Assembly (NCBI GenBank): GCA_030426515.1
Contig: JAUHYM010000004.1
Coordinates: forward strand, 1-45,196
DNA from: Actinomycetes bacterium
GTDB taxonomy: Bacteria; Actinomycetota; Actinomycetes; Actinomycetales; Microbacteriaceae
DNA: 45,196 bases
Direction of reading: 5' to 3'
Shown here piece after piece: positions 1-45,196 of this stretch (within the stretch, counting starts at the first letter, position 1; every line of letters begins with the position of its first letter). The position numbers and the translations under genes were made by a program. Below the pieces are notes generated by a model. It did no database searches. It saw only the letters and a program-made list of their open reading frames with translations, and was not told the DNA's origin.

Positions 1-82
1 GCTCGACCTCCGCAGCCGTCGCCCCATCGAGAACCTCACCCAGAAACACGGCACGCATCTCAGCCGCAACGATTCCCCTCAC
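1..82 (-). CDS. Start of an unidentified gene, cut by the window edge
   Basis: An open frame runs leftward off the window from a GTG at 82-80, with an alternative ATG at 58-56. A GGAG-containing stretch about 6 nt before the GTG could be its ribosome binding site. The visible peptide (VRGIVAAEMRAVFLGEVLDG followed by ATAAEVE) has plausible amphipathic helix composition, but about 27 residues are too few to assign a family. It would be divergent from the DUF2520 gene at 264. It could be a chance frame. Confidence 0.3.
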   Translation of the reverse strand, partial: MRGIVAAEMRAVFLGEVLDGATAAEVE

Positions 83-251
83 AACACACTCCGCTCCATG
101 TGTTGCACTCACCACCTGAAGGTGCCCTCCTGAATCCGGCTCTGATCCTGATCTCGGCACGCACCCCCGCCGCTGACGGCGCCTCCACCCCGGCCCGGCG
201 CCTCCACCTCGACCCTTGCGCCGTGCGCGATCGCTGACAGCACCCGCGGGA

Positions 252-257
252 TAGCAT
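252..257 (+). promoter_or_regulatory. -10 box for leaderless DUF2520 gene
   Basis: TAGCAT ends 6 nt before the ATG at 264 and no Shine-Dalgarno sequence precedes the start. The transcript probably begins at or next to the start codon. No clear -35 box was found. Confidence 0.5.
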
Positions 258-263
258 CGACGG

Positions 264-974
264 ATGCAGCGCGACGGCAGACTCGGGGTCGGGATCGTGG
301 GCGCCGGGCGCGTCGGTCCCGTCATCGGCGCGGCGCTCGCCGGAGCGGGCCACGCGATCACTGGCATCACCGCCGGCTCCGACGACGACCGCGTCGAGGC
401 CGTACTCCCCAGCGTCCCGGTGCTCGAGACCGAGGAGGTCCTGCGCCGCAGCGAACTGGTGATCCTCGCCGTGCCCGGCGATCAGCTCGCCGGCCTCGTC
501 GCCGGCCTCTCCGAGGTCGGTGCCTGGCAGGTCGGGCAGCTCGTGCTGCACACGGATGCCGCGCACGGCATACAGGTGCTCGCGCCGGCGGCAGCGGTGG
601 GGGCCATCCCGCTTGCCGTCCACCCGGCGATCTCCTTCACCGGAACCACGATCGATCTGCGGGAGCTCTCGCACGCGTGGGCCGCGGTGACCGCCCCCGC
701 ACCCGTCCTGCCGATCGCGCAGGCGCTGGCGGTCGAGCTCGGCTGCGAGCCCGTGGTGATCGCCGAGCAGGATCGCGCGGCGTACGCCGAGGCCGTCGCG
801 ACCGCCACCGCCTTCTCACGCTCGATCGTCGGGCAGGCCACGACCCTGCTCGCCGGGATCGGGGTGGAGAACCCGGGCGGGTTCCTGTCGTCGCTGGTGC
901 GCTCGACGGTCGATCAGGCGCTCGCCGAGGCGTCGCCGGGCGTCGCGGCCGATGAGCCCGGCCTTGATGCCTGA
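264..974 (+). CDS. Rossmann-like and DUF2520 domain protein
   Basis: A 236-residue protein that starts with a dinucleotide-binding fold: GIVGAGRVG at about residues 9-17 is the glycine-rich GxGxxG loop. The C-terminal half matches the helical DUF2520-type domain that resembles the dimerisation domain of ketopantoate reductase-like dehydrogenases. A conserved HPAISF-like segment lies near residue 119. It probably binds NAD(P), but its substrate is unknown. In related actinobacteria this gene usually sits directly before panC and lysS. Here panC is absent and a glycosyltransferase on the other strand fills the gap. The ATG at 264 is chosen because the glycine-rich loop follows directly and a -10 box sits 6 nt upstream. 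Confidence 0.8.
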   Translation: MQRDGRLGVGIVGAGRVGPVIGAALAGAGHAITGITAGSDDDRVEAVLPSVPVLETEEVLRRSELVILAVPGDQLAGLVAGLSEVGAWQVGQLVLHTDAAHGIQVLAPAAAVGAIPLAVHPAISFTGTTIDLRELSHAWAAVTAPAPVLPIAQALAVELGCEPVVIAEQDRAAYAEAVATATAFSRSIVGQATTLLAGIGVENPGGFLSSLVRSTVDQALAEASPGVAADEPGLDA

Positions 975-1053
975 AAGGACCGTTGAGTCGCGGCCTTCCC
1001 GGCTGATCGGGCAACGACATGGCGGCTCGCCGCAGGAGATGCGCGCCGGCGGA

Positions 1054-1968
1054 TCAGCTCCGGGCGCCGGGACGCGCGCGGCGGGCGAGCCCGTCCATGA
1101 GTCCAGTGGGGGCGGTGCGTAAGGCCCAGCCCACCTCGCCCAGCGCGGGTCGCACGTGCCCGGCGCCGATCGACCGGCGGGCGGCACGCAGTGCCCTCCA
1201 CCACGCGTACCGCGCGTTGCGCCGTCGTGCGCCGCGGAGGGCTCGCGCCCACTCCCCATCGCGCTGAGCAGCCTGCGACGCCAGGTGCAGCCGGAGGACG
1301 GCATCGATGCCCCGCACCAGATCGCGATGGTTCTTGACCGTGTTCTCGGGGTGCTCGCGGTAGTCGACCAAGGGCTCGTCGATCGGCGTCACCGGGCCGA
1401 GGTGAAGCAGTCGCAGCACGAGATCGGCGTCCTCGGCATGGGTGAGGGCGCTGTGAAAGCCTCCGCAGGCGGCGAATGCCGAGTGTCTGACGAGGAGGTT
1501 GGGCATCATGACACGTGTTTCCCCGACCGCGATCGCGGCCGACGAGCCATCGGTGATCGGCGGAGATGTCAGAACGACCGCGCCGTGGCGATCGATGACG
1601 TTCATCCGGCTGTATGAGGCGATCGCGTCGGGTTCCCGCATGTGCGCAGCGAGGTGGCTCTCGAGCCGGTCGGCACGCCACCGATCGTCGTCGTCGAGAA
1701 ACGCGAGGAACTCGCCTGTGGCCACGAACGCGCCGCGGTTGCGTGCGACGCTCACACCTGACGCAGGCTGGTGAATCACGTGCGCACCTGGGAGGACAGC
1801 CGCCGCCGCCTCCTCGACGGCCTCCGGGTCGGGGGAGCCATCGTCGACGATTACGACCTCGACGTCGTCGAGCGTCTGCGCCGCCACGGAGGCGAGCGCC
1901 TCGGTGAGATAGGGAGACTGGCGATGGGTCGCCACGATCACGCTCACCCGGGGGCTGGGAGTCGACAC
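1054..1968 (-). CDS. GT2 family glycosyltransferase
   Basis: About 304 residues, read from a GTG at 1968 that lies shortly before the first beta strand (RVSVIVATHRQSPYL). The GT-A nucleotide-sugar fold is clear: VVIVDDGSPDP early on, then LAFLDDDDRW with the DxD-type metal/nucleotide-binding aspartates, then an acidic HAEDADLVLRLL segment in the acceptor-side region. The arginine-rich C-terminus suggests membrane association, and there is no transmembrane segment. It probably transfers a sugar to a surface glycan, with unknown donor and acceptor. It is divergent from lysS and convergent with the DUF2520 gene. The open frame continues far upstream across lysS on the opposite strand, but that part is antisense shadow. 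The exact start is uncertain. Confidence 0.8.
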   Translation of the reverse strand: MSTPSPRVSVIVATHRQSPYLTEALASVAAQTLDDVEVVIVDDGSPDPEAVEEAAAAVLPGAHVIHQPASGVSVARNRGAFVATGEFLAFLDDDDRWRADRLESHLAAHMREPDAIASYSRMNVIDRHGAVVLTSPPITDGSSAAIAVGETRVMMPNLLVRHSAFAACGGFHSALTHAEDADLVLRLLHLGPVTPIDEPLVDYREHPENTVKNHRDLVRGIDAVLRLHLASQAAQRDGEWARALRGARRRNARYAWWRALRAARRSIGAGHVRPALGEVGWALRTAPTGLMDGLARRARPGARS

Positions 1969-2028
1969 AGGCGTGATCCTAGTCGCTGGTCCCGCCGCCG
2001 GCGCAGCGAGTGCGGTGACAGCCGCCGA

Positions 2029-2054
2029 TAGACTTGCGGGCGACTTCCGAGGAG
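2029..2054 (+). promoter_or_regulatory. lysS -10 box and ribosome binding site
   Basis: TAGACT at 2029-2034 fits a -10 box. GAGGAG at 2049-2054 lies 10 nt before the ATG at 2065. Unlike many genes in this window, lysS therefore seems to have a short leader with a Shine-Dalgarno site. Confidence 0.45.
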
Positions 2055-2064
2055 CCCGCACCAC

Positions 2065-3591
2065 ATGACAGACACGTCTGCGCCCACGCCCATCGACGCC
2101 GATTCCGCCGAGGACGTCTTCGAGCAGAAGGCGGTTCGGCTCGCCAAGCGCGAGCGGCTGATCGCCGAGCGGGAGGATGCCGCCGGCGGCGCCTACCCGG
2201 TGGCGCTGCCGATCACCGACACCATCCCGGATCTGCGTGCGAGGTTCGGCGATCTCGAGGCCGGTGCCGAGACCGGTGTGACGGCTGCGGTGGCCGGTCG
2301 CGTCGTGTTCAGCCGTAACACCGGGAAGCTGTGCTTCGCGAGCCTGCAGTCGGGGGGTGGCAGCCGGATCCAGGCGATGGTGTCGCTCGCCAACGTCGGT
2401 GACGAGTCGCTGGCCGCCTGGAAGGAGCTCGTCGACCTCGGCGACCACGTCTTCATCACCGGCGAGGTGATCTCGAGCCGCCGCGGTGAGCTGTCGATCA
2501 TGGTCACCGACTGGAGAATCGCGTCCAAGGCGATCCTCCCGCTGCCGAACGTCTATGGCGAGCTGAGCGAAGAGACGCGCATGCGCAGCCGGTTCCTCGA
2601 CCTCATCGTGCGCGACCAGGCGCGCGAGACCGTGGTCGCCCGGGCGAAGGTGAACCAGAGCCTGCGCCAGACGTTCGCGTCGCACGCGTTCATCGAGGTC
2701 GAAACTCCCATGCTGCAGGTGCAGCACGGGGGTGCGGCGGCGCGCCCCTTCGTCACGCACGCCAACGCGTTCGACGCCGACCTGTACCTGCGCATCGCGC
2801 CGGAGCTCTTCCTCAAGCGCGCTGTGGTGGGTGGGATCGACAGGGTCTTCGAGATCAACCGCAACTTCCGCAACGAAGGCGCCGACTCGACCCACAGCCC
2901 CGAGTTCGCGATGCTCGAGGCCTACCAGGCCTACAGCGACTACAACGGCATCGCCGATCTCACCCAGGAGCTCATCCAGAACGCCGCGGTCGCCGTCGCC
3001 GGTTCCACCGAGGTCACGTGGGCCGATGGCACCGTGTACGACCTGGGCGGTGAGTGGGATCGCCTCTCGATGTACGACTCGCTGTCGGATGCCGCAGGCC
3101 GGGGCATCACCCCGGAGACCCCGCTCGACGAGCTGTTCGCGCTCGCCGAGGCCGAGGGCGTGGAGGTGCCCGAGAAGCTCGCCACCCACGGAAAGCTCGT
3201 CGAGGAGCTGTGGGAGCACTTCGTGAAGTCGCGGCTCACCCGCCCGACCTTCGTGATGGACTTCCCCCTCGACACGAGCCCTCTGGTCCGCGAGCACCGC
3301 ACGATCCCGGGGGTCGTGGAGAAGTGGGACCTGTACGTCCGCGGCTTCGAACTGGCCACGGGGTACTCCGAGCTGGTCGACCCGGTCATCCAGCGAGAGC
3401 GCTTCGTCGAGCAGGCGAAGCTCGCGGCACGCGGCGACGACGAGGCCATGCGCGTGGACGAGGAGTTCCTGCGTGCGCTCGAGCACGGGATGCCGCCGAC
3501 CGGTGGCATGGGCATGGGCATCGACCGTCTGCTGATGGCGATCACCGGGCTGGGCATCCGCGAGACCATCCTCTTCCCCCTCGTCAAGTAA
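2065..3591 (+). CDS. lysS: Lysyl-tRNA synthetase, class II
   Basis: A 508-residue cytoplasmic enzyme that charges tRNA-Lys with lysine using ATP. An N-terminal OB-fold anticodon-binding domain (about residues 70-175, containing VAGRVVFSRNTGKLCFASLQ) precedes the class II catalytic core. Motif 1 lies around FIEVETPML, motif 2 around FEINRNFRNEG (about 262-272), and motif 3 is GGMGMGIDRLLMAI (about 480-494) near the C-terminus. The length is normal for the family. The gene stands alone and converges on the DUF4192 gene with only 14 bases between them. Codon use is typical of the core genome. Confidence 0.97.
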   Translation: MTDTSAPTPIDADSAEDVFEQKAVRLAKRERLIAEREDAAGGAYPVALPITDTIPDLRARFGDLEAGAETGVTAAVAGRVVFSRNTGKLCFASLQSGGGSRIQAMVSLANVGDESLAAWKELVDLGDHVFITGEVISSRRGELSIMVTDWRIASKAILPLPNVYGELSEETRMRSRFLDLIVRDQARETVVARAKVNQSLRQTFASHAFIEVETPMLQVQHGGAAARPFVTHANAFDADLYLRIAPELFLKRAVVGGIDRVFEINRNFRNEGADSTHSPEFAMLEAYQAYSDYNGIADLTQELIQNAAVAVAGSTEVTWADGTVYDLGGEWDRLSMYDSLSDAAGRGITPETPLDELFALAEAEGVEVPEKLATHGKLVEELWEHFVKSRLTRPTFVMDFPLDTSPLVREHRTIPGVVEKWDLYVRGFELATGYSELVDPVIQRERFVEQAKLAARGDDEAMRVDEEFLRALEHGMPPTGGMGMGIDRLLMAITGLGIRETILFPLVK

Positions 3592-3593
3592 GC

Positions 3594-3624
3594 CGACGGG
3601 GTCCGCTACGCGGCGCTCCCGTCG
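3594..3624. terminator. Possible bidirectional terminator hairpin after lysS
   Basis: CGACGGG (3594-3600) and CCCGTCG (3618-3624) form a perfect 7-bp inverted repeat with a 17-nt loop. It spans the junction between the convergent lysS and DUF4192 genes and overlaps the last codons of the latter. There is no U-tract. Confidence 0.3.
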
Positions 3625-4772
3625 CGGTGCGCGGTGTAGGCCCATTCCGGCAGGTGGCCCGCGTTGACCAGCGTGCCGACGATCTCCGCCATCCCGTGGT
3701 CAGGCTCGATCGCCTGAGCCGCATCGACGTAGGCCGCCGCGTGCGTCGAGCGGCCCAGTGCCCACGCGAGCCACGCAGCCGCGGAGAGCGGGCCGGGGCG
3801 GTCGGCCTCGGGCGCCAGCGCGGCCGCCCAGCGGCACGCGGCGAGGGCTCGCGTGAGCCGGTCGGCGTCCGGTGCCGGGCCTTCGCCCATCACCGTCCGC
3901 GCGAGGTCCTCCGGGTAGGCGACGCCGTCTCGGCTCCAGCGCAGCTGGGCGTCGAACGCGGCATCCCCTCGTGCCAGATCGCCCGCCCACTGCGAGAGCG
4001 CGACATCCCGCAGGGCGGGGCGTCGCAGGCACCAGACGAGCGATGCGGCATCCCACGCATCGGGGCCCGTACTCGGCCACATCAGGGTGTCTTCGAATAG
4101 GGCGGGGATGTCGTCGAACGCGCACGCGGCGGCCACCGCCTGCGGGTGCGCGTCGGCCAGTCCCGCCGGCGGGCCGCCGTCCTCCCCGGTCCCGGCGAGG
4201 GCGGCGAGCGCGTGCGTCAGCTCGTCGAGCGCGTCGGCGACGTGCGCCTGCTGCTGCTCGCTGACCGTGGGCAGATCCGAGCCGGTCGTCTGGTCGCCAT
4301 GCACGTCGCGGAGAGCCGCGGGTATGTCGGCCACGGCGGGTGCGCTCTCGAGGTCGCTGAGCGGGCGCCCCTCCAGCGGGCAGCTCGCATCCTGGTACGA
4401 CCCCCAGCCGTCTGATGCGACGCACAGCGCGTCGGGAACCCGCAGCCCGCAGGCGTCGGCGCGGCGCAGCAGCGCGCGCACCAGCGTCTCCTGCGCGATG
4501 CCGTCGTCGGCGGCGAACGACTCGTCGGTGTAGACGACCGGGGTCACCCCGTCCACTTCCGGGAGACGGCACACCATGCCGATGAGCGTCGCGGCGGCGC
4601 GGTCGATCGCATCCGGCGCGGCGTCGACCGGCAGGTCCACCCGAAGCACCCCGCGGGTGCGGGAGCGCTCGAAGGGGATCAGGACGATGCTGTTCGAGGG
4701 GTGGTAGCCGGCGAGCCGGGGGACGAGGGCCAGGAAGTCAGCGGGTGCGGTAGCGGTGATGATCGTCGTCAT
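3606..4772 (-). CDS. DUF4192 domain-containing protein
   Basis: About 388 residues from an ATG at 4772. The N-terminus (ADFLALVPRLAGYHPSNSIV, then LIPF) and the following strands with RGVLRVDLP are typical of the actinobacterial DUF4192 family, whose function is unknown. The C-terminal third has TPR-like helical composition (AAWLAWALGRSTHAAAYVDA, then AQAIEPDH), as seen in other family members. No signal peptide or transmembrane segment is present, so it is probably cytoplasmic. It is convergent with lysS and divergent from the small membrane protein at 4885. The frame is open further upstream, but the family start and the change of composition support this ATG. Confidence 0.85.
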   Translation of the reverse strand: MTTIITATAPADFLALVPRLAGYHPSNSIVLIPFERSRTRGVLRVDLPVDAAPDAIDRAAATLIGMVCRLPEVDGVTPVVYTDESFAADDGIAQETLVRALLRRADACGLRVPDALCVASDGWGSYQDASCPLEGRPLSDLESAPAVADIPAALRDVHGDQTTGSDLPTVSEQQQAHVADALDELTHALAALAGTGEDGGPPAGLADAHPQAVAAACAFDDIPALFEDTLMWPSTGPDAWDAASLVWCLRRPALRDVALSQWAGDLARGDAAFDAQLRWSRDGVAYPEDLARTVMGEGPAPDADRLTRALAACRWAAALAPEADRPGPLSAAAWLAWALGRSTHAAAYVDAAQAIEPDHGMAEIVGTLVNAGHLPEWAYTAHRDGSAA

Positions 4773-4871
4773 GCCAGCACCGTGCCGTGAGCGCGGGCGG
4801 CGCGGGGGAATCTGTCCACGGCGGTCTCCGGCAGCGCTCTTGGGGAGGAACCGCCGTCGCAGGAACACGCG

Positions 4872-4877
4872 TATCCT
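4872..4877 (+). promoter_or_regulatory. -10 box for small membrane protein gene
   Basis: TATCCT lies 7 nt before the ATG at 4885, which is leaderless-type spacing. A short GAGG also sits just before the start and could act as a weak ribosome binding site on a longer transcript. Confidence 0.4.
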
Positions 4878-4884
4878 TGAGGTC

Positions 4885-5079
4885 ATGGACGACATCTGGC
4901 TCGGGGCGATCTGGGCGCTCACGCCGACGATCGTCGTGCTCGGGCTGTTCTTCTTCGTCCTGCGCGCCATCCTGCGCATGGACCGCTCGGAGCGGCGCGC
5001 GTACGCGAAGGTCGAGGCCGAGGAGCGCGCCAAGCGCGGACTCGACGTCGCGACCGAGCCGCCCGCGTCCGCGACCTGA
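4885..5079 (+). CDS. Small single-pass membrane protein
   Basis: A 64-residue protein. A hydrophobic segment at about residues 6-29 (WLGAIWALTPTIVVLGLFFF and on) is followed by a charged tail rich in Arg, Glu and Lys with heptad-like spacing, ending in a short Ala/Pro stretch. The topology is probably one transmembrane helix with the charged tail in the cytoplasm. The ATG at 4885 is preferred to in-frame starts upstream because those would add an arginine-rich, GC-skewed leader and because a -10 box lies just before it. Similar lysS-proximal small membrane proteins are common in Microbacteriaceae, and no function is known. It lies 47 bases before the cardiolipin synthase gene. Confidence 0.75.
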   Translation: MDDIWLGAIWALTPTIVVLGLFFFVLRAILRMDRSERRAYAKVEAEERAKRGLDVATEPPASAT

Positions 5080-5091
5080 CCGACCCCGCCG

Positions 5092-5126
5092 ATACGCTGG
5101 GTTCCAGCGGACGCACGGGGAGACGA
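5092..5126 (+). promoter_or_regulatory. Promoter and ribosome binding site of cardiolipin synthase gene
   Basis: TACGCT at 5093-5098 resembles a -10 box. GGGGAG at 5117-5122 precedes the ATG at 5127 by about 4 nt. Confidence 0.4.
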
Positions 5127-6590
5127 ATGGAAATCGAGATCTACACCAGCTGGTGGCTGGTGTTCGTCTTCGTGTTCGACGTCGTCGTCCGCGTGGCGGC
5201 GATCATCATCGTCCCCCGCAATCGCCGCCCCACGGCGGCTATGGCCTGGCTGCTGGCGATCTACTTCATCCCCCTCGTCGGGGTGTTCCTGTTCCTCCTC
5301 ATCGGCACGCCGCGTCTTCCGCGCAAGCGCCGCAAGATGCAGCAGGACATCAACGACTACATCACCGAGACCAGCCGCGGGCTCGACTTCGGCACGCTCC
5401 GGCCCCATGCCGGCGAGGGGTACACGAATCTCGTCACCCTGAACCGCAACCTCGGCGCCATGCCGCTGGCGGGCGACAACGGGGCGATCCTCATCCCCGA
5501 CTATCAGGCGTCGATCGACGCGATGGCCCGTGCCGTCGATGAGGCCGAGGAGTACGTCCACGTCGAGTTCTACATTCTGCAGACGGATGCCTCCACCGAC
5601 GTGTTCTTCACCGCCCTCGAGAGGGCCTGCCGGCGGGGCATCGTCGTGCGGGTGCTGCTGGATCACTGGGCCAACCGCGGCAAGCCGTACTACAAGAAGA
5701 CCCTCAAGCGTCTCGACGCGATGGGTGCGCACTGGAAGCTGATGCTCCCGGTGCAGCCGTTCAAGGGCAAGTACCAGCGTCCCGATCTACGCAACCACCG
5801 CAAGCTCCTCGTCGTCGACGGTGAGGTGGCGTTCATGGGGTCGCAGAACATGACCGACTCCACCTACAACCTAAAAAAGAACATTCGCCGAGGTCTGCAC
5901 TGGGTCGACCTCATGGTGCGCCTCGACGGGCCGATCGTGGCGTCGATCAACGGCGTGTTCCTCGCCGACTGGTTCAGCGAGACCGGCGAGATCCTCTCGG
6001 AGGAGATCGGGCTGTTCGAGGTGAAGTCGGGCTCGGGCGACCTCGACTGCCAGATCGTCCCCAGCGGCCCCGGTTTCGAGAGCGAGAACAATCTGCGGCT
6101 TTTCCTCGGCCTGCTCTATCACGCCAAACGCAAGATCATCATCGTCAGCCCCTACTTCGTGCCCGACGAGTCGCTGCTCATCGCTGTCACCAGCGCCTGC
6201 CAGCGCGGTCTGCAGGTCGAGCTGTTCGTCTCGGAGGAGGGCGACCAGGCCATGGTGTACCACGCGCAGCGCAGCTACTACGAGGCGCTGCTGAAGGCGG
6301 GCGTGCGCATCTGGATGTACCGCAAGCCCTTCATCCTGCATTCCAAGTCGATGACGATCGACGACGACCTCGCGATCATCGGATCGAGCAACATGGACAT
6401 GCGCTCGTTCGGTCTCAACATGGAGGTCTCGCTGTTCGTGCGCGGGGAGGAGTTCGTGAAGGACATGCGCGGCGTCGAGGACATGTACCGCAGCCTCAGC
6501 CGCGAGCTCACCCTCGAGGAGTGGAACAAGCAGCCGCTGCGCTCGACCGTCCTCGACAATCTGGCGCGCCTGACCAGCGCGCTGCAGTAG
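5127..6590 (+). CDS. cls: Cardiolipin synthase (phospholipase D family)
   Basis: A 487-residue membrane enzyme that would condense two phosphatidylglycerol molecules, or a CDP-diacylglycerol pair, into cardiolipin. Two N-terminal hydrophobic segments (about residues 9-28 and 38-60) anchor it, and the catalytic part faces the membrane surface. The two HKD motifs are intact: HRKLLVVDGEVAFMGSQN beginning at H224 and HSKSMTIDDDLAIIGSSN beginning at H405. Both are followed by the GS.N signature of the phospholipase D superfamily. The length is normal. The gene converges on the SDR gene with only three bases between the stops. It marks the boundary between the left core segment and the polysaccharide locus. 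Confidence 0.93.
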   Translation: MEIEIYTSWWLVFVFVFDVVVRVAAIIIVPRNRRPTAAMAWLLAIYFIPLVGVFLFLLIGTPRLPRKRRKMQQDINDYITETSRGLDFGTLRPHAGEGYTNLVTLNRNLGAMPLAGDNGAILIPDYQASIDAMARAVDEAEEYVHVEFYILQTDASTDVFFTALERACRRGIVVRVLLDHWANRGKPYYKKTLKRLDAMGAHWKLMLPVQPFKGKYQRPDLRNHRKLLVVDGEVAFMGSQNMTDSTYNLKKNIRRGLHWVDLMVRLDGPIVASINGVFLADWFSETGEILSEEIGLFEVKSGSGDLDCQIVPSGPGFESENNLRLFLGLLYHAKRKIIIVSPYFVPDESLLIAVTSACQRGLQVELFVSEEGDQAMVYHAQRSYYEALLKAGVRIWMYRKPFILHSKSMTIDDDLAIIGSSNMDMRSFGLNMEVSLFVRGEEFVKDMRGVEDMYRSLSRELTLEEWNKQPLRSTVLDNLARLTSALQ

Positions 6591-6593
6591 TGA

Positions 6594-7451
6594 TCAATCG
6601 TCACCCCGCAGCCCGAGCGACCGCCCCCCGTCGACCGTGAGGTCCTGACCGGTGATGAAGGCCGCGCCGGGGCCGGCGAGGAACACCACCGCTTGCGCGA
6701 CGTCCTCCGCGCGCCCCATGCGATGGAGCACGTTGGTCTCGCGTACTCTCTCGATCTCCTCCAGAGTCGGCTCGCCGCGCAGCACGATGCCGGGCGAAAC
6801 ACAGTTCACCGTGACTCCATGCGGGCCCAGCTCGATCGCCGCGGAACGGCTGTAGCCCACCAGGCCTGCCTTGGCGGCCGCATAGTCGGCGAAGCCAGCC
6901 TTTCCGTGGTGGGCGATGACGGATCCCACGTTGATGATCCGACCCGCGTGCTGTGCGATCATCGCGGCAGACGCGGCTCGGGTGCACGCGATGGCCGCGC
7001 GCAGGTTGATTGCCAGAACGCGGTCGATGACACTGAGCGGGATGGTCCACACCGGGCCGTTTTGGCCCCGGGAGCTTCCCCCCGCGCAGTTCACGAGGAT
7101 ATCGATCCGTCCCAGACCCGCGAAGAACGCCGTGATCTCGTCGTCGTCGGCGAGATCGACTCTCGCCGTGGTGCAGGTTCCCCCGACTTTCTCGGCGTCG
7201 CGGGCGACGTCGCTGAGCTTCTGCGCGTCTCGTCCGATGGCGTGCACGTGCGCACCATGCGCCGCAAGGTGAAGCACGATCGCGCGACCGATCGTCCCGC
7301 TGCCCCCCGTGACGACCGCGGTCGTCCCGGCCAGGCTTCCCGGCTCTGCGACACGGAGTTCGTATGGTCGCGACATCACCACGCGGGTGAGGCGTTCGCG
7401 AAAGGGGCGCAGGATCGCAGACGCTACCTTTCGTGGACGTTGCGTCAGCAA
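6594..7451 (-). CDS. SDR family oxidoreductase
   Basis: A 285-residue short-chain dehydrogenase/reductase that probably oxidises or reduces a keto or hydroxy group with NAD(P). The motifs are complete: TGGSGTIG (48-55) binds cofactor, NCAGG starts at N121, catalytic S177 lies in NVGSV, and Y190/K194 form YAAAK. The C-terminal VSPGIV and DGG segments are typical of the FabG-like class. The start is a TTG at 7451, supported by AGGAGG at 7458-7463 with 6-nt spacing. An internal ATG at residue 26 is the alternative. It diverges from a pyruvyl transferase family gene and a MenD-like gene, which suggests a role in making an unusual sugar or acid substituent. Confidence 0.88.
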   Translation of the reverse strand: MLTQRPRKVASAILRPFRERLTRVVMSRPYELRVAEPGSLAGTTAVVTGGSGTIGRAIVLHLAAHGAHVHAIGRDAQKLSDVARDAEKVGGTCTTARVDLADDDEITAFFAGLGRIDILVNCAGGSSRGQNGPVWTIPLSVIDRVLAINLRAAIACTRAASAAMIAQHAGRIINVGSVIAHHGKAGFADYAAAKAGLVGYSRSAAIELGPHGVTVNCVSPGIVLRGEPTLEEIERVRETNVLHRMGRAEDVAQAVVFLAGPGAAFITGQDLTVDGGRSLGLRGDD

Positions 7452-7457
7452 GATCGA

Positions 7458-7463
7458 CCTCCT
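7458..7463 (-). promoter_or_regulatory. Strong Shine-Dalgarno deciding a TTG start
   Basis: The minus strand reads AGGAGG followed by six bases and then TTG CTG ACG. This is the best ribosome binding site in the neighbourhood and supports the rare TTG initiation codon of the SDR gene. Confidence 0.6.
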
Positions 7464-7520
7464 GCCGTGGATCGCGACGACTCTAGTGCCTCATCGTCGC
7501 GAACCCGGGCAAGCCAACAA

Positions 7521-7526
7521 TACTGT
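7521..7526 (+). promoter_or_regulatory. -10 box for pyruvyl transferase family gene
   Basis: TACTGT sits 6 nt before the ATG at 7533, the same leaderless spacing seen at other genes in this window. Confidence 0.45.
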
Positions 7527-7532
7527 TGCAGG

Positions 7533-8660
7533 ATGGGGAGCAAGGGCCGGGTCGGCATTGTCACAATCAACGATGACGAGAACTACGGGAATCGCCTGCA
7601 GAACTTCGCACTCCAGCAGGCGGTTCGCGCGCTCGGGTGGGAGCCGGAGACGCTGCGCAACAGGCCCGCTCCCTGGCCCCCCGAGCTCTTCTGGCCACGC
7701 ATGCGGCACGATCTGGCGACCCGACCGATGGACCTTCTACGGCGCGCGGCGGTGAGAATGCGCCGCGGAGCGCGCCGTCCCGAATTCGCGCCGCGACGTC
7801 GCGCCGCGATCGAGCAGTTCACTCGGGAGCGCGTGGTGGGCTCGCCCGAGGAATTCGACGCGGCACCTGCCGAGTACTGGTCGACGCGTTATGAGCGGGC
7901 GATCGTGGGGTCGGATCAGGTCTGGAACCCGGTCTACCGCCGCGCCAACGCCGCCGACTTTCTCGCGTTCATGGATCCGGATCGCCGCATCGCGTACGCC
8001 GCGAGCTTCGGTGTGCAGTCGATTCCAGGGTTTCTTCGCACCCGCTATGCCGCATGGCTCGACGGGATTCCCGCGCTCTCCGTCCGGGAGGAACAAGGGG
8101 CACGCATCGTCGCCGAGCTGACCGGGCGAGCAGTCCCCGTGGTCGCGGACCCGACCGTGTTGGTCTCCCGTGAGCAGTGGGATGATCTCATCAGGACCAG
8201 CTCTGCTCCTGTGGACGATCCGTACGCGCTCCAGTTCTTCCTCGGAACGCCGACCACCCAGCAGGTGCAGTGGGTGCGGACGACCGTGATGCAGGAGGAC
8301 CTGTGTGTTGTCGACGCCAACGACCTCCATACCGAGAGGTGGTGCGACCTGGGGCCTGCCGACTTCGTGTTGGCGATCAGGAATGCGTCCCTCGTGATCA
8401 CGGACTCCTTCCACGTCGCGTCTTTCGCGGTGGTCTATCATCGCCCTCTCGTCCTCCGGGAGAGATTCGCGCACGACGACCGAATGGGAACACTGCTCCG
8501 GGGGGTGGGTTTGCGTACACGACCGGTGCGTGTCCCCGGGATCGGCCGGGTGATCGACGCAGACTGGGTGGAGGTCGACGCACGTCGAGAGAGGGATCGG
8601 GCCGACTCCCTGCGGTTTCTGGCGGACGCGCTGGACGGTCGGTCGGCGGCGCGTGGGTAG
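7533..8660 (+). CDS. Polysaccharide pyruvyl transferase family protein (1)
   Basis: About 375 residues. The N-terminal GIVTINDDENYGNRLQNFAL is the characteristic N-Y-G-N-x-LQ start of the larger members of this family, followed by AIVGSDQVWNP and, near the C-terminus, VITDSFHVASFAVVY with the conserved serine/histidine region. Characterised members transfer the enolpyruvyl group of phosphoenolpyruvate onto a sugar to form a ketal, giving the glycan a negative charge. The exact substrate cannot be read from sequence. It probably acts in the cytoplasm on lipid-linked or nucleotide-linked sugars. It diverges from the SDR gene and lies 61 bases before the MenD-like gene on the same strand. Confidence 0.85.
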   Translation: MGSKGRVGIVTINDDENYGNRLQNFALQQAVRALGWEPETLRNRPAPWPPELFWPRMRHDLATRPMDLLRRAAVRMRRGARRPEFAPRRRAAIEQFTRERVVGSPEEFDAAPAEYWSTRYERAIVGSDQVWNPVYRRANAADFLAFMDPDRRIAYAASFGVQSIPGFLRTRYAAWLDGIPALSVREEQGARIVAELTGRAVPVVADPTVLVSREQWDDLIRTSSAPVDDPYALQFFLGTPTTQQVQWVRTTVMQEDLCVVDANDLHTERWCDLGPADFVLAIRNASLVITDSFHVASFAVVYHRPLVLRERFAHDDRMGTLLRGVGLRTRPVRVPGIGRVIDADWVEVDARRERDRADSLRFLADALDGRSAARG

Positions 8661-8721
8661 GATCGGCAACGCGACTGCCCGGACGCCGTGCGGGGAGCGA
8701 CGACGACGGTTGGGGCTGTGA

Positions 8722-10461
8722 ATGTACGCCAACGAGCCTCTGGTGCTGGAGATGCTCGCTCTCCTGAAGGCGCACGGCGTCCGCGACGTGGTGATCTCCC
8801 CCGGCAGCCGTCACTACGCGTTCACCCGCAGCTTCGAGGCCGATGATTTCTTCCGCCTCCACTCCGTGGTCGACGAGCGCTCTGCCGGGTTCTTCGCGAT
8901 CGGACTGACGCAGGCGTCGGGTGAGCCCGCGGCGATGATGTGCACGTCAGGATCTGCCGCGGTGAACTATGCCTCGGCGATGGCGGAGGCATATTATCAA
9001 CGGCGTCCGCTGATCGCCATCACCAGCGACCGACTCCCTGAGAACCTCGGTCAGGTCGAAGATCAGATGATCGACCAGCGAGGGATCTACGACGGGTTCG
9101 TCCGCTTCTCTGGGCAGCTCCGGCCCATTCGCGATGCCCGGGACCGTTGGTTCTGCAACCGGGTGATCAATGAGGCGTTGCTTGAGGCGACACGCGCTGG
9201 GAGCGGCCCTGTTCACCTCAACGTCCCGATCGGAAGCCACTCCGGCGGCACATTCGACGTCCCCGCTCTCCCCCGAGTGCGCGTCATCGCACGGCACGGT
9301 GAGGCGGCGGCCCGCATCGACTGGCAGGCTGTCGTAGACCGGCTGGCGGGAAAGCGAATCCTCGTTGCTTGGGGGCAGGACGATCCGCCGGATAGCGGGA
9401 CGGGCGATGCCCTCGCAGAGTTCGCAGCGACCTTCGGGGCGGTCGTCATCGCCGACCACCTCGCCAATATCCGTGGGGACCACCGTCTGCGCAATCCACT
9501 CGGGCTCCTCCGCGCGCTCGGTCCGGCCAAGGGAAAGATCTCACCGGACATCGTGATCGGCGGCGGCGGGCAGATGCTCTTCAAAGATGACCTCGCTCGT
9601 CTGATCGGCGCGAGCGGGTTCGAATATTGGCGCATCGACCCGAAGGGTGAGGTCGCGGACCCGTTCCGGACCCTCACGGACATCTTCTCGACGACGCCGG
9701 CTGACTTCTTCCAAGGCGTCGTCGCCAGTGCGTCGTCGACGATCGGACCGTCACCCTATGGTGCCCGGCTGAGGGCGCTCGTCGAGAAGCTGCCACTCCC
9801 TGACTCTCGGCACGGTGAGATGTCCACGATCGGGTCGCTGCTGCGCCGCGTGCCGGCCGGCTCCAGCGTGCAAATCGCGAACAGCGCACCGGTGCGCATG
9901 GCTGAGATGTTCCCGCTCGACCCGAGTATCGACGTCTTCTGCAATCGAGGCGTCAACGGGATCGATGGTTGCCTGTCCACCGCCATCGGGTACGCCAAAG
10001 CGTGCGATGTGCCGACCTTCGTCATCATCGGGGACCTGGCGTTCTTCTATGACATGAACGCGCTCACCATCCGAGACCTGCCTGCGGGCCTCCGCATCCT
10101 CCTGGTCAACAACGGCGGGGGTGCGGTCATGCACGCGCCGCTGCCCTACGACTACACGCGTCACGGAGGGCGTCACGTGAGCGCCGAGCATTCGATCGAT
10201 GCGCGCGGCTGGATCGAATCGCTGGGGGTCGAGTATGACCGGCTGGATCCGGGGGGCGACACCGGGCGGGCGGTCGCTTGGCTCTCCGATCTGGGTCACC
10301 GGGGTCCCCGCGTCCTGGAGGCGTTCTCGGACAAGATCGACGACATCGAGCAGCTTCGCGGTTTCAACGCCACCCTCGCGATGGGTACCGGTTCTGCCGG
10401 TGTCTATCGACGACTGCGGCGGTTCGCTGGTCGGATCCTGCGACGCCTCGGGTTGCGGTAG
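8722..10461 (+). CDS. MenD-like thiamine diphosphate enzyme in polysaccharide locus
   Basis: A 579-residue ThDP-dependent enzyme with the three-domain layout of 2-succinyl-5-enolpyruvyl-6-hydroxy-3-cyclohexene-1-carboxylate synthase (MenD). Seen: ISPGSR (S29, R30), catalytic glutamate E52 in VDERS, TSGSAAVNY, SDRLPE, NSAPVR (S388, R392), NRGVNGIDG (R409), and the cofactor Mg/ThDP motif GDLAFFYDMN (437-446) leading to NNGGG. Several residues that hold substrate carboxylates in E. coli MenD appear to have equivalents. No other menaquinone gene is nearby. The gene sits between a pyruvyl transferase family gene and a GT4, with an SDR close by. A role in decarboxylative C-C bond formation for a modified sugar is inferred; a true menaquinone role is possible but less likely. 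Confidence 0.8.
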   Translation: MYANEPLVLEMLALLKAHGVRDVVISPGSRHYAFTRSFEADDFFRLHSVVDERSAGFFAIGLTQASGEPAAMMCTSGSAAVNYASAMAEAYYQRRPLIAITSDRLPENLGQVEDQMIDQRGIYDGFVRFSGQLRPIRDARDRWFCNRVINEALLEATRAGSGPVHLNVPIGSHSGGTFDVPALPRVRVIARHGEAAARIDWQAVVDRLAGKRILVAWGQDDPPDSGTGDALAEFAATFGAVVIADHLANIRGDHRLRNPLGLLRALGPAKGKISPDIVIGGGGQMLFKDDLARLIGASGFEYWRIDPKGEVADPFRTLTDIFSTTPADFFQGVVASASSTIGPSPYGARLRALVEKLPLPDSRHGEMSTIGSLLRRVPAGSSVQIANSAPVRMAEMFPLDPSIDVFCNRGVNGIDGCLSTAIGYAKACDVPTFVIIGDLAFFYDMNALTIRDLPAGLRILLVNNGGGAVMHAPLPYDYTRHGGRHVSAEHSIDARGWIESLGVEYDRLDPGGDTGRAVAWLSDLGHRGPRVLEAFSDKIDDIEQLRGFNATLAMGTGSAGVYRRLRRFAGRILRRLGLR

Positions 10462-10468
10462 CCAGCCC

Positions 10469-11650
10469 ATGACTGTCGCGGCTGAATCCAGTGCATCGCC
10501 CTCGCCGTCCGCACGCGTGCTCCACGTGATCACACCGGGGGACCACTTTTCGCCTTCGACGGGGTCGGCTCTGGTCAGCGTCGTCGATGGCCTCAGCCGC
10601 CATCGTCCGGAGGGAGCGCCCCGCCCCGCCGTGGCGGTCGCGCGTGGAACCTACCCCGACCGATACACCAGCGCGGACGTCGTCGAGTACGATCTCGCCA
10701 CAGCGGGTCGCTACGACCGCCACCTCGACATGCTGCGGGGTCGCCTCGGTTTGCCGCGATCGCGCATGCGTCGCCGGTACGGGCACGTCGTTGCGGCGCA
10801 GCACGAGTGGAGTCCGCAGGTCATCGTTGGCCACAATGCGGTGCAACTGCCCGGAGTCGTCGATGCCTCTCGACACACGCCCGTTCTCTATGCGCACAAC
10901 GACCTCCTGCGCACCTACACGATGCGCGAAGCCGGACGCGCTCTTGAGTGTGCGTCGGCGATCGTCGCCGTGAGCGACTTCTTGGCGGACCGGATCGCCG
11001 CCAGGTTGCCGCCGTCTGTCGCGAGCCGCGTCGTCGTGGTCCGCAACGGAGTGGATCTCGATCTGTTTCGTCCCGGCCCAGAGGTGCCGTCGGCTGACAC
11101 GCTGCGTGTCGTGTTCGTCGGGAGGATGATCCCTGACAAGGGGGCTGACCTCGTCATCGAAGCGATCGCGCAGCTCGGCCGGACAGACATCGATCTCGCG
11201 GTCATCGGGTCGGCGGGCTTCGATGCCTCGCAGCCACCGACCCCATACGAGGAGTCACTGCGTTCGCTCGCGACACGAACGCCTGGCCGCGTCATGTTTC
11301 ACCCGTTCCAGCCGCGCCGCGTGCTGGCGGACCTCTTGGCGAGAGCTCACGTCGTGGTCGTTCCTTCTCGGTGGCCGGAGCCATTCGCGCTGACCGTCCT
11401 CGAAGGGATGGCATCAGGTGCCGCGGTCATTGCCTCTGACATCGGCGGGATTCCGGAGGCGGCTGGCGGCGCGGCAATCCTCACTCCTCCGGGCGATGTC
11501 CGAGCCCTCGCCGGAGCTCTGGAATCTCTGGCCGAGGATCGGACTCTTCTCGATCGCTGTCGCGTGGCATCGCTGGCTCACGCACGGACACAAGGGTGGG
11601 CGAGAGCCGCGGATGAGTTCTACCGGTTGGTGCATCGGATAGGCACCTGA
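10469..11650 (+). CDS. GT4 family glycosyltransferase
   Basis: About 393 residues with a GT-B fold. The N-terminal Rossmann domain starts at ARVLHVITPGDHFSPSTGSA. The C-terminal domain has LRVVFVGRMIPDKGADLVIE and the donor-binding EPFALTVLEGMASG, the E-x7-E type motif of retaining GT4 enzymes. VVRNGVDLDLF is the usual inter-domain signature. It transfers a hexose from a nucleotide sugar to a growing lipid-linked oligosaccharide; identity is unknown. The ATG at 10469 lies 7 bases after the MenD-like stop, so translational coupling is likely. It is probably cytoplasmic and membrane-associated. Confidence 0.9.
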   Translation: MTVAAESSASPSPSARVLHVITPGDHFSPSTGSALVSVVDGLSRHRPEGAPRPAVAVARGTYPDRYTSADVVEYDLATAGRYDRHLDMLRGRLGLPRSRMRRRYGHVVAAQHEWSPQVIVGHNAVQLPGVVDASRHTPVLYAHNDLLRTYTMREAGRALECASAIVAVSDFLADRIAARLPPSVASRVVVVRNGVDLDLFRPGPEVPSADTLRVVFVGRMIPDKGADLVIEAIAQLGRTDIDLAVIGSAGFDASQPPTPYEESLRSLATRTPGRVMFHPFQPRRVLADLLARAHVVVVPSRWPEPFALTVLEGMASGAAVIASDIGGIPEAAGGAAILTPPGDVRALAGALESLAEDRTLLDRCRVASLAHARTQGWARAADEFYRLVHRIGT

Positions 11651-11660
11651 TCGCCGCGAG

Positions 11661-11666
11661 TAGGCT
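11661..11666 (+). promoter_or_regulatory. -10 box for nucleotidyltransferase/PqqD pair
   Basis: TAGGCT lies 7 nt before the ATG at 11674, suggesting a leaderless transcript that starts within the polysaccharide cluster. Confidence 0.5.
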
Positions 11667-11673
11667 GGCGTAG

Positions 11674-12534
11674 ATGGAAACAGCGCACGGGGTGACGGCC
11701 GTCCCGCTCTCGGTGCGCCTGCATCTGGGACGGGCCGCCGTTCAGGTCGCCGCGCAGCGCTGTGGTGCGGACATCCTCCACATCAAGGGCGATGCGGTCG
11801 ACCGTGACATCCGTCCGGCCGGACGCTGGGGTTCGGATGTCGACATCCTCGTTCGGCCCCGAGACGTCGCCACTCTGCATCGTGCACTGACGGATGCCGG
11901 ATGGACGGTCTACTCGCGCTTCGCGACGGGATCCCCCTTCGGGCACGCGCAGACCTACACGCACGACCACTTCGGCTACCTCGACGTTCACCGCTTCTTC
12001 CCGGGAATCGAGCGGACGCCCTCGACCGCGTTCGACTATCTGTGGGCATCCCGGTCGACCAAGGACTTCGGGGGGATCCCGTGCCCGATCCCGAGTCCTG
12101 ACCATCAGGCGGTCATCCTCATCCTCAACGCCGCCCGGAACGGCGGCAGCACAAGTGCCGACATGCGACGACTGTGGACGGATGCGGACGACCAGTCGCG
12201 CGCGCGGCTGCGGCGCCAGGTCGACATCCTCGAGGCGCACGTCGCGTTCGATGCCTCGCGCGGAGAGATTGAGCGACACCGCGGTGCGCGCACGTACCGC
12301 ATGTGGCGTGCGGTGTCGACGGGAGGCGGTCGCCTCGCTGAGTGGTGGGGGCGTGTCGTCGCGGCGCGCAGCATCCGCCAGAAGATCCGGCTCGTCCTGC
12401 GCGCGCCGCTGGTCAACACGGAACACCTCGCCCATCGACTCGGCCGCGCGCCCACCGCGCGCGAGGTGTTCGTCGAGTTCTTCGCGCGCCCGGCGCGTGG
12501 GGTCGCCGAACTGCGGGGGCGATCGCGACGATGA
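11674..12534 (+). CDS. Nucleotidyltransferase family protein (NTP_transf_5-like)
   Basis: A 286-residue protein. The N-terminal half contains HIKG (K38) and GSDVDILV (residues 53-60), in which D55 and D57 are the paired metal-binding aspartates of the Pol-beta nucleotidyltransferase fold. This arrangement fits the uncharacterised NTP_transf_5 family. The C-terminal part is helical and basic. It would transfer a nucleotide or related group from an NTP to an unknown target. Its stop overlaps the start of a PqqD-like gene (ATGA), so the two are translated together. Members of this family also accompany PqqD-like proteins in exopolysaccharide and lasso-peptide-type clusters of other bacteria. No HPr kinase-like or radical SAM gene is seen nearby. 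Confidence 0.75.
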   Translation: METAHGVTAVPLSVRLHLGRAAVQVAAQRCGADILHIKGDAVDRDIRPAGRWGSDVDILVRPRDVATLHRALTDAGWTVYSRFATGSPFGHAQTYTHDHFGYLDVHRFFPGIERTPSTAFDYLWASRSTKDFGGIPCPIPSPDHQAVILILNAARNGGSTSADMRRLWTDADDQSRARLRRQVDILEAHVAFDASRGEIERHRGARTYRMWRAVSTGGGRLAEWWGRVVAARSIRQKIRLVLRAPLVNTEHLAHRLGRAPTAREVFVEFFARPARGVAELRGRSRR

Positions 12535-12791
12535 GCATCCTCCTGCCCGCCGCCGACGTCGGCGTCGAAATCGACGGCGACACGGTGTACCTCGCCCACC
12601 TGCCGGCAGGGCCCATCGTCGTGCTCGAGGGGACGGCGGCCGAGGTCTGGCACGCGGCGCGCGGGGCAGACGAGTACGAGGCGGTGGCCGCGGTCGCTGG
12701 CGCGCACGACGCGGATCCCGCCGACGTCGCCGCGGACGTCGGCGCCTTCATCGAGCAGCTCATCGCGGACGGGTTTCTGCGGCGGGCGTGA
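12531..12791 (+). CDS. PqqD family protein
   Basis: An 86-residue protein with the winged-helix layout of the PqqD family: an N-terminal strand pair (VEIDGDTVYLAHLPAGPIVV), the central EGTAAEVWHAARGADEYEAV (the usual L/V-x-x-T/A-A-x-x-W/I-x-x pattern), and a C-terminal helix FIEQLIADGFLRRA. Characterised PqqD proteins bind peptide precursors and present them to maturation enzymes. No precursor peptide or maturase is recognisable next to it. It overlaps the nucleotidyltransferase gene by 4 bases, so its partner is probably that enzyme. Assignment rests on size, pattern and context. Confidence 0.65.
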   Translation: MSILLPAADVGVEIDGDTVYLAHLPAGPIVVLEGTAAEVWHAARGADEYEAVAAVAGAHDADPADVAADVGAFIEQLIADGFLRRA

Positions 12792-12825
12792 CAAGCGCCG
12801 GAGGCGGCGCCAGGCCCACCTGCGA

Positions 12826-12854
12826 TACTTGAGCGATTCCACCGAGGGGGTGTC
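12826..12854 (+). promoter_or_regulatory. Promoter-like box and ribosome binding site of wzy-like gene
   Basis: TACTTG near 12827 resembles a -10 box. GAGGGGG at about 12844-12850 lies 4-5 nt before the ATG at 12855. Confidence 0.35.
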
Positions 12855-14312
12855 ATGAGCCGAGCGTCTGCACGGGCCGTCAGCTGGCGCACGCGCCTCC
12901 TCGACGGCTGGGCAGGTCTCTGGCGGTGGGTGCTGCTCGCTCTCGGCACCGTTCTGGCCGCGCATTTCATCCTCGAGCGCGCCGACGGCAACGCGATAGC
13001 GACCGCCGCGGTGCTCGGGGGACTCGTCATCGGTGTCGTCTTGACGTTCTCGACACCGCTGGCGATTGCGCTCATGGCGACGCCCGCCTTGTTCATCGTG
13101 CAGCGCGTCGGATTCGGCGGTGGAGACCTCTCGGTCTCGGATGCCGCGCTGGCGGGAGCGTTCGGTGCCGCCGTGCTCTTCGGCAAGTACCCCTACAGCC
13201 GTCCGATGAAGCTGTTGCTGGTGTTCAACCTGGTCTACCAATTCGCCACGCTCTTCACCGTCATCGTCAATCCTCAGGTCGAGAACACGGTCGAGTGGTT
13301 CCATGCATGGCTCCTGATCTCGGGTGCGCTGATCGTCGGGTGGGCGCTGGGTCGAGGTGGCTTCGCACGGACGGCCCTGCTGATGATTGTGGGCGCTGGC
13401 GCGGTCATCGCCGCGGGTACGGTGCTCACTGCCGTGTTCCAGTACGCCTCCGGTGACTTCGGTCCCGTCTACCCGGTGTGGCCGCTCGTCATGCACAAGA
13501 ACGCTGCCGGTACGCTGATCGCGTTCGCGGCGATGACCGCGTATGTCAACCCGCCGTGGCTGGCCATTCGTCGCACGGCGGCGGTGTCCATCCTCTCCCT
13601 CCTGGTCGTCGCGCTCCTCGCGACTCAGTCGCGCCAGGCACTCATCGGACTCGTCTTCGGTGTGGTCGTCGTGGCGCTCCGCGCCCGCTCCGTCGGCCGT
13701 TCGCGGTGGCCGCTCCTGCTCGTGATACCCGGAGTCTGGGTCATCGTTGCCGCGGTGATCGAGCAGATCGAGTCGCAGAACCAGCACAACTCGTTCTTCC
13801 AGCGTCTGGACTGGCTGCGCGAGGTGTACGCGTTCTGGAAGCACTCGCCGATCTTCGGTCACGGGCTCCGCTTCTGGTATTACGAGCCAGCAGTCCCCTA
13901 CCAGCCGCCGCAGGCGGAGGTGGAGGTCATCGCGTCTTCGGGCTTGGTCGGCCTGGCTGCGTTCATCGTGATGTGGATCGGCATCCTCGTGGTGCTGTGG
14001 CGGTTGGATCCGACATACGGCACCCTGGCGCTCGCCGTGGTGGGCGGCCGCATCGCCCAGGCGCAGTTCGACCTGTTCTGGGTGGCGGCGCAGGTGTCGA
14101 TTCCGTTCGTGATCGCGGGGATCTGTCTCGGAGCGATGGCGCTCAGAGACACCGGTACCGCGGCCGAGGTGCAGGTGGACGGCGCGAAGGCTCCGCCTGG
14201 TGAAGGGGTGACGGTGGGGACCGTGACGTACGATGGAGGACATCCGACGAGGGGCGCACCCGGTGCGGACTCAGTAACGACACCGCCGGGAGGGTCGCAT
14301 GGAAGTGACTGA
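12855..14312 (+). CDS. O-antigen ligase/polymerase-like membrane protein (Wzy-type)
   Basis: A 485-residue integral membrane protein with roughly ten to eleven hydrophobic segments between residues 25 and 440 and a large loop after VIEQIESQNQHNSFFQRLDW. The segment LLATQSRQALIGLVFGVVVV and the following loop fit the Wzy_C/O-antigen ligase superfamily. It probably polymerises lipid-linked repeat units outside the membrane, or ligates glycan to an acceptor. The C-terminal 50 residues are hydrophilic and probably cytoplasmic. The stop overlaps the start of the BY-kinase/Wzz gene by 14 bases, which fits the usual pairing of polymerase with chain-length regulator. Confidence 0.8.
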   Translation: MSRASARAVSWRTRLLDGWAGLWRWVLLALGTVLAAHFILERADGNAIATAAVLGGLVIGVVLTFSTPLAIALMATPALFIVQRVGFGGGDLSVSDAALAGAFGAAVLFGKYPYSRPMKLLLVFNLVYQFATLFTVIVNPQVENTVEWFHAWLLISGALIVGWALGRGGFARTALLMIVGAGAVIAAGTVLTAVFQYASGDFGPVYPVWPLVMHKNAAGTLIAFAAMTAYVNPPWLAIRRTAAVSILSLLVVALLATQSRQALIGLVFGVVVVALRARSVGRSRWPLLLVIPGVWVIVAAVIEQIESQNQHNSFFQRLDWLREVYAFWKHSPIFGHGLRFWYYEPAVPYQPPQAEVEVIASSGLVGLAAFIVMWIGILVVLWRLDPTYGTLALAVVGGRIAQAQFDLFWVAAQVSIPFVIAGICLGAMALRDTGTAAEVQVDGAKAPPGEGVTVGTVTYDGGHPTRGAPGADSVTTPPGGSHGSD

Positions 14313-15846
14313 CTACCTCCGCGGCATCCTGCGCCATTGGCTGGCGATCCTTCTGATGACTCTCGTCGGGCTGGGTGCCGCGTTCGGTTGGGTGCTCCTG
14401 CAGACACCGGTCTACGAGGCGACCTCTGTCGGCCTCGTGCAAAGCCGTTCCTCTGCGGCTGCCGACGACGAGAACGGTCAGCTCCTCCAGCCGGCGTTCG
14501 ACTCGATCGCGCGCGGGAAGGTCCCGACCTACCTCGACATGGCGACGTGGCGGGTGGTGGCGGACGGCGCGATCGCCGAACTCGGACTCGCCACCACGCC
14601 CGAGGCCGTCGTGCAGCGCATCACCATCGAGAACCCCAACGAGACGTCCATCATCCGCGTCACCGCGCAGGGCGAGACCCCCGCCGAGGCGGCGGCGCTG
14701 TCGGAGGCGTGGCTGACCTCGCTCGCCTCCACGATCGACGCCGTCGAGGGCGAAGAGGGGGCCGAGGGGTCGTCCCCGGTCACGATCTTCGTGACGTCGG
14801 CCGCGGCTCTGCCGCAGCGGCCGATCTTTCCCGACATCCAGACCGCGATGATCGTGGGCGCGGTCCTCGGCCTCGGTCTCGGCATTGCGTTCGCGCTCAT
14901 GCGCACCGTGTCCGATCGCCGCATCCGGGCTGCTGAAGACGTCGAGTCGCACACGTCGCTGCCGGTCGTCGGCGCGATCCCGAGTGCGCCGGGCGTATCC
15001 GAGCGGACGATCTTCGACACCGCGACCGGCGGCGACCGCGGGGCGAAGTTCGCGGTCTCAGAGTCGTTGCGTGCGCTGCGCACAAACCTGCAGTTCATGG
15101 ATGTCGACAACCCACCGCGCACGATCGTCGTCACCAGCCCGCTGCCCGGGGACGGCAAGTCGACGATCGCCTGCAACCTCGCGCACACGCTCGCGACCAA
15201 CGGCCAGCCGGTCGTCATCGTCGATGGTGACCTGCGGCGCCCGAAGGTGGCCGAGACGATCGGTGTGCCCGGTGGGGCGGGGCTCAGCGACGTCCTCTCG
15301 GGCCGCGCCGATCTGTCCGACGTGCTGCAGCGCGCACCCGGTGTCGAGCACCTGTTCGTGCTCACCGCCGGGAGCACGCCTCCGAACCCGAGCGAGGTCC
15401 TCGGATCCGATCGCATGCGCAAGCTCCTCGCCGACCTGGCCGGGCACGCGACGGTCATCATCGATGCACCGCCGCTCCTCCCGGTCACCGACGGCGCGGT
15501 GCTCACGCACCAGTCCGACGGTGCGCTGATGGTCATCACGGCCGGCAAGACCACCTATGACCTGCTCGACAAGGCCCTGGGGACGCTGACCAAGGCCGGG
15601 GGCCGCGCGCTCGGCGTCGTGCTGAACAAGACGCCGCTGCGCGGGCCGAACTCGTCCGCGTACTCGTACGAGTACCGCCGCGAGTACGGTCCGGCCGAAG
15701 AGCAGGTCGCGCCGAAGAAGCGCTCGACCGCGAGCGCGGACCTCGACGACATCTTCGCGGACACCGACGCCGAGTCCGCTCCGCCTGCGGCGGCGTCGCC
15801 GCCGACCCCCGCCCGCACGGTTCGCGAGCGCGCTCGCCAGGGGTGA
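14299..15846 (+). CDS. Wzz-type chain-length regulator fused to BY-kinase
   Basis: A 515-residue polysaccharide co-polymerase with tyrosine autokinase domain. Membrane segments at about 14-34 and 183-202 enclose the Wzz external domain. The cytoplasmic kinase carries Walker A GDGKST (284-289), Walker A' VVIVDGDLRRP (305-315) and Walker B VIIDAPPLLP (386-395). A tyrosine cluster at Y455, Y457, Y459 and Y463 is the autophosphorylation tail, followed by an acidic, Ala/Pro-rich extension. It controls chain length by cycles of phosphorylation, with the Wzb-like phosphatase at 33310 as likely counterpart. GGGAGGG just before the ATG is a good ribosome binding site. The start overlaps the polymerase gene and the end overlaps the next GT4. 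Confidence 0.92.
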   Translation: MEVTDYLRGILRHWLAILLMTLVGLGAAFGWVLLQTPVYEATSVGLVQSRSSAAADDENGQLLQPAFDSIARGKVPTYLDMATWRVVADGAIAELGLATTPEAVVQRITIENPNETSIIRVTAQGETPAEAAALSEAWLTSLASTIDAVEGEEGAEGSSPVTIFVTSAAALPQRPIFPDIQTAMIVGAVLGLGLGIAFALMRTVSDRRIRAAEDVESHTSLPVVGAIPSAPGVSERTIFDTATGGDRGAKFAVSESLRALRTNLQFMDVDNPPRTIVVTSPLPGDGKSTIACNLAHTLATNGQPVVIVDGDLRRPKVAETIGVPGGAGLSDVLSGRADLSDVLQRAPGVEHLFVLTAGSTPPNPSEVLGSDRMRKLLADLAGHATVIIDAPPLLPVTDGAVLTHQSDGALMVITAGKTTYDLLDKALGTLTKAGGRALGVVLNKTPLRGPNSSAYSYEYRREYGPAEEQVAPKKRSTASADLDDIFADTDAESAPPAAASPPTPARTVRERARQG

Positions 15847-16994
15847 GTGACGCGACACTCGTCACCGGCGACGTTCCGCGCGTCGCGCTGATCGCGTCGT
15901 CGTATGCGCCGCATATCGGCGGCGTCGAAACGCACGTGCAAGAGACCGCGCGGGGCCTTCAGGATGCGGGCGCCGCCGTCGAAGTGTGGGCTGTCGACCG
16001 CGGGCAGCGGCAGCGTGAGGCGTCGCCGTTCCCTGTGCGGTACCTCCCGACGCCCCTCCCCGCGCGGTCCGCGGCGGATCTCACCCGTTTCGCGGCGCGA
16101 GCGCCCGGCGCGTGGCGTCGCTGGACGCGCGCGTGGCGAAGCTTCCGCCCCGACGTCCTGCATGTCCAGTGCTTCGGCCCCAACGGCCTGTATGCCCTGG
16201 CGCTGCACCGCCGTTTCGGCACACCCCTCGTGATCTCGTCGCACGGCGAGACGCGCGGCGACGACGGCAGCGCCTTCGACCGATCCGCGCTCCTGCGCCG
16301 CGGACTGCGCGAGAGCATCGCGCGCGCATCGGCCGTGACCGCCCCGTCGCGGTATGTCCTCGACGACCTCCGCGACCGCTTTGGGCTCGGTGAGGGCGTG
16401 GTAGTCCCCAACGGCGCGACACCGCCGTCGCCGCTCCCGGTGCGCGACGAGCAAGACATGCTCCTCGCGATCGGAAGACTCGGCAGAATGAAGGGCTTCG
16501 ACCTCCTTCTCGACGCGTTCGCCCTTGCGCGGTTCGACCGCCCCATGACCCTCGTCATCGCCGGCGACGGCGACGAGCGGAGCGCCCTCGAGGCGCAGGC
16601 GGCCCGGCTCGGCATCGCCGATCGCGTCGCGTTCCCGGGGTGGTGGAACGCGTCGCAGAAGACCGAGAATCTGGCGCGGGCGCTCGCGCTGGTGGTGCCC
16701 AGTCGCTCAGAGGCGTTCGGGATCGCTGCGCTCGAGGCCTGGGCGAGCGGCACACCCTTGGTGATGACCAGTCGAGGAGGTGCGTCCGAGTTCGTAGATC
16801 ACAGCCGGACCGGCCTCCTTGTGGACCCGACCGATTCTCTGGCTCTCGCGAGGTCAATCGAGGCCGTGGTCGGTGATCGGGTGTTGCGGCGCATGCTGAC
16901 GGAGCAGGGCGCGGAAGTTGTGAAGCGCTTCACGTGGGAGAAGGTCGCCACTGCGTACCTCGACTCCTACGCGACCGCAATCAACTTTGGGTGA
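15843..16994 (+). CDS. GT4 family glycosyltransferase
   Basis: A 383-residue GT-B enzyme starting at a GTG that overlaps the BY-kinase stop (GTGA). The N-terminal ALIASSYAPHIGGVETHVQE is the classic GT4 opening. HGETRGDD, VVPNGA, LLAIGRLGRMKGFDLLLDAF and EAFGIAALEAWASG follow in the normal order, the last being the donor-site E-x7-E motif. It transfers a sugar to the repeat unit in the cytoplasm; donor and linkage cannot be told. It is the last gene of the plus-strand run 7533-16994 and converges on the PP-loop gene with 8 bases between them. Confidence 0.9.
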   Translation: MSDATLVTGDVPRVALIASSYAPHIGGVETHVQETARGLQDAGAAVEVWAVDRGQRQREASPFPVRYLPTPLPARSAADLTRFAARAPGAWRRWTRAWRSFRPDVLHVQCFGPNGLYALALHRRFGTPLVISSHGETRGDDGSAFDRSALLRRGLRESIARASAVTAPSRYVLDDLRDRFGLGEGVVVPNGATPPSPLPVRDEQDMLLAIGRLGRMKGFDLLLDAFALARFDRPMTLVIAGDGDERSALEAQAARLGIADRVAFPGWWNASQKTENLARALALVVPSRSEAFGIAALEAWASGTPLVMTSRGGASEFVDHSRTGLLVDPTDSLALARSIEAVVGDRVLRRMLTEQGAEVVKRFTWEKVATAYLDSYATAINFG

Positions 16995-17002
16995 GCCGCG
17001 CA

Positions 17003-18208
17003 TCATCGTCGGGGCCTCAGCCGCCGAGCCATCGACGGGTAGTGAGTGCGCAGGAGCTTGCCAACCCGTCGGCGCTCACGTCGAAGAGCGTTGCGGATTC
17101 GAAGGTCAAGCGCGCGCGCTCTGCTCGTCAACGAGGGATGCCAGTCGCGCGACGAGGCGAACGCGAGGATCTCGCGCTCGATGGGTTCGTCGGATGCAAG
17201 TATCACGGGGAGTTGGCGAACAAGCGCAGCTTCATAGCAGTCGCGGTCAAAGGGCTGCGGAGTGAACGACTCGAGTGCTCCCGCGATCTCCAATGTGAGC
17301 AGTGTTCTAACGCACTTCGCACACGTCGAACAATTCGCGTTGATCGACGGCGCGTCGGAGATGCAGACATCGAGGTACTTGGCCTCAGCGCGACCGATGA
17401 GGCCAATTGTCTTCTCCACCCGGGTCTCTGCCGCGGACGACCAACGAATCGACAGATGTGAGGTCGAAAGTAGGGGGAGGAGCGCGGGTTCGATGGCCAC
17501 AGTTGAAGCGAGATCAGAACTGCGCCACTGCGCGAAGGAGTGGGCAGCCGCGTGGTGGTGGAGGCCGATTCCGCGCTGGAGGAGATGGACCGCGGCGGCG
17601 TTGCGTAAGGTGAACGTCTCCGCGAATCCCATACGGTCATAGTGCGAGTCGAGATTGCTGTCCACCTGCACGAGCGGTAACCCGAGTTCCGCTGCGAACG
17701 GTTGCAGACGTGCCAACCTCGCTTCCCTCAATCGCGCACCGTTGCGACCATGGGAACCAACATCGAAGTTGAGCAGGTGCGTCAGCCTGAGGGCTGGCGG
17801 GCACCATGACTCCATGGCGAACTCGCGGACCACTGCCATCGAGTCAACCCCACCCGAGAATTCGGTGCTCACGCCTGCGGCCTGCGCGCGTGGTGAGTGG
17901 GTTGCATCGGACGAGACCCGGACCCGCACCCGGGTCGACAGTGCGGCACCGAGGGCTTCCTGGAGGTCGTTGTTGGCGTTGTACAGGAGCTCGTCCGAGA
18001 CGGAGCCACCGATATGAAGATCCAGAGTTTGAGCCATCGCCGGCAACAGCATCGCGAGAAGAAGGTAATCCGAGTCGTGGCTCAGAAGCTCCTCGTGCTG
18101 TGATTGGATCTGAAACCACACTTCCGAGCCATCTGAACCGACCGACGTCACGCGGATCTGGTCGCCTCGAAGCTGTCGCATCGGGCGGGACAGTGTCAGG
18201 ATGGCCAC
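17003..18208 (-). CDS. QueC-like PP-loop ATP pyrophosphatase family protein
   Basis: A 401-residue protein starting at GTG 18208. The PP-loop SGGVDS (118-123) marks the adenine nucleotide alpha-hydrolase superfamily, whose members adenylate a carboxylate or carbonyl oxygen. NFDVGSHG (147-154) follows. Cysteines at 282, 293, 296 and 299 form a C-x10-C-x2-C-x2-C site closely resembling the zinc site of QueC. The N-terminal 100 residues are not recognised, and the C-terminus is strongly basic. No other queuosine or deazaguanine gene is present, and the neighbours are glycosyltransferases. A role in ATP-dependent amidation or similar activation of a sugar acid is inferred, not shown. It runs in tandem after the GT4 at 18251. 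Confidence 0.7.
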   Translation of the reverse strand: MAILTLSRPMRQLRGDQIRVTSVGSDGSEVWFQIQSQHEELLSHDSDYLLLAMLLPAMAQTLDLHIGGSVSDELLYNANNDLQEALGAALSTRVRVRVSSDATHSPRAQAAGVSTEFSGGVDSMAVVREFAMESWCPPALRLTHLLNFDVGSHGRNGARLREARLARLQPFAAELGLPLVQVDSNLDSHYDRMGFAETFTLRNAAAVHLLQRGIGLHHHAAAHSFAQWRSSDLASTVAIEPALLPLLSTSHLSIRWSSAAETRVEKTIGLIGRAEAKYLDVCISDAPSINANCSTCAKCVRTLLTLEIAGALESFTPQPFDRDCYEAALVRQLPVILASDEPIEREILAFASSRDWHPSLTSRARALDLRIRNALRRERRRVGKLLRTHYPSMARRLRPRR

Positions 18209-18250
18209 GGGTCAACAGTTCCACATGTGGCGCTGCTGTGTCGCGCGATG

Positions 18251-19306
18251 TCAGCGGACGTTCGCCCATACAGCGGCGTGGCGCTCGGCGCATCGCTCCC
18301 AAGTGAAAGCGGCGGCGCGCAATCGAGCCCGTGACACCAGTGAGGCGAGGTCCGCGTGCTCCTGGGTCACTTCGAGCGTGCCTGCCAAGATGCCCTCCGC
18401 GGTTGGCGGAACAAGGAAGCCGGCATCGTCGACGACTTCGCGCAGCGCGGTGGTGTCGGCGGCGACGACGGGTACGTGGGCGGCCATCGCCTCGAGCGCG
18501 GGGAGGCCGAAACCCTCGTAGAGAGACGGGATCACGACCGCCTCCGCACCCGCAACGAGGCCCGGCATGTCCTCCGCGGGCAAGCGTCCCGTCATCCGAA
18601 CGCCCTCTACCCCCGCGAACAGCGCAGTTCGGCGCGCGTGCTCGGGGCCGGCGAGAACCAGCGTGAGATCGGGACGCTCAGCCCGGATGCGCGGCCAAGC
18701 TTCCGCGAGAACCTCCAGATTCTTTCGGCGGGACGCGCCGCCAGCATGGAGCAGATACCGAGCGGGGATACCGTGGATGCGGCGCCTATCCTCCGACAGC
18801 GGCGCCGCATCGTAGAATCGCGCGTCCACGCCGTTGGGAATCACAACGGGCTCGCGCACATGCAGAAGGCGGGCAACCTCTTCGGCCGAGAACTCCGAGA
18901 CGCAGATCACAGCGGCTGCGCGCCGTGCCTCCTCTGCCGCCGCAGGAACAGGTGGCGATTCGTCGCTGAATCGCCACGCGACCGTGTCATGGATCGTGAC
19001 CACGTCACGAGTTGGATGAGGGGGAAGCTCCAGGTTCATACGGTGGCTGACAGCATCGCCGGCGTACAGCCCGCGCGCGAGGAGTCGGCGGACGCCCGAC
19101 GAGGCGGCGGCAACCCGCGATAAGGGCAGACGGCGGTTGCCATCGAGAGGCGAGCGGAGCGAACGGACGCGTAGCGAGCGGACAGTCCACTCTCCCCCTG
19201 CGTGCGCCAGCGCGCGTGGCGCCTGCGCGCGGATCTTCTCTTGATACGCCTCTGCTCCCATCGGGTTCGAGGTCGCGATCGATGCGAGAGTCAGACGTGC
19301 CGCCAC
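18251..19306 (-). CDS. GT4 family glycosyltransferase
   Basis: About 351 residues from a GTG at 19306, supported by AGGAGG at 19311-19316 four bases upstream. The GT-B C-terminal domain is clear: RYLLHAGGASRRKNLEVLAE, GRLPAEDMPGLVAGAEAVVI and SLYEGFGLPALEAMAAHVPV with the E-x7-E motif, and PNGVDARFY between domains. This variant resembles WbaZ/mannosyl-type GT4 enzymes (AGGASRRKN). It diverges from the pyruvyl transferase family gene at 19397 across a 90-base region and is followed by the PP-loop gene 42 bases downstream. The frame is open upstream to 19519 but that part lacks domain character. Confidence 0.88.
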   Translation of the reverse strand: MAARLTLASIATSNPMGAEAYQEKIRAQAPRALAHAGGEWTVRSLRVRSLRSPLDGNRRLPLSRVAAASSGVRRLLARGLYAGDAVSHRMNLELPPHPTRDVVTIHDTVAWRFSDESPPVPAAAEEARRAAAVICVSEFSAEEVARLLHVREPVVIPNGVDARFYDAAPLSEDRRRIHGIPARYLLHAGGASRRKNLEVLAEAWPRIRAERPDLTLVLAGPEHARRTALFAGVEGVRMTGRLPAEDMPGLVAGAEAVVIPSLYEGFGLPALEAMAAHVPVVAADTTALREVVDDAGFLVPPTAEGILAGTLEVTQEHADLASLVSRARLRAAAFTWERCAERHAAVWANVR

Positions 19307-19396
19307 ATGTCCTCCTCGCCGCAGTCGTTTCACGGTACCGCAGCGTACAAACACCGCGGTGGAGCTCTGGTTGAATTGAGTAGTGGTCGTTGACTC

Positions 19397-20245
19397 ATGA
19401 AGTACCATCATCCGATTCGGCGGAGGGCGCGCGCATCGATGCGTTTCCTTGAGGCCGCCGCGCGACCACCAGTGTGGAGGCGGAAGGCAGTCGTCCCCAC
19501 CTACTGGTGGGATGGTCACCCGAACTTCGGTGACGGCCTAACGCCTTGGCTGCTTCCGCGATACGGAATCATCCCCGTCCACAGGCTCGCGGGTCGAGCC
19601 CGTTTGGCCGGGGTGGGGAGCATCATTGAGTTCCTGCCGACGGACTACACCGGCGCAATCTGGGGGAGTGGGCTAATTAGGGACGTCCGCTTCTCGCTCC
19701 TGCACGCCGAGGTGCTCGCCGTACGCGGCCCGCTCACAAGGGAGCGGATTGGCGCGCCACCAGACGTACCCCTCGGAGACCCAGGGCTCCTGGTGTCCCG
19801 CTGGCTAGAGCCGTCACGTGCGCCCCGCTCGAAGGTGGGGCTTCTCCCCCATGGTCACCACCGCTCGGCCGCGTGGACAGAGCGCGCGATGCGCCGGTTG
19901 GGCGCCGACGCACGCCTCATCAACGTGCACCAGAGCCCAGCGAAGGTCGCCAGGCAGATCTCGGGCTGTAGAACGATCGTCACCAGTTCGCTACATGGTC
20001 TCGTCGTCGCCGACAGCTACGGCATTCCCGCGATATGGACCACGCTCGAACCGGCTCTCGACGGTGGCGAGTTCAAATTTCACGACTACGAGGCGGGCGT
20101 CACGCCCGGTCGAACGCGATTCGTCGACGCGACAAGAGTGCTTTCTGATGCTGAACTCGATGGAGCCTGGTCGCCGCCTCGTGATCACGTCAACTCCATC
20201 TCCGACACGTTGGAGGCGGCCTTGACCTCCTGGGGAAGGCGGTGA
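19397..20245 (+). CDS. Polysaccharide pyruvyl transferase family protein (2)
   Basis: A 282-residue protein of the short form of the family. DGHPNFGDGLTPWLLPRYGI is the typical N-G/N-F-G-D opening, AIWGSGLIR follows, then VRGPLTRERIG, LGDPGLLVSR and, near the C-terminus, TSSLHGLVVADSYGIPAIW with the conserved S-L-H-G-x-x-x-A-D-x-x-G-I-P signature. It probably adds a pyruvate ketal to a sugar of the repeat unit. Only about 280 residues are present, as in ExoV-like members. It differs strongly from the family proteins at 7533 and 21170, so each may act on a different sugar. It is the first gene of a three-gene plus-strand run. Confidence 0.88.
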   Translation: MKYHHPIRRRARASMRFLEAAARPPVWRRKAVVPTYWWDGHPNFGDGLTPWLLPRYGIIPVHRLAGRARLAGVGSIIEFLPTDYTGAIWGSGLIRDVRFSLLHAEVLAVRGPLTRERIGAPPDVPLGDPGLLVSRWLEPSRAPRSKVGLLPHGHHRSAAWTERAMRRLGADARLINVHQSPAKVARQISGCRTIVTSSLHGLVVADSYGIPAIWTTLEPALDGGEFKFHDYEAGVTPGRTRFVDATRVLSDAELDGAWSPPRDHVNSISDTLEAALTSWGRR

Positions 20246-20300
20246 CGCCAAGGATGTTCGCTCTCGGGCGTCCGGCGCGAGCACCCCGCTCACCAGCCGC

Positions 20301-20306
20301 TACCGT
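20301..20306 (+). promoter_or_regulatory. -10 box for GT32-like gene
   Basis: TACCGT lies 6 nt before the ATG at 20313, leaderless-type spacing. Confidence 0.45.
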
Positions 20307-20312
20307 GGGAAG

Positions 20313-21170
20313 ATGACTCGGGTCGCACGGATAGCGAAGTCGATGGCGAGCCGGCTGGGGCGGATTCGCGGCGACAACCCGGTTGACGAGTTCGTTCGGA
20401 AGGCAAAGGCGCGCGTGGAGAGTCGACTCTCCCCTTCCGATTTCTGGTACGGGCGGTATGCGCATACTTTCCTGGAACGGCGCCCACCCGAAGATGACGG
20501 AGAGTCCTCGCTTCCCCGCGTGATCTGGTGTTTCTGGCTGGGTGAGAACGAAATGTCGCCGGACCGGAAGCGGGGCCTCGCGTCCATTAGGGAGCTGAAC
20601 GGGAACCTCCGAGTCGAGCTAGTCACCCCCGATCGACTGAATGACTTCATCCTCCCCGGGTATCCACTGCACGCCGCATATCCGCTTCTTTCTCTCAATC
20701 ATCAGTCCGACTACCTCCGGGCCTACTTCCTCCACCACTACGGCGGCGGTTACACAGATATCAAGACGCTCGTTGGGCCGTGGGCGCCGGCATTCGACAG
20801 ACTTGAGCACTCGGACTACTGGCTCCTCGGCAAGCCACTGACGGACCCGAAGTGGGCGGGTATCACTTGGGGCACCCTTCAGCAGCACCTGAAGCGCTAC
20901 TATCGCTTGGTCGTCTTCGGCAGTGTGCTGATTTCGAGGTCGCGCACGCCGCTCACGGGGGAGTGGATTCGTGAAGTCGACCGGTTGCTCGACTACTTTG
21001 AACCTGCCCTGCGGGAAGCCCCCGGTGACATGCAAGGCAGCAACGCTGGGTACCCGATCCGCTGGATGGGGCTGCAGGGTGCGGTGCTGCAACCGCTGTG
21101 TCTGAAGCATCAGGACCGCATCATGCTCGACGAGTCCATCTCATGGGACGAGAACGTGAGCTACCGTTGA
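20313..21170 (+). CDS. GT32-like capsular glycosyltransferase
   Basis: A 285-residue protein. RVIWCFWLGENEMSPDRKRG is the typical opening of the sugar-binding DXD-motif/Caps_synth group. LNHQSDYLRAYFLHHYGGGY is the nucleotide-sugar binding segment. The expected DxD pair appears as TDIK, so the second aspartate of the canonical motif is replaced by lysine; that may alter metal use or reflect a subfamily difference. It probably transfers a sugar in the cytoplasm. Its stop overlaps the next start by one base (TGATG), so it is coupled to the pyruvyl transferase family gene at 21170. Confidence 0.78.
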   Translation: MTRVARIAKSMASRLGRIRGDNPVDEFVRKAKARVESRLSPSDFWYGRYAHTFLERRPPEDDGESSLPRVIWCFWLGENEMSPDRKRGLASIRELNGNLRVELVTPDRLNDFILPGYPLHAAYPLLSLNHQSDYLRAYFLHHYGGGYTDIKTLVGPWAPAFDRLEHSDYWLLGKPLTDPKWAGITWGTLQQHLKRYYRLVVFGSVLISRSRTPLTGEWIREVDRLLDYFEPALREAPGDMQGSNAGYPIRWMGLQGAVLQPLCLKHQDRIMLDESISWDENVSYR

Positions 21171-22243
21171 TGTTGGGTGCGCGAACGGACTTCGCTCTGC
21201 TTCGTTACTCGACGTGGAATCTCGGTGACGAGATCCAGAGCGTCGCCGCGCGGCAGTTTCTTCCAAGGGTCGATCGCTTCGTCGATCGGGATCGCATTGG
21301 ATCCGAGACAGCAAGGCTGCCCAACCGCACAAGGCTCATCATGAATGGGTGGTGGATGCATGGCGGAGACTGGCCGCCAGACAGCGAACGACTAGATGCG
21401 CTTGTGACCTCTGTGTTTCTCGAAACGAGACATGAGGCACCGCGAAACGCCTTCCTGAGCCCCGCGGGAATTGACTTTTTGCGGTCGAACGGACCAATCG
21501 GCGCGCGAGACCGGGCGACAATGTCCTTCCTCACCGCGCACGGCATTCCCGCGTACTTCTCGGGATGTCTGACGCTTACGCTCCACCGCGACCCTCAAGC
21601 GACGATTCAGGACTACGTCGTCGCGGTCGACCTTCCACCCGCCGCTCTGAGTTCGTTGAGGGCGAGGACCGCTCGGCCTGTCGTGGCGCTATCGTCCTAC
21701 CACGAACCTTCGATGTCGATGGGTGACCGCTTCACGTTGGCGGAGCTACACCTGCTGTTCCTTCAGAGCGCCGCGTGCGTGGTCACGACCAGACTCCATG
21801 CGTTCTTGCCGTCACTCGCGCTCGAGACCCCTGTGCTGCTCGTGACCTCAGACGGAACGTACGACCCAAGCCGATTCGGTGGACTGTCCGATCTGGGAAG
21901 CAGCTGCTCGCCAGGGGAATTCATCGGACGCTCGGTTGACTTCGACATCGATGATCCGCCCCCCAACCCACAGCGGCATCTCGGATTGCGTGAATCGCTC
22001 ATCTCGCAGTGCGCGGTCTTCACCGGGCAGCGACCTACGGCCCCGGCGGTGGCTCGAAGGCTGACGGAGCCGAAGCTAATGGCTGATCTCGCAGGCTTGC
22101 TCGGCAATCAAGTCATGCGGGCGCGAGAAGGGCGCGAGTTCCGCGACTCCATGACGCCGGCGAGTCTTCGCGCTCGAGTGAGGGCCGCGCTTCGGCTGCT
22201 GCTCGGACGAATTGACGGCCTCTCAGACGGTGGTTCCGAGTAA
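21170..22243 (+). CDS. Polysaccharide pyruvyl transferase family protein (3)
   Basis: About 357 residues from the ATG at 21170, which overlaps the previous stop. The beginning DFALLRYSTWNLGDEIQSVA has the N-L-G-D-E-x-Q opening, and VVTTRLHAFLPSLALETPVL is the conserved R-L-H segment before the C-terminal helix. This N-L-G-D-E-x-Q form is a third sequence type in the same locus. The likely role is ketal pyruvylation of a glycan, though divergent members may have other transferase activity. The C-terminal 90 residues are hydrophilic and not assigned. It is convergent with the GT14-like gene, with nine bases between stops. Confidence 0.78.
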   Translation: MLGARTDFALLRYSTWNLGDEIQSVAARQFLPRVDRFVDRDRIGSETARLPNRTRLIMNGWWMHGGDWPPDSERLDALVTSVFLETRHEAPRNAFLSPAGIDFLRSNGPIGARDRATMSFLTAHGIPAYFSGCLTLTLHRDPQATIQDYVVAVDLPPAALSSLRARTARPVVALSSYHEPSMSMGDRFTLAELHLLFLQSAACVVTTRLHAFLPSLALETPVLLVTSDGTYDPSRFGGLSDLGSSCSPGEFIGRSVDFDIDDPPPNPQRHLGLRESLISQCAVFTGQRPTAPAVARRLTEPKLMADLAGLLGNQVMRAREGREFRDSMTPASLRARVRAALRLLLGRIDGLSDGGSE

Positions 22244-22252
22244 GCAACCGTT

Positions 22253-23236
22253 TCACCGCCGCGTGCGCGCATCGAGGTGATCCAGGAGGTCTGCGCTCAT
22301 GGTGCAATCCACCTTGCGGGCGAATGGTGCTCCAGACCCAAGGATCTCACCAAGGTCGTCCATCGTGAGGACTCGCACATCCTCAGGATCTGCCTTCGCT
22401 GGCAGCGTCATGCTGACGGGAGGCAAGCTGCTCGGGCGCGACCTCCAGGTGAGCGGAGTGACGATTGCCGACTCGTCCGGGATGATTGACCTGCGGTAGA
22501 CCTTGACCAACGGCGAGCTCGGCGCCAGGTCTTGGTCGAGCAGTGGATCTAGCTCCCTGCGGCGTACAGCGAACCACTGCGAGCCGTAGTAGCAGGGGTG
22601 CTCGATGCTGAATGGCGAAGGCCAGCGACGAACGCCGTAGTAGCGGCCGCGCCCGCGCCCGACAACCCTGCCGTTGATCAACGGAGCTGTGCGAGACAAC
22701 ACGCGTCTTCGCAGGGTGCGCGCCCTGCGCCAGCCGCGGAGACGCTTGTGTCCGCTTCGTGCGAGCAGCAGCGCGACGGGAGTTTGGAACCAGAGGTAGT
22801 CGTAGCGAGTTAGTCGATCGTCTCCCTCGGGTGGGTGTCCCCAACGTTGGCGGTAGACGAGCGCCTTCGATGTCCCGACCCAGCTCGGCGCCTTCATCAC
22901 CTCGGACTCCCAGTCCATGAGCTGGCGAACAGGATAGTCGGCGCCCGAGACGACGGCGACCATGTCCGGGTCTACCCAGGAGCGAGCCTCGCGAAGTGCC
23001 CGTAGGGTTGCCTCGACAAGCTCCCAGGAACCCCAATCAGTCGCTAGACCATGTGCGACAAACTTCACACGCTCGCTCGACGGCGGCCGCCGATCGTTTG
23101 TCTCGCGGCTGTCATGGTAGACGAGAACATATGAGTGCTCACTTGATGCGCGGATGGCGTCGGTCAGCCGGACAACGGGTGCCCAGTCGCCGTGGCTGAG
23201 TACTACGTATGCGGCGCGAACGGACGTGCTACTCAC
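22253..23236 (-). CDS. GT14-like (core-2/I-branching type) glycosyltransferase
   Basis: A 327-residue protein. AAYVVLSHGDWAPVVRLTDA opens like bacterial members of the core-2/I-branching family. VAVVSGADYPVRQLMD matches the S-x-x-D-Y-P/F element, HPCYYGSQWFAVRRREL gives the G-S-Q-W segment, and IIPDESAIVT supplies the catalytic-region P-D-E-S motif. Eukaryotic relatives add beta-1,6-GlcNAc branches; in bacteria the donor varies. It could therefore add a side branch to the repeat unit. It is divergent from the GT2 gene at 23300. Confidence 0.8.
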   Translation of the reverse strand: MSSTSVRAAYVVLSHGDWAPVVRLTDAIRASSEHSYVLVYHDSRETNDRRPPSSERVKFVAHGLATDWGSWELVEATLRALREARSWVDPDMVAVVSGADYPVRQLMDWESEVMKAPSWVGTSKALVYRQRWGHPPEGDDRLTRYDYLWFQTPVALLLARSGHKRLRGWRRARTLRRRVLSRTAPLINGRVVGRGRGRYYGVRRWPSPFSIEHPCYYGSQWFAVRRRELDPLLDQDLAPSSPLVKVYRRSIIPDESAIVTPLTWRSRPSSLPPVSMTLPAKADPEDVRVLTMDDLGEILGSGAPFARKVDCTMSADLLDHLDARTRR

Positions 23237-23287
23237 GACGCCACTCTAGGGGTCGCCAGCCGACGCGGCGCTGGCGAACCGCTCGCG

Positions 23288-23293
23288 TAGGCT
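23288..23293 (+). promoter_or_regulatory. -10 box for GT2 gene pair
   Basis: TAGGCT lies 6 nt before the ATG at 23300, leaderless-type spacing. The same hexamer is used at 11661. Confidence 0.5.
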
Positions 23294-23299
23294 GGAGCG

Positions 23300-24328
23300 A
23301 TGCTGGCACTGTCTTACGACGTCGTCATCCCGACGCGCGGACAGGCGCTTGATCACCTGCGAGCGACCGTCGACTCGGTGCTTGCGCAGACCGTGCCTCC
23401 AGCGCGAGTCATAGTCGTCGTGGATGGTCGTAAGGAAGCAGAGGGGGCTGTGAAGGCCGTGTCGCCCACAGCTACGGTGTTGTGTCTACCTGAACCGGGC
23501 GGCGCGGCGGTGGCACGCCAGGCCGGAATCGCGGCGGCAACCGCTGAATGGGTGTGCTTCGTTGACGACGACGATCTGTGGCGCCCGGTCAAGATGCAGG
23601 TCACTGCCGAGTACCTGAGTCGGCACCCGGAGTGCGCTGCTGTTCGCGGGTCGTTCTTCCTCTTCTGCGCGCCCGCCTCCGCGTCGGATGAAATCAACGG
23701 GCAACAGGTCGACTTTCGGGCTACGAGCCTTCCGGAGCTTGAACGCGCTGCGGCGGGGGCGACACCATGCAATGACTTCTCGTACCTGGACATCGAGGGA
23801 GACAGTCTCGCGTTGCTCCTTGAGCGGAATCGCAGTGTCATCGGTACCACGTGTGTGCGTAGGGCCGTGCTTGAGTCGTTACCGGCGGTTCCCCCTCGAA
23901 CGCACCCGGGGGACGATCATCTGCTCGCGTGCTTTATCGCGGCTCGCACGGAGTTCCACCTTATCGATCAGCCGCTGATGTACTACCGACTACACGCACA
24001 GCAGAGCACCCGAACTGCAGGGTCCGGCGCTGCGCGCAACATCATTCGATCTCGGGTGCTCGCGTGGGAGTACTGTGGGCCGGCCGTCGATCGCGACCTC
24101 GAATCGTACGGCCCAACGTATCGCCGCGAGTTCCGTGGACTGATCTGGCTGCTTGTGCGGCGCCGTAGGTTGGTGGAAGCGGTCGACGCGTACCGCGCGT
24201 TGGTGCCACTACTTCCTCGCCTTCGAGACCGGCTTGCGGTGCTCGTACCCGAGCCGCTGGCGTGGCGGTGGAGAAAGTTCGTCCGGACAGTTCTAAGGCG
24301 CGATTCCCATGGGGAAACGGTGCGATGA
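23300..24328 (+). CDS. GT2 family glycosyltransferase
   Basis: A 342-residue GT-A enzyme. YDVVIPTRGQALDHLRATVD opens the fold, IVVVDGRKE is the first nucleotide-binding aspartate region, and VCFVDDDDLWRPVKMQ (aspartates 89-92) is the DxD region. GGAAVARQAGIAAA is the usual G-x-x-x-A-R-N-x-G element with Gln in place of Asn. The C-terminal 90 residues are basic and helical with no clear transmembrane span. It probably elongates the repeat unit. The stop overlaps the start of the next GT2 (ATGA), indicating coupled synthesis of two GT2 enzymes. Confidence 0.88.
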   Translation: MLALSYDVVIPTRGQALDHLRATVDSVLAQTVPPARVIVVVDGRKEAEGAVKAVSPTATVLCLPEPGGAAVARQAGIAAATAEWVCFVDDDDLWRPVKMQVTAEYLSRHPECAAVRGSFFLFCAPASASDEINGQQVDFRATSLPELERAAAGATPCNDFSYLDIEGDSLALLLERNRSVIGTTCVRRAVLESLPAVPPRTHPGDDHLLACFIAARTEFHLIDQPLMYYRLHAQQSTRTAGSGAARNIIRSRVLAWEYCGPAVDRDLESYGPTYRREFRGLIWLLVRRRRLVEAVDAYRALVPLLPRLRDRLAVLVPEPLAWRWRKFVRTVLRRDSHGETVR

Positions 24329-25284
24329 CGCTGACTCAGCCCGCGCCGCAACTCACCGTCTGCGTAGTCACGTACTCCCGCCCTGATTACCTTGCGCGCT
24401 GTCTGTCGTCGTTGCGGAAGAACCTCACCCTTCGCGTTCAGATAGTAGTGGTTGATGCCACCGCGAAGAGCGACCGCGCGGCCGTCGCTGCGAGATTCCC
24501 GGGCATCGAGTATGTCCATGCGCCTCAGTTGGCCGGGTGGATGACTCGGTCGCGAAACAAAGCACTTCTCTACGCGGAAGGTGATGTCATCGCGTTTCTT
24601 GACGACGACGTGGTCATTCGTCGTGGATGGGACGTGGCCGTTCTACGCGCATTTGCGGACTCGACCGTCCAGGCCGTCGGCGGACGAACGTGCAACGATG
24701 TTCCTGGGGATGACACATATGATCGTCCGATCGGTCGACTCCTCGACGATGGAACGCTGACGGCCGGCTTTGGTGTCAGGGGGACTCGCCTCGTCGAGAT
24801 CGACCACGGGATCGGAGCGAACATGTCTTTTCGCCGCGCGATTCTGGCGCAGCTTGGTGGCTTTCGGGACGACTACCCCGGGACAGCAATGCGTGAAGAC
24901 ACCGACATGTTCTTGCGCGTGCGGAGGGCCGGTGGCCGCGTGGTGTTCGCTCCAGACGCCGCCGTGGATCACCTCCCCGCTCCGCACGTCCGTGGGAAGC
25001 GGTTCGACGTTCGCTACGAGCTCTATGGCATTCGAAATCACATGGTGCTACTCGCCCGAGACCAGGGGGCGTCGTCTCCGACTCTTCGGATGTGGGCCGC
25101 CAGCCGGTTCAGGCAAGGAGTATCGCTGCCAACACTCCGCCGCAGGCTCAAGCGACTGGCGATTCTCGCTATCGGCCTGATGTGGGGTAGCTTCGCCGTG
25201 CTTCGGTGCGCGAAGTGGCACCCGCTGCCAGCAGAAAGGAGCGGGCCCTCAGCTCAACGAATCCGTCGCGCGCTCTCGCGGTAG
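24325..25284 (+). CDS. GT2 family glycosyltransferase
   Basis: About 319 residues from the ATG that overlaps the upstream stop. LTVCVVTYSRPDYLARCLSS and IVVVDATA form the first half of the GT-A fold. TRSRNKALLYAEGDVIAFLD is followed by DD at 94-95. REDTDMFLRVRRAGG supplies the acidic E-D segment typical of rhamnosyl- and related transferases. A hydrophobic stretch near residues 278-296 (LAILAIGLMWGSFAVLR) may anchor the C-terminus. It converges on the ABC exporter gene with 11 bases between the stops. Confidence 0.87.
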   Translation: MTLTQPAPQLTVCVVTYSRPDYLARCLSSLRKNLTLRVQIVVVDATAKSDRAAVAARFPGIEYVHAPQLAGWMTRSRNKALLYAEGDVIAFLDDDVVIRRGWDVAVLRAFADSTVQAVGGRTCNDVPGDDTYDRPIGRLLDDGTLTAGFGVRGTRLVEIDHGIGANMSFRRAILAQLGGFRDDYPGTAMREDTDMFLRVRRAGGRVVFAPDAAVDHLPAPHVRGKRFDVRYELYGIRNHMVLLARDQGASSPTLRMWAASRFRQGVSLPTLRRRLKRLAILAIGLMWGSFAVLRCAKWHPLPAERSGPSAQRIRRALSR

Positions 25285-25295
25285 GACATCGGTGG

Positions 25296-27107
25296 TCAGC
25301 GTAGATCCCCAAGCTCGACCAGTCGTGCAAATTCCTCGCTTGACTGGCGTACCTCAGTGAACGTCCCGCGGGCGTTGATGCGACCGTCCTTGAGAAACAC
25401 GAGATCGTCCGCTCCACGGACGGTCGACAGTCGATGGGCGACAATGATCACTGTCAACTGTCCGTGCAGGTCGGCGAGGGTATCCGTAATCTCGCGTTCT
25501 GTCATGTTGTCAAGCGCGGATGTCGCCTCGTCGAGCACGAGTACCGCCGGCCGATGGTACATCGCGCGCGCCAGACCTAACCGCTGGCGTTGTCCGCCTG
25601 ACAAGCGCACCCCCCGTTCGCCGACCACCGTTTCCATACCGTGAGGGAGCTGCGCGACGACATCCGTCAGTCGTGCCATCGATATAACCTCGGCTACACG
25701 GGAACGGTCGATCAGCTGGTCTTGGACGCCGAACGCCACGTTGGCTGCCAACGTGTCGTTAATGAGGAACACGTCTTGCGGAACCACGCCGAGAGATGCG
25801 TACCAGGTCGCCGGATCATCGGTGACCGATCTTCCGCCGCACTCGACTTCGCCAGATGTGGGCGAGACGAGACCGAGGATCAAATCGAGCAGTGTGCTCT
25901 TTCCCGCCCCGCTTGATCCCACAAACGCCACGGTGCTGTGGCGAGCGATCGTAAGGGTGACACCGTGCAGCACTGGCTCTTCGGCATCGGGGTATCGGTA
26001 GGTGACATCCCGCAATGTGATGTCTCCTGAGTATCGTCGCCCATCAGTCGGACGCTCGTCATGAGTGCCCCCGGTGTCCAGTTCAGCCACGGACGCCGAA
26101 ACGATGCGCAGACCCGCCCGGTTTGCGCGGATCGTGGCCATCGACGCTGCAACCCGGTTGAGAGTGGGCAGACCGCGAAGGGAAGCTGCGGCGAAGACAC
26201 CGAGCACGGTGACCGCCTGCCCCGGCGTGCCGGTGTTGAACAGAACGATTGAGATGCCGGCGATCGTCAGAACGAAGCCGATCTCGAGCGCGTGGCGGGG
26301 CGCTTCAGAGACGATGGCCAACATCCGCCCAGCGTGAGCACGACGAAGACGGGCTCGCTTGTATCCCTCAACGAATTGTTGTGCGCTCGACGTCAGCCGC
26401 GCTTCGCGGAACCCGTTGAGACCTGGCATGAGGTAATTCCACGCTTCGAGGCTCGCATCGGCGAGTTCCTCGCCGATCAACGCTTGCTTGTGACGGAGCG
26501 CGCGTTGAAGTCCGAAGACGAAGCAGGCGAAGATGACAACCGTCATCAGCGTCACGAGAGGAGCCGTGATCGCGAGAACGAGGACGATACCGCCGAGCAG
26601 AAGCAAGTCTGTGATGAGGCTGAGCATCGACAAGAGGACGGATGTCGCCTGGGCCGTACTGTCATTGACGTTGCGGTAGACCTCGCTCATGCGCCGAGCG
26701 CGATGGTCGGCGTATGGCGCGAGCATGTACCGCCGCATCAGTTCCGTGGCCGACAACGCCGAGATGCGGGAAGTTCGGCCGATCAGCCACCACTTGAACG
26801 CGATCGTGGCCCCGCTCTTCACGACAAAGAGCAGAGCGATGACGCATGCGATGGTGGGGATGAGAATTGCGGGGTCCGTGGTACCTGCCATCTCTTCGAG
26901 CGCTGAGATAGTTGCGGAACCTCCCGCGGTTCCTGTCGCGAGCTGCGTGAGCGGCACCATCGCAGCGACGCCCAGCATGTCCATGACTGCAAGAACAATC
27001 GAGACGGCGATCGTCGCCGTCAGCCAGCCAGCAGGGCGGGTTCCCGCCATCCGGAGCATGAGTCGCAGGTGCGCGATCATTCCCGGATCGTCGGCTGTCG
27101 TGCCCAT
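25296..27107 (-). CDS. ABC exporter, PglK-like flippase candidate
   Basis: About 603 residues with fused membrane and ATPase domains. About six transmembrane segments lie between residues 28 and 310. The nucleotide-binding domain has Walker A GSSGAGKST (397-405), signature LSGGQRQR (502-509), Walker B VLVLDEATSALD (522-533) and switch His558. One chain per half indicates a homodimer. In this context the closest functional model is PglK, which flips undecaprenyl-pyrophosphate-linked oligosaccharide across the membrane. No Wzx-type flippase is seen in the window. GGGGGAGGTGAGC before the ATG is a very good ribosome binding site and fixes the start. The frame upstream to 27815 is antisense shadow. 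Confidence 0.87.
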   Translation of the reverse strand: MGTTADDPGMIAHLRLMLRMAGTRPAGWLTATIAVSIVLAVMDMLGVAAMVPLTQLATGTAGGSATISALEEMAGTTDPAILIPTIACVIALLFVVKSGATIAFKWWLIGRTSRISALSATELMRRYMLAPYADHRARRMSEVYRNVNDSTAQATSVLLSMLSLITDLLLLGGIVLVLAITAPLVTLMTVVIFACFVFGLQRALRHKQALIGEELADASLEAWNYLMPGLNGFREARLTSSAQQFVEGYKRARLRRAHAGRMLAIVSEAPRHALEIGFVLTIAGISIVLFNTGTPGQAVTVLGVFAAASLRGLPTLNRVAASMATIRANRAGLRIVSASVAELDTGGTHDERPTDGRRYSGDITLRDVTYRYPDAEEPVLHGVTLTIARHSTVAFVGSSGAGKSTLLDLILGLVSPTSGEVECGGRSVTDDPATWYASLGVVPQDVFLINDTLAANVAFGVQDQLIDRSRVAEVISMARLTDVVAQLPHGMETVVGERGVRLSGGQRQRLGLARAMYHRPAVLVLDEATSALDNMTEREITDTLADLHGQLTVIIVAHRLSTVRGADDLVFLKDGRINARGTFTEVRQSSEEFARLVELGDLR

Positions 27108-27214
27108 GCTCACCTCCCCCGTGGCGGCGCGAGAGCCACCGCGCCACACCGATCCTACGTGGCGCGCGATGCCCTGCCGTGGGCCGCCGATCGTGACAAT
27201 TGTGTAAAGCGCTG

Positions 27215-27242
27215 TTGGATCGGGTATGGAATCCATTAGCAT
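27215..27242 (+). promoter_or_regulatory. Promoter of the Tat-type secreted protein gene
   Basis: TTGGAT (27215-27220) and TAGCAT (27237-27242) are separated by 16 bases, close to a sigma-A type promoter. It is one of the few promoters here with both elements. Transcription would start near 27249, giving a leader of about 95 nt. Confidence 0.5.
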
Positions 27243-27250
27243 GGGGTTTC

Positions 27251-27268
27251 GTCCCGTCGCGACGGGAC
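27251..27268. promoter_or_regulatory. Perfect 18-bp palindrome at the predicted transcription start
   Basis: GTCCCGTCGCGACGGGAC reads the same on both strands with no loop. It lies just downstream of the TAGCAT box, a position expected for a repressor operator. As RNA it could also form a short 5' hairpin. The bound regulator, if any, is unknown. Confidence 0.5.
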
Positions 27269-27344
27269 ACGCTGTGCGGTCTGGGGAGAGCCGCACCAGC
27301 GCACAGCACTCCCCTCCACACGGAAACTTCAGGAGGGTTCCACC

Positions 27345-27893
27345 GTGAGCGAGAACAACGAGGTTGCGCCCGAGCAGCCCTCGGGCATCAGCCGCCGCAC
27401 TGTCACCAAGGCCATGGCGTGGGCCGTTCCCGCCATCGCCGTCGCTGCACCTGTACCCGCGTTCGCGGCGTCTGGGCCCAAGCCCATCGTCTCGGTGGGT
27501 ACTGCGTGCAAGAATCCGGGTGGCAGTTGCCATGTCGACGTGCTCAAGTTCGGCTACTCGGTACCAGTGACGCTCATCAACAACAGCAGCGAGGACATCT
27601 GGATCGGGACGCCACAGGTTGTGGCACAGAGCCCGTCCACACCAGTGTTCACGGGGGCCCTGTATCCAGCGGGGGCAGATTACCTCCCTGCGAGCGGCGG
27701 CACACTTCTCGTCTACTTTGTCGCACAGTCCACCAACAGTGCGAACATACAGAACGGATCCATCACGTTCGAGGTTGATTGGTTCCACGACGCGGCGAAG
27801 ACTGATCCCGACCACCTCGATGACCCGATCGTCGTCACAACCACCTGGGCGGCCACTCCGCCAAGCTGTAACTGCGGTGGTCCGACGCCGTAG
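27345..27893 (+). CDS. Tat-type secreted protein of unknown function
   Basis: A 182-residue protein from a GTG with AGGAGGG nine bases upstream. Residues 1-41 form a signal peptide of twin-arginine type: SRRTVTK (16-22), a hydrophobic AMAWAVPAIAVAAPVPAFA, and probable cleavage after AFA at 41. The mature part (about 141 residues) is rich in Val, Thr, Ser and Asn like an immunoglobulin-like beta sandwich. Two Cys lie near the start (C55, C62) and CNC (175-177) near the end, so disulfides are possible. No sorting motif or anchor is seen. It stands alone between the ABC exporter and the minus-strand glycosyltransferase operon, with its own promoter. Similar proteins are common in Microbacterium. 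Confidence 0.75.
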   Translation: MSENNEVAPEQPSGISRRTVTKAMAWAVPAIAVAAPVPAFAASGPKPIVSVGTACKNPGGSCHVDVLKFGYSVPVTLINNSSEDIWIGTPQVVAQSPSTPVFTGALYPAGADYLPASGGTLLVYFVAQSTNSANIQNGSITFEVDWFHDAAKTDPDHLDDPIVVTTTWAATPPSCNCGGPTP

Positions 27894-27929
27894 GCGCGCA
27901 GGATGCTCCGGATGCGATTCGCTAGACAG

Positions 27930-29045
27930 TCACAGCGTTTGGACCGCGCTCGCCATCTCCGAGGCGCGCGTGTTCCAGTCGGGCGGCTTCCCCTTACCCA
28001 CCGGAGCATCGGCGGCCGCGAACGCTGACGCGACTGCCGCCTTGAAGGTCGCGACATCGGCGACCGTGATGCGCGGGTCGTCGGCGTCGCGGAAACCCGC
28101 CACCGGTGTGGAGACGACGGGGCGGTCCACCGCCTGGTACTCGTACAGCTTGATCGGGTCGAGGCTGTCGGTGAACGCGTCGACCACGTGGGGGACGACG
28201 AGCACGTCGGCGTGCTGCAGGTAGCCGATCACGGCATCCGCGGGTCGGGCCCCCAGAAGCGCGACGTCGGCGTCGCGGAGGCGCCCGGTCGCGTCGTGGG
28301 CGAGGGCGTTCGGGCCGACCAGCACGAGCGTCGCCTCCCCGGCGATGCCGCACGCGATGTCGACGCACAGGTCGACGTCGAGCCGATCGGCGTGCAGCGT
28401 GCCGACGTACATTGCGGTCTTCCCCGCGGGCAGGTCGGCCGGCCGGGGTCGGGGCGTCCGGTAGGCGGCGACATCCACGCCATTGCGGATCAGCGCGATC
28501 GGCGCCGCGCCCGGCGGACGTGAGGCGCTCTTGCGACGCTGGAGCTCCGGCGAGCAGGCGACGACCTGGGCGGCGTGGGCGAGGAGGAACTCCTCCGCCT
28601 GTCGCAGGCGCTCCCGCTCGGCATCGGGGCGGTCGGCCGCCAGCCAGTCGTCGGTCATGTCGTAGAGCGTCGGCCAGCCGGTGCGGCGTGACACGGTCGC
28701 GCCGGTGAGGTCGTTGACCCACAGCAGCGGCTGAGTCATGCCGAGTCTTCGTGCCGCGCGCTCGATCTGTCGAGACAGGCGCTCATCGGCGCGCGCATCG
28801 ATTCGCCGGGGGAGCGCCTTGGCGGGACGCATCGTCCACAGCCGATCGATCTCGTGCCGCGCGCGTGGCGGACGCGCACCCTCGGGGCGAGCGCCCCGCC
28901 GCAGCTGGTGGAGCGGATCGGCCGGCGGCTCGACGAACAAGACGCGAAGATCCGGGTCCGCCGCCAGCATCCGCGACAGGAGGTGCTGGTTACGCCGCCA
29001 CACGCCGTCCCAGGCCTCGAGCGAGACCACGACGAGGTCGGTCAC
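27930..29045 (-). CDS. Glycosyltransferase, GT4/GT1-like
   Basis: About 371 residues from a GTG at 29045 that overlaps the upstream stop (GTGA). DLVVVSLEAWDGVWRRNQHL is the opening typical of GT-B enzymes of the TuaH/WsaE-like kind. YDMTDDW and IRNGVDVAAY separate the domains. The C-terminal domain has AMYVGTLHADRLDVDLCVDI, and DSLDPIKLYEYQAVDRPVVS holds the donor-binding K-x-x-E-Y motif. The family often transfers hexoses to cell-surface glycans. It is the last gene of the four-gene minus-strand operon and converges on the Tat-type protein gene, with a 36-base gap. Confidence 0.85.
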   Translation of the reverse strand: MTDLVVVSLEAWDGVWRRNQHLLSRMLAADPDLRVLFVEPPADPLHQLRRGARPEGARPPRARHEIDRLWTMRPAKALPRRIDARADERLSRQIERAARRLGMTQPLLWVNDLTGATVSRRTGWPTLYDMTDDWLAADRPDAERERLRQAEEFLLAHAAQVVACSPELQRRKSASRPPGAAPIALIRNGVDVAAYRTPRPRPADLPAGKTAMYVGTLHADRLDVDLCVDIACGIAGEATLVLVGPNALAHDATGRLRDADVALLGARPADAVIGYLQHADVLVVPHVVDAFTDSLDPIKLYEYQAVDRPVVSTPVAGFRDADDPRITVADVATFKAAVASAFAAADAPVGKGKPPDWNTRASEMASAVQTL

Positions 29046-30103
29046 GCGTGCCCGCTCGCGGTGCGGATGGCGGCGCGATACAGCGCGTCGGTGCCGTTCA
29101 CCTGGGCGTCCAGCGTGAAGCTGCGTGCCCGCGTCTCCTGCTGCTGGCGGGCGATCTGCGCGCACCCGTCGGGGTCGCGCGCGATCTCGGCCAGCAGCGC
29201 TCCGGCCGCGCGCGTGTTGCGCGGGTCGAACAGCGGCGAAGGCGTGACATCCTCGAGCAGCTCGATGTGGCCGCCGCCGCGCGCGGCGACGACGGGCAGC
29301 CCCGCGCCCATCGCTTCGAGGACCGTGAGCCCTAGGCCCTCGGTCGGGCAGGGGGCGAGCAGCACGCCAGCCGTGCTCATCAGCTCGGGGATGTCGGAGC
29401 GCTGGCCCAGGAACCGCACGGACCCCGACAGGCTCAGCCCGTCGACCAGCCGCTCGAGGGGCGCCCGTTCGCCGCCGTCGCCGGCGATGTCGAGCATCCA
29501 CCCGTCGCGCGCCAGGCCCGAGGCCGCGAAGGCGCGGATGCCGATCTCGGTGCGCTTCTCGGGCTGCAGGCGCTGGGCGATCAGCACGGTCTGCTGCGGA
29601 TTCCGCGGCACGGCCGCCCCTTCGGGCAGCCCGCTGTGCACGACGGTGCTGGGCACGCGGATCGCGTCGGCGACCGCGTCGCTGATCGCGAGGTCCGCGT
29701 CGGCGATGCGGTCGACCAGTGCATCCCAGCGGACCGGCCCGAGGCCCCCGCGCGGATGCGCGAAGTGGCGGGTGGAGACGATCGCCGGTCGGTGCGGCAG
29801 CGCACGCAGTGCGGCGGCGGCGAGGTCCGCGGCGGTCATGTGCGTGTTGACGACGTCGGCGTCCTGCGCGCGCAGCAGCGCGGCCTTCACACCGGCGGTC
29901 GTCCGCCCGCGCAGGAAGGGGATGCCGGCGGCGGTGAGCTCGGGCTCCATGCGCTCGGGTGCGCCCCCGATCACGACCACCCGGTGCCCCGCGGCGCGCT
30001 GCGCGAGCGCGAGAGTGAGGATGAACCGTTCGACGCCGGCGAAGCGGTCGGAGCGCACGGCGTGCACGATGCGCAGGGGCGCGGAACCGTGCTCACGGGC
30101 CAT
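29042..30103 (-). CDS. GT4 family glycosyltransferase
   Basis: About 353 residues from the ATG at 30103. LRIVHAVRSDRFAGVERFIL opens the N-domain, and TVLIAQRLQPEKRTEIGIRA and PTEGLGLTVLEAMGAGLPVV (E-x7-E type) complete the GT-B fold. A GTG at 30145, overlapping the previous stop, would add 14 residues and is an alternative start. The ATG is preferred because TACGCT at 30115-30110 on the minus strand lies 6 nt before it, as in leaderless genes here. Gene order and overlap tie it to its neighbours as one operon, with an internal promoter. Confidence 0.87.
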   Translation of the reverse strand: MAREHGSAPLRIVHAVRSDRFAGVERFILTLALAQRAAGHRVVVIGGAPERMEPELTAAGIPFLRGRTTAGVKAALLRAQDADVVNTHMTAADLAAAALRALPHRPAIVSTRHFAHPRGGLGPVRWDALVDRIADADLAISDAVADAIRVPSTVVHSGLPEGAAVPRNPQQTVLIAQRLQPEKRTEIGIRAFAASGLARDGWMLDIAGDGGERAPLERLVDGLSLSGSVRFLGQRSDIPELMSTAGVLLAPCPTEGLGLTVLEAMGAGLPVVAARGGGHIELLEDVTPSPLFDPRNTRAAGALLAEIARDPDGCAQIARQQQETRARSFTLDAQVNGTDALYRAAIRTASGHA

Positions 30104-30141
30104 CGCTCCAGCGTAGTCCGTGCCGGTCGCGGGTTCACCGG

Positions 30142-31272
30142 TCACGACCGGCCCTCCGCGCCCGTGTCGAGCTCCCGCAGCAGCGCCTCGTACGCGCGGG
30201 CCGTCGCTGCCCACCCGTGTTGCTCGGCCGCGGCGCGGGCGCGCGGCGCCCATGCCTCCAGGTGTGCGGCCGCGAGCTCTTCCATCCGGTCGCCGATCCG
30301 GGCGGCATCCTGGTCGATGAGATAGCCGTTCACGCCGTCTTCGATGACCTCCGGCGCGTAGCCGACGCGCGTCGCGAGAACCGGGAGTCCCGCCGCGAGA
30401 GCCTCGAGGACGACGAGGGCGTTCGCCTCGTAGCTGCTGGGCAGGATGAAGATGTCGGCGGCGTGGAGGAACAGCGGCAGGTCGAAGCGCGGACCGACGA
30501 ACAGCACGCGCTCGCGCACCCCGAGCTGCTCCGCCTGGGTCGTCGCTTCGTCGATGATGCCGGCAGACCCCCCGACGACCAGCAAGAGGACCGTGGGCGC
30601 GTGGGCGAGTGCGGCGATCGCGTGTTCCAGCCCCTTGCGGCGGAACTCGTGACCGACGAACAGCACGACGCGGTCCTCCGCGTCGAGATGAAAGGTCGCC
30701 CGCGCGGCGGCTCGCTCGTCGGGCGTGGGCGGGCGGAACCGCTGCAGGTCGACGCCGTTCGGGATGACCTCGATGCGGGGGGTGACCTTTCCGTACACCT
30801 GCCGCAGCGTGTCGGCCTCCGACTCCGACAGCGCCACGACCGCCCGGTGGATGCGGCTGCGGTAGCGGATCAGGTCTCGGAAGAACGTGAACGGGTGGGT
30901 GGGGTTGCGCAGCACGCGCCAGAGGCCCCTGCCGCGAGCGCGCATCGCCGCGACCACCACGCCGTGGTTGACGTAGACGTCGCCCACCATCGCGTTGTTG
31001 TGACAGATCGACACCGCGCCCGGGCGCGCCGCGAGGAAGCGCTGGGCGCGATACGTGCCGACCGTGGTGAACCAGACCATCCGACGCATGAGCGCGAACG
31101 CGCGGAACAGCGGCGTCTTCGGCCACGGCCGCTTCCTTCGGTACCCCGCGGTCGCCATCGTGAACGCCTCGACGGTGTGCCCGTCCGCGCGGAACTGCTC
31201 CTGCAGGTTGTAGGCGACCCCCGCGACCCCGCTGCCGGGGCCGAGGAACGGCACGATCTGCACGATGTGCAT
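30142..31272 (-). CDS. GT4 family glycosyltransferase
   Basis: A 376-residue GT-B enzyme. MHIVQIVPFLGPGSGVAGVA is the N-terminal strand and glycine-rich loop, IPNGVDLQRF is the inter-domain marker, VVLFVGHEFRRKGLEHAIAA starts the donor domain, and SSYEANALVVLEALAAGLPV is the E-x-N-x5-E donor motif. The N-domain includes a stretch after residue 60 with several aromatic and basic residues that may contact the membrane. The ATG overlaps the stop of the upstream fusion gene by one base. It probably adds one residue of the polysaccharide repeat. Confidence 0.9.
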   Translation of the reverse strand: MHIVQIVPFLGPGSGVAGVAYNLQEQFRADGHTVEAFTMATAGYRRKRPWPKTPLFRAFALMRRMVWFTTVGTYRAQRFLAARPGAVSICHNNAMVGDVYVNHGVVVAAMRARGRGLWRVLRNPTHPFTFFRDLIRYRSRIHRAVVALSESEADTLRQVYGKVTPRIEVIPNGVDLQRFRPPTPDERAAARATFHLDAEDRVVLFVGHEFRRKGLEHAIAALAHAPTVLLLVVGGSAGIIDEATTQAEQLGVRERVLFVGPRFDLPLFLHAADIFILPSSYEANALVVLEALAAGLPVLATRVGYAPEVIEDGVNGYLIDQDAARIGDRMEELAAAHLEAWAPRARAAAEQHGWAATARAYEALLRELDTGAEGRS

Positions 31273-33230
31273 CAGCCCGGCTCCCGCCGGAAGCGCCGCT
31301 CGACCCGCACCGGACCGAGCCGGTAGATCGCGGCGCGGCGACGCGCGGCCCGCCCGCGGTCGCCCGGCAGCACGGCGGCGCGCACCATCGCTCCCGCCCA
31401 GGCGGCGAGCCGGGCCGATTGCCACCCGATCGCGCCGAAGTGCTTGCGCAGATACCGCTCCTGCGACGCGAAGAAGTGCGCCTCGCGTCGCCGCGGATCG
31501 GTGCTTGTGCCCGCGCCCTGGTGGAACGCGTGCGCCGTGGTCACCTCCGCGTGCCGCCAGCCGAGGCGGTGCGCGCGGTACGCCCAGTCGGTCTCCTCGG
31601 CATAGAGGAAGAACCGCTCGTCGAACCCGCCCACCTGCGCGAGCGCCTCGGCGCGCAGCAGCAGCACCGAGCCGATCACGAACCGGCCGCCGCTCTGCAG
31701 GCGCCCCAGGCCCACCGCTTCGCGCCAGCTGTTGCGCGGCGAGGGGAAGGGCCACACCACCCGCGCGGCCGTGCCCGCGTCATCCACCTGCGCCGGCCCG
31801 ACGCTGGCCAGCCGCGGGTTCGCGCGCAGCGCGGTGTGCAGCCGCGCGATGTCGTCGGGCGAGATCCGCGCATCCGGGTTCAGCAGCAGCAGGTCGGCGT
31901 CGGGGGAGAGACGGTCGCGCAGCGCCACGTTCACCGCCGCGCCGAACCCGAGGTTCCCGCCAGGGTCGATGTACCGCACCCCGAGCTCGTCGCACAGCGC
32001 GGCGATCGCCGGCATCGACGAGTTGTCGACGACGGTCACCGGCATCCCGGCGACCGGTTCGAGCGCGGCCCGCAGCAGCTCGGGCGACCCGTAGGCGACG
32101 ACCGCGATCTCCAGCGCCGGGTCCGGGCGCTCGGATGCCGCATGCCGCACCGCCCCGTACAGGTCGAGGTACGCGTCGGCGACGGCATCCCACGAGCATT
32201 CCGCCGCCCGCTCGCGGCCGCGCGCGACCAGCTCCTCACGCCGCGCTCCCGCCGCGTCGACCAGCGCGGTCGCGAGCGCGTCCGCGTCGCCGTGCGGCAC
32301 CACCAGGCCCGCTCCGCCGACGACATCCGGCAGCGCTCCGGCATCGCTCGAGACGACGGGCGTGCCCTCGGCCATCGCCTCGACGGCGACCCGTCCGAAC
32401 TGCTCCGTCCAGCGCGCGGTCGGAATCGAGGGCACGGCGAGCACGTCCACCGACCGGTAGAACCCCGCGATCTGCTCCGGCGGCACCTGACCCACCCGCT
32501 CGACGCGGTCGGCGACACCCAGCTCCGCCGCGCGGGAGGCGATGTCGCCATCCGCGGGCCCGCCCCCGGCGAACCGTGCCCGCAGCCGCGGCTCGCGCGC
32601 CAGGGCATCGAGCAGGGTGAAGAGGCCCTTCTCGGGCACGAGCCGGCCGACGAACCCGACGGTGATCTCGCTCTCCACCGGCGGCGCCTGGCGCGTCGTG
32701 TCGGGCGCGGGGTCGCTGCGTTCGACGCCCAGCGGAATCACCCGCGCACGCCCGGCGAACCCCTTGCGCTCGACGATGCGCGCCGCCTCGGTGTTGCACG
32801 CCGAGACCCCCGACGCGGCCCGCAGCGCCCACCGCTCGAGCCACCGGAACGGCACGGGATAGCGCTTGTCGAGGTTCTGGGCGGTGTAGAGCACCAGCGG
32901 GTCGCGTCGACGGCGCAGCGCCCGCAGTGCGAGCACCTCCGCGGTGGCCAGCGCGAACGGCTCTTCGTGCACGTCGACGACATCCCACCGCTCGCCCAAG
33001 GCGTGCCAGAGCGGCCGCGGGTCGTACAGGAACAGCGCGGGATGCCGGCCCCACGTGCGCACCGGCACCGTGTCGGCCTCGTCGCCCGCAGCGAGGGTGA
33101 CCTCGGCACCCCCGGCGTGCCAGGACCGCGCAGCCAGCAGGGTCACCTCGGCGCCGCGCGCCCGCAGTGCCCGCTCGCGGCCTCGCCACGCCGACACCGT
33201 CGCGCTGTGCGAGATCCGCAGTACGCGCAC
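31272..33230 (-). CDS. Bifunctional glycosyltransferase, GT4-GT2 fusion
   Basis: A 652-residue protein with two catalytic domains. Residues about 1-385 form a GT4 unit: VRVLRISHSATVSAWRGRER, TVGFVGRLVPEKGLFTLLDA, and WTEQFGRVAVEAMAEGTPVV as donor site. Residues about 390-650 form a GT2 unit of rhamnosyltransferase type: VTVVDNSS, LGFGAAVNVAL, LLLLNPDARIS as DxD-equivalent, and GGFDERFFLYAEETDWAYR as catalytic-base region. Two successive sugar transfers by one polypeptide are likely. The start is a GTG at 33230 with GGGAGGGG immediately upstream. It is the first gene of the minus-strand operon and diverges from the phosphatase gene. Confidence 0.9.
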   Translation of the reverse strand: MRVLRISHSATVSAWRGRERALRARGAEVTLLAARSWHAGGAEVTLAAGDEADTVPVRTWGRHPALFLYDPRPLWHALGERWDVVDVHEEPFALATAEVLALRALRRRRDPLVLYTAQNLDKRYPVPFRWLERWALRAASGVSACNTEAARIVERKGFAGRARVIPLGVERSDPAPDTTRQAPPVESEITVGFVGRLVPEKGLFTLLDALAREPRLRARFAGGGPADGDIASRAAELGVADRVERVGQVPPEQIAGFYRSVDVLAVPSIPTARWTEQFGRVAVEAMAEGTPVVSSDAGALPDVVGGAGLVVPHGDADALATALVDAAGARREELVARGRERAAECSWDAVADAYLDLYGAVRHAASERPDPALEIAVVAYGSPELLRAALEPVAGMPVTVVDNSSMPAIAALCDELGVRYIDPGGNLGFGAAVNVALRDRLSPDADLLLLNPDARISPDDIARLHTALRANPRLASVGPAQVDDAGTAARVVWPFPSPRNSWREAVGLGRLQSGGRFVIGSVLLLRAEALAQVGGFDERFFLYAEETDWAYRAHRLGWRHAEVTTAHAFHQGAGTSTDPRRREAHFFASQERYLRKHFGAIGWQSARLAAWAGAMVRAAVLPGDRGRAARRRAAIYRLGPVRVERRFRREPG

Positions 33231-33309
33231 ATCCCCTCCCGGCTATGCTCCCCAGGTAACGATAGCCGCCGGGGGTTGCGGCAGTGATGTCGGATGCCGG
33301 GGGTGAGGG
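33231..33309. promoter_or_regulatory. Divergent promoter region between fusion GT and phosphatase genes
   Basis: 79 bases separate the two starts. On the plus strand TATGCT near 33244-33249 resembles a -10 box, and GGGGGTGAGGG directly before the ATG at 33310 supplies a ribosome binding site. The minus strand carries GGGAGGGG before its GTG. Both operons probably start here. Confidence 0.4.
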
Positions 33310-33954
33310 ATGGCCGAGCAGTTCACCGTCCTCACCGTGTGCACCGGCAACATCCACCGGTCGGCTCTCGCCGACGCCCTGCTTCGTCAGTGGGCCGCGT
33401 GGTACCTGCCCGCCGAGGTGGCAGCCCAGGTCCACGTGCACAGCGCGGGGTTCGCGGCCCCGGTCGGCGCCCCGATGGGGGAGGATGCCCGTCACATCGC
33501 CGCGCAGCTGGGCGGGGACGGCTCGGGGCACACCGCGACCCAGATCACCGATGCGCTCATCCGCGACGCCGACCTCGTCGTCACCGCCTCGTGCCGCCAG
33601 CGCGACGAAGCACTCAGCCGGGTGCCGGCCGCCCTGCGGCGCACCTTCACGATGCGCGAGGCGGGCCGCGCCGCGGCATCCCTTCCCGCGCGTCCCCGCC
33701 CACAGACGGTGGCCGATCTGCGGCACACCGTGCATCTGCTCGCCGATCACCGCAGCGCCGCGCCGGGCGAGGACGACGTGATCGACCCGCAGGGGCACGG
33801 GCGCGACGCCTACCTGCAGATGATCGGCGAAGAGGTGCCGGCGCTCGCGCACCTCGGGCGTGCGCTGTTCGGCATGTCGGAGCCCGATGTGCTCGCGTAC
33901 GCGCAGGCCGCCGCGACCCCCGAGACTCTCCTGCCCGCGGCGGAGCCCGCGTGA
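33310..33954 (+). CDS. Low-molecular-weight protein-tyrosine phosphatase (Wzb-like)
   Basis: A 214-residue protein, longer than the usual 150-160 residues of the family. The P-loop is CTGNIHRS (11-18) with nucleophile C11 and R17. The usual second cysteine of C-x-G-N-I-C-R-S is replaced by H16. The general-acid D159 lies in DVIDPQGHGRDAY (compare D-P-W/Y in classical enzymes). It probably dephosphorylates the tyrosine tail of the BY-kinase at 14299, although the two genes are 17 kb apart. It is followed with a 4-base overlap by a GT4 gene. The extra length lies around residues 120-150 and at the C-terminus. Confidence 0.87.
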   Translation: MAEQFTVLTVCTGNIHRSALADALLRQWAAWYLPAEVAAQVHVHSAGFAAPVGAPMGEDARHIAAQLGGDGSGHTATQITDALIRDADLVVTASCRQRDEALSRVPAALRRTFTMREAGRAAASLPARPRPQTVADLRHTVHLLADHRSAAPGEDDVIDPQGHGRDAYLQMIGEEVPALAHLGRALFGMSEPDVLAYAQAAATPETLLPAAEPA

Positions 33955-35126
33955 GCGCAGCCGCGGCAGGCCCCGCCCCGACGCTGCGCGTGCTCCACCT
34001 CGATCACACGTCCGTGACCGGCGGCGCCGAGTTCGCGCTGGCCCGGATGCTGCGGGCACAGCCCGCGTGGCGTCCGCTGCTCCTGCTGCCCCCCGACCAG
34101 CGCGGCGGCGTCTACGCGCCGCTCGAGGGACGCATCCCGATTCGCACGTCCGGTGTCGCGCAGCCCGCCGGGGTGAGCGCCGCCGGAGTCCTGGGCGTCG
34201 CCGCCGCGGCAGCCGGGCTGGTCGCGCAGGCTGTCGCCACGCGGCTGCATCCGGCGTTCCGCACCGCTGATGTGATCGACGCCAACACCGCCCGCGCGGC
34301 CGCCTACGGCGCGCTCGCGGCGGTCACCTCGCGCACCCCGTTCGTGGTGCACCTGCGCGACACCGTCGATGCGCACAGTCTCGGCCGCGTCGGATCCGAG
34401 ATGATGACGCGGGTCGTGCTCCCGCGGGCCGACGGGGTGATCGCGAACTCGCAGGCCACGCTCGCCACCGCCGCACCCTTTCTGCGTGACAGCGCACACA
34501 CGGCCGTGATCCCCAGTGCCGCGGGACTGCGCCGCGCCGTGCGCGCCGAGCGGGCGCCGGGCCCCCTGCGCATCGGGATGCTGGCCCGCATCGACCCGTG
34601 GAAGGGGCAGGACCTGCTGCTCGATGCCTTCGCCGACGCGTTCGGCGACACCGACGCCACCCTCGAGCTCGCCGGCGGCGCTCCATTCGGGCACGAGGGG
34701 TTCGCGGCCGACCTGCGCCGCCGTGCCCGCGACCTCGGCGTGGACGGCCGGGTGTTCCTCCCCGGGCACGTCGACGACGTGGCCGGCACGCTCGCCCGCT
34801 GGGATGTCGCGGTGCAGTACTCGCGCCGGCCCGAGCCGCTGGGGCAGAACGTGCTCCAGTACCTCGCGTCGGGGTGCGTCGCGGTCGTCGCCGACGAGGG
34901 CGGTCCCACCGAGTGGGTGACCGACGGCGAGAACGGTCTGCGGGTGCCGCCACGGGATGCCGGTGCGCTCGCCGCGGCCCTGCGTCGCGTCGCCGACGAC
35001 CCGCCCCTGCGCGACCGGCTCGCCGCCGCCGCGCCGCGCACCGCAGGACTGTTGGACGACGCGGAGGTCGCCGCCGCGCACGCCCGGTTCTACGCCGACG
35101 TCCACGCGGCGGCCGGCCGCGCCTGA
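33951..35126 (+). CDS. GT4 family glycosyltransferase
   Basis: About 391 residues from a GTG overlapping the phosphatase stop (GTGA). LRVLHLDHTSVTGGAEFALA opens the N-domain, FVVHLRDTVD follows, IGMLARIDPWKGQDLLLDAF starts the donor domain, and EPLGQNVLQYLASGCVAVVA is the donor-site region. In it E-P-L-G-x-x-x-L-x-Y-x-A-S-G replaces the more common E-G-F-G form. It probably adds a sugar to the repeat unit. Co-translation with the phosphatase suggests coordinated control of assembly. Confidence 0.88.
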   Translation: MSAAAAGPAPTLRVLHLDHTSVTGGAEFALARMLRAQPAWRPLLLLPPDQRGGVYAPLEGRIPIRTSGVAQPAGVSAAGVLGVAAAAAGLVAQAVATRLHPAFRTADVIDANTARAAAYGALAAVTSRTPFVVHLRDTVDAHSLGRVGSEMMTRVVLPRADGVIANSQATLATAAPFLRDSAHTAVIPSAAGLRRAVRAERAPGPLRIGMLARIDPWKGQDLLLDAFADAFGDTDATLELAGGAPFGHEGFAADLRRRARDLGVDGRVFLPGHVDDVAGTLARWDVAVQYSRRPEPLGQNVLQYLASGCVAVVADEGGPTEWVTDGENGLRVPPRDAGALAAALRRVADDPPLRDRLAAAAPRTAGLLDDAEVAAAHARFYADVHAAAGRA

Positions 35127-35137
35127 GAGCCCCGCCG

Positions 35138-35143
35138 TAGGAT
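35138..35143 (+). promoter_or_regulatory. -10 box for MauE-thioredoxin gene
   Basis: TAGGAT lies 6 nt before the ATG at 35150, leaderless-type spacing. Confidence 0.5.
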
Positions 35144-35149
35144 CGGATC

Positions 35150-36208
35150 ATGATCAGCGCGCTCGCCGTCATCCTGCCGCTCGTGCTCGGCGCGGTGTTC
35201 GTCGCGAGCGGCATCGCCAAGCTGGTCCGCCCCGATGACCTGACGGGCTGGGCCGAACTCGGCGTGCCCCGTGCCCTGCGCCGCGCCTGGCTGCTGCGGG
35301 TGCACCCCTGGGCCGAGATCGCCCTCGGGGTCGCGCTCGCCGTGCTCGGCGGGCTGCTGGGCGTCGCGGCCGCCGTCGTCGCTGCGGCGATCCTGGCGGT
35401 CTACCTCGTCATGGTCGTGCGGCTCGTCCGCCGCCCCGACGACGCCTCGTGCGCGTGCTTCGGCGCGCGCAAGACGGTGACCGCGGTCACGGTCGTCCGC
35501 AATGCCTGGCTGCTCGCACTCGCGGTCGGTGCGGTCGCCGCAATCGGCGTGACCCCGCTGTGGGGCGGAGCGATCGCGGCGGCCGCGGGACAGGCCGCGT
35601 GGGTGGCCGGACTGGTGATCGCGGCGGTGACGGTCGGCGTGATCCTCTGGCCCGAGTCGTCGTCGCGCGATGAGCGCCATGCGGGCTCGTCGTCGGCGGG
35701 CACGCCTTCTGGTCTCGCCGAAGGGGAGTCGGCGACCGTCGACGGCTCGGTGGCCGAGCTCGACTACGTGCGCGTGCGCACCCCCTCCGTCCCCGTGGTC
35801 CTTGCCGATGGCGCGACGGTGAACCTTCGCCAACTCGCGATGCAGAAGCCCCTCCTGCTGCTCGCCGTGACTCACACATGCGGGTCGTGCCAGCCGGTGA
35901 TCGACAAGGTCGCCGAGTACCGGAATCGGCTGCCCGAACTGGATCTTCGGCTGCTGCTCACCTTCCCCCCGGAGGTCTCTCCGCTCACCGAGACCGGACC
36001 GCAGGGGTCGCTGCATGATGTGCACGACTACGTCCGCGGCTCGATCGCCGACTGGGCCACCCCCACAGCAGTGCTCTTCGGCGCCGACGGGATGCTGGCG
36101 GGAGGACCCGAGTCGGGGGCCGAGGCGATCGAGGCGTTCATCGACGACATCCGCGCCTCGCTCGACGAGGCGATCGCGCAGGTCCCCGCGACCGAGAAGA
36201 CGACCTGA
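35150..36208 (+). CDS. MauE/DoxX-like membrane protein with thioredoxin-like domain
   Basis: A 352-residue protein. The N-terminal half has about five transmembrane segments (residues 3-20, 55-93 as two, 116-135, 145-166) and a CAC pair (C101, C103) in DASCACFG, as in MauE-type membrane proteins related to vitamin K epoxide reductase. After a Ser/Gly linker (170-200) comes a soluble domain with THTCGSCQPVIDK (C244, C247), a CxxC thioredoxin-like active site. The two parts could relay reducing equivalents across the membrane for disulfide handling or cytochrome maturation outside. It precedes two Cys-paired lipoproteins, which may be its clients. Function is inferred from domains only. Confidence 0.75.
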   Translation: MISALAVILPLVLGAVFVASGIAKLVRPDDLTGWAELGVPRALRRAWLLRVHPWAEIALGVALAVLGGLLGVAAAVVAAAILAVYLVMVVRLVRRPDDASCACFGARKTVTAVTVVRNAWLLALAVGAVAAIGVTPLWGGAIAAAAGQAAWVAGLVIAAVTVGVILWPESSSRDERHAGSSSAGTPSGLAEGESATVDGSVAELDYVRVRTPSVPVVLADGATVNLRQLAMQKPLLLLAVTHTCGSCQPVIDKVAEYRNRLPELDLRLLLTFPPEVSPLTETGPQGSLHDVHDYVRGSIADWATPTAVLFGADGMLAGGPESGAEAIEAFIDDIRASLDEAIAQVPATEKTT

Positions 36209-36272
36209 GGGCGTTACCGCATCGCAATCGGATGCTCCGGTGATGCTCAGGCGAAGGCGACATGATTCGAGA

Positions 36273-36986
36273 ATGAACAGTCGCATCCTTCGCGCCCTGA
36301 CCGGTCTCGCCCTCGCCCCGCTGGTGATCGCGGGATGCGCCACCGGAAGCGGGACCGCATCGGACCCGGCCGCCGAGCCGCCCGCGCCGCAGCTCGCCGC
36401 CGCGTGGCTGGACGAGGGTCGCATGGTCGGGATCGTCACGTGGGGCAGCAGCAGCTGCGTGCCGATGGCCGAGGACATCTCGTACGAAACCGGAGCGCTG
36501 ACCGTCGAGCTCGTCGACCCCGAGGATCAGCCCTGCACGGCCGACTATGCACCTCGGACAACGCTCGTCGGCGTCGAGGGCGGCTTCGACCCGTCCGCGG
36601 ATCTCGACATCACGGTGACCGGCGTCTATGCCGGCTCGACGAAGCTCTCCGCGGCCGCGGGTACCGCGCCCGACGACGGCGCGAGCGCGGGCATGACGGA
36701 CTATCAGCCGAGCGCCGGGTGGTACGCGTCGGACGGATTCTCGCTGCTGACGTGGGGAAGCTCGACATGCGCTCCCGAGCTGGAGGCGGCGGAGGCCACC
36801 GCCGCGACCGAGGTCACCGTCACGTTCGTGACACCGCCCGCCGACCGCGCCTGCACGATGGACATGGCACCGCGGGTGCTCACCGTCTCGCTCGACGCGT
36901 CCTCGCTCGACGACGGCCAGGTCCAAGCCATCCTCAACGGTGACGAGTATCGCGGGGTGCGGGTGCCGATCGTCGGCAGCCGCTGA
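36273..36986 (+). CDS. Lipoprotein with two repeated Cys-pair modules (paralog 1)
   Basis: About 237 residues from the ATG at 36273. The signal peptide ends in LVIAGC, a lipobox, so the mature protein would be lipid-anchored at the outer face of the membrane. Two related modules follow. Each begins near a W-x(5-7)-G segment, carries GSS[ST]C-x-P and, about 35 residues later, CT-x-D-[YM]-APR. The paired cysteines probably form one disulfide per module. A related gene lies 138 bases downstream. Function is unknown. Substrate-binding or matrix roles are both possible, and no catalytic motif is visible. Confidence 0.75.
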   Translation: MNSRILRALTGLALAPLVIAGCATGSGTASDPAAEPPAPQLAAAWLDEGRMVGIVTWGSSSCVPMAEDISYETGALTVELVDPEDQPCTADYAPRTTLVGVEGGFDPSADLDITVTGVYAGSTKLSAAAGTAPDDGASAGMTDYQPSAGWYASDGFSLLTWGSSTCAPELEAAEATAATEVTVTFVTPPADRACTMDMAPRVLTVSLDASSLDDGQVQAILNGDEYRGVRVPIVGSR

Positions 36987-37036
36987 TCGGGCTCTATCGC
37001 TGCACGCGGCCCTGCGTCCCGTTGCCCTGTGGTCCC

Positions 37037-37082
37037 GCACGTTTCGTGCCGCGCTGACCCTGCGCGCCGCGTCGGCGCGGCG
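37037..37082 (+). terminator. Tandem short hairpins between the two lipoprotein genes
   Basis: GCACG-TTT-CGTGC (37037-37049) and CGCCGCG-TCGG-CGCGGCG (37065-37082) are perfect stems of 5 and 7 bp, the second with a stable UCGG-type loop. They could end the upstream transcript or insulate the second gene. No U-tract follows. Confidence 0.35.
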
Positions 37083-37124
37083 GCATCCGTCATGCTGGGA
37101 GGAGGGACGACGAACGGAGCCGAC

Positions 37125-37886
37125 GTGACGCGCAGAATCGCCTCGTGGGGAGCTGGTGCCGCGGCGCTCACGCTGACCGCCGCTCTCGCCGGCTGCGCCA
37201 CCGGGACCTCGGTCGACCCCGGGTCCAACGGGCAGGAGGTGCCCGACGGGGGCAACGAGCAGCAGATCCTCGTCGATGCCGCCTGGCTGGAATCGGGGCG
37301 GTCGATCGGTCTCATCACCGAGGGCAGCTCGTCGTGCGTTCCCACCACTGACGAGGTGACGGTCACCGACGCCGGTGCGCTCGCCGTCGTCCTCGCCGAT
37401 CCCGCCGAGGACGAGCCGTGCACGCGCGACATGGCGCCACGCATCACCCTCGTCGCGGTGCCGGACGGCGTCGACCCGCAGGACGACCTCACCATCGACG
37501 TGTCCGGGCCGGGCTATGAGGGCGCCGTGACGATCAACGGGGTGCCGGGGCTCTCGCCCGACGACGCCGACGAGACCCAGCTACCGCCCACCGCCGGCTG
37601 GACCCAGCAGGACGGGCAGTTCATCATCCTCAGCTACGGCAGCTCCACCTGCGAGCCCGTGTTCGAGGGGGCCGAGACCACCGCCGAATCCGAGATCACG
37701 GTCACGTTCGCCGATCTGGACGAGACCACCCCCTGCACCGCGGATCTCGCACCGCGGACCACCCTGGCCTTCGCCGACGGGCATCGCGACCAGCCCGACG
37801 TCGACCTGGTGCTCACCGGCGGCGGCTTCGACGACGTCACGCTGAAGATCTACGGGGCGAACTGGAGCCCGATCCCGCCGGGCTGA
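37125..37886 (+). CDS. Lipoprotein with two repeated Cys-pair modules (paralog 2)
   Basis: About 253 residues from a GTG at 37125; an ATG at 37092 is an alternative. The signal peptide ends in ALAGC (lipobox), giving a lipid-anchored surface protein. Two modules match those of the gene at 36273: GSSSCVP with CTRDMAPR, then GSSTCEP with CTADLAPR. The pair clearly arose by gene duplication on top of an internal duplication. No enzyme motif is visible. It lies 112 bases before clpC in the same direction but probably forms a separate unit with the first lipoprotein gene. Confidence 0.75.
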   Translation: MTRRIASWGAGAAALTLTAALAGCATGTSVDPGSNGQEVPDGGNEQQILVDAAWLESGRSIGLITEGSSSCVPTTDEVTVTDAGALAVVLADPAEDEPCTRDMAPRITLVAVPDGVDPQDDLTIDVSGPGYEGAVTINGVPGLSPDDADETQLPPTAGWTQQDGQFIILSYGSSTCEPVFEGAETTAESEITVTFADLDETTPCTADLAPRTTLAFADGHRDQPDVDLVLTGGGFDDVTLKIYGANWSPIPPG

Positions 37887-37892
37887 GCCTGT

Positions 37893-37915
37893 ATGCCCCT
37901 GGCGAACACGGGCAT
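37893..37915 (+). terminator. Small hairpin after the second lipoprotein gene
   Basis: ATGCCC and GGGCAT form a 6-bp inverted repeat with an 11-nt loop just after the stop at 37886, followed by TCC. It is a weak terminator candidate. Confidence 0.3.
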
Positions 37916-37934
37916 TCCTCGCTCTCCCGCTGGT

Positions 37935-37992
37935 TACTCTCGATGGCAAGGCGCCCCAGAAGCGCCCCGTTTTCGGCTTTGCGCCTGAGGAG
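37935..37992 (+). promoter_or_regulatory. clpC promoter, structured leader and ribosome binding site
   Basis: TACTCT (37935-37940), preceded by GGT, is a -10 candidate. The leader of about 50 nt contains a direct repeat (GCGCCCC twice, four bases apart) and AGGCGC (37949-37954) that can pair with GCGCCT (37981-37986) directly before GAGGAG (37987-37992). The Shine-Dalgarno sequence lies 6 nt before the ATG at 37999. Confidence 0.45.
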
Positions 37993-37998
37993 TGAACG

Positions 37999-40518
37999 AT
38001 GTTCGAGAGATTCACCGACCGTGCCCGTCGTGTGGTTGTGCTCGCCCAAGAAGAGGCGAAGATGCTCAACCACAACTACATCGGCACCGAGCACATCCTG
38101 CTCGGGCTGATCCACGAGGGTGAGGGAGTCGCTGCCAAGGCGCTCGAGTCCCTCGGCATCTCGCTCGACGCCGTGCGCGAGCAGGTGCAGGACATCATCG
38201 GCCAGGGCCAGCAGCAGCCCACCGGCCACATCCCCTTCACCCCCCGCGCCAAGAAGGTGCTCGAGCTGTCGCTGCGCGAGGCGCTGCAGCTCGGTCACAA
38301 CTACATCGGCACCGAGCACATCCTGCTCGGCCTCATCCGCGAGGGCGAGGGCGTCGCCGCGCAGGTGCTCGTCAAGCTCGGCGCCGACCTCAACAAGGTG
38401 CGCCAGCAGGTCATCCAGCTGCTTTCCGGCTACCAGGGCAAGGAGCCGGCCGCCGTCTCGGGCGCCGCGCACGAGCAGCCCGGCAGCGCCCAGGGCGGAT
38501 CGCAGGTGCTCGACCAGTTCGGTCGCAACCTCACCCAGGCCGCGCGCGACAACAAGCTCGACCCGGTCATCGGGCGCGAGAAGGAGATCGAGCGCGTTAT
38601 GCAGATCCTGTCGCGCCGTTCCAAGAACAACCCGGTGCTGATCGGCGAGCCCGGCGTCGGCAAGACCGCCGTCGTCGAGGGCCTCGCGCAGGCGATCGTC
38701 AAGGGCGAGGTGCCCGAGACGCTCAAGGACAAGCAGCTGTACTCCCTCGATCTCGGGTCGCTCATCGCCGGCTCCCGCTACCGCGGCGACTTCGAAGAGC
38801 GTCTGAAGAAGGTCACCAAGGAGATCCGCACCCGCGGCGACATCATCGTCTTCATCGACGAGATCCACACGCTCGTGGGCGCCGGCGCCGCCGAGGGCGC
38901 GATCGACGCAGCCAGCATCCTGAAGCCGCTGCTGGCCCGCGGCGAGCTGCAGACCATCGGTGCGACCACCCTCGACGAGTACCGCAAGCACTTCGAGAAG
39001 GATGCTGCGCTGGAGCGCCGCTTCCAGCCGATCCAGGTCAACGAGCCGTCGCTGCCCCACTCGATCAACATCCTCAAGGGCCTGCGCGACCGGTACGAGG
39101 CGCACCACAAGGTGCAGATCACCGACGGCGCGATCGTCGCCGCCGCGAACCTCTCCGACCGGTACATCAGCGACCGGTTCCTGCCCGACAAGGCCATCGA
39201 CCTGATCGATGAGGCCGGTGCCCGCCTGCGCCTGTCGATCCTGTCGAGCCCGCCCGAGCTGCGCGAGTTCGACGAGAAGATCGCCAAGGTCCGCGAAGAC
39301 AAGGAGACCGCGAGCGAGGAGCAGGACTTCGAGAAGGCCGCCTCGCTGCGCGACGAGGAGAAGTCGCTCCTGGCGGAGCGGCTGCGCCTCGAGAAGCAGT
39401 GGCGCTCGGGTGACGTGGCGTCGCACGCCGTCGTCGACGAGGGACTGATCGCCGAGGTGCTCGCCCAGGCCACCGGCATCCCGGTGTTCAAGCTCACCGA
39501 GGAGGAGAGCTCGCGCCTGGTCTTCATGGAGAAGGCGCTGCACCAGCGCGTCATCGGCCAGGAAGAGGCGATCGCCGCCCTGTCGAAGACCATCCGCCGT
39601 CAGCGCGCCGGGCTGAAGGACCCGAAGCGCCCGTCGGGCTCGTTCATCTTCGCCGGCCCCACGGGCGTCGGAAAAACCGAGCTCGCCAAGGCGCTCGCCG
39701 AATTCCTGTTCGACGACGAGGGCGCGCTCATCTCGCTCGACATGTCGGAGTTCGGTGAGAAGCACACCGTGTCGCGGCTGTTCGGCGCCCCTCCCGGGTT
39801 CGTCGGCTTCGAAGAGGGCGGTCAGCTGACCGAGAAGGTGCGGCGCAAGCCGTTCAGCGTGGTGCTGTTCGACGAGATCGAGAAGGCCCACCCCGACATC
39901 TTCAACTCGCTGCTGCAGATCCTCGAGGAAGGTCGCCTGACCGACGGGCAGGGTCGCATCGTCGACTTCAAGAACACCGTCATCATCATGACCACCAACC
40001 TCGGCTCGCAGGCGATTGCCGGCGGCCCGGTCGGGTTCCAGGTCGAGGGCGACACGTCCACGACGTACGACCGGATGAAGGGCAAGGTCAACGAAGAGCT
40101 CAAGCGGCACTTCAAGCCCGAGTTCCTCAACCGTGTCGACGACATCATCGTGTTCCCGCAGCTCACCAAGGAGGAGCTGGTGCAGATCGTGGATCTGTTC
40201 ACCAAGCGCCTGGGCGAGCGTCTGCTCGACCGCGACATGACGATCGAGCTGTCGCTGCCGGCCAAGGAGCGGCTCATCGAGGTCGGGTTCGACCCGGCGC
40301 TCGGCGCACGCCCGCTGCGCCGCGCGATGCAGCACGAGATCGAGGACCAGCTCAGCGAGAAGATCCTCCACGGCGAGCTCAACCCCGGCGACCACGTGAA
40401 GGTGGATGCCGAGAACGGCGAGTTCACCTTCGAGCACGGTCCGCGCGGCGAGAAGGTCGCGGTCGGCGTCGTCGGCGGTCACGAGATCGCCGCCACGCCG
40501 GACATGGCGATCGAGTAG
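37999..40518 (+). CDS. clpC: ClpC AAA+ unfoldase of the Clp protease
   Basis: An 839-residue Hsp100 unfoldase that feeds proteins to ClpP using ATP. Two N-terminal Clp repeats are present (each with [13 protein letters not shown]-type sequence, about residues 14-30 and 92-105). AAA domain 1 has GEPGVGKT near 216-223. A UVR-like coiled segment lies at about 425-465. AAA domain 2 has GPTGVGKT near 553-560 with SLDMSEF and the arginine-finger region. The C-terminal D2-small domain contains [16 protein letters not shown]. Length and domain order are normal for actinobacterial ClpC. A MecB-type N-domain and PGF-type loop ([13 protein letters not shown]) support ClpC over ClpA. It marks the return to core chromosome. 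Confidence 0.97.
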
Positions 40519-40530
40519 CCACCGGCCTCG

Positions 40531-40571
40531 ACGAGAGGGAGCGGATGCCTGCGGGTGTCCGCTCCCTTCGT
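40531..40571 (+). terminator. clpC transcription terminator
   Basis: ACGA-g-AGGGAGCGGA pairs with TCCGCTCCCT-TCGT to give a 14-bp stem with one bulged G and a 12-nt loop, starting 13 bases after the clpC stop. It is the strongest terminator-like hairpin in the window, though it lacks a long U-tract. Confidence 0.65.
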
Positions 40572-40601
40572 CTGTGCGGCGGGCGCCCAGGGCCCGGCCG
40601 T

Positions 40602-40607
40602 TAGGGT
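40602..40607 (+). promoter_or_regulatory. -10 box for argA
   Basis: TAGGGT lies 6 nt before the ATG at 40614, with only G between them, leaderless-type spacing. Confidence 0.5.
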
Positions 40608-40613
40608 GGGGGG

Positions 40614-41120
40614 ATGACCTCGTACCGCATCCGTCCGGCCCGTGCCGGCGACGTCCGGGCGATCCAGGTCATGCTCGAGCCGTACGTGCAGCGGCGCATC
40701 CTCCTCGGCAAGGACCTCGTCGTGCTCTACGAGGCGGTCCAGCAGTTCCTCGTCGCCGAGACCGACGACGGACGCATCGTGGGGTGCGGCGCCCTCCACG
40801 TGATGTGGGAGGACTTGGGCGAGATCCGCACGCTCATCGTCGCCGACGACTGGCTGCATCGCGGGGTGGGCCGCGGCATCGTCGAGGGCCTCGAGGCCAA
40901 CGCGCGGGCGCTGGGGCTGAGTCGGCTGTTCTGCCTCACCTTCGAGGTCGAGTTCTTCACGCGCCGGGGGTTCTCGCCGATCGGCGAGCAGATCGTCGAC
41001 CCCGACGTGTACTCGCAGCTCATCCGCAGCCCTGATGAGGGTGTCGCGGAGTTCCTCGACCTCGCCCACGTCAAGCCGAACACGCTCGGCAACACCCGGA
41101 TGATCAAGCCGCTGTCCTGA
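40614..41120 (+). CDS. argA: Amino-acid N-acetyltransferase (short ArgA type)
   Basis: A 168-residue GNAT enzyme that would make N-acetylglutamate from glutamate and acetyl-CoA, the first step of arginine synthesis. The acetyl-CoA loop is WLHRGVGRGIVEGLE at about 82-96. FCLTFEVEFFTRRGFSPIGE holds the typical F-F-x-R-x-G-F segment. The short form without the kinase-like domain matches the actinobacterial enzyme (as in Mycobacterium). It is a single-gene unit between clpC and an anchored protein gene. Other GNAT activities are possible but the family match is good. Confidence 0.88.
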   Translation: MTSYRIRPARAGDVRAIQVMLEPYVQRRILLGKDLVVLYEAVQQFLVAETDDGRIVGCGALHVMWEDLGEIRTLIVADDWLHRGVGRGIVEGLEANARALGLSRLFCLTFEVEFFTRRGFSPIGEQIVDPDVYSQLIRSPDEGVAEFLDLAHVKPNTLGNTRMIKPLS

Positions 41121-41127
41121 TTCCGAT

Positions 41128-41202
41128 CGGGATGCCGCCCGTCGCCGCCCCGGCGGCTGAGCGTCTCCTGAATGCGCGGACCGGCACGCGCGCGGCATCC
41201 CG
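41128..41202. terminator. Nested inverted repeats after argA
   Basis: CGGGATGCCGC (41128-41138) and GCGGCATCCCG (41192-41202) are perfectly complementary over 11 bp. GCCGCC-CC-GGCGGC lies inside the 53-nt loop. The structure fills most of the space between argA and the next gene and may end argA transcription. Confidence 0.45.
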
Positions 41203-41223
41203 GGCCTGCCCTGCCTGCCGCTT

Positions 41224-41229
41224 TACCCT
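41224..41229 (+). promoter_or_regulatory. -10 box for anchored protein gene
   Basis: TACCCT lies 6 nt before the ATG at 41236. The spacer GGAGGC could also act as a Shine-Dalgarno sequence. Confidence 0.45.
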
Positions 41230-41235
41230 GGAGGC

Positions 41236-41949
41236 ATGTCAGACCCGCAGCCGCGCCGGCGCAAGCACTCGCCCGGGGTGTACCGCAGGCGTCGGCTCGT
41301 CCTGCTGCTGATCCTCATCGCCGTCGGCGTCGGCGTGTGGCTGCTCATCGCCCAGCCGTGGCGGGCCGCGGGGGAGCCCACCGCGCTCCCGCCGGTCTCG
41401 CCGACCGCGACCACCGCCCCCACGATCGACGAGCTGCCGTTCGGCGTCAGCACGGTCGCGGCGGAGCAGGGGGAGGAGGATGCGGAGCCGACCGCCACAG
41501 CGACCGCATCCGCGGCGCCCAGTCCGTCGCCGAGCATCACCGCGCAGGCCTGCCGGCCCAGCGACCTCGAGGTCGCTGCGCTCACCGACAAGGACAGCTA
41601 CGGCGGGGGCGAGAATCCGCAGTTCTCGATCCAGCTCACCAATCACGGTGAGGAGTGCATCATGAACGTCGGGACGACCACGCAGGCGTTCACGGTGACC
41701 AGTGGGAGCGACACGTGGTGGCGTTCGACCGACTGTCAGAGCGATCCGAGCGACATGATCGTCATGCTCGAGTCGGGGCAGACGGTGACCAGCGGCGAGC
41801 CGCTGGAGTGGGACCGCACCCGCTCGTCGGTCGAGACCTGCGAGGCAGAGAGCCGGCCGACCGCCGGCGGCGGGGGCGCGACCTACCACCTGGAGGTCGA
41901 GATCGGCGGCGTCGTCAGCGATGTCACGACGACCTTCCAGCTCTGGTGA
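41236..41949 (+). CDS. Membrane-anchored extracellular protein, unknown function
   Basis: A 237-residue protein. A basic N-terminus (RRRKH, RRRR) and one transmembrane helix at about residues 21-40 (LVLLLILIAVGVGVWLLIAQ) indicate a type II membrane protein with its main part outside. A Pro/Thr/Ala/Ser-rich linker runs from about 45 to 100. The C-terminal domain has four cysteines (in QACRPS, EECIMN, TDCQSD and ETCEAE), beta-rich composition and the look of a DUF4232-like immunoglobulin fold. No enzyme motif is seen. It is a stand-alone gene common in Microbacteriaceae between argA and radA. Confidence 0.75.
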   Translation: MSDPQPRRRKHSPGVYRRRRLVLLLILIAVGVGVWLLIAQPWRAAGEPTALPPVSPTATTAPTIDELPFGVSTVAAEQGEEDAEPTATATASAAPSPSPSITAQACRPSDLEVAALTDKDSYGGGENPQFSIQLTNHGEECIMNVGTTTQAFTVTSGSDTWWRSTDCQSDPSDMIVMLESGQTVTSGEPLEWDRTRSSVETCEAESRPTAGGGGATYHLEVEIGGVVSDVTTTFQLW

Positions 41950-42035
41950 TCAGCTCTTCCACGCCCGTCGTCGCCGGTACCCCGGGGTCGTATCGCCGTA
42001 CATGAGAGAACTGTCATTTTCGGCTCGATTTTCGA

Positions 42036-42081
42036 TGCGCAATCTGCTCACCGAGCGATCGAATCCGCCTCAGATTGCACA
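42036..42081. repeat. Imperfect 11-bp inverted repeat
   Basis: TGCGCAATCTG (42036-42046) and CAGATTGCACA (42071-42081) pair with one mismatch around a 24-nt loop. Confidence 0.5.
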
Positions 42082-42094
42082 TTCGCCTCCCGCT

Positions 42095-42114
42095 TGTCCC
42101 CTGAAGAGGGGACA
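42095..42114. repeat. 7-bp hairpin
   Basis: TGTCCCC and GGGGACA form a perfect stem with the 6-nt loop TGAAGA. Confidence 0.5.
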
Positions 42115-42239
42115 TACGGCTCATTGACCGAGTCGTAGACTTGAGCCAGTTCTCGGATCGTGAGTCCCCGCTGTTCCCCAGTAGCGTGAACCGGAATCGA
42201 CCCCAGCGAACCGGTCCCCGGACCCGCCGAGACGACATA

Positions 42240-42287
42240 GGGCCCTCTCGAATCAGCCAGTCCCCAATGGAAGATTCGAGAGGGCCC
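42240..42287. terminator. Perfect 15-bp inverted repeat
   Basis: GGGCCCTCTCGAATC (42240-42254) and GATTCGAGAGGGCCC (42273-42287) are exact complements with an 18-nt loop. On the plus strand the right arm is followed by GCCCCTTTCC. It may be a terminator, but the length and AT content of the arms are unusual for this genome. Confidence 0.45.
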
Positions 42288-42307
42288 GCCCCTTTCCTCA
42301 GGCTGAC

Positions 42308-42313
42308 TACCCT
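42308..42313 (+). promoter_or_regulatory. -10 box for SseB-like gene
   Basis: TACCCT lies 6 nt before the ATG at 42320, separated by six G residues. Confidence 0.5.
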
Positions 42314-42319
42314 GGGGGG

Positions 42320-42727
42320 ATGGCATCGGGCAAGAAGCGCGACCGCGCGACCAAGGTCGAGTTCCGCAACACGCAGCTCGGCGACGCGCTGCAGACGCAG
42401 GATGTCGCGGCCGTTGCGTTCGCGCTGCGGCACGGCCCGACCGTCGTGCCGCTGATGAAGCCGGGCGACCGGGACAACCCGCTCGACGTCGGCGAGGTGT
42501 GGACCTACCGGGACGCGAAGACCGGGGATGTCGCGCTGCTGCTGTTCAGCGACGCCGCGCACAAACCGGCGACGCTGCCCCCAGCGGTGGCGCTGCAGGC
42601 GCCGTCCGCGCTGAGGGCGTTCCTCGGCACGCATCGCGACGAGATCACGACGGTGTTCTTCGACATCGCAGGCCCTCACCCCATGCAGGCGACCCCCGAC
42701 GAGATCATCAAGGCGCTCGACGCCTGA
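42320..42727 (+). CDS. SseB-like small protein
   Basis: A 135-residue protein with a lysine/arginine-rich start (MASGKKRDRATKVEFRN). The middle (VAFALRHGPTVVPLM, VWTYRDAKTGDVALLLFSD) and the alternating strands and helices fit the SseB N-terminal domain pattern, a widespread small domain whose bacterial role is unclear. No signal peptide or membrane segment is seen. Some databases label relatives as dehydrogenase, but no cofactor motif is present. It converges on radA with 31 bases between stops. Confidence 0.6.
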   Translation: MASGKKRDRATKVEFRNTQLGDALQTQDVAAVAFALRHGPTVVPLMKPGDRDNPLDVGEVWTYRDAKTGDVALLLFSDAAHKPATLPPAVALQAPSALRAFLGTHRDEITTVFFDIAGPHPMQATPDEIIKALDA

Positions 42728-42758
42728 CGCGCGGCGTCCTGCGGCACCGAACCCGTCG

Positions 42759-44138
42759 TCAGAACGCGGGCGGCTCGTCGCGGACGGAGGGCTGGCGCGG
42801 GACGCGCCGGGTGTGCCTGCCCAGATCGCCGATCGCGCCCGAGATCGTCCGCGAGTCGGCATCCACCACCGTGCGGTACCCGAGCCGCTGCGCCTCGCTG
42901 CGGCGCTGTGAGGCCTGCGTGACCGGGCGGACCTCGCCCGCCAGGCTCAGCTCGCCGACCACTGCGACACCCGGTGCCAGCGCCTCGTCATGCAGCGCGT
43001 TGCGGATCGCGATCGCGATCGCAAGATCCGCAGCGGGCTCGACCAGCCGGACGCCGCCGACGGTGCTCACGTACACGTCGTGGCCCGACAGGCGGACCCC
43101 GGCCCGCTGATCGAGGACAGCCAGCACCATCGCGACGCGCGCGGAGTCGACCCCGTTGACCACGCGGCGCGGGTTGGGGCCGGAGGCCTCCAGGGTCAGG
43201 GCCTGCACCTCGACCGGCAGGGCACGGCGCCCCTCGAGCGCGATCGTGACGCACGTGCCGGCCACCGGGTCGCCGTGGCCGAGGAACAGCGCGCTCGGGT
43301 CGGGGACTTCGGCGATCCCGTCGCCGGTCATCTCGAAGCAGCCGACCTCGTCGGTGGGACCGAAGCGGTTCTTCAGTGCGCGCACGAAGCGCAGCGCCGT
43401 CTGCCGGTCGCCCTCGAAGTGGCACACCACATCCACGAGGTGCTCGAGGATGCGGGGGCCGGCGATCGACCCGTCCTTGGTGACGTGCCCGACGACGATC
43501 ACGGGGAGGTTGCGCTCCTTGGCCGTGCGGATGAGCGCGGCAGCCACCTCGCGCACCTGACCGGGATGCCCCGCCAGGCCCTCGGACAGCGACGACGACA
43601 CCGTCTGCACCGAGTCGACGATCAGGAGGTCCGGGGAGACGTCGTCGACGTGGCCGAGGATCGTCGCGAGGTCGGTCTCGCTGGCCAGGTACAGCTCGTC
43701 GTGCAGCGCGCCGGTGCGCTCGGCGCGCAGGCGCACCTGGGCGGTGGACTCCTCGGCGCTGGCGTACAGGACGCGGTGACCCGCGCGGGCGCTGGCCGCG
43801 GCGACATCCAGCAGCAGGGTCGACTTGCCCACGCCCGGCTCGCCGGACAGCAGGATCGCCGCGCCCGGCACCAGCCCGCCGCCCAGCACCCGGTCGAACT
43901 CGGCGACCCCGGTCGACCGGCGCGGCGTGTCTCGCGTGTCGAGCTCGGTGATCGGTCGTGCCGCGCGGGCAGCGCCCGGTGCCACGGGGGCGACGGACCG
44001 GACGATGCCGGTCTGCTCCGCGGCTTCGACCACCGTGCCCCACTGCTGGCACTCGCCGCAGCGACCGACCCATTTGATCGCGGTCCACCCGCACTCGGTG
44101 CAGCGGTAGGGCGCGGTGGTCGCGCGGCGTGTGGCCAT
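42759..44138 (-). CDS. radA: DNA repair protein RadA
   Basis: A 459-residue RecA-like helicase that helps process recombination branches. The N-terminal C4 zinc finger (C13, C16, C27, C30 in YRCTECGW and GRCGECQQW), Walker A GEPGVGKST (99-107), Walker B LLIVDSVQTV (171-180) and the RadA-specific KNRFG motif (256-260) are all intact. The C-terminal third is the Lon protease-like domain without catalytic function. Length is normal. The gene is transcribed toward the SseB-like gene and is separated from ldh by a hairpin. Confidence 0.97.
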   Translation of the reverse strand: MATRRATTAPYRCTECGWTAIKWVGRCGECQQWGTVVEAAEQTGIVRSVAPVAPGAARAARPITELDTRDTPRRSTGVAEFDRVLGGGLVPGAAILLSGEPGVGKSTLLLDVAAASARAGHRVLYASAEESTAQVRLRAERTGALHDELYLASETDLATILGHVDDVSPDLLIVDSVQTVSSSLSEGLAGHPGQVREVAAALIRTAKERNLPVIVVGHVTKDGSIAGPRILEHLVDVVCHFEGDRQTALRFVRALKNRFGPTDEVGCFEMTGDGIAEVPDPSALFLGHGDPVAGTCVTIALEGRRALPVEVQALTLEASGPNPRRVVNGVDSARVAMVLAVLDQRAGVRLSGHDVYVSTVGGVRLVEPAADLAIAIAIRNALHDEALAPGVAVVGELSLAGEVRPVTQASQRRSEAQRLGYRTVVDADSRTISGAIGDLGRHTRRVPRQPSVRDEPPAF

Positions 44139-44181
44139 GAAGACAGGCTAGTCGCGGCCTCCGACAGGCGCCGGAACGGCA

Positions 44182-44208
44182 CGACGCCCCGCACGAGGCG
44201 GGGCGTCG
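44182..44208. terminator. Terminator hairpin between ldh and radA
   Basis: CGACGCCCCGC and GCGGGGCGTCG form a perfect 11-bp stem with the 5-nt loop ACGAG, 19 bases past the ldh stop on the minus strand. It would end ldh transcription and separate it from radA. Confidence 0.65.
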
Positions 44209-44227
44209 GCGCAGAGGTGAGGCGAGG

Positions 44228-45181
44228 TCAGCCGCGCAGATCGTCGGCGACGGCGATGAGCGAGTCGGCGGAGTGGCGCAGCTTGTCGAGCTCCTCTTCC
44301 GAGAACGCGGTCTCGCGCACCGGGCGGGCGCCGCGCGCGTTGACGACCGAGGGCACCGAGAGGGCCATCCCGCTGATGCCGTGGAAGTCCTCGAGCACGG
44401 GCGAGACCGGCATGACGGCGCTCTCGTCGCGCAGGATGGCCTCGACGATGCGGGCACTCGAGACGCCGATGGCGTAGTTGGTCGCGCCCTTGCCCTGAAT
44501 CACCTTGTACGCGGCGTCGCGAACGTCGACCGCGATCTCGTCGAGCTCGGCGCGGGTGAACGGGGGCTGGTCCTCGGGGATCCAGTCCAGGATGGGCACC
44601 GTCCCGATGGTCGCGGTCGACCAGAGGGCGAACTCGGTGTCGCCGTGCTCGCCCGCGATGTACGCGTGGACGCTCGAGGGTGAGACGCCGGCGCGCTGGG
44701 CGAGCTTCCACCGCAGACGCGATGTGTCGAGCACGGTGCCCGACGCGAACACCCGCTCCCGCGGCAGGCCGGACTGCTCGAAGGCGAGGGCGGCGAGCAC
44801 GTCGCAGGGGTTCGTGACGATGACGAAGATGGCGTCGGGGGCGACATCCACGATCTGGGACATGATCGAGCCGACGATCTTCGCGTTGATGCCGGCGAGT
44901 TCGATGCGGGTCTGGCCGGGCTTCTGCGCCGCTCCCGCGGTGATGACGACGACGTGGGAGCCGGCGGCGACCGAGATGTCGCTGCCGCCCGAGACCTCGG
45001 TCGAACCGGTGAACTGGGTGCCGTGGGCGAGGTCGAGCACTTCGGCCTCGACCTTGGCGGTGGCGATGTCGTAGAGGGCGACGTGGCGCGCGGAGCCACG
45101 CATGAGACAGGCATAGGCGGTGCTGGAGCCGACGGCGCCGGCCCCGACGACGGTTACTTTGGAGTTCTCGATCACGCTCAT
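44228..45181 (-). CDS. ldh: L-lactate dehydrogenase
   Basis: A 317-residue enzyme from the ATG at 45181; an ATG at 45190 adds three residues. It reduces pyruvate to L-lactate with NADH. The VVGAGAVGSS loop (11-20) binds NAD. GAAQKPGQTR carries Q86, the residue that selects lactate over malate. D152/R155 lie in LDTSRLR, and IAGEHGDTEF holds catalytic H179. Length is normal. AGGA about 8 bases before the 45181 ATG supports the shorter start. The promoter lies outside the window. Confidence 0.95.
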   Translation of the reverse strand: MSVIENSKVTVVGAGAVGSSTAYACLMRGSARHVALYDIATAKVEAEVLDLAHGTQFTGSTEVSGGSDISVAAGSHVVVITAGAAQKPGQTRIELAGINAKIVGSIMSQIVDVAPDAIFVIVTNPCDVLAALAFEQSGLPRERVFASGTVLDTSRLRWKLAQRAGVSPSSVHAYIAGEHGDTEFALWSTATIGTVPILDWIPEDQPPFTRAELDEIAVDVRDAAYKVIQGKGATNYAIGVSSARIVEAILRDESAVMPVSPVLEDFHGISGMALSVPSVVNARGARPVRETAFSEEELDKLRHSADSLIAVADDLRG

Positions 45182-45196
45182 GTGTTTCATCCTGGC

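Follow-up and report, generated by a model that had tools for sequence, protein, structure and literature searches.

The window analysed here is a 45,196-nt stretch of DNA and forms a contig of a genome that is 73% complete. It carries a surface-polysaccharide block with genes for Wzy, Wzz/kinase, pyruvyl transferases, glycosyltransferases and an ABC exporter, flanked on one side by ClpC and RadA genes. Within this block lies a gene for a protein with a Tat signal. The features of this gene, its leader and its neighbours are as follows (SD, Shine-Dalgarno sequence).

25296..27107, - strand: ABC transporter, MsbA/PglK-like; divergent, conserved neighbour of the Tat-signal gene.
27215..27242, + strand: promoter with a weak -35 box TTGGAT (27215-27220), a 16-nt spacer and a -10 box TAGCAT (27237-27242); the -10 box is matched in homologs.
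27251..27268, + strand: perfect 18-bp palindrome GTCCCGTCGCGACGGGAC, directly after the predicted start point; as RNA, predicted hairpin P1 with 7 bp and a CGCG loop.
27271..27307, + strand: predicted hairpin P2 displaying CUGGGGAG, with outer stem GCUGUGCG/CGCACAGC or alternative stem GUGCGGU/GCCGCAC (27274-27296); counterparts with other stems in homologs.
27281..27288, + strand: leader motif CTGGGGAG, conserved; the C6 loops of 6C RNA may pair here.
27312..27337, + strand: predicted SD-sequestering hairpin of CCCUCC (27312-27317) and GGAGGG (27332-27337); similar hairpin in one other homolog (L045).
27345..27893, + strand: Tat-signal protein of 182 aa with a GTG start at 27345; predicted Ig-like beta-sandwich.
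27930..29501, - strand: GT4-type glycosyltransferase; convergent, conserved neighbour of the Tat-signal gene.

The distribution of the gene was investigated by scanning genome contigs. An alignment query worked, while a single-protein query gave no matches. Homologs were carried by 42 of 369 genomes of the genus, and those with an organism name in the alignment-based scan were mainly from Microbacterium, with a few from Agromyces and more distant actinobacteria. Among the 29 homologs with enough flanking sequence, 23 kept the divergent ABC transporter beside the gene, and 19 of these 23 loci also kept the convergent glycosyltransferase. Because this synteny is kept, the Tat-signal gene can be regarded as a conserved resident of the polysaccharide locus. 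The tie to the glycan locus proposed in the first-pass annotation was thus upheld: homologs mostly sit in the same place. No relatives were found in phage and plasmid collections. In one relative the gene is tandemly duplicated (G310:C1:3389445-3390840), with TGGGG kept in one leader and lost in the other. Elsewhere in the window, the product of 33310-33954 (+ strand) resembles, by eye, a low-molecular-weight tyrosine phosphatase and is likely the partner of the Wzz/kinase encoded at 14299-15846.

The protein has a twin-arginine motif SRRTVTK, of the form S-R-R-x-hydrophobic-x-K, followed by a hydrophobic region and an AxA cleavage site (AFA-AS). It is therefore predicted from its sequence to be exported by the Tat system, as a surface or a secreted protein. 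In the window, the next product with clear signs of export is a lipoprotein-like ORF (37029-37886) outside the glycan block, beside clpC. The signal peptide SRRTVTKAMAWAVPAIAVAA (window 27345-27480, + strand) is nearly invariant across species, and the mature part is far more variable. The AlphaFold2 model showed a beta-sandwich with a pLDDT of 82. Comparison of this model with known structures gave no confident relative (best Foldseek E 3.6e-3, TM-scores mostly <0.5), and the 182-aa protein had no match among Pfam and NCBIfam families. Very similar signal peptides, of the RRTVVKGAAWSVP type, occur in a group of small Microbacteriaceae Tat proteins. The glycan-locus family is set apart from them by RRTVTKAMAWAVP signals, a mature domain of its own and the G-loop leader, although a few members of the wider RRTVVKGAAWSVP-type group likewise carry G-loop leaders. 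A second Tat protein of the same genome (L013; G000:C206, - strand) has a similar signal peptide, and upstream of it lie a G-loop hairpin GGTGTC-GGGGG-GACACC and CTGGGG. More exported proteins may therefore share this leader type.

The -35/-10 pair of the window scored below the threshold of the promoter scan. A -10 box TACGSTANCAT is common to the homologs, with TACGSTADCAT exact in 26 of 42 and TAGCAT in the window copy; it sits 63-153 nt before the start codon and precedes motif-rich leaders. The weak promoter of the window gains support from this conservation. The promoter, the perfect 18-bp palindrome and the leader of about 95 nt described in the first-pass annotation were all present at their positions, and separate control of the gene, also proposed there, is backed by its own promoter and its own leader. 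A promoter-plus-motif search of 119 genomes gave five matches, all five at this gene, against four for a reversed control pattern. No wider regulon with the same promoter and motif appeared in these genomes; the family gene alone was found. A Sigma-B-like sequence GTGTAA-N14-GGGTAT is present at 27202-27227 (+ strand), just upstream of the -10 box TAGCAT. It was set aside, since the homologs share a different -10 box (TACGSTANCAT).

A short G tract was strongly enriched in the leaders of the family. CTGGGG occurred 52 times in 42 leaders, compared with 4.6 +/- 2.1 in dinucleotide shuffles, and TGGGG occurred 1.64 times per leader, compared with 0.11 upstream of 188 control genes from the genomes of relatives. 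A TGGGG copy was located at the SD position in 57% of leaders and 3% of control genes. 'CU' preceded GGGG in 52 of 93 tracts, and the tract was mostly exactly four G. The upstream TGGGG was flanked by stems (combined p 3e-11 for 28 non-redundant leaders against shuffled flanks; this and all other leader p values are somewhat optimistic because the sequences are related), and control or random TGGGG sites gave p 0.39 in the same test. The stems displaying the loop motif differed between species, as in CCGAUGU-UUGGGG-ACAUCGG, CGGCUCU-AUGGG-GGAGCCG and GGAUCGAUU-UGGG-GAUCGAUUC. These patterns suggest that the conserved, working part of the leader is probably a loop-displayed (C)UGGGG, of which the ribosome-binding site usually carries another copy. 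Three leaders had no TGGGG although their genomes have 6C. In one homolog (L035), as judged by eye, the loop UGGGG doubles as the ribosome site of an upstream ORF; no such ORF is present in the window copy. No Rfam covariance model matched the leader. A G-quadruplex was set aside as an idea, most leaders having only 1-3 G4 tracts.

The leader of the window has a single motif copy, located 57-64 nt upstream of the start codon and not at the SD. Its ribosome site is a canonical AGGAGG, within the SD AGGAGGG at 27331-27337. In the predicted fold (z -2.65), the outer stem of P2 pairs 27271-27278 with 27300-27307, and the SD is fully paired with CCCUCC (27312-27317). As a speculation, this C tract (with adjoining CUCCCC) could pair instead with the loop GGGGAG at 27283-27288, which would free the ribosome site. 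Such a switch is read from the fold of a single sequence with a counterpart in L045 only, and confidence in the SD-sequestering hairpin is low for that reason.

GGGG was predicted to be unpaired more often than other G in the leaders (0.51 vs 0.29), and C tracts able to pair with it in cis were not enriched (5 vs 9.3 expected). A free G tract that finds no C-rich counterpart in cis suggests a trans-acting partner. The sRNA 6C, with two hairpins bearing C6 loops, was found in the same genome (L135; G000:C172:2010-2091, - strand), scoring 44.1 bits with RF01066, just under the Rfam cut-off, and 88 bits with the genus model R1. Model R1 detected 6C with C-rich loops in 26 of the 29 homolog genomes searched, and most of the others fit a strict hairpin pattern. 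Since 6C is nearly genus-wide, co-occurrence does not discriminate, and its presence or absence was discarded as a test. Predicted pairing with 6C loop 2 was stronger for the leaders than for control upstream regions (median -12.5 vs -8.8 kcal/mol, p 1e-12). With scrambled 6C loops, the leader-control difference was only about 1.6 kcal/mol. The predicted pairing of the window leader with 6C was moderate, at -11 kcal/mol. In mycobacteria, 6C/B11 is reported to repress its mRNA targets by way of G tracts close to the ribosome site (PMC10470900, PMC12395582), as backed in one case by compensatory mutations (PMC12395582). Its targets include the 5' UTRs of eccB4, pks5 and udgL and, in M. marinum, cell-surface glycolipid synthesis (PMC10470900, PMC12395582). 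For 6C of C. glutamicum, a 2013 paper gave no function (PMC4046766). The family leaders resemble the mycobacterial targets in having a 5'-UTR G tract that is complementary to a C-rich loop and near the ribosome site. The leader is accordingly a candidate 6C-type target that would be translationally repressed in trans, a reading to which we assign a probability of about one half. Against the pairing stand the leaders that lack TGGGG, the single motif, moderate pairing and canonical ribosome site of the window leader, the loop length (C6 in 6C, usually G4 in the leader motif) and the preceding 'CU', which complementarity does not explain. The preference for 'CU' may mark a loop-closing pair or recognition by a protein.

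The palindrome had been described in the first-pass annotation as operator-like, and its perfect symmetry and its position just after the predicted start point fit the operator of a local transcription factor overlapping that point. A search for further copies gave none within two mismatches in the 73% complete genome, and three-mismatch places were fewer (two) than for a reversed control pattern (five). The palindrome was absent from all 41 homologous leaders, while promoter and motif were kept. Perfect palindromes of at least 18 bp are also not rare: the 45-kb window contains two, and eight occur in 349 kb from relatives. The other one in the window, CAGCGACCTCGAGGTCGCTG, is 20 bp long and lies inside an ORF (41559-41578). 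A single-site autoregulator would be compatible with the lack of a second copy in a genome of this completeness. Nevertheless, the uniqueness of the palindrome and its absence from homologous leaders make the operator very unlikely. The annotation had named two observations that would count against its reading, loss of the palindrome upstream of homologs and occurrence of the gene in unrelated contexts, and only the former was made. In the predicted RNA fold, the palindrome forms this leader's own 5' hairpin. The hairpin was not significant when judged against the composition of the 32-nt segment that contains it (p 0.11). A subset of homologs has unrelated 5' hairpins, with a family-wide combined p of 2e-4 that is partly owed to the second hairpin.

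Such hairpins bear on another explanation, in which the leader is a passive expression device: with a strong promoter, mRNA-stabilising 5' hairpins and a G-rich SD or standby site for the ribosome, an abundant surface protein would be made constitutively at a high level. 5' hairpins stabilise the ompA mRNA of E. coli, and here too the mRNA of an envelope protein has a 5'-terminal hairpin. The conserved promoter, the 5' hairpins in part of the family and the G-rich motif at the SD position in 57% fit this device. It leaves unexplained why a hairpin loop distant from the start codon should keep a UGGGG copy, and the ribosome site of the window copy is predicted to be fully paired. Compared with ompA-type hairpins, the conserved loop sequence and the SD copy point beyond stability, and we consider a purely passive role rather improbable. 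It is also conceivable, if still unlikely, that 6C is irrelevant and that the UGGGG-loop hairpin acts as a sensor or as the target of an RNA-binding protein. The motif (CUGGGG, mostly with exactly four G) is more specific than 6C complementarity requires, and its hairpin display is conserved with differing stems. A large conserved aptamer-like core is missing, however, and no such Rfam family was found. CsrA binds GGA in loops, but to our knowledge it is not found in Actinobacteria.

As the conserved part of the leader is the UGGGG loop motif with its SD repeat, the gene is probably controlled at translation and not via the DNA palindrome. Promoter, motif, hairpin display, SD-position copy and synteny are conserved, and 6C is encoded in the same genome. 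We infer the pairing of leader and 6C, its sign (repression) and any triggering condition. In the proposed mechanism, transcription from the gene's own promoter would yield an mRNA whose leader is folded, and the 5' hairpin of that leader, derived from the palindrome, may protect the transcript. A hairpin loop would display (C)UGGGG, of which most relatives have a further copy at the ribosome-binding position. Translation would then be repressed in trans when the G tract or tracts pair with the C6 loops of 6C, the mode of action of 6C/B11 in mycobacteria. More tentatively, and with doubt prevailing, the leader could be a new cis-regulatory RNA element of Microbacteriaceae. Its bipartite UGGGG arrangement (loop and ribosome site) would be fitted to both C6 loops of 6C, by kissing and by SD block, and would link the polysaccharide locus and the exported protein to the 6C network.

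Few actinobacterial sRNAs are as widespread as 6C, and the direct evidence consulted here for its targets comes from mycobacteria. A conserved and unusually clean candidate target leader in Microbacterium would offer a simple test system for 6C. If true, it would point to an ancient role of 6C in controlling the cell surface. The small exported protein is a conserved part of a polysaccharide locus, where it may act as a glycan carrier, a binding protein or an assembly protein, and its role is now open to inquiry.

The two C6-loop hairpins found in the genome of the window agree with 6C RNA (RF01066) of Corynebacterium and Streptomyces, which is a possible partner and not the leader itself. Like the mycobacterial 6C/B11 targets, the leader has a 5'-UTR G tract near the ribosome site, and its genome encodes an sRNA of that family with C-rich loops. 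The motif is shorter here (UGGGG), lies in a conserved hairpin loop and often has a second copy at the SD. Compared with those targets, this is a new genus and a new target protein, and the regulation is one that we infer.
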